DNA from: Lachnospiraceae bacterium
Lineage (GTDB): Bacteria; Bacillota; Clostridia; Lachnospirales; Lachnospiraceae
Assembly (NCBI GenBank): GCA_030531435.1
Contig: JAUNNN010000013.1
Coordinates: forward strand, 1 to 43,598
Direction of reading: 5' to 3'
DNA length: 43,598 nucleotides
Every line of letters starts with the position of its first letter. The stretch's first letter is position 1. The notes under the pieces are model-generated. The model saw nothing but the letters and a program-made list of their open reading frames with translations. It was not told the DNA's origin and ran no database searches. Below are positions 1 to 43,598 of this stretch, one piece after another. The position numbers were made by a program, and so were the translations under genes.

Positions 1-2438
1 CCATAAGCTGTTTCTGTTCCATCAACGCTGTTATCTGGCACAAGTTCATTATTTGCATTACTCATATATGGCATATGAGCGCCTCTGAAATGATGAAGAA
101 TAAATGCATTATTTATTGTCTCATCTATCGTAACTTTCTGTTCGTGCATTGCAGGATAGAAATCAGAATTAAGCCAGTGTGGTCCAACACCGTTATAAAC
201 ATTAATATTATCAATATCCAGTGTTGTAGCCTGGAATGTGGCCTTCAAAACATAAGGAACATATCTGTATACGCTCATCTTGTAAAGAAGTTTCCAAAGC
301 GCCTGTCTATCAATTGTAATATGAGCTTCCTCAATATTATCAACCATTCCTGCAGTTAAATCTTCAAAGAAAATATCTGGTGTATAAAACCTTACTGTAT
401 AGTCCTTATCATGAAGAGTTTTATAAAATTCCTTAGTTTTTTCAGAGCCAAATGCCTTACTTGTGTATTCATATCTCTTCATTGTGCCATCATATGGATA
501 TGCTGTTAGCATATGATGAAGCGCTGGATATGTTGGATAATACATTGAATCTTCTTTATCAAAGAAAGTAAAGTCATTTAGGAAATCAATTGAACCTGGA
601 TACTCTTCTAACATTCCATTAAGGGCCCATCTTCCAAAGGTGTCTGGCACTATTACGATTACATTATCACCCTTTGCAACCTTAAACTGATCTACTCCTG
701 AATACCACATATTCTCTTTTGTTTTTCCAATATGTGTAACAAATAATGAAAGCGTTGCTATAAGTACAATAATTGTAATAAAGCCTGCAGCATAAGTAAC
801 ACATTCGTAAATCTTCTTTCTAAAGATGCAGGCAAGAATAATGACTACTATCGCTACAGCTATATATATTGCAAGAGTAACTAAAGGATATGTACCAAGG
901 TCTACTGCCTCAATAAACTCACCATCTTCCATAATAAGTTCTTTATTTAAGAACATATACTGCACATATGATGCGACTGATACAGCTGTTAATATAACAA
1001 TTATTACTTTATTTACGATATCAGGAACAACGGTAAGTATTGTCACTAATACAGCAGTCACTAGAACTGCAATAGAAATAAACATCCACAAATAGTCTGT
1101 ATTTGTAAACGAAAATTCATCATAGTTTGAATAATAGATTTCTACTGGTCCAAGTATAAAGAAAAGAATTACAGGTAATAGCACTGCAAGAGTTGTTGCA
1201 ATAAGCTTATCCTTAAATCCTTTAGCAAACATCTCTTTATATTTTTTAAGATTAAGAGCATTGTATTCATCTTCTGCAAGAGGATTATTCATATACATAA
1301 ACGCATACATAAAGAGAAGCATAAATGGCACTTCAATTATCATGCTTTCTCCGTATGATGCAACAAGCATTGTCATAGTAAGAGCATATCCAAGCTTTGC
1401 AAAATGATTATCATTAACACTCTTTCTAAACTGTACAAGCCTTATATAAAGCATTGCCAGCGTTCCTACACAAACAAATGGCCCATATACTACTAACAAA
1501 TCAATAAAAGCATTACAGGTATCAAGTAATCCTGGTCTATATGCATCATTAGCTGTATAAATTGTGCCAACACCAGTTAATGCAAAATTTTTATAAATAT
1601 TTAAAAGATCTGGCCAAATAGTAAATCTACTATCAAAAATTGTTTTATAAAACATCTGATAATCAACAGGATTCACTCTTCTTCCAATGTACACATATAT
1701 AGCTGGAAGCAAGAATCCACCTGCAATGATTAATGCTGTTATCACATGATATATGGCCTTTTTACCATAGAATTTTCTTGGAATAAGTAAAAATACTGCA
1801 AAGAACACTAATGCAAAGAATGCTGTTCTTGATCTATACCAGGACATAATCTTATATCCAAGAGCAAATGTAAGCATTTCTATAGTAGTAATGATGTATA
1901 AATATTTCTGAATGAATAATACTACTGCATTAGTGCCATTATATTTACTCACTAAATATTTAACATACTCTTCAAGGAAGATTAGGAATATAAATCCACC
2001 TATTAATACAAGGCCACCATAGTTTATAGAATATCCTTTGAAATATCCTTTTACATCAATAGTCCAGTAAATAAAGAACACTGCAAACAAAGCTGCTGAT
2101 ATAAGAATTTCTGACTTCTTAAGCTTAATCTTATCAACAAGATACAGTGTCATTGTAAAATCAAATATTGGGAATATAGCATACTTACCTGTGCCTAAAA
2201 CAAGTAAATTAACAATAGATATGACATTTATTACAATCATAAGATAAAACAGCTTATCTTTAATTATTTCCTTAAGATCGCATACACATAAAAAAACTAT
2301 GATAAGTACAAATGCCATTATTTTTGCATTCATACTTTTCATAGTTTCATATAGCGTAAATGTATTCCAGTTAGCCATTAATAAAATGACTGCTGATATA
2401 AGTAATATTATATTTCCTGTTCTGGCTCTACGTTCCAT
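1..2438 (-). CDS. Polytopic membrane protein: O-antigen-ligase-like half fused to sulfatase/LtaS-like half (3' end cut by window)
   Basis: This open frame starts at ATG 2438 and runs off the left edge, giving at least 812 residues. Residues 1-380 hold about ten hydrophobic segments and a loop (GRRVNP near 252, FALTGVGTIYT near 285, then a helix with VVYGPFV near 316) that looks like the Wzy_C/O-antigen ligase family. Residues 410-570 form a second membrane block of about five helices. From residue 590 a soluble sulfatase/alkaline-phosphatase-type domain begins, with a probable metal-binding Asp599 in IVPDTFGRW and a Thr-containing stretch YYPTYPALHHMLT as candidate nucleophile region. Such domains in LtaS-like proteins move phosphoglycerol or phosphoethanolamine onto surface glycans. 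The start overlaps the end of the cell-wall hydrolase gene by 31 bp, so the two are probably co-transcribed. The sulfatase call is fairly sure; the ligase call is weaker. The rest of the domain lies outside the window. Confidence 0.72.
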   Translation of the reverse strand, partial: MERRARTGNIILLISAVILLMANWNTFTLYETMKSMNAKIMAFVLIIVFLCVCDLKEIIKDKLFYLMIVINVISIVNLLVLGTGKYAIFPIFDFTMTLYLVDKIKLKKSEILISAALFAVFFIYWTIDVKGYFKGYSINYGGLVLIGGFIFLIFLEEYVKYLVSKYNGTNAVVLFIQKYLYIITTIEMLTFALGYKIMSWYRSRTAFFALVFFAVFLLIPRKFYGKKAIYHVITALIIAGGFLLPAIYVYIGRRVNPVDYQMFYKTIFDSRFTIWPDLLNIYKNFALTGVGTIYTANDAYRPGLLDTCNAFIDLLVVYGPFVCVGTLAMLYIRLVQFRKSVNDNHFAKLGYALTMTMLVASYGESMIIEVPFMLLFMYAFMYMNNPLAEDEYNALNLKKYKEMFAKGFKDKLIATTLAVLLPVILFFILGPVEIYYSNYDEFSFTNTDYLWMFISIAVLVTAVLVTILTVVPDIVNKVIIVILTAVSVASYVQYMFLNKELIMEDGEFIEAVDLGTYPLVTLAIYIAVAIVVIILACIFRKKIYECVTYAAGFITIIVLIATLSLFVTHIGKTKENMWYSGVDQFKVAKGDNVIVIVPDTFGRWALNGMLEEYPGSIDFLNDFTFFDKEDSMYYPTYPALHHMLTAYPYDGTMKRYEYTSKAFGSEKTKEFYKTLHDKDYTVRFYTPDIFFEDLTAGMVDNIEEAHITIDRQALWKLLYKMSVYRYVPYVLKATFQATTLDIDNINVYNGVGPHWLNSDFYPAMHEQKVTIDETINNAFILHHFRGAHMPYMSNANNELVPDNSVDGTETAY

Positions 2439-3214
2439 GACTTTGCAAGTACCTCTTCTGGTTCTATTTCATCTTCATCAACAGGCACTGCAGCAGGATG
2501 GATATAAAAAGCGTGATCACCATAATAAGTTGCATACTGGAGTTTTCCCCAGTTTCTCTCTACGCTTGCAGAAATTCTTGATGTTTTCTTTGGGTTTCTA
2601 AAATTCAAAATCGCAGGGTTATCTAAAACTCTAAGATCATGATTTAAAACCTCATCAGCAATTTCCAATGTTTCTGCATCAGGTTCGGCAGCCGCAATTC
2701 CCCTTGAATGCGAAAACTGACCTGGCTGATATATAACATCTTTTACTGTGCTAGGATAAAGGTCTGATTCAATTCTATTTACTACTACTTCACCAATTGC
2801 AATCTTACCGTCTCTTGGCTGAGCATTTCCCTCATGCCAGATAAGCTTTGCAAGTAATTCAACATCTTCTTCTGAATACTTTGGTATAAATGGAAGTACG
2901 ATTTCTGGAACTTCTTCTACTTCCTCTTCTTCTACTACTTCTAACTCATCCTCTTCTTCAGTTTCTGTAAGAGTATTAATAGATGCAGCTTCAAGTAATA
3001 CTTCACTAAATGTTTTTACTTCTGTTTCAGTTTCTTCAACATCTTCTGCTTCAACTGTAGCTTCAATGCTGTTTTCGTTTTCAAGAAATCCCTGAAGAGT
3101 AACTTCAGATGTAACCTCTGGTACTGCTACAGCAACTTCTTCGGCGTTTACCCCACCAATCATTGCAATAGATAATACTAATGCAGCAGGGATAACCGTC
3201 ATAAGTTTCTTCAT
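2408..3214 (-). CDS. Secreted cell-wall hydrolase, SleB/CwlJ (Hydrolase_2) family
   Basis: 268 residues. Residues 1-24 are a Sec signal peptide ending GGVNA. Residues 45-105 are a very acidic, Glu-rich linker. Residues 117-245 form the SleB/CwlJ-type domain with WHEGN (Glu128 as likely catalytic acid), GKIAIGEVVVNRI and YQPGQFS, all typical of this lytic transglycosylase/amidase-like family that cuts peptidoglycan. In spore formers these proteins act in germination. Here the signal peptide and acidic linker fit a secreted protein for wall growth or turnover, and nothing nearby suggests sporulation. An AAGGAG site precedes the ATG, and a strong promoter lies upstream. The downstream membrane transferase overlaps its 3' end, suggesting a two-gene envelope operon. 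Confidence 0.85.
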   Translation of the reverse strand: MKKLMTVIPAALVLSIAMIGGVNAEEVAVAVPEVTSEVTLQGFLENENSIEATVEAEDVEETETEVKTFSEVLLEAASINTLTETEEEDELEVVEEEEVEEVPEIVLPFIPKYSEEDVELLAKLIWHEGNAQPRDGKIAIGEVVVNRIESDLYPSTVKDVIYQPGQFSHSRGIAAAEPDAETLEIADEVLNHDLRVLDNPAILNFRNPKKTSRISASVERNWGKLQYATYYGDHAFYIHPAAVPVDEDEIEPEEVLAKSWNVEPEQEI

Positions 3215-3260
3215 ATTTATCTCCTTACCTCACTATGAACCTTTCCATAGCACATAATGG

Positions 3261-3289
3261 GTTATACCATATATAGATATATGCGTCAA
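3261..3289 (-). promoter_or_regulatory. Sigma-A promoter of the cell-wall hydrolase operon
   Basis: On the minus strand TTGACG (3284-3289) and TATAAC (3261-3266) are separated by exactly 17 bp. The leader before the ATG at 3214 is about 40 nt. The match is near consensus and is the only good one in the 3215-3494 gap. The rest of that gap is AT-rich with no other structure I can name, apart from the hairpin at its left end. Confidence 0.65.
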
Positions 3290-3463
3290 AAAATGGCACA
3301 AAGATAAAATATGAAATTATATGTTACATATGCACAATATAATTCGCATTATAGTGTTTCCATTGTTACTTATTCACAATAATTATTGCAAATATATTAT
3401 GTAAACTTGCGAATTCATATAACATTTTGGGTAAATACCCTCAATTTTCTTTCAATATTATAC

Positions 3464-3496
3464 AAAAGAGTCCTTATTATTGCAAAGGACTCTTTT
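3464..3496 (-). terminator. Hairpin terminator of the hybrid kinase operon
   Basis: A perfect 12-bp inverted repeat (3464-3475 with 3485-3496) with a 9-nt loop begins inside the stop codon of the hybrid histidine kinase. The T-tract that follows on the minus strand is weak, so termination may be partial. Confidence 0.6.
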
Positions 3497-5228
3497 ACTT
3501 ATACATTTCTTTCTTTTCATCTGGCAAATAATCAAATATTAGCTGTTCAAGCTTTGGCGGCGATACTGGCTTTGATAAATAGTCATCAAATCCTGCCTTT
3601 AAGTAGAACTCTCTTGAACCAGATAACGCATTAGCTGTTAAAGCTACAGTTGTTGTATCATGATTTAGATGTAGCTTTTCCCATTTAAGTCTATTTAATA
3701 CATCTATTCCATCCATTCCAGGCATCATATGATCAAGGAATATAATATCGTATTTTGTGTTTTCCATAAGTTTTAGAGCTTCTTCACCACTACCAGCATC
3801 ATCAACCTGGACTTTTATTCTTTTAAGAAGTTTTAGGAAGACTATCCTGTTCATTTTATTATCATCAACTACAAGTAGCTTTGCATCTGGTGCAATAAAA
3901 CGAACATCTGCCTCCTTCTTATCAACCTTCTTGGATGAGATACCGCCTATGTCTCCTATAGTATCATATCTCATAATCTTTTGATTAATTGTGAATGAGA
4001 ATGTTGACCCAACGCCATATTCACTCTCAACATTTAGGCTTGAACCCATCATTTCAAGAAGTGTTGATGTAATTGTAAGTCCAAGACCTGTTCCTTCAAC
4101 ATTTCTATTTTTAACAGTATCAAGACGTTTAAACTTAGTGAAAAGTTTCTCCCTATCTTCGTCTTTAATTCCAATACCAGAATCCTTAACGCTAAAACTA
4201 AGGGCTACATTATTGTCAGTTGCATTTCCACCCACCTGTAATGTAACTGAACCTTTCTTAGTATATTTGATAGCATTTGTTACCAAATTGATAAGAATCT
4301 GTCTTATACGTACATCATCGCCAAATAACCCACTTGGAAGCTTTTCATCAACTTCTAAATTAAATTCAAGTTCTTTTGCTATGGCCTTTGTTTTTGTGAG
4401 ATTTACTACATCATTAATTAGAGCTGCAAGATCATATGAAACCGGAACAATTTCCATTTTACCTGATTCTATTTTTGAGATATCAAGTATATCATTTACA
4501 AGAGACAATAGATTTTGTCCAGCTGCATCTATATCATTTGCATACTCGATAGTATTCTTTTCATTACTCTCTCTTAATATCATTGTATTAAGACCAAGAA
4601 TAGCATTAATAGGAGTTCTGATTTCATGAGACATATTGGCAAGGAATGTACTCTTCGCTGTATTTGCACCCTTTTCCTTAACAAATCTATCTTCAATAAG
4701 AAGAATCATATCATCATAGCTCTGATTCTGTTCTTTGATCATCTGCATCATTCTGGATGTTTTATCTGCAAACACAAATGAAACCCAGTAAGCTATAACA
4801 ATAGAGCCTATAAACGCTAGACAATCCATTGCATCGAATTCCTTTAAAAATACGCACATGAATATCGCTATAGCTGAATCAAGCAAAGCCATTACAGAAA
4901 ATAAATACTTTCTCATTCCTGCTACATTAATAAGCCATATATTGTATAAGTAGAAAACTAAAAGCGCCGGTCTGTTAAAATCTATTGAAAAAATACACGA
5001 AAAAATAGTCAGGCCAAAAATTTCAATAAAATAAAACATTCTTATCTGGCCCTCAGTTTCAAATTTAAGCATAACAAGCGTTAAAAATGTAATCAGCCAC
5101 GTTACTGCCACAATAAAGTTTGCAACGCTAAGTCCAGTGTGCATAAATCTGGCTAATATACTACCTATGCCTAATGTACCAAATACTATAATCGAAAAAA
5201 TTCGTACTATTCTATAGCCGTTTTCCAA
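3495..5228 (-). CDS. Membrane hybrid histidine kinase with C-terminal receiver domain
   Basis: 577 residues. Residues 8-155 contain about five or six membrane helices with little extracytoplasmic loop, so the sensor region probably senses within the membrane. A short coil (159-190) leads to a HisKA domain with phospho-acceptor His201 in MSHEIRTP. The HATPase domain has the N box (NLVTNAIKYT, Asn318), DSGIGI and GTGLGL. The receiver domain (about 449-565) has acidic VVDD, phospho-acceptor Asp499 in IFLDHMMPG and Lys553 in SKPVS. All catalytic residues are present. There is no DNA-binding output, so phosphate must pass to another protein or the receiver must regulate the kinase. It is the last gene of the EAL / DGK-like / kinase operon, 11 bp after the middle gene, so its target may be c-di-GMP or lipid signalling. 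Confidence 0.9.
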   Translation of the reverse strand: MENGYRIVRIFSIIVFGTLGIGSILARFMHTGLSVANFIVAVTWLITFLTLVMLKFETEGQIRMFYFIEIFGLTIFSCIFSIDFNRPALLVFYLYNIWLINVAGMRKYLFSVMALLDSAIAIFMCVFLKEFDAMDCLAFIGSIVIAYWVSFVFADKTSRMMQMIKEQNQSYDDMILLIEDRFVKEKGANTAKSTFLANMSHEIRTPINAILGLNTMILRESNEKNTIEYANDIDAAGQNLLSLVNDILDISKIESGKMEIVPVSYDLAALINDVVNLTKTKAIAKELEFNLEVDEKLPSGLFGDDVRIRQILINLVTNAIKYTKKGSVTLQVGGNATDNNVALSFSVKDSGIGIKDEDREKLFTKFKRLDTVKNRNVEGTGLGLTITSTLLEMMGSSLNVESEYGVGSTFSFTINQKIMRYDTIGDIGGISSKKVDKKEADVRFIAPDAKLLVVDDNKMNRIVFLKLLKRIKVQVDDAGSGEEALKLMENTKYDIIFLDHMMPGMDGIDVLNRLKWEKLHLNHDTTTVALTANALSGSREFYLKAGFDDYLSKPVSPPKLEQLIFDYLPDEKKEMYK

Positions 5229-5239
5229 AGTATCACCTT

Positions 5240-6151
5240 TTAGTTAATTTCTATCATCTTAGGAACTATAAATTTAAGTCCCCTTTCAACTATCTCCATA
5301 TGCCAATAGTTATCGGCATCAACAAGTTCACCATCAAAGTTCACGAAAATGTCTTTTCCATCCTCTGTCCTTAAATCGCATTCTGTTATTTCTCCTGTAA
5401 TAACCTCATCAAGGACTTCGTTTAGTTTTCCACCAACAAGCTTAAATAATAATCTCGTAAGCTGTAGACGGCTTTTATTAAAAATAAATGTATAGCTTAA
5501 TTTACCATCTCTATAGTCAAACTTATCAGAGAATTTAATTCCTCCGCCAAGCACATACCCATTACCAATAATAGCCTCTGAAATATAATCCGATACACTT
5601 ATTCCGTTGTATGTAATAGTAACACGCTGCTTCTTGGAGCTAAAAATTGCCCTGAAAAATGGAAGTGCAAAAGCAAGCTTTTTCCCTAGTACTTCGAATT
5701 CTTCCGATGTCATAACATATTTTGAATATTCAGCATCTGTTCCAAAGGAAACTGTATTTACAGCTACACCATGATTAGTCTTAATATAATCAATATCTAC
5801 AACATTACCATTAATTAGGTTATTTAAATCCTTAAAATATGCTTCATCTTCGCCAAAAACCTTAAGGAAGTCGTTAGTTGCACCATATGGGCAAAACGCA
5901 AATTCAGCGTCCTGATAATCTATTGCTTTATTCACAACATTTCTAAAGGTTCCAGACCCTCCAATGCAATAAAACCTAAGCTTTTCACCTTCGAAAAACC
6001 TTATCATTCTCTCTGCAATATCGCCTTCCATGCCTTTTTTACTTGTGTTAAAGACATAGTATTTGATATTACTGTCAGACAACATTTCTTTTATTGCATC
6101 TCCATATCTAGGTGGAGCCACTAAAGTATTAATAATAAATATATGAATCAT
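5240..6151 (-). CDS. Diacylglycerol-kinase-family (DAGKc) lipid kinase-like protein with altered GGDGT motif
   Basis: 303 residues, the usual length for the DgkB/YegS/BmrU family, which phosphorylates diacylglycerol or related lipids with ATP at the inner membrane face. The N-terminal nucleotide domain has an INP-like start (IINTLVAPP), then GGSGT at 64-68 where the family has GGDGT, and PYGATND at 88-94 for the usual P-x-GTxND. The C-terminal beta-sandwich keeps GNGYVLGGG and FDYRDGKL, and ends with VNFDGELV. The Asp-to-Ser change falls in the nucleotide/metal site, so activity is uncertain; it could be a weak kinase or a lipid sensor. It lies between an EAL phosphodiesterase gene (34 bp upstream) and a hybrid kinase gene (11 bp downstream). 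Confidence 0.8.
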   Translation of the reverse strand: MIHIFIINTLVAPPRYGDAIKEMLSDSNIKYYVFNTSKKGMEGDIAERMIRFFEGEKLRFYCIGGSGTFRNVVNKAIDYQDAEFAFCPYGATNDFLKVFGEDEAYFKDLNNLINGNVVDIDYIKTNHGVAVNTVSFGTDAEYSKYVMTSEEFEVLGKKLAFALPFFRAIFSSKKQRVTITYNGISVSDYISEAIIGNGYVLGGGIKFSDKFDYRDGKLSYTFIFNKSRLQLTRLLFKLVGGKLNEVLDEVITGEITECDLRTEDGKDIFVNFDGELVDADNYWHMEIVERGLKFIVPKMIEIN

Positions 6152-6185
6152 ATATTACTTACCTACTATTTACTGAATAAATAAA

Positions 6186-8399
6186 TTACTTAATCTTTTC
6201 TTCAAACTCTGCAGCTGGTAAAGGCTTTGAGAAGAAATAGCCCTGAATATCATTACATTTCATTCCATGTAATATGTCTATCTGTTGCTTATCCTCTACT
6301 CCCTCAACAGTAATATATAGTCCAAGTTCATTACCAAGCTCTATAGTCTGATTTATTATGATTCTTCCATAGTCATTTAAAATCTCATCAACAAGACTCT
6401 TATCAATTTTAAGAGTGTCAAAGCATCTCATATTTAGCGTTGAAAGCGATGAATATCCAGATCCAAAATCATCCATAAGAATCTTTATTCCATTCTCTCT
6501 AAACTTAGTAAGGAGGTCTAATATATTGTCATTTCCACCAAGTATTGTTTCTGTAACTTCTATTTGCACATCACTTGGCTTTAAATTGTATTTAGAGAGA
6601 ATACTCATATATGTTTCAACAACTTTATCTCTATAGAATGTTGCTCTTGAAACATTAATAGAAACAGGAACCGTAGAATATCCTTTATCCTTCCATTCTC
6701 TTATCTGTCTGCAGGTATGTTCAAATACATACTCATCAAGTCTTGCAATCTCACCATTTTTTTCAAGACGAGGTATAAATGCACCTGGTGGGAGAATCAT
6801 ACCATCTCTTTTTCTCCATCTTACAAGTGCTTCTGCGCCAGTCATCTTTTCACCAGATATGCTGTATTTTGGCTGGTACCACACTTCGAAACGCTCTTCT
6901 TCTAGTGCAATTTCAAAGTATTCTTCTATATTTTTATTTAATGTCTGCTTTTCGTAGTCTTCTTCACTATAAAATGATACAAACTTAGTAGAACCCCATG
7001 TATCATATGATGTATATTCTGCCTTTGAATATGCTGTTTTTACATCATTTTCTTCTGAAATTCTGCATACTCCAAACTTAGGGAATACCCATGGAATATT
7101 ATTTTCATGCCCTGCTTCATGAATAAGATCTCTTAATTTATTAAGCCTTTCCTCTACTGCGACATTACTTCTTTCATTAAAATAAAGTACAAAGGTATCA
7201 ATATGATCATGACCTGCATATTCACCATACTTCATGAAGTTTTTAATTACATCCCAGATTATTTTTACTAATTCATTACTTTTTTCTATTCCAGTAGCAA
7301 CAGATGTATGGGTAAAGTCCTCAAGATTCATAAATGCAATATAGCCACCGCGTTTTACGCTTTTCATATTGTCTAAAAATCTTGGTAGATTTGCTCCACC
7401 TGTTACAGGTGATGTATACGCAAGTTTATATGTTAATCTACGCTGATTTCTAAAGAAATATCTTGTACCAAGTATAGTCACTGTGATGACCAGCATTACA
7501 ATTGCAATCATCCTGTATAAGTTTCTTTGTACGCCCCAAAACTTGAGCATAAGATACTCACTTGGCACAACTGATAAAATGTACCAGGTTGAATTATTTT
7601 CCATAATTTCAACTGGTGTAAAAATAAAGTAGTATTCCTTATCCTTTATTTCAAACATTCCATCCATGTATGATTCTCTTACGATTGTTTCAGCAAAACT
7701 TACGTTTCCACTATTACCGTGATCTGTAATCTCAATATCAGCAAGGGTAACTCTGTGATACACTGGCAAAATATCTTCATTAGATGAAACTACAATTTCA
7801 CCAGAATGATTTATAACGAAATTATCACCGTATCCTTCAAAGCTCTTAATGCTTAATTCATCACTTAATGAATCTAATTTATATGTAAGTCCTGCAATTC
7901 CATCAATTTCACCTGAATTATTATGAAGTGGCATACTCATAACAATTATTTTCTCTTTATCATCAGAAATTGAATCTATTAAAATATCTGAAATATATGT
8001 ATCTCCAGATATACTTCTTTTAAAGAAATCGCGGAACATAACATTACTTCCAGAACCATCTGTAGCATGAACTATTCCATCTTTGTCAACTATACCAAGT
8101 CTCTTTAAGTCAAATGACTCGACAACAGGTACAAAGTTGTCAATTATATTATTTCGATTTTCGCCTTCTTTTTCGAAACTTACAGCGACGCTCTGTAAAA
8201 GATTGTATCTTGTCTCAACCTGCTCTGATAGTGTGGCTGCATATTGATCTGATACATCAGACAAGCTTTGTTTGAGCTGATTTGTGTAGTTATCCATTAT
8301 TAAAAGAGCACAGCGAACTACTGCTCCAACAATAAATGCCATACAAATTATTGCTACACAAATATATGTTATTAATTTGGTCTTTCTCTGTCTGTTCAT
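6186..8399 (-). CDS. Membrane c-di-GMP phosphodiesterase: Cache sensor, degenerate GGDEF, intact EAL
   Basis: 737 residues from the chosen start. An ATG 21 bp upstream is possible, but AGGGTGG precedes this second ATG and the predicted transcript begins only a few bases before the first. Two membrane helices (about 8-33 and 296-316) flank a dCache-like extracellular sensor. The GGDEF domain is degenerate: the signature position reads AGHDH (about 395-399), so it cannot make c-di-GMP and may bind GTP as a regulator. The EAL domain (about 490-735) keeps EALVRW (Glu523), EVTET, DDFGSG, KIDKSL and EGVE, so hydrolysis of c-di-GMP to pGpG is expected. It heads an operon with a DGK-like protein and a hybrid kinase. 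Confidence 0.9.
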   Translation of the reverse strand: MNRQRKTKLITYICVAIICMAFIVGAVVRCALLIMDNYTNQLKQSLSDVSDQYAATLSEQVETRYNLLQSVAVSFEKEGENRNNIIDNFVPVVESFDLKRLGIVDKDGIVHATDGSGSNVMFRDFFKRSISGDTYISDILIDSISDDKEKIIVMSMPLHNNSGEIDGIAGLTYKLDSLSDELSIKSFEGYGDNFVINHSGEIVVSSNEDILPVYHRVTLADIEITDHGNSGNVSFAETIVRESYMDGMFEIKDKEYYFIFTPVEIMENNSTWYILSVVPSEYLMLKFWGVQRNLYRMIAIVMLVITVTILGTRYFFRNQRRLTYKLAYTSPVTGGANLPRFLDNMKSVKRGGYIAFMNLEDFTHTSVATGIEKSNELVKIIWDVIKNFMKYGEYAGHDHIDTFVLYFNERSNVAVEERLNKLRDLIHEAGHENNIPWVFPKFGVCRISEENDVKTAYSKAEYTSYDTWGSTKFVSFYSEEDYEKQTLNKNIEEYFEIALEEERFEVWYQPKYSISGEKMTGAEALVRWRKRDGMILPPGAFIPRLEKNGEIARLDEYVFEHTCRQIREWKDKGYSTVPVSINVSRATFYRDKVVETYMSILSKYNLKPSDVQIEVTETILGGNDNILDLLTKFRENGIKILMDDFGSGYSSLSTLNMRCFDTLKIDKSLVDEILNDYGRIIINQTIELGNELGLYITVEGVEDKQQIDILHGMKCNDIQGYFFSKPLPAAEFEEKIK

Positions 8400-8429
8400 G
8401 TAACCACCCTTTATCCCCATTTAATCATG

Positions 8430-8458
8430 ATTTTACAACAATAATGAGCACATGTAAA
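8430..8458 (-). promoter_or_regulatory. Sigma-A promoter of the EAL / DGK-like / kinase operon
   Basis: On the minus strand TTTACA (8453-8458) and TAAAAT (8430-8435) are 17 bp apart. The -35 lies inside one of two near-identical direct repeats, TTGTTGACAT and TTGTTTACAT, that start 13 bp apart and could be a regulator site. The predicted start of transcription is about 24 nt before the preferred ATG at 8399. Confidence 0.55.
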
Positions 8459-8501
8459 CAATTTATGTCAACAATTTTTATTGGAATTTTTTACAATAAA
8501 C

Positions 8502-8534
8502 AAAAGAAAAAGGACGCTCATTTCTGAGCGTCCT
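8502..8534 (-). terminator. Rho-independent terminator of the chemoreceptor gene
   Basis: A perfect 10-bp stem (8511-8520 with 8525-8534) with a 4-nt loop is followed on the minus strand by TTTTTCTTTTG. It lies 17 bp after the chemoreceptor stop codon. Confidence 0.9.
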
Positions 8535-8550
8535 CATAATCATTTTTTAA

Positions 8551-10611
8551 TTAAAGTTCAAAGTAGCTGATATCATTTTTAAGTTTTGAAGAGATATCAA
8601 GTGTAGCCTTTGAATCTGAAGCAATATCACCCATTGTAGCGTTAACTGAGATGATAGATGCTGTTGTTTCTTCACAGCTTGCTGCATTCTCTTCTGAAAT
8701 AGATGATAATGTGCTTACTTCATCAAGAACTGCATCCTTAGCAGTATCAAGGTTGATTGCGCTACCATGAATTGCTGTAATAGCTTCTGATGTAACATCA
8801 ATACATTCTGTAACTTCTTCGAAGCTTGACTGAACTGCCTGAAGAACCTGACCTTCGTTATTAATAGAAGCCTGAATCTTTTCTACAAGAGCTGTATTGT
8901 TGTTTGACTTTTCAACAATGTTAGCAATAATAACCTGAATTTCGCTTGCTGATGCATTTGACTGTTCTGCAAGTTTCTGAATTTCCTGAGCAACTACTGC
9001 GAATCCCTTACCAGCCTCACCTGCTCTAGCTGCTTCAATTGAAGCATTAAGTGAAAGAAGGTTTGTCTGTGTAGCAATTCCTGTAATAACATTAGCAGCT
9101 TCGCTAATTTCATTGATTGCATTTCCTGTATCACTGATACCAGCAACTACGTCGGCTGAAATACCAACTGTTGCATTGTTTGCTTCGAGAAGCTGCTGGA
9201 GATTATCTTTAGCAATTCCACTAATTCGCATAACATCTGATGCGTTACCCTTTGCGTTCTCAGCAAGTGCTTTGATGTTTTCGATTTCTTCTCCAACCTG
9301 AGCCATGTTATTAGCTGTATTCTGAATTGATTCAGCCATTTCCATAGCGCCCTTAGCAATACCATCAATTGCTGCTGTAACGCCTTCCATAGCATCTGAA
9401 CATGTACCAACAGAGCTTGTAATATTGTTCATATCGCCATCAAGACTTGTCATACCGCCATTGATACCGCCTGTGATATCTAAGAGTGACTGTCTTAACT
9501 TTCTAGCTGCTTCGATAATCTGCTTAATTTCTACGATATGTGAATCAGCACCGATCTTAGCATTAAGCTTACCTTCTGATACTCTCTCAGTAAATACTGC
9601 AATCTGCTTAAGTGGTGTTGCAATAAGTCTTGCCACGAGTATAGCTACTACTATGAATACTGCTACAAGAATAACTGCTGCAACAATAGAAATCACCATA
9701 AGTTCATTGATTTTCTTAGTAGCATCTGCTTCATCAGCTGTAAGAACAGCAACATATGATTCATTAACGCCTACATAATATGCAGCAAATTTATTTTTGC
9801 CTTTATAGTTATATGTTACACACTTTGGTTCTGGATGAGCACCAGCCTGCATCTGTGAAATAAGACCTTTAACTACCTCATTTTCTACAGGATTTCCAAT
9901 CTTTGATTCATCTGGATGGAAAATCATTATGCTGTCTTTATCAACTACGTATGTATATGCAGAACTCATTCCAAGACTTGAAACATCTGTACAGCTTGAA
10001 GCGATAGGTCCCATAAATGTTCCAGCGCCAACATAACCGATTGGTGTATCGCCATCAAATACTGGATAGTACATTGAAATAATAAGTTCTCCAGAAGCTG
10101 GTGATGTAATAATACCTGTATTAAATACTTCTCCATTCATTGCAAGCATTGAATCCTGAAGGCTCTTAAGAGCATCGCCCTCTCTCATTGTTCTACCAAC
10201 AACTGGTGGCGCTGGGTGAGTTAAAAGTGTTGAATTCCAGTTTGCGATATAAATTCCTTCCCAACCTTCCAACTGTCCAAAGAAATCAGCTGTATAAGCC
10301 TGAGCTTCTTCCTGCAATGCTGCATCATCTGGATTATTAAGAACTTCCTTAACAATAGGAGCTGCTGCAAATGCTTTAACAATATCCTCATTTGTTTTAA
10401 AGCTGTTATCGATTGTTGTTCCAGTGTCATTAACTACTGCAAGAAGTGAGTTATTAGTAACCTGTTTAAGTTCCTTACTAGCTTCCTTAAGGTTAATTAC
10501 AAGTGAAACAGCAATACCTGTAATCATTGGAATTAAAGCAAAAAGAATAAGTGTTAAATATATATTCAGCTTGCCTTTCCCTTTTTGTTTAGATTTGTCT
10601 TTCTTTGCCAT
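8551..10611 (-). CDS. Methyl-accepting chemotaxis protein with dCache sensor
   Basis: 686 residues. A Lys-rich N-terminus precedes membrane helix 1 (about 15-39), an extracellular dCache-type ligand domain (about 40-300, with IYIANWNS), membrane helix 2 (about 305-330), a HAMP domain (about 325-380) and a long signalling coiled coil. The hairpin tip at 512-547 ([20 protein letters not shown]) is the canonical CheA/CheW contact site. It should sense a small extracellular ligand, often an amino or organic acid in this class, and steer the flagellar motor through CheA. No ligand can be assigned. GGGGGA precedes the ATG. It is transcribed alone, with its own promoter and terminator. Confidence 0.95.
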
Positions 10612-10650
10612 ATGCGTTCCCCCACATTAAACATTAAGTATAGTGACTAA

Positions 10651-10679
10651 ATTTTATCAGAAACTGTCACATATTTCAA
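10651..10679 (-). promoter_or_regulatory. Promoter of the chemoreceptor gene
   Basis: TTGAAA (10674-10679) and TAAAAT (10651-10656) on the minus strand are 17 bp apart. The -10 region reads CTGATAAAAT, which partly resembles a flagellar sigma-28 -10 (CCGATAA), but I find no sigma-28 -35 at the right spacing, so sigma-A is preferred. Confidence 0.5.
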
Positions 10680-10730
10680 CAAATATGAGTTTTTTTTATT
10701 TGTATTTTTTAAAGAACAATATATTTACAT

Positions 10731-10766
10731 AAAAAAACCAAGGTATTATATTTCTAATTACCTCGG
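10731..10766 (-). terminator. Rho-independent terminator of glnS
   Basis: The minus-strand transcript forms an 8-bp stem (10759-10766 with 10738-10745) containing a G-U pair that exists only on this strand, followed by seven T. It lies about 25 bp after the glnS stop codon. Confidence 0.8.
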
Positions 10767-10791
10767 CTTTTCTTATAATGCATTATGTAAA

Positions 10792-12528
10792 CTATTTCTT
10801 AAATCCGTCCTTAAGAAGTACACTTCTATTAAATACAAGGTGTTCTGGTGAACTATCCTTATTATCCATACAGAAGAATCCAACTCTCATAAACTGGAAT
10901 GTAGGAGCGTTTATACCTGTCTTATTTTCAGTCTTTTCAAATTCTTTAGCCACCTCTACCATTTTAGGTTCAACCTTACAGTTTTTAAGAACTACAAGAC
11001 TTTCTTTATTGAGGCATTCAAGGAAGTTCTTGTCTGGTCCATCTGGCTGTGGGTCATCGAAAAGATTTTCATATAAACGAACTTCTGCATCTACACATGA
11101 GTTTTCATCAATCCAATGAATTGTTGCTCCCTTGACCTTGCGTCCATCAGCAGGATTACCACCGCGCGACTCTGGATCATACTCGCAAAGGACCTCTACA
11201 ACATTTCCGTTTTCATCTTTGACACATCCTGTACATGTTACAAGATATGTACCTTTCAAACGTACTTCATTTCCCGGATACATTCTCTTATATTTAGGAA
11301 TAGGCTCCTCAAGGAAGTCATCTGCTTCCATATAAAGGTGCTTGCTGAATGTAATCTCATGAGTTCCGTCTTCAGGTCTTAATGGGTTATTCTCCACTTC
11401 AAATACTTCTGATTTGCCTTCTGGATAGTTTGTAATTGTAAGCTTTACTGGATTTACAACAGCCATTGTACGTACAGCACTTTCATTAAGATCTTCTCTT
11501 AAACATCTTTCAAGCTCTGCAAACTCAATAATACTTGTATTTTTTGCAACTCCAATTGATTCGCAGAAATTCTTAATAGAATTTGCTGTATAGCCACGTC
11601 TTCTAAGTCCGCAAAGAGTAGGCATTCTTGGATCATCCCAGCCTGAAACATAGTTTTCTTCAACAAGCTGACGTAACTTTCTCTTACTCATTACAGTATG
11701 ATCAATTCCAAGTCTTGCAAACTCAATCTGACGAGGTTTATGGAATGGAATTGAAACGTTTGTTACAACCCAGTCATAAAGTGGTCTGTGATCCTCATAT
11801 TCAAGTGAGCAAAGAGAATGTGTAATTCCTTCAAGTGCATCCTGGATAGGATGTGCAAAATCATACATAGGGAAAATGCACCATTTTGTTCCCTGACGGT
11901 GATGATTTATAAAACGGATTCTGTATATAACAGGATCTCTCATATTGAAGTTACCACTAGCAAGATCAATTTTTGCTCTAAGTGTCATCTTGCCTTCTTC
12001 AATTTCACCATTACGCATCTTTTCAAATAATGCAAGATTCTCCTCTATAGGACGATCTCTATATGGTGAAGTAGCTGGTGTATTTATATCTCCACGATTT
12101 GCTTTGAACTCTTCAGGAGTAAGCTCACATACATAAGCTAATCCCTTTTTAATAAGCTCTACCGCATATTCATAATCTTTTTCAAAATAATCAGAACCGT
12201 AGAAGAATCTATCTCCCCAGTCAAATCCAAGCCAGTGAATATCCTGCTTAATAGCATCAACATATTCTGTATCTTCTTTTGCAGGGTTTGTATCATCCAT
12301 TCTAAGATTGCAAAGGCCGTCGAATCTTTCGGCCATTCCAAAACCTATACATAATGCCTTACAGTGACCGATATGAAGATATCCGTTTGGCTCTGGTGGG
12401 AAACGTGTATGTACAGTTTTTCCAACAAACTGGCCATCCTCTGCAATATCGTCTCTAATAAAGTTGTAGATAAAGTTAGTGTTTACTTCTGCTTCTTCAA
12501 CAGGAGCATTTAAAATCTCATCTGCCAT
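10792..12528 (-). CDS. glnS: Glutaminyl-tRNA synthetase
   Basis: 578 residues, close to the 550-580 usual for class I GlnRS. It charges tRNA-Gln with glutamine in the cytosol. The Rossmann fold begins with PPEPNGYLHIGHCKAL (HIGH box at 52-55), the ATP loop VMSKRKL lies near residue 280, and the C-terminal half is the two-barrel anticodon-binding domain. The PPEPNGYLH signature separates GlnRS from bacterial GluRS. The presence of GlnRS means this organism need not rely only on the GatCAB amidation route for Gln-tRNA. It is a single-gene unit and the leader is too short for a T-box. Confidence 0.97.
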   Translation of the reverse strand: MADEILNAPVEEAEVNTNFIYNFIRDDIAEDGQFVGKTVHTRFPPEPNGYLHIGHCKALCIGFGMAERFDGLCNLRMDDTNPAKEDTEYVDAIKQDIHWLGFDWGDRFFYGSDYFEKDYEYAVELIKKGLAYVCELTPEEFKANRGDINTPATSPYRDRPIEENLALFEKMRNGEIEEGKMTLRAKIDLASGNFNMRDPVIYRIRFINHHRQGTKWCIFPMYDFAHPIQDALEGITHSLCSLEYEDHRPLYDWVVTNVSIPFHKPRQIEFARLGIDHTVMSKRKLRQLVEENYVSGWDDPRMPTLCGLRRRGYTANSIKNFCESIGVAKNTSIIEFAELERCLREDLNESAVRTMAVVNPVKLTITNYPEGKSEVFEVENNPLRPEDGTHEITFSKHLYMEADDFLEEPIPKYKRMYPGNEVRLKGTYLVTCTGCVKDENGNVVEVLCEYDPESRGGNPADGRKVKGATIHWIDENSCVDAEVRLYENLFDDPQPDGPDKNFLECLNKESLVVLKNCKVEPKMVEVAKEFEKTENKTGINAPTFQFMRVGFFCMDNKDSSPEHLVFNRSVLLKDGFKK

Positions 12529-12578
12529 AATAACTCACTTTCTATTTTACTGCGGTTGTCCACAGAATTATCCTTTAT

Positions 12579-12607
12579 ATTTTAATGGTAATATCTCTTA
12601 TTTGCAA
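12579..12607 (-). promoter_or_regulatory. Promoter of glnS
   Basis: TTGCAA (12602-12607) and TAAAAT (12579-12584) on the minus strand are 17 bp apart. The TTGCAA hexamer is its own reverse complement and lies just upstream of the divergent promoter. Confidence 0.45.
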
Positions 12608-12615
12608 TGAATTTA

Positions 12616-12624
12616 TGCTATAAT
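12616..12624 (+). promoter_or_regulatory. Extended -10 promoter of the thioesterase gene
   Basis: TGCTATAAT on the plus strand is a perfect -10 with the TGN extension. No good -35 is present at 17 bp, as is common for extended -10 promoters. The leader would be only about 15 nt and includes GAGG. Confidence 0.55.
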
Positions 12625-12645
12625 AATATACGTGTGAGGTAAAAA

Positions 12646-13059
12646 ATGAGTAATTTAGATAATATCGATGAAAATCTTATAGAAATCATTGAAGATAAGC
12701 TTAACTCTGGATTCATTAAGGCTAATGGAATGGAAATACTTGAAGCTAAAAAAGGATATGTTAAGGGGCGAATTGTAATAAATGAGCTTCATTTAAATTC
12801 CTGGAATGCTGTTCATGGAGGGTGTATTTTTTCTCTTGCTGATACAATTGCAGGAATAGCTGCAATATCCTGCATGGGAAATGTTGTAACACTTTCAGGC
12901 AATATAAATTATATAAGGCCAGCAATTAATACAGCTGAAATAATAGGTGAAGCCGAAGTTATTCACTCCGGCTCCTCTACAGCAGTTGTCGATGTTCTTT
13001 TAAAATCCCACGAGGGAAAAATATTATCGAAATCAACACTTACATTTCATAAAGTATAG
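12646..13059 (+). CDS. PaaI-type hotdog-fold acyl-CoA thioesterase
   Basis: 137 residues, the normal length for a single hotdog domain. The sequence has NAVHGGCIFSLADT (His57-Gly-Gly, Asp66), which is the PaaI/DUF4442-type catalytic helix, and a C-terminal strand STLTFHKV. PaaI enzymes hydrolyse phenylacetyl-CoA and hydroxylated relatives and rescue stalled CoA. The gene is convergent with iorB, with only 2 bp between stop codons, next to enzymes that make or use aryl- or acyl-CoA thioesters. A role in releasing CoA from those products is a reasonable inference; the exact substrate is not visible from the sequence. Confidence 0.85.
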   Translation: MSNLDNIDENLIEIIEDKLNSGFIKANGMEILEAKKGYVKGRIVINELHLNSWNAVHGGCIFSLADTIAGIAAISCMGNVVTLSGNINYIRPAINTAEIIGEAEVIHSGSSTAVVDVLLKSHEGKILSKSTLTFHKV

Positions 13060-13061
13060 AT

Positions 13062-13640
13062 TTAAGCCTTTTTACCTGCTAAAAAGGCTTTTTTATTTAA
13101 ATCAAGAAACTTAGCTGGAACAGTCTTTTCCATAACTCTATCCCATACTTCATCAGGAATTTCTTTAAAATAGTTTGACAAGCGTCCCATTAGAGCAATA
13201 TTAACTGCCTTTGACGATCCTGCTTCATTTGCTATTTTAAGGAAATCAAGGGCATCTACCTTTGCACCCTTTTCTTCTAGCTTAGCTGTAATATTTTCAG
13301 GATATTTTGCATCTCCAATTATTACTGGCATTGGCTCCATCTTTTGAGTATTAATTATCATCTGGCCGCCGTCCTTTAAATATTCAAGCCACCTTGCAGC
13401 CTCTAACAGCTCAAATGATAGTATTATATCCGCCTCTCCCTTATCTATTATAGGAGAATAAACCTTTTCGCCAAATCTCACATATGTTACAACAGAGCCT
13501 CCTCTTTGGCTCATTCCATGAACCTCAGAAACCTTTACATCATATCCCATATCAAGTAATACTGCTCCAAGAAGCTTACTTGCAAGTAAAGTGCCCTGTC
13601 CGCCAACACCAACAATCATTATATTTTTAGTCGCCATCAT
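13062..13640 (-). CDS. iorB: Indolepyruvate:ferredoxin oxidoreductase, beta subunit
   Basis: 192 residues, typical of IorB. It starts with NIMIVGVGGQGTLLASKLLG, the gamma-domain signature of pyruvate:ferredoxin-type oxidoreductases, and has MSQRGGSVVTYVRFG and GEADIILSFELLEAARW. With IorA it oxidatively decarboxylates aryl- or branched 2-oxoacids to acyl-CoA and CO2 while reducing ferredoxin, or runs in reverse. Its start overlaps the iorA stop (TAATG); AGGAGA sits before two adjacent ATGs and the second may be the real start. The last eleven codons double as one half of a bidirectional hairpin terminator. Confidence 0.95.
   Translation of the reverse strand: MMATKNIMIVGVGGQGTLLASKLLGAVLLDMGYDVKVSEVHGMSQRGGSVVTYVRFGEKVYSPIIDKGEADIILSFELLEAARWLEYLKDGGQMIINTQKMEPMPVIIGDAKYPENITAKLEEKGAKVDALDFLKIANEAGSSKAVNIALMGRLSNYFKEIPDEVWDRVMEKTVPAKFLDLNKKAFLAGKKA
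13064..13094 (+). terminator. Terminator of the thioesterase gene, encoded within the iorB 3' end
   Basis: A perfect 10-bp stem (13064-13073 with 13081-13090), a 7-nt loop and a run of T on the plus strand. The stem is almost wholly inside the iorB coding region, whose last codons spell KKAFLAGKKA. On the minus strand it can also fold, but the downstream T-run is absent. Confidence 0.8.
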
Positions 13641-15394
13641 TATTCTCCTAACGCTCCCACCTTACACATCTTTGCACAAACATTACATCCAACGCAGAGC
13701 GTATTATCAATAACAACTTTTCCATCCTGAACGCTAATCGCTGGGCATCCTATTTTCATGCACATTTTGCATCCTACGCACTTATCCGTATTTGGCTTAA
13801 TCGGTGGATTGTGAACAGTTCCCTTAATCATTACACACGGGCGTCTACTTATAATAATAGATGGCTCATCTGCATCAAGCTCAGTTTTAATTACTTCTTC
13901 CAAGGCATTTAAGTCATATGGATCAACAACAGTAACCCTTCTATAGCCCAGTGCTTTACATAGTGCCTCTAAATCTACTTTTCCCGCAGGCTCTCCTCTA
14001 AGATTCTTTCCAGTAGTTGGATTCTGCTGATGGCCTGTCATTCCAGTAATGGAATTATCGAGTATGATTACAGTTGAATTTGTCATATTGTAGGAAATAT
14101 CAGTTATTCCAGTCATTCCAGAATGGATAAAGGTTGAATCTCCTATGACTCCAACGCTATGTTTTTCGCCCTCTTCGCCCATGGCAAGATTAAAGCCATG
14201 AAGTCCAGAACAGGATGCTCCCATACAGACATTAAGATCCATAGAATTAAGAGGAGCTACTGCGCCAAGTGTATAGCATCCAATATCACCATAAACCATA
14301 CAGTTTAACTTTTTAAGAGTATAGAACACTCCTCTATGAGGGCAACCCGCACACATAACCGGTGGCCTCATAGGTATAGCTTCATCAAGCTTGTTTCCTA
14401 CAGGCAAAATCATATCCTTTGGAAGGGCTTCTGGAAGCTTCTTGCTTAAGCATTCCTTAATTAAATTCTGAGTAAACTCACCGCATACAGGGAATATATC
14501 TTTACCATAAACTGATAATCCTTTACTTCTGCAGTATGTTTCAATAATTGGATCTAATTCTTCTATAACAATAATAGTATCAAGGTCTTTTGCAAAATCC
14601 ATTAACAGCTTATCTGGTAACGGATATATCATTCCAAGCTTAAGGATGTTTACCCTATCTCCAAATATTTCTTTTGTATACTGATAGGATGTACTACTTG
14701 TAATAATACCAATCCGGCTATCAGCCTTCTCAAGCTTATTAATGTCTGAGTTATCAGCATATTCTGTGATTTCGACAGTTCTATTTTCTACTCTAACATG
14801 CGCATCCCTTGAATTCTTTGTCATCATAACCTTAGTTGGATCTTTTACATACTTAACCTTATTTTTAAGTACTCTATCCTCTAAGCTTACTACGCTTTGA
14901 GAATGTGCAACTCTAGTACACATTTTTACAAATACAGGAGTATTGAATTTTTCTGATATTTCATAGGCCTTTTTTGTAAATACTCTTGCCTCTTCTGAAT
15001 CTGATGGCTCAAGCATAGGCACCTTTGCAGCTATTGCATAATGTCTTGAATCCTGTTCATTCTGAGATGAATGCATACCAGGATCATCAGCTACAAATAT
15101 AACAAGACCTGCATTTAACCCCTGATATGAAATTGTAAACAAAGGGTCTGCTGCGACATTTAATCCAACATGCTTCATAGCACATGCTGCTCTAACGCCT
15201 CCAAGCGTAGCGCCATGTGCAACCTCCAGAGCAACTTTCTCATTAGGAGCCCATTCACAATATATTTCATTATAAAATGCAGCTTCCTCTGTTATTTCTG
15301 TACTTGGAGTTCCTGGATAGCTAGATACTACACTGCATCCAGCTTCATATAGCCCACGAGCTATTGCTTTATTTCCAAGCATTAATTCTTTCAT
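13640..15394 (-). CDS. iorA: Indolepyruvate:ferredoxin oxidoreductase, alpha subunit (TPP, 2x[4Fe-4S])
   Basis: 584 residues, usual for IorA. The N-terminal pyrimidine-binding domain begins with GNKAIARGLYEAGC and SSYPGTPSTEI. The TPP site is GVIGDSTFIHSGM followed by VIILDNSITGMTG. A ferredoxin domain at the C-terminus has Cys 539, 542, 545, 550 and 567, 570, 573, 577, matching the slightly unusual first cluster known for IorA. The pair acts in the cytosol on indolepyruvate, phenylpyruvate and similar 2-oxoacids. In anaerobes it serves amino-acid fermentation or, in reverse with CoA-activated aryl acids, amino-acid synthesis. It is 16 bp downstream of an acyl-CoA ligase gene, which suggests linked use of CoA thioesters. 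Confidence 0.96.
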   Translation of the reverse strand: MKELMLGNKAIARGLYEAGCSVVSSYPGTPSTEITEEAAFYNEIYCEWAPNEKVALEVAHGATLGGVRAACAMKHVGLNVAADPLFTISYQGLNAGLVIFVADDPGMHSSQNEQDSRHYAIAAKVPMLEPSDSEEARVFTKKAYEISEKFNTPVFVKMCTRVAHSQSVVSLEDRVLKNKVKYVKDPTKVMMTKNSRDAHVRVENRTVEITEYADNSDINKLEKADSRIGIITSSTSYQYTKEIFGDRVNILKLGMIYPLPDKLLMDFAKDLDTIIVIEELDPIIETYCRSKGLSVYGKDIFPVCGEFTQNLIKECLSKKLPEALPKDMILPVGNKLDEAIPMRPPVMCAGCPHRGVFYTLKKLNCMVYGDIGCYTLGAVAPLNSMDLNVCMGASCSGLHGFNLAMGEEGEKHSVGVIGDSTFIHSGMTGITDISYNMTNSTVIILDNSITGMTGHQQNPTTGKNLRGEPAGKVDLEALCKALGYRRVTVVDPYDLNALEEVIKTELDADEPSIIISRRPCVMIKGTVHNPPIKPNTDKCVGCKMCMKIGCPAISVQDGKVVIDNTLCVGCNVCAKMCKVGALGE

Positions 15395-15410
15395 TCTGAT
15401 TTCCTACCTT

Positions 15411-17048
15411 TTATCCTATTGTTTCTTTTTCAACCAAATTGGTTGCGCCAAATCTTTCACGTAGCTTTGGCTTCTCTATTTTTCCTGTAGCATTACGAGG
15501 TATTTCAGTAAATATTATTTTCTTTGGCCTCTTATATCTTGCCATTCCAAGACAGAAATCATTAATTTCTTCCTCAGTAAGGGTCATACCTTCCTTTGCT
15601 TCAATAATCGCAGCAGTTATTTCTCCAAGTCTTTGATCCGCCAAACCAATAACGGCAACGTCCTTTACCTTATCATTCTTCCTGATAAAATCCTCAATCT
15701 GTACTGGATAAATATTTTCTCCACCGCTTACAATAACATCCTTCTTACGATCTACTAAGAAAATGAAACCATCCTCATCCTGTCTTGCCATATCGCCTGT
15801 ATACAGCCAGCCATCTCTAATAGTTTCTTTAGTTGCTTCTTCATTATTGTAATAGCAGGTCATTACACCTGGACCCTTTACAATTAATTCTCCAACCTCG
15901 CCCGGCTCAACATCTGTAATGCCATCTTCTTCTACGATTCTACATTCCCATCTGTAACCAGGGACACCAATAGCTCCAACCTTATGAATATTTTCCATAC
16001 CAAGATGAACACATCCAGGGCCAGTAGATTCTGATAATCCGTAATTTGTGTCATACTGATGATTTGGAAAATATTCCTTCCATCTTTTAATTAATGATGG
16101 GGGAACTGGCTGAGCACCAATATGCATAAGTCTCCATTTAGATAAATCATATTGCTTAGGATCAATATCTCCTCTGTCAAAGGCGTCAAGAATATCCTGA
16201 GCCCATGGCACAAGCAGCCATACTATAGAGCATTTTTCAGTTGAAACTGCTGATATAATTGTCTCTGGCTTAGCACCCTTTAAAAGTACAGCCTTAGAGC
16301 CTGCAACTAAGGATCCCATCCAGTGGAATTTTGCTCCAGTATGATATAAAGGAGGTATACACAAAAATACATCATCTCTTCCTGTCTCATGATGCTTTTG
16401 TTCCATCTGGGCAGCCTGAGTTAAGGATAAGTGCTTATGTAATATAGCCTTTGGGAATCCGGTAGTTCCTGATGAAAAATAGATTGCCCCAAAATCTTCA
16501 TCTGTAATTTCTATATTTGGTCTTGAGCTCTTACAGTCTGCAACAAGCTCTCTATAGCTTTCTGCAAAAGGAGGGCATCCATCGCCTACATAAATTAATA
16601 ATCTGTTTTTAGAAAGACGATCAGCATGCTGCTCTATTCTTCCAATAAATGCAGGGTCAAATACAATTACATCTACTTCAGCGAGCTCTGCGCAATATAA
16701 TATCTCATCTGCGTCGTATCTAAAGTTAAAAGGTACTGCTATAGCACCTGTCTTAAGTACACCAAAATAAATTGGAAGCCACTCAAGACAGTTATACATA
16801 ATAATAGCAACCTTATCGCCTTTTTTTATTCCACGTCCAAGAAGCATATTTGCAAATCTATTTGCCTTTTCATCAAATACGCTCCATGTAATTTCTCTTC
16901 TATATGGCCTGAAGCTATCTGACTGAATCAGATCAAACTCCTTCCAGGTCATCTTTCTTGTATCCTTTTCTTCAGGATTAAGTTCTACTAACGCCACCTC
17001 ATCCCCATATAAGTCAGCGTTTCTTTCCAAATATTCTATAACTGGCAT
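15411..17048 (-). CDS. AMP-forming acyl/aryl-CoA ligase (ANL superfamily)
   Basis: 545 residues, normal for this family. It activates a carboxylate to acyl-AMP and then acyl-CoA. Motifs are the P-loop YFSSGTTGFPKAILHKH, YGLSESTG, the hinge region GWLYTGDMARQDEDGF with LVDRKKDVIVSGGENIYP, and the C-terminal Lys in NATGKIEKPKLRE. Near residues 35-60 there is an oddity: a short stretch separates two similar pieces, MTWKEFD and ITWSVFD, as if the usual TWxEFD segment were duplicated. Between the iorA gene (16 bp) and the symporter gene (14 bp), it is likely to activate an imported acid that IorAB then uses. Medium or long-chain fatty acids remain possible substrates. Confidence 0.9.
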   Translation of the reverse strand: MPVIEYLERNADLYGDEVALVELNPEEKDTRKMTWKEFDLIQSDSFRPYRREITWSVFDEKANRFANMLLGRGIKKGDKVAIIMYNCLEWLPIYFGVLKTGAIAVPFNFRYDADEILYCAELAEVDVIVFDPAFIGRIEQHADRLSKNRLLIYVGDGCPPFAESYRELVADCKSSRPNIEITDEDFGAIYFSSGTTGFPKAILHKHLSLTQAAQMEQKHHETGRDDVFLCIPPLYHTGAKFHWMGSLVAGSKAVLLKGAKPETIISAVSTEKCSIVWLLVPWAQDILDAFDRGDIDPKQYDLSKWRLMHIGAQPVPPSLIKRWKEYFPNHQYDTNYGLSESTGPGCVHLGMENIHKVGAIGVPGYRWECRIVEEDGITDVEPGEVGELIVKGPGVMTCYYNNEEATKETIRDGWLYTGDMARQDEDGFIFLVDRKKDVIVSGGENIYPVQIEDFIRKNDKVKDVAVIGLADQRLGEITAAIIEAKEGMTLTEEEINDFCLGMARYKRPKKIIFTEIPRNATGKIEKPKLRERFGATNLVEKETIG

Positions 17049-17062
17049 TTTTTCCTCGCTTT

Positions 17063-18598
17063 TTATTTTCCAAGTGATTCTTTCTTACTAACTTCAGTTT
17101 TAACGTCATAGCACGCAAAGGCATCATCAACAAGCTTCTTATCAGGCTTCTTTGTTACAAGACTGACAAGTGGAACAATCACAAGACCTGCAAGCATTGC
17201 AATTGCACCACAGTTGATTGGTGACTGCATGATCTTAGGAAATGAGCTTCTTGCGAAAATGTTAACTAACATAAGCACTGATGAGAAAATAAAGCATACC
17301 CAGCAGCTGGCCTTACTTACCCACTTACCATATAGTGAGTACATAAATGGTGCTAAGAAGGAACCAGCTAGCGCACCCCATGATACGCCCATAAGCTGTG
17401 CTATAAATGTAACAGAGCTCTTATACTGAATAAGGGCTAACACAGAAGATATTGCAATAAATACAACTACAAGGATTCGGATGCATAATAATCTTGCCTT
17501 TTCAGACATATCTTTAATGAAATTATCCTGTAGAAAATCAATCGTTAATGTGGAGCTTGATGCCAAAACAAGTGATGATAATGTTGACATTGAAGCTGAT
17601 AAAACAAGTATTACTACAAGCGCAATTAATACAGGTGATAAATCAGATAGCATTGCTGGAATAACAGCATCAAAGCCTTCTGTTGCAACATCAACCTTAT
17701 CTGAAAATAGTCTTCCAAAGCCTCCAAGGAAATAACAGCCTCCAGCAACTACAAGCGCAAATACAGTTGAAATAATTGTACCCTTTTTAATTGCTGACTC
17801 ATCAGTAATTGCATAGAACTTCTGTACCATCTGAGGTAATCCCCAGGTTCCAAGAGAAGTAAGTATTACTACGAACATAAGGTTTAGTGGATCTGGTCCT
17901 AAAAATGATGCAAAAACACCAGGTGTTGATGATACTGTTTCATCTGAAACTCTTGCAAGTCCATCAAGTGCTGCCATAAGACCGCCCTTACTGTTTAATA
18001 CAGCTACTATTACTGTAACAATTCCAAATAACATAATTATTCCCTGTATGAAATCGTTAATGGCTGTAGCCATATATCCACCTGCTATAACATAAATTGC
18101 AGTTAATACAGCCATAAGTAAAATACATACAGAATAATCTATATTGAATGCCATACCAAAGAGTCTTGATAATCCATTATATAACGATGCTGTATATGGT
18201 ATTAAAAATATGAATACTATAACAGATGCTCCGATTTTAAGAGGTGTAGAATCAAATCTTTTTCCAAAAAACTGAGGCATTGTTGCTGAGTCAAGATGCT
18301 GGCTCATTATTCTTGTTCTTCTTCCTAAAATAACCCACGCTAATAATGAACCAATTACTGCATTACCTATACCTGCCCATGTAGCTGATACGCCGTATTT
18401 CCACCCAAACTGACCGGCATATCCAACAAATACTACAGCAGAAAAATATGATGTACCATAGGCAAAAGCTGTAAGCCATGGGCCTACTGAACGTCCGCCA
18501 AGAACAAATCCATTTACATCTGTAGCATTTTTTCTACAATAAAATCCAATCCCAATAAGCACTGCAAAATACAGCAGTAAAATCAATAATTTAAACAT
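17063..18598 (-). CDS. Sodium:solute symporter (SSS family)
   Basis: 511 residues with about 13 membrane helices, the standard SSS layout of PutP/PanF-type proteins. Conserved parts include the N-terminal GFVLGGRSVGPWLTAFAYG and ATMPQFFGKRF. These carriers bring in a small acid or amino acid with Na+. It is the first gene of the operon with acyl-CoA ligase, iorA and iorB, so a carboxylic acid substrate such as an aryl- or branched-chain acid is a fair inference. The family cannot tell the substrate from sequence alone. The gene is divergent from an AraC regulator. Confidence 0.92.
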   Translation of the reverse strand: MFKLLILLLYFAVLIGIGFYCRKNATDVNGFVLGGRSVGPWLTAFAYGTSYFSAVVFVGYAGQFGWKYGVSATWAGIGNAVIGSLLAWVILGRRTRIMSQHLDSATMPQFFGKRFDSTPLKIGASVIVFIFLIPYTASLYNGLSRLFGMAFNIDYSVCILLMAVLTAIYVIAGGYMATAINDFIQGIIMLFGIVTVIVAVLNSKGGLMAALDGLARVSDETVSSTPGVFASFLGPDPLNLMFVVILTSLGTWGLPQMVQKFYAITDESAIKKGTIISTVFALVVAGGCYFLGGFGRLFSDKVDVATEGFDAVIPAMLSDLSPVLIALVVILVLSASMSTLSSLVLASSSTLTIDFLQDNFIKDMSEKARLLCIRILVVVFIAISSVLALIQYKSSVTFIAQLMGVSWGALAGSFLAPFMYSLYGKWVSKASCWVCFIFSSVLMLVNIFARSSFPKIMQSPINCGAIAMLAGLVIVPLVSLVTKKPDKKLVDDAFACYDVKTEVSKKESLGK

Positions 18599-18623
18599 AT
18601 ACCTTCATCCTTTTCTTGTATTT

Positions 18624-18653
18624 TAACGCGTCAACGTTATGAAATATATTGTA
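18624..18653 (-). promoter_or_regulatory. Candidate -10 and operator dyad before the symporter operon
   Basis: On the minus strand a TACAAT -10 (18648-18653) is followed 8 bp downstream by the dyad TAACG-N6-CGTTA (18624-18639), which would overlap the start of transcription. No clear -35 is seen. Its position suits repressor binding. Confidence 0.3.
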
Positions 18654-18704
18654 CACCTTTTTAGCTACATACGATAGACTAATCTATATCATTTATAACA
18701 GAAC

Positions 18705-18733
18705 TTTCACTTATTACTATTTCGTTATATAAT
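18705..18733 (+). promoter_or_regulatory. Promoter of the AraC-family regulator
   Basis: TTTCAC (18705-18710) and a perfect TATAAT (18728-18733) on the plus strand are 17 bp apart. The leader of about 60 nt ends with TAGGAG before the ATG at 18802. Confidence 0.55.
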
Positions 18734-18801
18734 TCAAATAATTAATCAGACAAATAGATCATAGCTATGCCACTTGAATCATCTAATTTTAGGAGACATT
18801 T

Positions 18802-19539
18802 ATGAAATCATCACATGATATTTTTATACATGAATCTGGTCTTAGCAGAAATCCAATTGAACAAGAGGTCGCTATATATGATGCTGTATCCTCAGGAAAT
18901 ATGGATGATGTTATTTCATATTGTAATAAGAATAAATTTACTAATACAGAGGGACTTGGTGTTCTTTCAGATAATGAAATAAGAAATATGCGCTATCACT
19001 TTGTAATAGGTACTGCCATGATTACTAGATACTGTGTAGGTCGTGGCCTTGAGCAGGATAAAGCCTATAGCATGAGTGACTACTATATATATAAGATGGA
19101 CAGTGTTAAAACCATTGAGGAAATAAATCGAATCCATAGTGCTATGTGTCTTGATTTTTGTGAAACAATGATTTCATTAAAAAATCGAAACGTTATATCT
19201 CGTTCTATAAAGGAAACCCTAGAATACATTTCCGCAAATATTTATAGACCAATTCTTTTATCAGATTTAGCAGAACACGTTAATTTATCAGAAAGCTATT
19301 TATCAAAACTTTTTGCTAAAGAAATGGGTGTTTCAATACGTGAATATATTAATTTAACAAAAATAGAAAAGGCCCGTAATCTTCTATGCTATTCAGAATA
19401 TTCTTTCATAGACATAGCCAACTACTTGGCCTTTTCTTCTCAAAGTCACTTTATTTCAATTTTTAAAAAGTACGAAGGAATGACTCCTAAGAAATACCGT
19501 GATACACACTTCCATTCTACATGGAGCTTGTCTAAATAG
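18802..19539 (+). CDS. AraC-family transcriptional regulator
   Basis: 245 residues. The C-terminal 138-234 region is the double helix-turn-helix of the AraC family, with LSDLAEHVNLSESYLSKLF as the first HTH and IANYLAFSSQSHFISIFKKY plus GMTPKKYRD as the second. The N-terminal 130 residues are all-helical and are not a cupin sugar domain; they resemble the helical N-domains found in Firmicute AraC proteins whose ligand is unknown. It is divergent from the symporter / ligase / ior operon, across a 203-bp intergenic region, and most likely controls that operon. It is also convergent with the GH1 gene, with 3 bp between them. Confidence 0.9.
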   Translation: MKSSHDIFIHESGLSRNPIEQEVAIYDAVSSGNMDDVISYCNKNKFTNTEGLGVLSDNEIRNMRYHFVIGTAMITRYCVGRGLEQDKAYSMSDYYIYKMDSVKTIEEINRIHSAMCLDFCETMISLKNRNVISRSIKETLEYISANIYRPILLSDLAEHVNLSESYLSKLFAKEMGVSIREYINLTKIEKARNLLCYSEYSFIDIANYLAFSSQSHFISIFKKYEGMTPKKYRDTHFHSTWSLSK

Positions 19540-19542
19540 CTT

Positions 19543-20907
19543 TTATAGTGTATCTCCATTAGATTCACATACTGTCTTATAATAGTATGCTGAATCTTTT
19601 TTTATTCTTTCCTGGGTTTCAAAATCAACGTATATAATACCAAAACGTTGTGTATATCCTGATGCCCATTCAAAGTTATCCATTAATGACCAAAGGAAAT
19701 AGCCCCTTACGTCTACGCCATCGTCTACAGCTCGCTTAAGTTGTTTTAAATAGCCCTCAAGGAATTCAACTCTCTTTGCATCATGAACGCGTTTAATATC
19801 CTCTTCTACAACTTCATCTGGGTACGCTGCCCCATTTTCAGTGATGTAAATTGGAAGATTATATCTTTCATATAAAAATTTAGGGCCCCAATAAAGACAC
19901 TTAGGTGTTACTGGCCAGTCAAGTCCAGTCTTTGGAAAGTCTTCAGGTCTGTCCACATATCTTGGTGTTCCATCTGACTGCTCAGCAATCCAATATCCGT
20001 TATAGATATTCTGTCCTATATAGTCTATCGGCTGGCTTATTAATTCCATGTCTTTTGCTGTTATGCGTGGGAGAAATTCTTTATACTTCTCCATAGCGTC
20101 TTCAGGATAATGTCCAAAAACTACAGGATCAAGGAACCATGTAACATTCCAGCACCATATATCCTCCTGCCAGTCGCTCCCAAAGTACACGCTCTTTGCT
20201 GCATTAATATCGCCTTCACATTCAACATATGGATATGCAACTCCTGCAGTAGGAGCTATACCTACTTTTGTATTGCTATTTCCATATTTTCTTAAAGCTT
20301 TTACTGCATAACCGTGAGCCTTTAGCATATTATGTGCTATCTGGAATGTGTCCTTTTTAGGTAGTTTAAGACCTGGTGCATGTACTCCATTAATATGTCC
20401 TAGTCCTACAACACATTGTGGCTCATTTATTGTGAAAAAGTAGTCACACACATCAGTGAAATTTTCTGCAATAACCTTTGCATACTCATAGAACCACTCT
20501 GGTGACTCTGGATTAAGCCATCCGCCCTTTTCCATAAGCTCCTGTGGGTATTCCCAGTGGAACATTGTGAGGTATGGTGTAATACCTACAGACTTCATTT
20601 CTTCAATCATATCTCTATATAAAGAAATAGCCTTTTCATTAACCTCGCCAACTCCGTGAGGCATTATTTTTGCCCAGCTTACAGAAAATCTGTAGTGCTT
20701 GATTCCAAGCTCACTCATAAGCTTAAAATCTTCTTTATATTTATTTATATGGTCACAGGCAATATCGCCTGTTGAACCATCATCAATAACACCCGGGATT
20801 TTAACAAACTCATCCCAAACGCTAGGGCCTCCCCCAATGAATTCAGAGTTGCCTTCAATCTGGTAAGAGCTTGTTGCCACGCCCCAGGCAAAATCTTTAG
20901 AAAACAT
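19543..20907 (-). CDS. GH1 beta-glucosidase
   Basis: 454 residues, the normal size for glycoside hydrolase family 1. It begins with FAWGVATSSYQIEGN. The acid/base is Glu162 in TINEP and the nucleophile Glu357 in ITENG. The aglycone/glycone wall motif NFEWASGYTQRFG lacks the Ser-Lys-Tyr phosphate site of 6-phospho-beta-glucosidases, so it should act on unphosphorylated sugars such as cellobiose or aryl-glucosides. There is no signal peptide, so it works in the cytosol. It is 2 bp downstream of the MalG-type permease gene, so the sugar importer upstream likely brings in its beta-glucoside substrate. Confidence 0.96.
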   Translation of the reverse strand: MFSKDFAWGVATSSYQIEGNSEFIGGGPSVWDEFVKIPGVIDDGSTGDIACDHINKYKEDFKLMSELGIKHYRFSVSWAKIMPHGVGEVNEKAISLYRDMIEEMKSVGITPYLTMFHWEYPQELMEKGGWLNPESPEWFYEYAKVIAENFTDVCDYFFTINEPQCVVGLGHINGVHAPGLKLPKKDTFQIAHNMLKAHGYAVKALRKYGNSNTKVGIAPTAGVAYPYVECEGDINAAKSVYFGSDWQEDIWCWNVTWFLDPVVFGHYPEDAMEKYKEFLPRITAKDMELISQPIDYIGQNIYNGYWIAEQSDGTPRYVDRPEDFPKTGLDWPVTPKCLYWGPKFLYERYNLPIYITENGAAYPDEVVEEDIKRVHDAKRVEFLEGYLKQLKRAVDDGVDVRGYFLWSLMDNFEWASGYTQRFGIIYVDFETQERIKKDSAYYYKTVCESNGDTL

Positions 20908-20909
20908 AA

Positions 20910-21767
20910 TTACTCCTTAACACCACCAAGTGCTACACCTGCGATGATGTATTTTGAAAGAATACAATAAACGATAAATATTGGAGCAATTGTAATAACA
21001 AGACCTACGTAAATGATACCGAAATCAGTTCTAAATCTCTCACCTCTCATGATCTGAACGAACATCGGAAGTGTATATTTAGCCTGTGATGTAAGTATCA
21101 TTGAAGGAGTATAAAGGTTATTCCATGAACCGATAAAGCAGAAAATACACTGTGTAGCGATAGCTGGCTTCATAAGTGGAACTGCTATTTCGTTAAATGT
21201 TCTGAATTCTCCTGAACCATCAATTCTTGCTGCATCAATAATTTCTTTAGGAAGTGCACTCTGCATGTACTGCTTCATAAAGAAAATTGTAGCTGGAGCA
21301 GCTATTGCTGGAATAATAAGTGGGATATATGAATTTCCCATGTTTGTCTGATATACAAATCTAAAGAAACCGATTGATGAAACCTGTGCTGGGATCATCA
21401 TGATTGCAAGAATAAATGCCCAAACAAACTTAACTCCTTTGAACTTATAAATGCTAACACCGTATGCTGTAAGTGTTGAAAAATAAACACCAAGTGATGT
21501 TGAGAATACAGCAATAATAAGGCTGTTAGCCATATATCTCCAAAGAGGTACTGTTTCATTACACTGCTTAATAAGGTTTTTATAGTTGTCACCTATATGA
21601 TTTGAAAACATAAGAGAAAAACTCTGCTGAATGTCAACACTACTTCTTGTTGCGTTAACAAGCATTACATAAAAAGGAAACAAACTTAAAATACACAAAA
21701 ATACACAAACAAGTCCACGAAGGAACTGAGCTATTCTAATATTAATTGTCATGCTTTCTGTATTCAT
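20910..21767 (-). CDS. Sugar ABC transporter permease, MalG type
   Basis: 285 residues with six membrane helices. The coupling loop with the ATPase is the EAA-like IDAARIDGSGEFRTFNEIAVPLMKP. It pairs with the MalF-type permease encoded just upstream (1-bp overlap, ATG within the stop region). The cluster has no ATP-binding protein, so it must use a shared MsmX/MsiK-type ATPase encoded elsewhere, as is usual for carbohydrate importers in Firmicutes. Confidence 0.95.
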   Translation of the reverse strand: MNTESMTINIRIAQFLRGLVCVFLCILSLFPFYVMLVNATRSSVDIQQSFSLMFSNHIGDNYKNLIKQCNETVPLWRYMANSLIIAVFSTSLGVYFSTLTAYGVSIYKFKGVKFVWAFILAIMMIPAQVSSIGFFRFVYQTNMGNSYIPLIIPAIAAPATIFFMKQYMQSALPKEIIDAARIDGSGEFRTFNEIAVPLMKPAIATQCIFCFIGSWNNLYTPSMILTSQAKYTLPMFVQIMRGERFRTDFGIIYVGLVITIAPIFIVYCILSKYIIAGVALGGVKE

Positions 21768-22759
21768 TAGTTCTTACTCCTTTCTAGTTTTTTTCTAGCT
21801 TTAATTGCCTTCTGTTCAGCAATTTCATCCTTATCTCTCATGATATAGAATAAGATAAGGCTCATGATAAGTGTTACTACGAACAATACTAAAGATACAG
21901 CTGATGATTTACCTAACTGCTTAGATCCTGTAAATGCAAGATCTCTTATATACATAGTAATTGTTCTAGTTGTGAAGTCTGGATCTCCGTATCCACTGGC
22001 TGTAAGAAGCTTAGGGATATCGTACATCTGCATACCACCAATTGCTGAGTTTACTAATGTAAATAACATAATTGGCTTAAGTAAAGGAAGAGTAATATTG
22101 AAGAAAATGTGCTTACTACTTGCACCGTCAACTCTTGCCGCTTCAAATAATGAAGGATTGATACCAAGAATTCCCGCAGTAAGAATAATCATTGTATTTC
22201 CATACCACATCCAGAAGTTAATGAATGCTATAAGTCCTCTACAAGAGAATGTATTACTGAAGAATCTAACTGAATCCATTCCTGCACCTGTCAAAAGCTG
22301 GTTAACAGGTCCTGCTGGGAAATCGAACAATTTATAGAATAAAACTGAGATTGTAGCAGCAGTAATAATATTTGGCATAAATACAAGCATTTTGTATGCG
22401 CCCTGACCTCTAAGTTTTACTCTTGTATCTGTAAACCATGCTGCAAGTAAAAGTGCTAATAAAATCTGTGGCACAAATCCTGCAAACCACATTACAAAAG
22501 TATTCCATAAAGCATCAAATGTATATGTGTCAAAAAGCTTTCCTGCATCACTAAAGATAACTGTTTTAAAGTTTGCAAGTCCGTTGAAATATGGGCCTAC
22601 TTCTACGTTAAACATTGTATCTGTATAGCTTTCACAGAATGCAAGTCCTATTGTGTATATGAATGGCCATAACTGAAATATGCCAAACACTATAAAGAAT
22701 GGTGCTATGAACAGATAGCCATATCTGTCATATTCCACTGTTTTATGTTTCTTATTCAT
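21767..22759 (-). CDS. Sugar ABC transporter permease, MalF type
   Basis: 330 residues with about six membrane helices and a long first periplasmic-side loop. The EAA motif is EAARVDGASSKHIFFNITLPL. It forms the transmembrane channel with the MalG-type partner and receives sugar from the lipoprotein encoded upstream. A G+C-rich hairpin separates it from the receptor gene. Confidence 0.95.
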   Translation of the reverse strand: MNKKHKTVEYDRYGYLFIAPFFIVFGIFQLWPFIYTIGLAFCESYTDTMFNVEVGPYFNGLANFKTVIFSDAGKLFDTYTFDALWNTFVMWFAGFVPQILLALLLAAWFTDTRVKLRGQGAYKMLVFMPNIITAATISVLFYKLFDFPAGPVNQLLTGAGMDSVRFFSNTFSCRGLIAFINFWMWYGNTMIILTAGILGINPSLFEAARVDGASSKHIFFNITLPLLKPIMLFTLVNSAIGGMQMYDIPKLLTASGYGDPDFTTRTITMYIRDLAFTGSKQLGKSSAVSLVLFVVTLIMSLILFYIMRDKDEIAEQKAIKARKKLERSKN

Positions 22760-22821
22760 ATCAACTATTCCTTCTCAAAATTTAAGCGTATATTACGCTA
22801 CCATAATGTGACTCTAAGTTT

Positions 22822-22851
22822 AAAAATGGGCGCCGGGATTACCCGACGCCC
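22822..22851 (-). terminator. Intra-operon hairpin between the sugar receptor and permease genes
   Basis: The minus-strand transcript folds into a 10-bp stem (22842-22851 with 22828-22837) with a TAAT loop and a G-U pair specific to this strand, followed by ATTTTTAAA. Its place, 28 bp after the receptor stop, suggests partial termination and more receptor than permease. Confidence 0.8.
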
Positions 22852-22878
22852 GGTTGTTTTAGTATTTAATTATTACAA

Positions 22879-24267
22879 TTATTCTACTGTAATGTTAGGA
22901 TACTGCTCTTTTACAGATGCCTTGAAGTCAGCGATTGCTGTATCAAGATCCTTAGCACCAAGCTGGTACTGTTCAATCTGTGTACCAAGAAGATCGTTAA
23001 CCTTCTGGTCGTAAGCACTCATCCATGAAACATCAACCTTCTCTGCAAGTGGAAGGAATGCTGAAATGAAGTCCTGACCACCAAGGAACTCGTATGAACC
23101 CTTACCTTCATCTGAAAGTGCCTGCATAGCTGCCTTGTTGTTTACGTAATCAAGTGTTTCTTCTGACATCTTCTTCATAAGATCTGTGTCTGTACAAAGA
23201 GCCTTCATGATCTTACCTGCAACTTCCTTGCTTGAACAATCCTTTGTTGCACCAAGCCATGTACCACCCCAGTAGTAAGGAGCTGGTCCCTGACACATAT
23301 TCCAAAGTCCGTATGTACCTTCGCCAACCTTTTCACCACCACAGTTAGACTTGATTGTCCAGTGAAGGAACCATGTACATCCGAAGTAACCTAATACTTC
23401 ATCTGTTGAAGGACCTGCATTCCATGCATCTGTCCATGTTGTTGTCTTCTGTGTAAGATCTTCTGCTTCAAGTGTCTTTGAAATTTCCATGTATTCAACC
23501 ATTGCGTCATCCATGTGGAATGTAGCGTTGTCGTCTACCCATGGCTGAGTCTTGTTTGAATAGAATACGTTAGAAACGTCACCGTTTGATGAAAGAATTC
23601 TTGTAGCATCGTTAGAAGCCTTCTTGAGTTCTTTTGCTGTGTCGATGAACTTATCCCATGTATCGATCTTAGCCTGCATTTCTTCTGGGCTCTTTACGCC
23701 AAGGTACTTTTCAGCAAGATCTGTTCTGTACATGAATGCACCTGGGCAGCTCTGCCATGAAAGACCCTTGATTGAACCATTTCTCTTATCCTTAGCGATA
23801 TCGATTGTGTAAGGATACATGTTTGAAAGGTCAGCCTCTGAAAGACCAAGGTCTGTAATAGGAAGTGTATAATCGCTGTTTGTGTACTTCATGATGTAAG
23901 CAGCTTCGAAAGCGATCATATCAGGATACTCTTCTGTATCTGGAGCCTGAAGAAGTCCGTCGATCTTCTCCTGGTAAACTTTATCATCACCTACGTTTAC
24001 GTATACAACCTGATCTTTAAGTTCAGGATATACTTCAAATACGTACTCTAATCTGTCCTGAAGCTCTGTATTCCATGAATAGATGTAGAACTTCTCACCT
24101 GTGTTGTCAGAAACCTCTGCTGGTTCTGCTGCATCTGCTGCTGGAGCATCTGCCTTTTCTTCTGTTGCTGGAGCTGCTGGTGCTGCTGCGCTTGATCCGC
24201 CACAACCAACAAGTGTTCCACATGCAACTGCTGTTGCTAAGATTACACTTAGAATTTTCTTTTTCAT
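22879..24267 (-). CDS. Sugar-binding lipoprotein of an ABC importer (SBP family 1)
   Basis: 462 residues from the ATG at 24267. An in-frame ATG 12 bp upstream is rejected because GGAGG lies directly between the two. Residues 1-22 form a lipoprotein signal with lipobox LVGC (Cys22). An Ala/Glu-rich tether (about 25-60) precedes a family 1 solute-binding fold. Many aromatic residues such as YYWGGTWLG and a C-terminal WMSAYDQKVND are compatible with stacking on sugar rings. It captures an oligosaccharide, probably a beta-glucoside given the GH1 gene at the end of the operon, and hands it to the MalFG-type permeases. Confidence 0.93.
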   Translation of the reverse strand: MKKKILSVILATAVACGTLVGCGGSSAAAPAAPATEEKADAPAADAAEPAEVSDNTGEKFYIYSWNTELQDRLEYVFEVYPELKDQVVYVNVGDDKVYQEKIDGLLQAPDTEEYPDMIAFEAAYIMKYTNSDYTLPITDLGLSEADLSNMYPYTIDIAKDKRNGSIKGLSWQSCPGAFMYRTDLAEKYLGVKSPEEMQAKIDTWDKFIDTAKELKKASNDATRILSSNGDVSNVFYSNKTQPWVDDNATFHMDDAMVEYMEISKTLEAEDLTQKTTTWTDAWNAGPSTDEVLGYFGCTWFLHWTIKSNCGGEKVGEGTYGLWNMCQGPAPYYWGGTWLGATKDCSSKEVAGKIMKALCTDTDLMKKMSEETLDYVNNKAAMQALSDEGKGSYEFLGGQDFISAFLPLAEKVDVSWMSAYDQKVNDLLGTQIEQYQLGAKDLDTAIADFKASVKEQYPNITVE

Positions 24268-24287
24268 TGTTACCTCCATGAATTCTT

Positions 24288-24342
24288 TCGCTTACGCGAT
24301 TTATTAATGAACAACCATAGTTTAACTTTGTTGAACCATTAA
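24288..24342 (-). promoter_or_regulatory. Candidate operators of the sugar importer operon
   Basis: A 39-bp dyad (24304-24342) has outer arms TTAATG/CATTAA and an inner palindrome AGTT-T-AACT, all centred on 24323. A second small dyad TCGC-N4-GCGA (24288-24299) lies nearer the start codon. Both sit between the likely promoter area and the receptor gene. I could not fix a convincing -35/-10 pair in 24343-24470. Confidence 0.35.
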
Positions 24343-24480
24343 AAATACAAAATATTTGTTGTTTATATCATAGTTTTGTCATTACTTATACGTTTAAGTA
24401 ATTTTCGTAACTTTTTTATCGTTACATTTATGCGTTTTTGTGATAATTATGGGCTTATTTTGAATTATTTATTAAAACAT

Positions 24481-24515
24481 AAAAATACCCCGAATGTTTT
24501 ATAACACTCAGGGTA
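24481..24515 (-). terminator. Terminator of the GGDEF / HAD / GGDEF operon
   Basis: On the minus strand a 10-bp stem (24506-24515 with 24486-24495), with two G-U pairs that exist only on this strand, is followed by TTTTTATG. It is 17 bp after the GGDEF stop codon. Confidence 0.75.
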
Positions 24516-24531
24516 CTTCATACAGTGATTT

Positions 24532-25830
24532 TTATTCTTTATATAACGTTTTTCCGTTACGTCCACTTTCTTTTGTTTTATATAACGCAGAGTCTGCTCT
24601 TGCAAACAATTTATCATAATCAGTAATGGATGCATCGCATATTGCAATACCAATACTTGCAGTTACTGTAATGCTTCCATCTGACTTTACTATTTGCTTA
24701 GTAAGCATTTTATTAAGTCTTCCTGAGATTATTGTAGCATCATCTTCGCTCTTAATATCAGTCATGAAGACCATAAATTCATCGCCGCCCATTCTGCCTA
24801 CAATGTCTCGGCCTTTAAATGAATCATTAAGAACTTTACCTACATCTTCAAGAAGCTTATCTCCTGCTGCATGTCCAAAAGTATCATTAACATCCTTAAA
24901 ATGATCAAGGTCAATCATTATCATTGCAGCCAGAGTTTTATTTTTTGCATTTTCTGCTATAGCTTCTGCCACTAATGTCTGTGTCGTTCCTTTATTATAA
25001 AGTCCTGTAAGAGCATCCTTATCGGCCCTTCTTTGAAGCTCTAATTCTCGTTTCTTTGTTTCATCTATATTGACAATTCTTCCTACTATACGAGAAACGT
25101 AACCATCAACGCCTCTTACACTTGAAATTGTGGCTCTATACCAGTGATAGTCATTATCGTCTTCAAAATATGTACTTCTAAAATCAAAGCTGTCGTTTAT
25201 ATTCTTTTTACTAGCTGCTTCTATAATTGATTTTAATATTTCTCTGTCATCAGGATGAATTACATTTAAATCATTCTTTTCAACAAAGTTTTTAATGATT
25301 ATTTCATCCTTACTATATACAGAGCTTCCAAGTTTTATATTTAATACATCAGATCTTAAATTAAGGTCTACAAAATGCTCTTTTACAGACTCGCTTAGAA
25401 TATTAAGTCGCTCATTCTGTAGGGCAAGTTCTTCCTCAATACGTTTTCTCTCAGTACAGTCAAGAATTACACCTGCGACTAATGGATATCCATCAAGCTT
25501 ACCATATAAATTTGCCCTCACATGAAGCCATCTTAAGTTTCCATCCCCTGTAACAGTTCTGAATTCATAATCTACTGCACCATTGTCACTTAAGACATCA
25601 TCAAGACCACTTTCAAAAGCTGGCAAATCATCAGGAATAACTACTCTCCTAATATCAGTCACCATCTTATCAAGTTCCTTATGACTATATGAAAGCATTC
25701 TATATAAGCCTTCATTCATATAAACTGGTATAAGTTTTCTATCATCTGCTACAGCAAAAATAGCAACACCAGTAATAATGCTCTCAACAATTTGAGCAAG
25801 ATTGGATTCACTGATTGAAATATCAGCCAT
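24532..25830 (-). CDS. Cytosolic diguanylate cyclase with two PAS domains
   Basis: 432 residues with no membrane helix. PAS 1 spans about 12-130 and PAS 2 about 150-258, each ending in a typical DxTExK or DETKKR junction. The GGDEF domain (about 270-432) has the start signature DALTGLYNK, IDLDHFKDVND and intact GGDEF at 348-352, so it should make c-di-GMP from two GTP. The I-site RxxD is replaced (KGRD), which suggests no product inhibition at that site. Its first codons overlap the 3' end of the HAD gene by 8 bp. Confidence 0.93.
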   Translation of the reverse strand: MADISISESNLAQIVESIITGVAIFAVADDRKLIPVYMNEGLYRMLSYSHKELDKMVTDIRRVVIPDDLPAFESGLDDVLSDNGAVDYEFRTVTGDGNLRWLHVRANLYGKLDGYPLVAGVILDCTERKRIEEELALQNERLNILSESVKEHFVDLNLRSDVLNIKLGSSVYSKDEIIIKNFVEKNDLNVIHPDDREILKSIIEAASKKNINDSFDFRSTYFEDDNDYHWYRATISSVRGVDGYVSRIVGRIVNIDETKKRELELQRRADKDALTGLYNKGTTQTLVAEAIAENAKNKTLAAMIMIDLDHFKDVNDTFGHAAGDKLLEDVGKVLNDSFKGRDIVGRMGGDEFMVFMTDIKSEDDATIISGRLNKMLTKQIVKSDGSITVTASIGIAICDASITDYDKLFARADSALYKTKESGRNGKTLYKE

Positions 25831-26437
25831 CTATACTTCCCTCCATAAATAATTTATCAACCTCTTGCCAATCAAGGCATCTTACAAATCTATCGCACGG
25901 AAACTCAGCATTTTTATTCCATGGGCGATCAAATACAGCCACTTTACAGTTATCAAAATGAAGTACGTGTGTAAAGGCTGCTGGCGAATCTTCAACTGCG
26001 AAGTCAAACTTCATAGTATATAGTTCTTCTAATTTCATGTTATAGGAACAGTCCTGATTAAATATCTCGCGACCATATTTATCAACACAAATCAGCGGAA
26101 CACGATCTAGTCCATGATTATCTAACCATTTTCTTGAAGGCTCATAGGAATCAAAAGGCCTCCCCGTTATTACATATACCTCATGTCCTAAGTCTACCCA
26201 TTTATTAATTGTTTCTGATGCTCCCTTAGTTTCCTCATAAGCAAGTAACGTTTCTGGAATATGACCGGCTCTCATTAAAGCATCATATTGGTCATCGTTT
26301 AAATCAAATGATTTCTTTAGATTAAAGAACTGTACCTCTGCATAAGGTACATCAATATTAAACATTTCCTTAGCAAGCTTTGAGAAATAGCTTCCTGTCT
26401 CGCAAATTACATCATCAAAATCAATATAAACTTTCAT
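25823..26437 (-). CDS. HAD-superfamily phosphatase (5'-nucleotidase NT5C-like)
   Basis: 204 residues. Motif I is DFDDVI (nucleophile Asp6, acid Asp8), motif II is VITGR, and the acidic motif IV is FAVEDSP. A helical cap falls between motifs I and II. This layout resembles small NT5C/YorS-like HAD nucleotidases, but the substrate cannot be fixed. It lies between two diguanylate cyclase genes in one operon, overlapping one and 14 bp from the other, so a role with c-di-GMP breakdown products or nucleotides is a tempting guess only. Confidence 0.8.
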   Translation of the reverse strand: MKVYIDFDDVICETGSYFSKLAKEMFNIDVPYAEVQFFNLKKSFDLNDDQYDALMRAGHIPETLLAYEETKGASETINKWVDLGHEVYVITGRPFDSYEPSRKWLDNHGLDRVPLICVDKYGREIFNQDCSYNMKLEELYTMKFDFAVEDSPAAFTHVLHFDNCKVAVFDRPWNKNAEFPCDRFVRCLDWQEVDKLFMEGSIDG

Positions 26438-26451
26438 GTTAATATACCGTA

Positions 26452-29121
26452 TTATTTCTCAATATTTTTTACATATAGGAAAAAGTTCTGATTGTCTTTA
26501 CTATAATCATTGGCAGGAATTATCTCCATCATTACCTGCTTGAACTCATCACCAAATTTTCTTCTATAGAATATGTGAAGAGATGTCTTATTTCCCATAA
26601 AGTAATTTCTCATATAATCGAGATCTGTGTATTTTAAATATTCATTAAGGTCATCTGGATGAACCTGACCTGACTCGCCAAAAGATTTAAGCCAGCTTGA
26701 AATACTTTCTGCAAATCCCTTTTCGCTTGTCTGTTCACTAACATCCATGTCAACAATCTGGTATGAGTCATCTGTAATGTTTATTTTAAGAATCTTTGTG
26801 TATAACTCACAAAGAGCCTTATGTGCATCCTTCTGCCCTCTTCTGTCAACACCAACCTGTTTATAATGATCAGCCTTTGCTTCATACATACGCTGTTCTG
26901 CAACTGCTCCAAGCTGTCTCACTGAAAATTCTGGTTCTTCTTCTTTACTAATCCAGCCATAAGAAATAGAAAGGCTTTCAACTAATTTGCCTGACCAACT
27001 AATAATAGTATCATCAAAATCTGCTAGGACTTCTTCAACCTTTTTCGTGTTGCAGTGAATGATAGCTACAAATTCATCTCCGCCTATTCGGTAAAGTTTT
27101 CCGTATGGTGAAAGACTCTTTTTCATACACTGGCATGCGCCAATAATCAGTTCATCCCCTGCCATATGACCCTTACTATCATTGACTATCTTTAAGCCAT
27201 TTACATCAAGAGAAATATAAATAAAGTCATCTTCTTCAGGAGTATCGTTATAAGCATATATATCTTCTTCGTAAGCTCGTCTATTAAATAATCCTGTGAG
27301 TTCGTCAGTCTGAGTCTTTTTAATAAGCTTCTCTTCCTGTCTTTTTTCATCATCAATTACACGTGTAGTAAAAATGACCTTTGTAGGATTGCCCTCTTTG
27401 TCATTTTCCATAGTAATAAAGCTTGCAAGAAACCATCCCGTATGCTTACCTACAAATTGCTTAGAGATAATTTTCTTGTCCTTCATTCGATCCGATAATG
27501 TAGTCAAATCTGTAAACTCAAGTGCATCATCTCTATACTCATCTACAACAACTGCGCCTATAACCTCTGACATCATTTTGACAGCACCTTCACTACTATC
27601 AAACATTTCTTTTACTTGGCCTCTTGAGTTAAATTCAACAACTGTATCATCGAGAATATCAATTACATGCATGCTATAGAAAATACCCTCAAGTGTGCCA
27701 AGAGTTGAATAATACTCATTTTTCTCATTAAGCGCGTCCATAAGCATGACAACTTTTGCCTGGTCTTCTCGCACTACATCATCAACGTCATAGTGGTAAC
27801 CGCGAAGAATGTGCCCACCTGGAATTTCCTGTGCTGTTCCACCACATCTTACAAAACGAGTACCTTTTGTTGGATGGTTCCAGAGATATGTATTTTCATC
27901 AAAGTTACCCATCTTCATCTGTTCTACACTATTAAGAACTGATGGGACTGCTTCTGGTGAAATTTTAGAAAACCACTCTGTATATGTTTCTTCTGGTGTG
28001 TACTCCTGACCTGATATACCTAAAAGAGACTTCATCGTGTCATCAGCAAACATTCGTGGCTCTTTTCCATCAACAAGCTCAATGTGCCACGTTCCCATAT
28101 TTGCAGATGCAATAATGTCATGTATATCTACATTTTCAGACTGTAGTTTTGCTTTTTCTGATGCTATGTCTCTACGTCTTTTTGCATTTCTTAATAAAAC
28201 ATATGTAGCATAAAGTACAATAATTAAGCTTATTGATACAATTGTAAATACTGAACTCTTTGTATTTTCACTAACAAATCCTTCAAAGGATGCGGCTGGA
28301 ACTATTATAGCTACTTTCCACTGTGTTCCTGGAATGGCTGCTATGCAAATTCTGCCTTCACCATTCATGTCTTTATATGAAACTGCTGTTTCAGTTGCCT
28401 GAGCTAATAGTTCTTTTGTACGTGCAATTTCATCTTCTGTAGCATCAAACTGCTCCATGAACATATCAAGTGTTAAATCTTTTACAAATTCTGATTCAAT
28501 AGTTGAACAGATCACCATATTATTCTCATCAACTAATAATCCATGAATTGGCTGTCCAAAAAGAGTTGTTTCAAAAAGAGGCGAAAGCTGTCTAGTTGCC
28601 TCAATATATCCTGTTATTACACCTGAATTTTTTCCATCATAAATGAGTGGTGTGTAGAAATTTACTAGAGTTTCCTTTGATGTCTTTGGATGATAATTAT
28701 TCCAAACACCTGTGTTACCTTTAATTCCCTCTATGTAGTATACTCTATCGCTTGCATCAAATGGTTCTCCAATATTCATGACATTCATGCCATCAGCACG
28801 AATATATTCAATTCCTCCAAATGGAGTGTTTGCAACCATAGGTCCAATCACTTCTGAAGGATTTTCAAGTGTGTCAGAAGTCATTGTCTGGGCAATTGTT
28901 ACAGCTGCTAATTTCACACTGCTTTCTGCATATCCTATTTCGCCTGAAATATTACTTGCTATATATTCAGCAACCTGATTTGTTATCTGCTCAGCATTAT
29001 TAATCACATTTTTCTTTTGAAAATGTGTGTAGTTACCAAGTACTATAAATATTATTGCAACAGCGATAACCGCCAGTATTACACTACTTTTGCTTATCTG
29101 CTCTTTATTATTTTTTGTCAT
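26452..29121 (-). CDS. Membrane diguanylate cyclase: dCache, PAS regions, GGDEF and C-terminal extension
   Basis: 889 residues. Membrane helix 1 (about 13-33) and helix 2 (about 289-309) flank a dCache extracellular sensor with a DRVYYIEG-type ligand motif. Two PAS-like regions follow (about 330-452 and 460-595). The GGDEF domain (about 603-755) has TDELTGLFNRRAYEED, LDVNGLKIVND and GGDEF at 680-684, all intact; no RxxD I-site is seen. The last 125 residues form another PAS-like domain after the cyclase, an uncommon order. The start is supported by AAAGGTG. It is the first gene of the GGDEF / HAD / GGDEF operon. Confidence 0.93.
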   Translation of the reverse strand: MTKNNKEQISKSSVILAVIAVAIIFIVLGNYTHFQKKNVINNAEQITNQVAEYIASNISGEIGYAESSVKLAAVTIAQTMTSDTLENPSEVIGPMVANTPFGGIEYIRADGMNVMNIGEPFDASDRVYYIEGIKGNTGVWNNYHPKTSKETLVNFYTPLIYDGKNSGVITGYIEATRQLSPLFETTLFGQPIHGLLVDENNMVICSTIESEFVKDLTLDMFMEQFDATEDEIARTKELLAQATETAVSYKDMNGEGRICIAAIPGTQWKVAIIVPAASFEGFVSENTKSSVFTIVSISLIIVLYATYVLLRNAKRRRDIASEKAKLQSENVDIHDIIASANMGTWHIELVDGKEPRMFADDTMKSLLGISGQEYTPEETYTEWFSKISPEAVPSVLNSVEQMKMGNFDENTYLWNHPTKGTRFVRCGGTAQEIPGGHILRGYHYDVDDVVREDQAKVVMLMDALNEKNEYYSTLGTLEGIFYSMHVIDILDDTVVEFNSRGQVKEMFDSSEGAVKMMSEVIGAVVVDEYRDDALEFTDLTTLSDRMKDKKIISKQFVGKHTGWFLASFITMENDKEGNPTKVIFTTRVIDDEKRQEEKLIKKTQTDELTGLFNRRAYEEDIYAYNDTPEEDDFIYISLDVNGLKIVNDSKGHMAGDELIIGACQCMKKSLSPYGKLYRIGGDEFVAIIHCNTKKVEEVLADFDDTIISWSGKLVESLSISYGWISKEEEPEFSVRQLGAVAEQRMYEAKADHYKQVGVDRRGQKDAHKALCELYTKILKINITDDSYQIVDMDVSEQTSEKGFAESISSWLKSFGESGQVHPDDLNEYLKYTDLDYMRNYFMGNKTSLHIFYRRKFGDEFKQVMMEIIPANDYSKDNQNFFLYVKNIEK

Positions 29122-29195
29122 TTTATCTGCACCTTTTTTATTGTGTTAAAGAGTACATTAACGCTATTTTATAATATTATTTCAATTATACATTA

Positions 29196-31052
29196 TTATT
29201 CAAGTATGATATTTATACGTCCTGCACCATATGGATTCTCATAATCCATTTGATACCCTGAAAGCTTATTAAGTGGTGAATTTTTAGTATTAACTAAAGG
29301 ATACTCTCCTTCTTTTTCAAATGCTTCGAAATACATTCCTAAAATACTATAATCCTGTCCAACGAAATCAATTATCAATTCATCATCGCTAAACATACCT
29401 AGTCCATTACCACTATTTCTTAAAATGTAATTAATTCCACCAACTGTATATTTCTTTTCTAAATCTATATCTTCATATTTTGAAGATTCTTTATTATATA
29501 TTTTTACGTCCTTAACCCGATATGCTCCGTCAACTGCCTCAAACATACCATCGCCTTTTGTCTTAACACTTGAAGGAACTGTTGAATCAATTGTATACTG
29601 CATTCCTGCTACATGTAGGAAGCCACCATTTTCAGCTGGAATATCCCATTCATCATCCCACTCGCCTATTACTGTCGCTCCCATTTCAAGTGCATCAAGA
29701 ATCTGCTGTCCTGTTGCTTGAATCAAGCAAACCATATTACCAAATGGTTCCACAGCCTTAATATTCATATAAGTAATATCACCACTATCAAGCTGTGCTC
29801 TTATTCCACCACCATTTGCAATTGCGATATCACAATTGATATCAATTACATCGTTAAAATACCAATACACTGAATCAGAAATTATATCGCCTGAATTCAT
29901 CTCACGAGATCTAATCAAACGTTCACTTAAATCATCCGGATTATTTATATACATCGTAGTTGATAACTTAGCTACTTTCTCACCCATTTTATCCATAACA
30001 CGGTCATTGAGTTCTTTTTCTAATGAGGCAACCTTTGCGTCTACATTGTCATAAGAATTTATGAGTGATGATGTAACCTTATCATCATTTATCTCCATTA
30101 ATCCAATGTTGTTTAAGTATGATCCAGTCTGAGTAAGTAAAACCTCTTTTCCGCTTTTATCTTTAACAAGTTCATTTTCTATAACTGTGTGTGAATGGCC
30201 ATCAATAAATGCATCTAATCCTTCAACGTTAGCTATTACATCGTAGCTGCTGATGTTATTTCTTTTTTCGTCAACGCCTACACCAACATGGCCAATAGCT
30301 ATAATATAGTCGGCTTCTCCCCTAACTTTATCAATTGAATTCTGTACACTCTCGTACATATCTTTCGCGCCATTTACACCATCAATTGTATAAATGTATT
30401 CACCCTTCTCGTTTTGGAAATAAGTAGGTGTTGATGAAGTAATTGTTTCAGGCGTTGTAACTCCGATAAATGCAATTTTCTTTCCACCCATTTCGAATAT
30501 ATGACTATCATCAAGTGGATTTTCGCTTTCTACTAAAGCATGAAAATTACAACTGATGTATGGATAATTAGCCTCTTCTATTCTATTGAAGAATGCGTTC
30601 ATTCCAAAATCAAAGTCATGATTTCCAGGGGTTGCAAGATCATATCCACATGCATTCATTAACTCAATAATTGACTCGCCTTCATCAAATGCGCCATATA
30701 CATCTCCCTGTAACTCATCACCTGCATCAACGAGTATTACATCCTTTCCTTCAGCTTCCATATCACTTACAAGTGCTGCAACATTTGACATACGAAGTCC
30801 AGGCTTATCTTCGTCATTCTCATCCTTAACTGTATTGTATACGTAGCTATGAATATCGTTAGTATATACAATGTATATAGATTCAGCTTCTGTTGTATTT
30901 TCTTCAGAATCTGAATTCTCTGACACTACTTCAGTAGCCTTGTCAGCATTTTCTATTTTTTCGTTTGTAACATCATTCGTAACTTTTCCACAACCGACTA
31001 CAGCTAATGCAAGTATTGATATAACAATTGATTTTAATAATCTATTTCTCAT
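29196..31052 (-). CDS. Lipoprotein 5'-nucleotidase / metallophosphatase (UshA family)
   Basis: 618 residues from ATG 31052. A GTG 15 bp upstream is in frame but has no ribosome site. The lipoprotein signal ends LAVVGC (Cys21). The metallophosphatase domain has YTNDIHS, DAGDELQGD, GNHDFDFG, IAIGHVG and DGHSH, which are the di-metal ligands, with the C-terminal substrate domain starting near residue 380 (GGGIRAQL typical). It should remove phosphate from extracellular nucleotides such as AMP or UDP-sugars at the membrane surface. As last gene of the sulfur-amino-acid importer operon (11 bp after the ATPase gene), it may supply nucleosides or break down sulfur nucleotides, which is an inference. 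Confidence 0.9.
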   Translation of the reverse strand: MRNRLLKSIVISILALAVVGCGKVTNDVTNEKIENADKATEVVSENSDSEENTTEAESIYIVYTNDIHSYVYNTVKDENDEDKPGLRMSNVAALVSDMEAEGKDVILVDAGDELQGDVYGAFDEGESIIELMNACGYDLATPGNHDFDFGMNAFFNRIEEANYPYISCNFHALVESENPLDDSHIFEMGGKKIAFIGVTTPETITSSTPTYFQNEKGEYIYTIDGVNGAKDMYESVQNSIDKVRGEADYIIAIGHVGVGVDEKRNNISSYDVIANVEGLDAFIDGHSHTVIENELVKDKSGKEVLLTQTGSYLNNIGLMEINDDKVTSSLINSYDNVDAKVASLEKELNDRVMDKMGEKVAKLSTTMYINNPDDLSERLIRSREMNSGDIISDSVYWYFNDVIDINCDIAIANGGGIRAQLDSGDITYMNIKAVEPFGNMVCLIQATGQQILDALEMGATVIGEWDDEWDIPAENGGFLHVAGMQYTIDSTVPSSVKTKGDGMFEAVDGAYRVKDVKIYNKESSKYEDIDLEKKYTVGGINYILRNSGNGLGMFSDDELIIDFVGQDYSILGMYFEAFEKEGEYPLVNTKNSPLNKLSGYQMDYENPYGAGRINIILE

Positions 31053-31078
31053 ATAACCTGAACCCACGTTTTAATTTT

Positions 31079-31819
31079 TTATTTTATATATTTAAACGAA
31101 TCTAAAAATCTCTTAGCTCGTTCTGATTTAGGATTCTCAAAGAATTCCTCTGGACTACTTTCTTCAACTATATCGCCACCATCAATAAAGACAATACGGT
31201 CTGCAACAGCCCTTGCAAAAGCCATTTCATGAGTAACAATTATCATTGTTCTGCCTTCTTTTGCCAGTGACAAAACAACATCAAGAACCTCCTTTACCAT
31301 TTCAGGATCCAGTGCTGCTGTTACTTCGTCAAATAGAAGTATTTCAGGGTTCATTATCATTGCCCTTACAATGGCTACTCTCTGCTTCTGTCCACCTGAA
31401 AGCTGTCTTGGATAATTATCAGCTTTTGAAACAAGTCCAACTCTTTCAAGGAGCTTTCTTGCTTCTTTTTCTACCTCATCCTTATTTCTCTTCTGCACTT
31501 TTACAGGAGCCAAAACCACATTCTGGAGTATAGTTTTATGAGGGAAAAGATCATAGCTTTGAAAAACCATACCAATCTTTTCGTGTGTCTTACGTAGGTT
31601 TTTCTTATTAGGGTTAATTACTTCATCATGAAGTGAAACTCTTCCATCCTGGATTTCTTCAAGGCCATTAAGGCATCTTAAAAATGTACTTTTTCCGCAT
31701 CCAGATGGTCCGATAACTACAACGACTTCTCCTTTTTTTACTGTAATATTAATATCGTTAAGAACGGAAAATCCATCAAATTCCTTATGTAAATGTTCAA
31801 CTTTTAATATGTCTTCCAT
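31079..31819 (-). CDS. Polar amino-acid (cyst(e)ine-type) ABC transporter ATPase, GlnQ/TcyN family
   Basis: 246 residues. Walker A is GPSGCGKST, the signature LSGGQKQR, and Walker B ILLFDEVTAALDP, followed by the switch His in VTHEM. The length and sequence are those of polar amino-acid importer ATPases. It energises the two permeases encoded just upstream (1 bp gap). Together with them it makes a second, non-MetNI importer in the same operon; the CjaA-like half of the fused receptor points to cysteine or cystine as its substrate. Confidence 0.93.
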   Translation of the reverse strand: MEDILKVEHLHKEFDGFSVLNDINITVKKGEVVVVIGPSGCGKSTFLRCLNGLEEIQDGRVSLHDEVINPNKKNLRKTHEKIGMVFQSYDLFPHKTILQNVVLAPVKVQKRNKDEVEKEARKLLERVGLVSKADNYPRQLSGGQKQRVAIVRAMIMNPEILLFDEVTAALDPEMVKEVLDVVLSLAKEGRTMIIVTHEMAFARAVADRIVFIDGGDIVEESSPEEFFENPKSERAKRFLDSFKYIK

Positions 31820-31820
31820 A

Positions 31821-32534
31821 TCAGTTCTCCCACTTTTTCTCTAAATACTTTGATAGCTGACTAATAGGCCAGCAGGCAATAAAATACAATATAAATATTG
31901 TCGCAAAAATACCAAACGCTGCATTTGGCGATGTTTTTCTATTTGCCTCAATTATCTGCTGTCCCACCTTTAGAACTTCTACAATACCTATCATCATTAC
32001 AAGACTTGTAGTTTTAATCATACGTGTAATTAGGTTAATGGACAAAGGTAATAATCTACGAATAGTCTGAGGGATAATAACATACAAATATGTCTGGTAT
32101 TTGCTAAGCCCTAGAGCCTCACTACTTTCATACTGTATTAAAGGAATACTTATAAGAGATCCTCTTACAAGATCAGACATCTCTGCAGTACCCCAGAAAC
32201 TAAATACAATAACGGAAGCGGTTTCAGCTGTCAGATTAATATTCATAGCTTTAGTAGCACCAAAATACACAATAAAAAGCAATACCATCTGAGGCATAAT
32301 ACGTACAATTTCCAGATAAACTCTGGAAATAGCATTTATGACAGAGTTTTTAAGAGACATCAAAACTCCAAGAATTATGCCTAAAACAATACTAATTACC
32401 ACTGAAATAATACTGATTTTAAGAGCCACTAGGAGCCCTTCAAACAGTCTTATCATATTACTGCCTTTAAGCAGCACATCAAATCCAAATGTTTCAAAAA
32501 TCGAATTCACTACATCAATCTCCGTACATTCCAA
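31821..32534 (-). CDS. Polar amino-acid ABC transporter permease (second subunit)
   Basis: 237 residues with about five membrane helices and the HisM/GlnP-type coupling loop ESSEALGLSKYQTYLYVIIPQ. It overlaps the other permease gene by 20 bp, so translation is probably coupled. The two differ enough to form a heterodimeric channel like TcyL-TcyM. Confidence 0.92.
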   Translation of the reverse strand: MECTEIDVVNSIFETFGFDVLLKGSNMIRLFEGLLVALKISIISVVISIVLGIILGVLMSLKNSVINAISRVYLEIVRIMPQMVLLFIVYFGATKAMNINLTAETASVIVFSFWGTAEMSDLVRGSLISIPLIQYESSEALGLSKYQTYLYVIIPQTIRRLLPLSINLITRMIKTTSLVMMIGIVEVLKVGQQIIEANRKTSPNAAFGIFATIFILYFIACWPISQLSKYLEKKWEN

Positions 32535-33174
32535 ATCTTGTTTTCTTTTCTACTATTGTTCCAATAATTGAAACTGGCAACAACATAATGATATAGAAAA
32601 TAACTAAAAGGAACAGACACTCCGTCGTTCTATAATATAATCCAATTAAATCTTTGGCAGTAAACATCAAATCCATAAGACTTATTGCAGAAAAGACACT
32701 TGTTTCTTTTAACAAAAAAATAACATTTGCCACTATCGCAGTAATGCTCATAGTGAACATCTGTGGAAAAACAATCAGAAAAAACATCTGACTCTTACTA
32801 AATCCCAACGCTGTTGCACTTTCGAGCTGTGATTTTGACACTGACAAAAGACCACTTCTGATGGATTCTGCCATATAACTTCCGCCAAGCAATCCCAGTC
32901 CAACAATTCCACAAGTCTGTGCTGAAATCATTATTCCTAGCTTTGGCAATCCAAAATAAATAAAAAATAACTGTACAAGCAATGGTGTGTTTCTGAATAA
33001 TTCAATATAAACTTTAACAATCGCTGAAAGTACTGGTACTTTAAAATAAAGAATAAATGCAGATACGACACCTAATACAAATGCCAGCAAAATTCCTATC
33101 CAACCTATTTTAATTGTAAGTAAAAAAGCCTCTTTGTATAAGGGTAAGTACGATGTAATCGTCGAAAAATCCAT
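32515..33174 (-). CDS. Polar amino-acid ABC transporter permease (first subunit)
   Basis: 219 residues with about five membrane helices. It has NTPLLVQLFFIYFGLP and the coupling loop ESATALGFSKSQMFFLIVFPQ, both HisQ/GlnP-type signatures. It follows metI by 12 bp and overlaps the partner permease gene. With that partner and the following ATPase it is a complete cyst(e)ine-type importer lacking its own receptor gene, because the receptor is the fused lipoprotein at the start of the operon. Confidence 0.92.
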   Translation of the reverse strand: MDFSTITSYLPLYKEAFLLTIKIGWIGILLAFVLGVVSAFILYFKVPVLSAIVKVYIELFRNTPLLVQLFFIYFGLPKLGIMISAQTCGIVGLGLLGGSYMAESIRSGLLSVSKSQLESATALGFSKSQMFFLIVFPQMFTMSITAIVANVIFLLKETSVFSAISLMDLMFTAKDLIGLYYRTTECLFLLVIFYIIMLLPVSIIGTIVEKKTRFGMYGD

Positions 33175-33186
33175 AATTAAATCATC

Positions 33187-33849
33187 CTATTTCTTTCTAT
33201 GATCAAGTCGCGCTGAGACTTTTGCTCCAACATTCTGAATAATCTGGAAAATTAAAATCAAAAGAATAACAGTCACTATCATAATATCTGTCTGCCATCT
33301 GTAGTAACCATATCTTACAGCGATATCGCCTAAGCCCCCGCCACCTACAGTTCCTGACATTGCAGAATATCCTAACAATATACCTGTTGTGATTGTAGCT
33401 CCTGTAATAAGTGATGTTTTTGCCTCTACCAATAACACCTTAAAAATTATCTGTATATTGCTGGCACCCATAGCTTTAGCTGCCTCAATAACACCTGCAT
33501 CAACTTCATTAAGTGATGATTCTACAACTCTTGCAATATAAGGAGCTGCGCATATTACAAGTGGAACTATTGTTGCAGTTGAACCATAGCTTTTACCCGC
33601 AACTAACCTTGTGAATGGTATAAGTAATATAAGAAGAATAAGGAACGGAATACTTCTAACTACATTACAAATAATATCAAGTATTCTGTATATTATCTTA
33701 TTTGGTTTTAATCCTGTCTCCCTTGTCACATTGAGCACAATACCCATTGGAAGACCAATAATATATCCTACTAAAGTGGAAACAAGAGTCATATATAATG
33801 TATCTCTTATTCCTTCTAACAGCATGCTAATAACTTTTCCATCAAACAT
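33187..33849 (-). CDS. metI: Methionine ABC transporter permease
   Basis: 220 residues, the normal length of MetI, with five membrane helices. The motif GLPMGIVLNVT near the N-terminus, RSIPFLILLI and the coupling loop VIEAAKAMGASNIQIIFKVLL are MetI-type. It forms a homodimer channel with MetN for D- or L-methionine and related substrates. It overlaps the metN 3' end by 8 bp. Confidence 0.95.
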   Translation of the reverse strand: MFDGKVISMLLEGIRDTLYMTLVSTLVGYIIGLPMGIVLNVTRETGLKPNKIIYRILDIICNVVRSIPFLILLILLIPFTRLVAGKSYGSTATIVPLVICAAPYIARVVESSLNEVDAGVIEAAKAMGASNIQIIFKVLLVEAKTSLITGATITTGILLGYSAMSGTVGGGGLGDIAVRYGYYRWQTDIMIVTVILLILIFQIIQNVGAKVSARLDHRKK

Positions 33850-34855
33850 TTTCTTTTACCTCCGATACACATAGTCCTCTCTCATTAAGGTAATCAATTA
33901 TCTTTGCCTGAAGTGCTTCATCCTCAGGAAGTCCTAATAACATTTCACCCTTAGCAGTTCCACCAACATTTCTAGTATCGGCTTTTAATATATTAATAGG
34001 AGTATTAAATTGCAAAATAGCATTAGATATAACTGGTTCATATGCTGAATTTTCTGAGAACACAATACGTATAACTTTTTCTGTATCAAGAGACTCAACA
34101 GGCGAATATCTAACTGGTTTTCCAGAGATTAATTCTCTTGCTGCATCCGTGGAAGGATTTTCAAAAATCTGTTCTACCAAGCCTTCTTCAACTAACTTAC
34201 CATTTTCAATAATTGCTACTTTATTACAAATATCTGTAACAACAGACATCTGGTGTGTAATTACAACAATTGTAATGCCAAATTTGCTATTTATATCCTT
34301 TAGAAGCGACAATATAGACTCTGTAGTCTGTGGATCTAGGGCACTAGTTGCCTCGTCGCAAAGAAGTATCTTTGGATTAGTTGCTAATGCTCTTGCAATG
34401 GCAACTCTCTGCTTCTGACCACCAGATAACTGTGAAGGATATGCCTTTTCCTTTTCAGACATATTAACAAGACCAAGAAGTTCCTTAGCTCTAGCTTTTG
34501 CCTCTTTCTTTCTTACTCCAGCTATTTCCAGAGGAAAACAAATATTGTCAATAACTGTTTTCTGTTCAAGAAGATTAAAGCCCTGGAAAATCATTCCTAT
34601 TTCGCTTCTCTTTTTTCTAAGTTCTTTTTCTGAAAGACTGGATAAGTCCACACCTTCAACAATAATCTGTCCATCTGAAGGTTTTTCCAAGAAGTTTATA
34701 GAACGAACAAGCGTGCTTTTTCCAGCACCAGACATACCTATTATTCCGTATATATCACCAGATTCAATAGAAAGGTTCACGTCATCAAGTGCCGTTACCG
34801 TATATCCTTTAACATCAAACTCTTTTGTAAGGTTTTTAATTTCAATTATACTCAT
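33842..34855 (-). CDS. metN: Methionine ABC transporter ATPase with NIL domain
   Basis: 337 residues. The ABC domain (1-245) has Walker A GMSGAGKST, signature LSGGQKQR and Walker B LLCDEATSALDP. The C-terminal NIL domain (about 265-337, with GGTAKGEMLLGLP) is the site where methionine binds and shuts down transport in MetNI (trans-inhibition). It is 66 bp after the fused receptor gene, with a strong hairpin in between. Confidence 0.96.
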   Translation of the reverse strand: MSIIEIKNLTKEFDVKGYTVTALDDVNLSIESGDIYGIIGMSGAGKSTLVRSINFLEKPSDGQIIVEGVDLSSLSEKELRKKRSEIGMIFQGFNLLEQKTVIDNICFPLEIAGVRKKEAKARAKELLGLVNMSEKEKAYPSQLSGGQKQRVAIARALATNPKILLCDEATSALDPQTTESILSLLKDINSKFGITIVVITHQMSVVTDICNKVAIIENGKLVEEGLVEQIFENPSTDAARELISGKPVRYSPVESLDTEKVIRIVFSENSAYEPVISNAILQFNTPINILKADTRNVGGTAKGEMLLGLPEDEALQAKIIDYLNERGLCVSEVKENV

Positions 34856-34879
34856 TTCATATTCCTTCTAGATATAAAC

Positions 34880-34910
34880 TAAAAAAAGGAGGGCACTCAT
34901 TGCCCTCCTT
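34880..34910 (-). terminator. Intra-operon hairpin between the fused receptor gene and metN
   Basis: A perfect 10-bp stem (34886-34895 with 34901-34910) with a 5-nt loop is followed by TTTTTTTAG on the minus strand, a full intrinsic terminator. Partial read-through would give much more receptor than MetN, MetI and later proteins. Confidence 0.85.
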
Positions 34911-34921
34911 AATACTATGTA

Positions 34922-36577
34922 TTATTTCTGATAAAATACAACTGCTCCATCATATGTATCTTTGATAAAGTTCTGTATTTCCTCTGATCTAAGTACATCC
35001 ACCAAAGCCTTAATCTTAGGAGCGTTTTCATTTCCTTCTTTAACAGCAATGATATTTACATATGTCTTTGCCGCAATTGAATCAGATGCTTCATAAGCGA
35101 TTGAATCTTTTCCAACAGAATATCCGGCTTCAAGAGCATAGTTTCCATTAAGGACAACAAATGAAACTTCGTTTACCACTCTAGCAACCTGCGCTGCTTC
35201 AAGCTCTACAAATTCAATATCATTTGGATTATCTATTATATCATTAACTGTAGCTGTAAGTCCAACATCATCTTTAAGTTTTAATAATCCATTATCCTGA
35301 AGAAGTAAAAGTGCACGAGCTTCGTTTGTTGTATCGTTAGGAATTGCTATTGCATCTCCCTTTGCTATTTCTGATAAATCTTTCTTTGTTCCTGGGTAAA
35401 TACCAAATGGCTCATAGTGAATATCGCCTGCATCTACAAGGTGTGTTCCCTGTTCATCATTGAAGCTATCAAGATAAGGAACATGCTGGAAGTAGTTTGC
35501 ATCAAATTCGCCTGATTCAACTACAAGGTTTGGCTGAACATAATCTTCGAATTCAACAACTTCTAACTTATAACCGTTCTGTTCAAGAATTGGTGCTGCT
35601 GCTGCAAGAATCTCTGCATGAGGTGTTGTTGATGCTGCAATCTTAATTGTTTCACCATTTCCTGCAGGTACATCAGCACTTTCTGATGATGAAGCATCTG
35701 CTCCGGCTACTTTTCCGCCTTCAACAACAAGTGTATCTTCGTAGTCTGCTCCGTATGTATCTATAAGTGTTGCTTCATAGTCTGCATGGAAGAAGTTTTC
35801 CTTGCCAAGACTTTCAATTTCTGAATTTAACCAATCAAGAAGTGTTGTGTTACCCTTTGACACTGCAGGAGCAATTGTATCCTGGCTACCAAGTGAAGGA
35901 ATTCCAACTACATAGCCTTCATTTTCAAGTGCATATGCAATAACCTCTGTGTTATCATTTGCCCAAGCTACACCTGTACCATTTTCGAATGATGTCTTAG
36001 CTGTAGCATATGTATCAAACTTCTGAAGCTTGATGTCTGGATAGTTCTTTTCAAGATATGTTTCTGCTGTTGTTCCTGAAATAACTATTACCTGATCATT
36101 CTCACCAATCTGATCAAGGCTTTCAATTACGTTATCCTCATGAGATACAACGCCTAAAGCCACATTCATGTAAGGAAGAGCAAAGTCAACTTTTTCAGCT
36201 CTCTCTTCTGTTACTGTAAAGTTAGCAAGAACTATATCTACCTTACCTGTTTCAAGATATTCAACACGGCTTGCTGCCTCTGTTGATACATAATTAATTT
36301 TAAGACCTAAATCCTTTCCAATTCTTTCAGCGAAATAAACATCATATCCTTTATATTCGCCATTCTCATCAACATATCCAAATGGGTTTTTATCTGAAAA
36401 AACTCCAATATTGATTGTTCCGTCAGCCTTTATCTCATCAAGTGTTCTGAATATCTGCTTTTCAGCAGATTCAGCTGTAGCTGCTTCGTTGCCTTTTCCG
36501 CATCCTGCTAAAGTGCCTACAGCAAGTAACGCTGCGGTAAGCGTACCTAATAATTTTTTCACAAAACTTTTTCTCAT
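34922..36577 (-). CDS. Fused dual receptor lipoprotein: CjaA-like cysteine-binding domain plus MetQ/NlpA methionine-binding domain
   Basis: 551 residues, twice the size of either receptor family. The lipoprotein signal ends LAGC (Cys26). Residues 43-288 form an SBP_bac_3 domain closely like the cysteine receptor CjaA, with NIGVFSDKNPFGYVDENG, RVEYLETGKVDIVLANFT, DFALPYMNVALGV, IAPAVSKG and a C-terminal VVEGGKV. A Ser/Ala/Gly-rich linker (about 289-308) follows. Residues 309-551 form an NlpA/MetQ domain with HAEILAAAAPILEQNGYKLE, ANYFQHVPYLDSF, AIPNDTTNEARALLLLQ and TYVNIIAV. The frame is open throughout, so this is a real fusion. It precedes metN, metI and a cyst(e)ine-type permease/ATPase set, so one anchored protein likely feeds both transporters. 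Substrates are inferred from family likeness. Confidence 0.93.
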   Translation of the reverse strand: MRKSFVKKLLGTLTAALLAVGTLAGCGKGNEAATAESAEKQIFRTLDEIKADGTINIGVFSDKNPFGYVDENGEYKGYDVYFAERIGKDLGLKINYVSTEAASRVEYLETGKVDIVLANFTVTEERAEKVDFALPYMNVALGVVSHEDNVIESLDQIGENDQVIVISGTTAETYLEKNYPDIKLQKFDTYATAKTSFENGTGVAWANDNTEVIAYALENEGYVVGIPSLGSQDTIAPAVSKGNTTLLDWLNSEIESLGKENFFHADYEATLIDTYGADYEDTLVVEGGKVAGADASSSESADVPAGNGETIKIAASTTPHAEILAAAAPILEQNGYKLEVVEFEDYVQPNLVVESGEFDANYFQHVPYLDSFNDEQGTHLVDAGDIHYEPFGIYPGTKKDLSEIAKGDAIAIPNDTTNEARALLLLQDNGLLKLKDDVGLTATVNDIIDNPNDIEFVELEAAQVARVVNEVSFVVLNGNYALEAGYSVGKDSIAYEASDSIAAKTYVNIIAVKEGNENAPKIKALVDVLRSEEIQNFIKDTYDGAVVFYQK

Positions 36578-36610
36578 AATATTTTCCTCCTGTATTGCTT
36601 TGTTTTCTAC

Positions 36611-36647
36611 AGATTAGCACCACATTGCCTATCTGTCTAATAGGTAA
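36611..36647 (-). promoter_or_regulatory. Promoter and operator dyad of the Cys/Met importer operon
   Basis: TAGACA (36634-36639) and TAATCT with a TGC extension (36611-36616) on the minus strand are 17 bp apart. A 23-bp dyad, TTGCCTAT-N7-ATAGGTAA on the plus strand (36625-36647, 7 of 8 arm bases symmetric), covers the -35. It resembles the CCTAT-type boxes read by Rrf2/CymR-like regulators, but I cannot name the regulator. The 83-bp gap has no SAM riboswitch. Confidence 0.55.
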
Positions 36648-36660
36648 TTGTTTTTACGTG

Positions 36661-37233
36661 CTATAAATTATACTTATAGCAAGCATCTTTAAATGTAATA
36701 AATTCCTCTGGATTCTCTTCCTTTTCTTTTATTACCTTGTCCATCCATACAACACTATACCATCTACCGAACTTATACCCACATTTTATGTGTCTACCTG
36801 CCATTTCAAAACCCATATGCGCATGAAAGTTTTCACTATCACATGTTAAATACTCATCTTCCTCTTCAGGACTTGCTATACATGCATGAACCATATTAAC
36901 ATTCTGAAGTAATAAAAATTCTTCTAATTTCAAATAAAGACTCTTTCCATATCCTTTATTGTGATGATTCATATCAACATAAACAGACAGTTCTGCTGAA
37001 TGACTGTACGCAGCTCTTGGATAAAATGTACCGGCATACGCATATCCGACGATATCCCCATTTTCTTCCATTACTAGATAGGGATATTTCTCAAGGGTGT
37101 TTTTTATTCTTTCCCTAAACTCTTCCACACTTGGAACTTCATATTCAAATGTAATTGCAGTTTTAGTAACATATGGCTCATATATTCTTCTAATAGCCTC
37201 AGCATCATTAACGCTGGCCACTCTAATTTCCAT
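36661..37233 (-). CDS. GNAT N-acetyltransferase, phosphinothricin/methionine-sulfone acetyltransferase (PAT/YncA-like) subfamily
   Basis: 190 residues. It begins IRVASVNDAEAIRRIYEPYV, typical of PAT enzymes, and has AELSVYVDMNHHNKGYGKSLY, the acetyl-CoA pyrophosphate loop (family Q/RxxGxG; here NKGYGK), and NFHAHMGFEMAGRH followed by GRWYSVVWMDK. Relatives acetylate the amino group of methionine sulfone, methionine sulfoximine or phosphinothricin. It lies just upstream of the sulfur-amino-acid importer operon, which has its own promoter, so a shared theme of oxidised methionine handling is possible. The insert EEEDEYLTCDSE near 125-140 is longer than usual. Confidence 0.87.
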   Translation of the reverse strand: MEIRVASVNDAEAIRRIYEPYVTKTAITFEYEVPSVEEFRERIKNTLEKYPYLVMEENGDIVGYAYAGTFYPRAAYSHSAELSVYVDMNHHNKGYGKSLYLKLEEFLLLQNVNMVHACIASPEEEDEYLTCDSENFHAHMGFEMAGRHIKCGYKFGRWYSVVWMDKVIKEKEENPEEFITFKDACYKYNL

Positions 37234-37256
37234 TTTTATAAATCCTTTCTTATTCC

Positions 37257-37276
37257 ATCAGTCCATATCAGTCCAA
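37257..37276 (-). repeat. Tandem 10-bp direct repeat in the leader of the acetyltransferase gene
   Basis: ATCAGTCCAT is followed at once by ATCAGTCCAA, giving a period of about one helical turn, within the 62-bp gap between the beta-xylosidase and acetyltransferase genes. It may be a protein site or chance. Confidence 0.4.
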
Positions 37277-37295
37277 TGAGATAATATGATAAGTT

Positions 37296-39299
37296 TTAGT
37301 TACAACAAAAAAGCTTTTTATCTACAACTTTCTCTGATGCAAAAGGTCCAGGAATTACATTTATTCCTCGGTGGTTACCCAATATATCATAATCAAAAGT
37401 AATTGGTGTTCCATCTGGATTTTCGAAACGTTGTTGTGGCTCGAAAGCCTTTCCCAAAGTCTCTGTAGAAATCATGTCATCTTTAAAATCGCCAAGAATT
37501 TCATAAATATTTGTATCAAGGAAGTAAGCTCCATCTTTTTCAACTATTTCTGCATAAGCCTTTCCTGATTTGTCTACAAATGCATTCTTTTCATTTTTCC
37601 ACGCTGTAGAGCCTTCAAAATATGCATTTCCGTCTATCCATACAGGAAGATGTGCAAAATGAGCTGGTTCATGTTTTTTCATATTAGGATATTCATCATC
37701 CATATCAAACATTTTTATCCACTCATCATAAGTAGGATATTCATCGAAGCAGTAAGTTCCTACTTTTCTGTTCTCTATCTGTTTTTTCTCAGGTTCTGAA
37801 TCATTACCTAGTACCAGATCCTCAGATGGCCACTTTTGTATGAAAATATTATTGTAGAATCTGTCATCACCATGAAGTATTGTCATAAATCCCATAACTT
37901 CAGTTCTATGAGGCATATGATATGGAGTATATCTCCAAGTAGTTCCTTCTCCTACAAAGGTAAATGAACCAGCGCACAGATTATGAACCATAGCCACACC
38001 CTGAGTTGCAATTCTAAGTGAAACATCAGACAAGAGAATATTGTTATCAATAAGTGTAGGTCCATGACTAACCTCAACAAATACATCCTGACAAGTCATT
38101 CCGCCTTGCAACTGCTCTGCAAAATCTGGACGCATATTATCATGAAGCAAATTCTGTGTAATTCTTGTTCCCTGAGCTTCCCAGTCACACCAAATACCCA
38201 TTGTACAATGGTGTATATGATTTCTTCTCATAATAACGTCTATTGCTGCATGCATCTTTATTCCAGCAATTTCTGCGCCACCTAGTTCCATCATATTATT
38301 GATGTGGTGGATATGATTGTCTTCAATAATACTGAAAACGCCACCCATACGTCCGATAATTCCGCCTTGCTCACAATGATGGATATTATTTCGACGAATG
38401 ATGTGTCCACCAATCTTTTCCTTGAGCCATCCATAATACTGTCCACGACAAACAGAATCTCTTTCCATCTGAGTAGGGCTCTTTACGTGCTCTGTAGTAT
38501 AGAAATTACTGTTCTCTGGATCAAAATAACGTCCCACGCATATTCCCGCACATTTACTTCCCCATATATCACAGTCTTCTATAATCCATCCCTTGCTCCA
38601 GTGTGGGCTAATCATACCATCCTGATAAGCTGCTGGAGGTGCCCATGTAGTTGCTGCTTTGTTAATATTAAAACCACTAACAGTAATATATCCAACGCCC
38701 TCTTTACTAGGCATAAAACATTCACGCCTAACTGTAATTTCAACATTTTCACCATTTGGGTCTACTCCGCCAAAATTAGCATATATAACTGTTTCATCAT
38801 TTTCTTTATCCTGCTCTGCAAACCATTTTCTACGTGATTTTTCTGGATCCCATGAGCATTCATATATCTTTGCTTCAAGGCATTCGTCAACACTTCTAGC
38901 TTCATAAAGAGCTTCATCATTTAACCAAACACATCCTGTATGCTTGTTTGGTGTCGCAAAATACCAGTCACCATATACAAGTGTAGTATATGGATTATAG
39001 TTTCCAAAAATACTGTTTTTTACTCTTGCAACCCATACATCGTCTTTATGTTTTGTCCAGTTACTAACAGTCTCGGCACCAGTAATAACAGCGCCCTTTG
39101 GCTCTACACTTTTGTATACAATACGATTGTCTTCTGTTCCTGGATTTATAGGATCAACATATTCCCTATATATTCCAGGTGCTACTAAAATCTCATCTCC
39201 TGGCATTGCAACAGTAGCTGCCTCGCTGATTCTTCTATATGGAGACTCTTTAGTCCCAACTCCATCTTTTATAGCATTTGCATCAACATAAATAATCAT
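37296..39299 (-). CDS. GH120-family beta-xylosidase (right-handed beta-helix)
   Basis: 667 residues, close to the 638 of the Thermoanaerobacterium XylC enzyme that founded GH120. No signal peptide, so cytosolic. Shared stretches are GDEILVAPGIYREYV at the start, TVSGFNINKAATTWAPP, IAGIKMHAAIDVIMRRNHIH, WCDWEAQGTRI and DVFVEVSHGP. By this likeness the nucleophile is Asp372 in CDWEAQGTR and the acid/base Glu409 in VEVSHGP. It would release xylose from xylobiose or short xylo-oligosaccharides taken up by the cell. The gene has its own ribosome site (AGAGAGG). No sugar importer is adjacent, so its substrate must enter by a system elsewhere. General annotation would call it only a beta-helix protein. 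Confidence 0.87.
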   Translation of the reverse strand: MIIYVDANAIKDGVGTKESPYRRISEAATVAMPGDEILVAPGIYREYVDPINPGTEDNRIVYKSVEPKGAVITGAETVSNWTKHKDDVWVARVKNSIFGNYNPYTTLVYGDWYFATPNKHTGCVWLNDEALYEARSVDECLEAKIYECSWDPEKSRRKWFAEQDKENDETVIYANFGGVDPNGENVEITVRRECFMPSKEGVGYITVSGFNINKAATTWAPPAAYQDGMISPHWSKGWIIEDCDIWGSKCAGICVGRYFDPENSNFYTTEHVKSPTQMERDSVCRGQYYGWLKEKIGGHIIRRNNIHHCEQGGIIGRMGGVFSIIEDNHIHHINNMMELGGAEIAGIKMHAAIDVIMRRNHIHHCTMGIWCDWEAQGTRITQNLLHDNMRPDFAEQLQGGMTCQDVFVEVSHGPTLIDNNILLSDVSLRIATQGVAMVHNLCAGSFTFVGEGTTWRYTPYHMPHRTEVMGFMTILHGDDRFYNNIFIQKWPSEDLVLGNDSEPEKKQIENRKVGTYCFDEYPTYDEWIKMFDMDDEYPNMKKHEPAHFAHLPVWIDGNAYFEGSTAWKNEKNAFVDKSGKAYAEIVEKDGAYFLDTNIYEILGDFKDDMISTETLGKAFEPQQRFENPDGTPITFDYDILGNHRGINVIPGPFASEKVVDKKLFCCN

Positions 39300-39440
39300 A
39301 TAATACCTCTCTTATATTTATCCTTTAGTTTCAATACTATTTTTACTATATTTAGATTTGTATTAATCTGTGTTTATCTTCTTATCTATAATGTACATTA
39401 ATTTGATGTGTTTTACCTTATCAAATATTCTTACTGTATA

Positions 39441-40805
39441 TCACCGTTTTTGTATTAATATTTTTTTAAGAGAAAACATAAATACTAAACCGCAAGTAAT
39501 TGCCGAAACTGCATCACTAATTGCTTCTGCGTAATAAATACTGATTACTGATTTAGTAATCATAGGCAATAATATTGCTAATGGTATCATTAAAATGACT
39601 TTACGGAAAAGCGCAAAGAAAAGAGACGTTTTTGCTTGTCCTAATGAAAGAAATGCCTGCTGGCATCCGGTTTGCAATCCAAACACTAGCATTCCCGACA
39701 TAAATATAGGCATTACTCTTCTACAAAGCTCAATCATTTCTTTGTTAGATGTAAAAATGCTTGTAACAACTCCTGGCAGCAATATGGATATAATCGAAAT
39801 AATAAATGAATACCCAAATGCAATTCCTATGATGTATTTACATGCAAGCTTAACACGTTCGTTATTTTTTGCTCCATAGTTATAGCTAATAACTGGTTGA
39901 GCTCCCTGTGCAAACCCATTATTAGGAATAAATGCAATCATCATAACAGTTTGTAATACAGTAATTGATCCAACATATAAATCATTACCATATTTCGCCA
40001 TTCCAGCGTTAAAAACAATTGAAATAAAGCTCTCCGTAATCTGCATAATAAACGGCGAAACACCCAAAGCTGCAATTGTTCCAACTAATTTCCAATCTAA
40101 AAACATATTCCCTGGAATAATCTTTAAAGTTGCTTTATCTGATAGTAAAAACCTTACTACCCATATTGCGCTTAGTGCCTGAGCAATAACTGTTGCAATT
40201 GCTGCACCTTTTATACCCAAGTTAAAGCCTAAAATAAATACAGAATCAAGAATTATATTAGTAACAGCTCCAATTATTACAGAAAACATTGCAATCTTGG
40301 CCTGTCCTTGCGCTGTTATAAAAGTATTAAGTCCAGTAGCTATTAGTACAAATAAAGTACCAAACATATATACTGTCAAATATTCATTTGCATAAGGATA
40401 TGTAATTTCACTTGCTCCAAATCTATACAAAAATGGAGTTTTTATAATGTAGATAATGCAACTTAGAATTATTGAAAAACATATTAACAAAGTCACACCA
40501 TTGGCAAGTATTTTTTCAGCCCTTTTTCTGTCACCTTTTCCAAGTGCAATTGCAGCTAGTGGTGCCCCACCTGCACCCACAAAAGAGCTAAAGGCTATCA
40601 CCATAGTTATTAATGGTGTACACAAGCCCATACCGGTTAATGCATCTGCCCCACTTCCAGGTATATGGCCGATATATATCCTGTCAACCATACTGTATAG
40701 CAGGTTCACAAGCTGTGCTAGTAAAGAGGGAATGCCCATCATTAATAGTAATTTAGGAATCGGTGCAATGCCAAGAAGATCTTCCTTATTTGTTGTATTA
40801 TTCAT
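39441..40805 (-). CDS. MATE-family multidrug/cation efflux protein
   Basis: 454 residues with 12 membrane helices in two six-helix bundles, normal for MATE (MatE, NorM/DinF-like). It begins KLLLMMGIPSLLAQLVNLLYSMVDRIYIGH, typical of the family, and the repeat in the second half reads NNGFAQGAQPVISYNYGAK. It exports organic cations or drugs in exchange for Na+ or H+. Preceded by GAGGAAG and an upstream TATAAT. It is not clearly linked to the beta-xylosidase gene downstream (141 bp gap). Confidence 0.94.
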   Translation of the reverse strand: MNNTTNKEDLLGIAPIPKLLLMMGIPSLLAQLVNLLYSMVDRIYIGHIPGSGADALTGMGLCTPLITMVIAFSSFVGAGGAPLAAIALGKGDRKRAEKILANGVTLLICFSIILSCIIYIIKTPFLYRFGASEITYPYANEYLTVYMFGTLFVLIATGLNTFITAQGQAKIAMFSVIIGAVTNIILDSVFILGFNLGIKGAAIATVIAQALSAIWVVRFLLSDKATLKIIPGNMFLDWKLVGTIAALGVSPFIMQITESFISIVFNAGMAKYGNDLYVGSITVLQTVMMIAFIPNNGFAQGAQPVISYNYGAKNNERVKLACKYIIGIAFGYSFIISIISILLPGVVTSIFTSNKEMIELCRRVMPIFMSGMLVFGLQTGCQQAFLSLGQAKTSLFFALFRKVILMIPLAILLPMITKSVISIYYAEAISDAVSAITCGLVFMFSLKKILIQKR

Positions 40806-40880
40806 AATCTAATAAACTTCCTCAAATTCAATTGAGTTTAATTAATCAGCTACCGCTTCTAGTTTTCTCACTAATCAATT

Positions 40881-40886
40881 ATTATA
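40881..40886 (-). promoter_or_regulatory. -10 element of the MATE gene promoter
   Basis: TATAAT on the minus strand about 75 bp before the MATE start codon. No good -35 at 16-18 bp, so only the -10 is listed. The leader is AT-rich and I found no riboswitch in it. Confidence 0.35.
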
Positions 40887-40908
40887 CAACACTATGTTAC
40901 CACAATGA

Positions 40909-41043
40909 CGGCATAAATGTTTAAGATATGATTATATTAATATAGTATTATACGATGAAAAATCTCATAAAGAACTGCATGGTTTGGATGGAAGATACTA
41001 TGATTTTGATGTACTTAAAAAAGAACTTGTAAATAGATTTTAG
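40909..41043 (+). pseudogene. Possible 3' remnant of a decayed gene
   Basis: A plus-strand open stretch without a start codon in frame encodes a coding-like tail (VLYDEKSHKELHGLDGRYYD then LKKELVNRF and a stop). It has normal amino-acid composition and lies in a 250-bp gap. No family is recognised. It could be a leftover C-terminus of a lost gene or chance. Confidence 0.3.
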
Positions 41044-41061
41044 ACAAAAAATGAACAACGA

Positions 41062-41811
41062 CTATTCCCTTTCTTTTATCATTTTGAATAGCTGAACACG
41101 ATTTTTTACACCAAGCTTCCTATATATGTTTAATATATGTTTCTTGAGAGTATTAGTTGTAATAAACAATTCATCACATATCACATTCCCCTCTTTTCCT
41201 AACATTAGTTCTCTAAGAACAGTCTCCTCTCTTTTTGATAAATCAAACCTCTCACTAGCCTCTGATATTGTCAATTTTTCTGCTGTTGATTCAATACCTG
41301 ACAAGTATTTTTCGAGTCTATATTCCAAATGATTTTTAAGAATGTCTAACATAAACAAATCGTTCTGATCAAAGTCTTCCTTACCGATTGTTCTGTAAAA
41401 TGTAATAATGCCAAGGAACTTATTATTTCTAGCAATAATAATCTGCAAAGCAAAATGCCAATTATTAGGCTTATACACATTCTTGTAATAATCTGTCTGA
41501 AATCTTTCTTCTTCAGGCATAATATCTGTTTCCCTAAGTATTGATGACTTGCCTCTAAAAGCAGCTTTACCACTAAGCCTTTCTTCTTCATACATTTCCG
41601 ATAAGTCTACATCGCAGTTGAATTTCACAGGATTACAAATCATTTTATCAGCCATATTTGAAGCAATAAAGAAATCAGCGCTATCATAATCGATAATTAA
41701 TCTCAATTGATCTAGAAGACATATTCTCATCTCGTCAAAATTATCTGTAGTATGAATTTTATATATAATATTGTTGAGAACAACCCAATCCTTTTTTTCA
41801 CTTCTGTCCAT
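41062..41811 (-). CDS. LuxR-type transcriptional regulator with GAF-like N-domain
   Basis: 249 residues. The N-terminal 160 residues resemble a GAF-type sensor (LDQLRLIIDYDSADFFIAS and WHFALQIIIARNNKFLGIITF). The C-terminal region from about 178 is a LuxR helix-turn-helix, with LSKREETVLRELMLGKEG, TTNTLKKHILNIYRKLGVKN and the terminal IKERE. It should bind DNA and regulate genes in answer to a small molecule. It lies between the MATE gene and an exporter-like membrane protein gene, and may control either. GGGAG precedes the ATG. Confidence 0.88.
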   Translation of the reverse strand: MDRSEKKDWVVLNNIIYKIHTTDNFDEMRICLLDQLRLIIDYDSADFFIASNMADKMICNPVKFNCDVDLSEMYEEERLSGKAAFRGKSSILRETDIMPEEERFQTDYYKNVYKPNNWHFALQIIIARNNKFLGIITFYRTIGKEDFDQNDLFMLDILKNHLEYRLEKYLSGIESTAEKLTISEASERFDLSKREETVLRELMLGKEGNVICDELFITTNTLKKHILNIYRKLGVKNRVQLFKMIKERE

Positions 41812-41846
41812 TTATATTCTCCCAGAATATTACAATAATTGAAAAA

Positions 41847-41884
41847 TAAAAGGGCAAAGAAGTGTAAGCTTCTTTGCCCTTTTA
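41847..41884 (-). terminator. Terminator of the ArAE/HAD gene
   Basis: A perfect 16-bp inverted repeat (41847-41862 with 41869-41884) with a 6-nt loop; on the minus strand it is followed by TTTTT. It is about 90 bp after the stop of the membrane protein gene. The preceding 41885-41973 stretch holds nothing I can name. Confidence 0.85.
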
Positions 41885-41973
41885 TAGAACTTTATCACCC
41901 ATTTTTATTAACGTCAATTACCCAAAATAAGTAAAGTCTTCAACTATTTGCTTAATCTATGGAAAAAGTAAGT

Positions 41974-43281
41974 CTATCTACAAAAACGATTAATACTACT
42001 AAATATTGGTTCATATCTCTTTCGAGCTTCCCTTACCACTCGATTTGCATCATTTGTATCTATGTATACATCATACTGACCAAATAATGAGCCAAATGTA
42101 ACTACATTGCTTAATGATGTATATTTCTTTAAATAATCTATCATGTTCTCCTTTGTGGCATTTTTGCTATATATTTTTATATATGAATACCCTTGGTAAT
42201 CCTTAGAGTCATACATAATGATTTTCACATGGTTCGATATTTCCAGATTTGCTAATTTATTATAAAATGCTAATATTTTTTCTTTTTTATCAAGAAGCAT
42301 AAAATATACGACTGCTTCATCCACAGGTAGTGGTCTTTTTACGTAGTTACGGAATGGTGAAGTCCTAAGTTTATTTACTACCTGTCTATTGACATCATCT
42401 TCAACATCTTCATAATAAATCACTAACATATCATCAATAATCACATTAGCGTAAAAACAAATACCTTCGTCTTTAATCATATTCGCAATTTCTTGAGACT
42501 TTTCCGCTGAAATAACATACACTTTCAAATAGCTACATGTCTGCAAATCATATAATACGGCACCATTCATCGCGATTACAGGAAGTTTTAATTTCACTTC
42601 ACCCATAGCCTCAATGATAGAAGCAGGTGTACGCATTGATGCAATAGTAAAATTCATGCCATCATCTATCATACGATTCAGTTCGACCTTGCTAAATTGA
42701 CTCATTTCTTCCCTATTATCTAGGAGCACCTCATCTAAACCAGATATGAATAATGTTTCTTTATCAGGGTGAAAACACAAATGAAAATCATTTATCAGAA
42801 TTCCGACTCCAATACCAATCATAGTATCTAAAAATCTATTCCACACAAACATATATGGATTTAGATCCTTTACATGATTTATCACTATGCTCAAAAAAAC
42901 TACACATGAGAAATATGACGCCTGAGTTTTCTTAAGGACTACTGTCGTATATAATACAGCAACAATTAACACGGAAATTATGGCTTCTCCCATCCAGACA
43001 TAGACATATCCTTTTCCAAATATTATGGGATAAGCTAATAAGTATAATAGGCCATATATGGCACCAATTATCGTTCCAACAGTTCTCTGAAAAGCATTTC
43101 GTATCGTATTTGAACGATACATTTGTATACACCACAAAGCGGCAAGCTGGGAATAGAAAACCATTCCCTGCCCACCGCGTAAATAGTCAATTCCAAAACA
43201 AATTGCTACTGCAATTGCAGATTTAATTATTCTCATGCCAATGCCTGGTAGTTTTATTTTCTTTTCTCTTTGCTCTGTCAT
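41974..43281 (-). CDS. Aromatic-acid-exporter-like (ArAE/FUSC) membrane protein fused to a degenerate Cof-type HAD domain
   Basis: 435 residues. Residues 15-165 contain about five membrane helices with the ArAE_1 layout: IIKSAIAVAICFGIDYLRGG, RTVGTIIGAIYG and NRFLDTMIGIGVGILIN, the last also a hallmark of FUSC/YhfK/aromatic acid exporters. Residues 175-435 follow the pattern of a Cof/HAD-IIB phosphatase, with PVIAMNGAVLYD at 234-245 matching its NGA block. Its catalytic residues are gone: the DxDGT loop reads GLDEV (181-185, Gly at the nucleophile position), the TGR motif reads SMR and the GDxxND site reads GSLFGQYD. It is thus likely a non-catalytic binding domain. It is 10 bp downstream of the cytidylate-kinase-like gene. 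Confidence 0.82.
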   Translation of the reverse strand: MTEQREKKIKLPGIGMRIIKSAIAVAICFGIDYLRGGQGMVFYSQLAALWCIQMYRSNTIRNAFQRTVGTIIGAIYGLLYLLAYPIIFGKGYVYVWMGEAIISVLIVAVLYTTVVLKKTQASYFSCVVFLSIVINHVKDLNPYMFVWNRFLDTMIGIGVGILINDFHLCFHPDKETLFISGLDEVLLDNREEMSQFSKVELNRMIDDGMNFTIASMRTPASIIEAMGEVKLKLPVIAMNGAVLYDLQTCSYLKVYVISAEKSQEIANMIKDEGICFYANVIIDDMLVIYYEDVEDDVNRQVVNKLRTSPFRNYVKRPLPVDEAVVYFMLLDKKEKILAFYNKLANLEISNHVKIIMYDSKDYQGYSYIKIYSKNATKENMIDYLKKYTSLSNVVTFGSLFGQYDVYIDTNDANRVVREARKRYEPIFSSINRFCR

Positions 43282-43291
43282 AACTTATTAT

Positions 43292-43598
43292 CTAAATCAT
43301 CTTATGTGCAATCCCTGCTATTATTTTAGCAGTGCCATCTATTCCATACTTACTACTGTCGATACAGATATCACGATTATCAAATGGTGATGTATACTTC
43401 GGCACATATAACTTATGATAATTTTCTCTGGCTGTGTCGACCTCTTTTATTAATCTTTTAGCATCCTTTTCATCCATGCCTAGAAGCTCTGTACAATTTT
43501 TTAATCGTTCACTATATGGTGCATAAATATATACTCTTAATATATTAGTGTTAAAAATTTCATGAGCTGTCACAGTTTTGCTCTTACTCGCTGTCACA
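43292..43598 (-). CDS. Cytidylate-kinase-like protein (5' end cut by window)
   Basis: Only the last 101 or so residues are here. They match the Cytidylate_kin2 family C-terminus: ILRVYIYAPYSERLKNCTELL, then DEKDAKRLIKEVDTARENYH and NRDICIDSSKYGIDGTAKII, with the lid Arg in TAREN and the DxCIDSS motif. These proteins transfer phosphate to a nucleotide or similar small molecule; the substrate of this family is unproven. The upstream nucleotide-binding half, including the P-loop, is beyond the right edge. The GTG at 43597 is only an internal codon. It is likely co-transcribed with the ArAE/HAD gene. Confidence 0.75.
   Translation of the reverse strand, partial: VTASKSKTVTAHEIFNTNILRVYIYAPYSERLKNCTELLGMDEKDAKRLIKEVDTARENYHKLYVPKYTSPFDNRDICIDSSKYGIDGTAKIIAGIAHKMI

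Follow-up and report, generated by a model that had tools for sequence, protein, structure and literature searches.

A fused two-domain lipoprotein receptor of Lachnospiraceae, encoded beside two importers and predicted to serve cysteine and methionine uptake

In the window, the whole stretch of 43,598 nucleotides of Lachnospiraceae DNA analyzed here (assembly GCA_030531435.1, contig JAUNNN010000013.1), we identified on the minus strand a fused two-domain lipoprotein receptor of 551 aa (34922..36577; ATG start, no internal stop), which is followed by the genes of two ABC importers. As far as kinship and gene order indicate, this one anchored receptor probably serves both importers, one for cysteine and the other for methionine. 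The lipid-anchored protein would thereby comprise two complete substrate-binding proteins placed head to tail, of which the anchored N-terminal half would capture cysteine (perhaps cystine) and dock on the PAAT importer PermA-PermB-AtpP, while the C-terminal half would capture methionine and dock on MetNI, tethered by a flexible linker instead of a lipid anchor of its own. Because two receptors reside in one anchored protein, the two uptake systems would share an anchor and probably also a single transcript. Usually a binding protein is assigned to a single importer, which several receptors at times share. This arrangement would be turned around by a receptor whose two heads stem from different families and whose gene precedes those of two importers. 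Cysteine and methionine supply may furthermore matter to the gut or rumen community.

A more far-reaching version of this proposal is that the receptor physically couples the two ABC importers, its heads docking on PAAT and MetNI either simultaneously or exclusively, with the loading of one sulfur amino acid altering import of the other, and with MetNI and PAAT held close to each other in the membrane. We consider such coupling rather unlikely; the fusion makes it testable whether tethered binding proteins link the uptake of two nutrients.

A single frame with two receptor domains

The receptor carries the lipobox LAGC (36500..36511, minus strand), whose Cys26 is the lipid anchor predicted from the sequence and was invariant in a 71-row alignment. 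Pfam assigned an SBP_bac_3 domain to residues 55-260 (35798..36415, minus strand; E 1e-28, 100.2 bits versus a cut-off of 26.4), which is of the cysteine-receptor type by its solved-structure matches, and Lipoprotein_9, the NlpA/MetQ half, to residues 311-547 (34937..35647, minus strand; E 2.9e-81, 272.6 bits versus a cut-off of 27), where methionine-contact residues are present. A linker, partly of low model confidence, spans about residues 289-308 (35654..35713, minus strand). These boundaries fit an earlier note made from the sequence alone, which had described one open frame with a lipobox, an SBP_bac_3 domain at residues 43-288 and an NlpA/MetQ domain at residues 309-551; the note gave no strand, which is minus. 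It had also held the two families to be unrelated in sequence, and at the profile level this is so, as hhalign of the two halves returned a probability of 0.9%. Despite their unrelated profiles, both halves are two-lobed binding proteins.

The structure prediction suggested in the same note was carried out with AlphaFold2 and yielded two well-folded domains with a low-confidence linker between them. pLDDT fell below 50 at residues 1-3, 8-38 and 292-300, the linker received no confident placement, and the pTM of 0.51, set against a mean pLDDT of 86.8, suggests that the halves may be oriented freely. In fused relatives, the stretch from a Tyr-Gly near the end of the SBP_bac_3 half to the NlpA half measures 22-54 residues and is variable in sequence. 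The unfused SBP_bac_3 proteins inspected stop shortly past LVVEGG or a close variant, that is, where the fusion linker begins, with the exception of one protein with a long tail (L155). The NlpA half, in turn, begins where the mature unfused NlpA begins, after the spacer of the latter.

Occurrence in related bacteria

A contig scan for relatives returned at least 536 matches, of which the best 80 were kept. Both halves lay in one open frame in 80/80 of these loci, a few being cut by contig ends; since relatives were ranked by match and the best 80 of at least 536 favor full-length matches, this count tells nothing about the fraction that is fused. Most of the window's nearest relatives are titled Lachnospiraceae among the matches listed, and the source bacterium is related to species of gut and rumen. 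In an unranked survey of the same genus, the full fusion was present in 17 of 37 genomes, several of them incomplete, and one further match was cut by a contig end. Further unranked surveys recovered it in 6 out of 120 family genomes (the sixth, G069, appeared as two matches but has one 590-aa frame) and, at thresholds that would miss distant fusions, in 4 out of 245 genomes for the order, 3 out of 243 for the class and 2 out of 299 for the phylum. All of these surveys include the window's genome, and their genome samples overlap. Another family of the class is represented by G484, whose fusion (L151) is 59% identical. The search for the two-domain architecture and its spread that the earlier note had recommended thus revealed many related bacteria with the same fusion, and we regard architecture and spread as solid. 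Single-domain annotation can hide the other half of such proteins in gut and rumen Lachnospiraceae.

The earlier note had also named a sequencing error joining two genes as a finding that would undo its reading. Artefacts of sequencing or assembly may occur in such data, and a possible example is L156:171-1787 (G603, a genome 59% complete), where an SBP_bac_3 half runs in frame into the sheet domain at the C-terminus of a PLP decarboxylase, probably as an assembly chimera or deletion. None was found at the window locus. The fusion recurs in one frame among relatives, in all of the best 80 of at least 536, and 17 of the 37 genus genomes span both halves, which leaves an erroneous join with a negligible probability; a join by sequencing error or chance is ruled out.

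Two importers behind the receptor

The earlier note had left the importer genes out. They follow in the order receptor-MetN-MetI-PermA-PermB-AtpP, all in the same direction on the minus strand, with a gap of 66 bases between receptor and MetN and with overlaps or gaps of at most 12 bases between the later genes. MetN is an ATPase with a C-terminal NIL domain (33842..34855; TIGR02314 361.8 bits, below the cut-off of 499.7; NIL 6.4e-20), and MetI is its neighboring permease (33187..33849; PRK10782 224.1 bits, above the cut-off of 212). The PAAT permeases PermA (32515..33174) and PermB (31821..32534) both match BPD_transp_1 as well as HEQRo_perm_3TM (100.3 and 68.2 bits, respectively, cut-off 42.2), and the best model of the PAAT ATPase AtpP (31079..31819) is that of L-cystine TcyN, with 299.9 bits, below the cut-off of 406. 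Specific NCBIfam models were hence passed by MetI, but not by MetN, the PAAT ATPase or either receptor half.

Two further frames border the cluster. A 5'-nucleotidase lipoprotein frame (29196-31067) lies 11 bases past the PAAT ATPase gene and may belong to the same transcript, and a GNAT acetyltransferase upstream of the receptor (36661-37233) resembles ArsN1 family B at 160.1 bits, below the cut-off of 210. The window's genome (2.19 Mb, 97.45% complete) also encodes a second NlpA and a second MetNI. In the former, a lipoprotein at C60:19-750 (L119), D and A replace two pocket tyrosines, and the latter stands at the start of another contig (C76:193-816, L120); together they are perhaps one split system with another ligand.

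The comparison of gene order covered 87 fusion loci, namely the best 80 of at least 536 relatives and 7 later ones, with the window copy and three contig repeats dropped. The window's order was the commonest (53 of 87), and six loci had the PAAT genes before the receptor and MetNI after it. Among the 64 well-covered loci, defined by at least 4.5 kb downstream, 55 contained both MetNI and PAAT, 9 contained PAAT alone and none was without PAAT. In 12 genomes with a MetNI-less fusion cluster, MetI was encoded elsewhere in 12/12 (at least 206.8 bits), although several of these genomes are closely related and therefore stand for fewer than 12 events. This distant MetNI adjoined an unfused NlpA in 11 of the 12; the exception, G004, had no receptor in the 16 kb fetched for its MetNI and an unfused NlpA on another contig. 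Since MetNI has its own NlpA beside it in 11 of the PAAT-only genomes, the fused NlpA half is not the sole methionine receptor there.

Among the 69 fusion loci where a complete MetN lies nearby, 43 have a MetN with the C-terminal NIL domain and 26 have one without it (e.g., L049-L057 and L059-L062). The NIL domain carries methionine feedback inhibition, so that the clusters with a NIL-less MetN may have lost it.

Standalone relatives of the two halves indicate which half goes with which importer. A standalone SBP_bac_3 protein adjoined the same PAAT genes in 12/12 loci fetched (12 of 18 match rows), and a standalone NlpA adjoined MetNI in 11/12 loci fetched (12 of 54 rows; L135 was the miss), where the unfused loci were chosen mostly from high-scoring rows and one of the eleven, L136, also has PAAT permeases alongside. 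In G042, one contig ends with MetN-MetI-NlpA-PermA-PermB and another with PermB-AtpP-SBP3, both ending inside PermB, which suggests an unfused version of the joint cluster, provided that the two contigs join. Two single genomes show what look like partial losses. In L154 (G341), the SBP_bac_3 half has been lost in frame, leaving signal peptide, last SBP_bac_3 residues, linker and an intact NlpA half, with shortened PermB and AtpP frames in a decaying cluster; in L155 (G247), an SBP_bac_3 half with a linker-like tail is present together with PAAT and without an NlpA half. With one genome each, both fit an SBP_bac_3 half that goes with PAAT and an NlpA half that is independent of it.

An arrangement resembling GlnPQ would explain the same clusters differently: both halves would feed PAAT and widen its substrate range, and a separate MetQ would serve MetNI, a mere neighbor in the cluster. 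The presence of PAAT in 64/64 well-covered loci, with MetNI in 55, speaks for it, as do the separate MetNI with its own NlpA in 11 of the 12 PAAT-only genomes and a reverse-order fusion in G611 (L161), which adjoins only PAAT-type permease and ATPase frames in the 10 kb fetched, a separate MetNI and NlpA being encoded elsewhere in that genome. It is opposed by the 11/12 loci in which an unfused NlpA adjoins MetNI and by L154, where the NlpA half stayed intact while PermB and AtpP became shortened. In addition, we know of no NlpA-type receptor that docks on PAAT permeases. On balance, we judge joint feeding of PAAT to be improbable. The delivery of cysteine to PAAT and methionine to MetNI, as the earlier note had proposed, is favored by the importer genes following the receptor, the expected sorting of unfused kin and conserved binding residues; what does not carry over to all clusters is the methionine part, as MetNI is missing in 9 of 64. 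Kinship and gene order together lend good support to this predicted pairing of each half with an importer.

Predicted ligands

The solved structures nearest to the N-terminal half are 2yjp (E 2.8e-64, 48% identity) and 1xt8 (E 2.3e-60, 45% identity), titled L-cysteine and cysteine receptors. The latter we take to be CjaA, and the description of this half as CjaA-like in the earlier note agrees with both structures. 2yjp is NGO2014, according to passages of PMC7170509. Of 17 positions of the SBP_bac_3 half, chosen by motif and not taken from a published contact list, 14 were identical in 84/84 fused sequences and each of the remaining three in 82 or more. The NCBIfam cystine-receptor model PRK11260 scored 81.9 bits, below its cut-off of 312. 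We conclude that the SBP_bac_3 half likely belongs with the PAAT cysteine receptors of the CjaA/Ngo2014 type, with cysteine as its predicted ligand.

For the NlpA half, the methionine contacts reported in part of PMC6739813 for MetQ of N. meningitidis (R156, N213, N238, Y81, F98, H100 and Y103) correspond to R421, N477, N508, Y346, F363, H365 and Y368 of the window's receptor, all seven as expected. Contacts were mapped through an alignment of E. coli MetQ, whose N229 (equivalent to N238, as given in the same part of PMC6739813) aligns with N508, and motifs served to match the other six. Six of the seven were unchanged in 84/84 distinct fused sequences, which include the window's own copy (83/83 for N508, as one sequence ends short), and the seventh, F363, was F in 76/84, V in 4 and M in 4. 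The nearest solved structure, 4ib2, is 74% identical in the structural match, and its title names no ligand; the NCBIfam MetQ models scored below their cut-offs (TIGR00363 165.5 versus 228.85; PRK11063 174 versus 374). Methionine is the likely ligand predicted for this half. For both halves, the identity of the ligand is predicted from kinship.

The same architecture might bind other ligands, with cystine or another amino acid in the SBP_bac_3 half and a Met-containing dipeptide or D-Met in the NlpA half. The V or M at F363 in 8/84 fused sequences would be compatible with this, as would the top amino-acid NCBIfam model for the SBP_bac_3 half, which is that of lysine/arginine/ornithine and outscores the cystine model (100.1 versus 81.9 bits), and FliY of E. 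coli, which binds cystine, L-Cys and D-Cys as reported in passages of PMC7170509. However, the best solved relatives of the N-terminal half, at 45-48% identity, are titled cysteine receptors, and the window possesses the full set of methionine-receptor contacts, and we consider a different pair of ligands possible but clearly less likely than cysteine and methionine.

Origin and constraint

Fused and unfused sequences are intermingled on the tree. A single clade for 46 fused SBP_bac_3 halves versus 14 unfused ones was rejected (AU p 4e-55), with a hand-picked subset of fused halves and an alignment restricted to columns occupied in 60% of rows or more, possibly including some signal-peptide or linker columns. 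To explain the NlpA tree, no fewer than 6 changes of state are needed, and starred branches force 2 of them; the unfused NlpA proteins from G003 and G001 are nested within fused sequences, with starred support, as a split-off would be. On this basis we claim neither a single origin of the fusion nor several.

The reverse-order fusion (L161:3999-5750, 584 aa) was found in the same genus and has NlpA first and a different SBP_bac_3 second. A search of 200 genomes from the family at E 1e-125 returned no second full-length case. Because of its order, these two receptor types seem to have been joined more than once, as judged from a single case, whose genome shows 6% contamination.

Strong purifying selection acts on both halves, as seen in nearest-neighbor pairs that contain no PAAT-only locus: the 35 of 54 such pairs for which dN/dS could be computed gave medians of 0.036 for SBP_bac_3 and 0.053 for NlpA. 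This bears on the idea that transport relies on the SBP_bac_3 half alone, the NlpA half being a passenger or serving in capture or retention without delivery. Where a pair included a PAAT-only fusion (counting also L011, which is almost a copy of L021), the NlpA half evolved relatively faster, with a median NlpA/SBP3 dN ratio of 1.92 (n=10) versus 1.39 (n=54), but with a Mann-Whitney p of 0.11; the ratio reached 7.3 in L017-L022 and 3.1 in a control pair, and over all pairs the medians were alike (1.58 and 1.53). We accordingly rejected relaxed constraint for the NlpA half of PAAT-only loci, seeing a trend only. Moreover, in the 9 of these 10 pairs that allowed its computation, dN/dS of the NlpA half did not exceed 0.061, and conservation extends to the methionine contacts; both argue against a passenger, and we consider this explanation very unlikely.

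Relation to known systems

The fused receptor appears to represent tandem substrate-binding domains in an unusual variant form rather than a new kind of system. Its closest measured precedent is GlnPQ (PDB 6h30), whose tandem substrate-binding domains act largely independently on a 14-residue linker, according to parts of PMC8025302. As described there, both systems have two substrate-binding domains in one polypeptide on a short flexible linker and with different ligands, which are predicted in our case. In contrast, the substrate-binding domains of GlnPQ are attached to the transmembrane domain of a single importer and both belong to sub-cluster F-IV (same parts of PMC8025302), whereas no permease is part of the fused receptor, a lipoprotein with halves from two Pfam families and genes for two importers beside it. 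MetNIQ of E. coli and N. meningitidis, as presented in PMC6739813 and PMC8416018, likewise has an NlpA-family domain with methionine contacts and adjacent genes for MetI and a NIL-containing MetN. Unlike in MetNIQ, the NlpA half is without its own lipid anchor, hangs behind another receptor and scores below the NCBIfam MetQ cut-offs. Similarly, the PDB chains of Ngo2014 (2yjp) and CjaA (1xt8) are single receptors of 291 and 292 residues, whereas the N-terminal half is fused.

AdcA consists of one binding protein and a ZinT domain and works for one importer; in this it differs from the fused receptor, which holds two full receptors. Both share the principle of one lipoprotein with two ligand-recruiting domains, as outlined for AdcA-type zinc lipoproteins in part of PMC7858048. 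Among the top-ranked results of a search of openly licensed papers, no description of an SBP3-NlpA fusion was found, and a term search of the main text of a solute-binding-protein survey of 49 model strains returned no "fused", "fusion" or "tandem".

Control of expression

Between the receptor and transporter genes lies a terminator-like hairpin with a T run (34886..34910, minus strand; 10 pairs, tail TTTTTAGTTT, core stem -14.5 kcal/mol), by which the ratio of receptor to transporters might perhaps be set. Internal terminators of this kind keep receptor above transporter transcripts in cellulolytic Clostridia, as reported in PMC9045158. As the region contains 5 terminator-like sites versus 3.0 (sd 1.7) in shuffles, it is only the strength and place of this hairpin that speak for it. 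A hairpin of -8 kcal/mol or better occurred in just 10 of the 87 fusion loci (including the best 80 of at least 536 relatives) with a strict script, so that the feature is either not general or the filter too strict.

Rfam gave no match in the window, and no riboswitch or T-box was found directly before the receptor in 10 and 9 relative loci and in 14 unfused loci. In L064, a SAM riboswitch is located about 6 kb before the fusion, and a Clostridiales-1 RNA (1959-2123, 119 bits) reaches to just before the fusion gene in L052.
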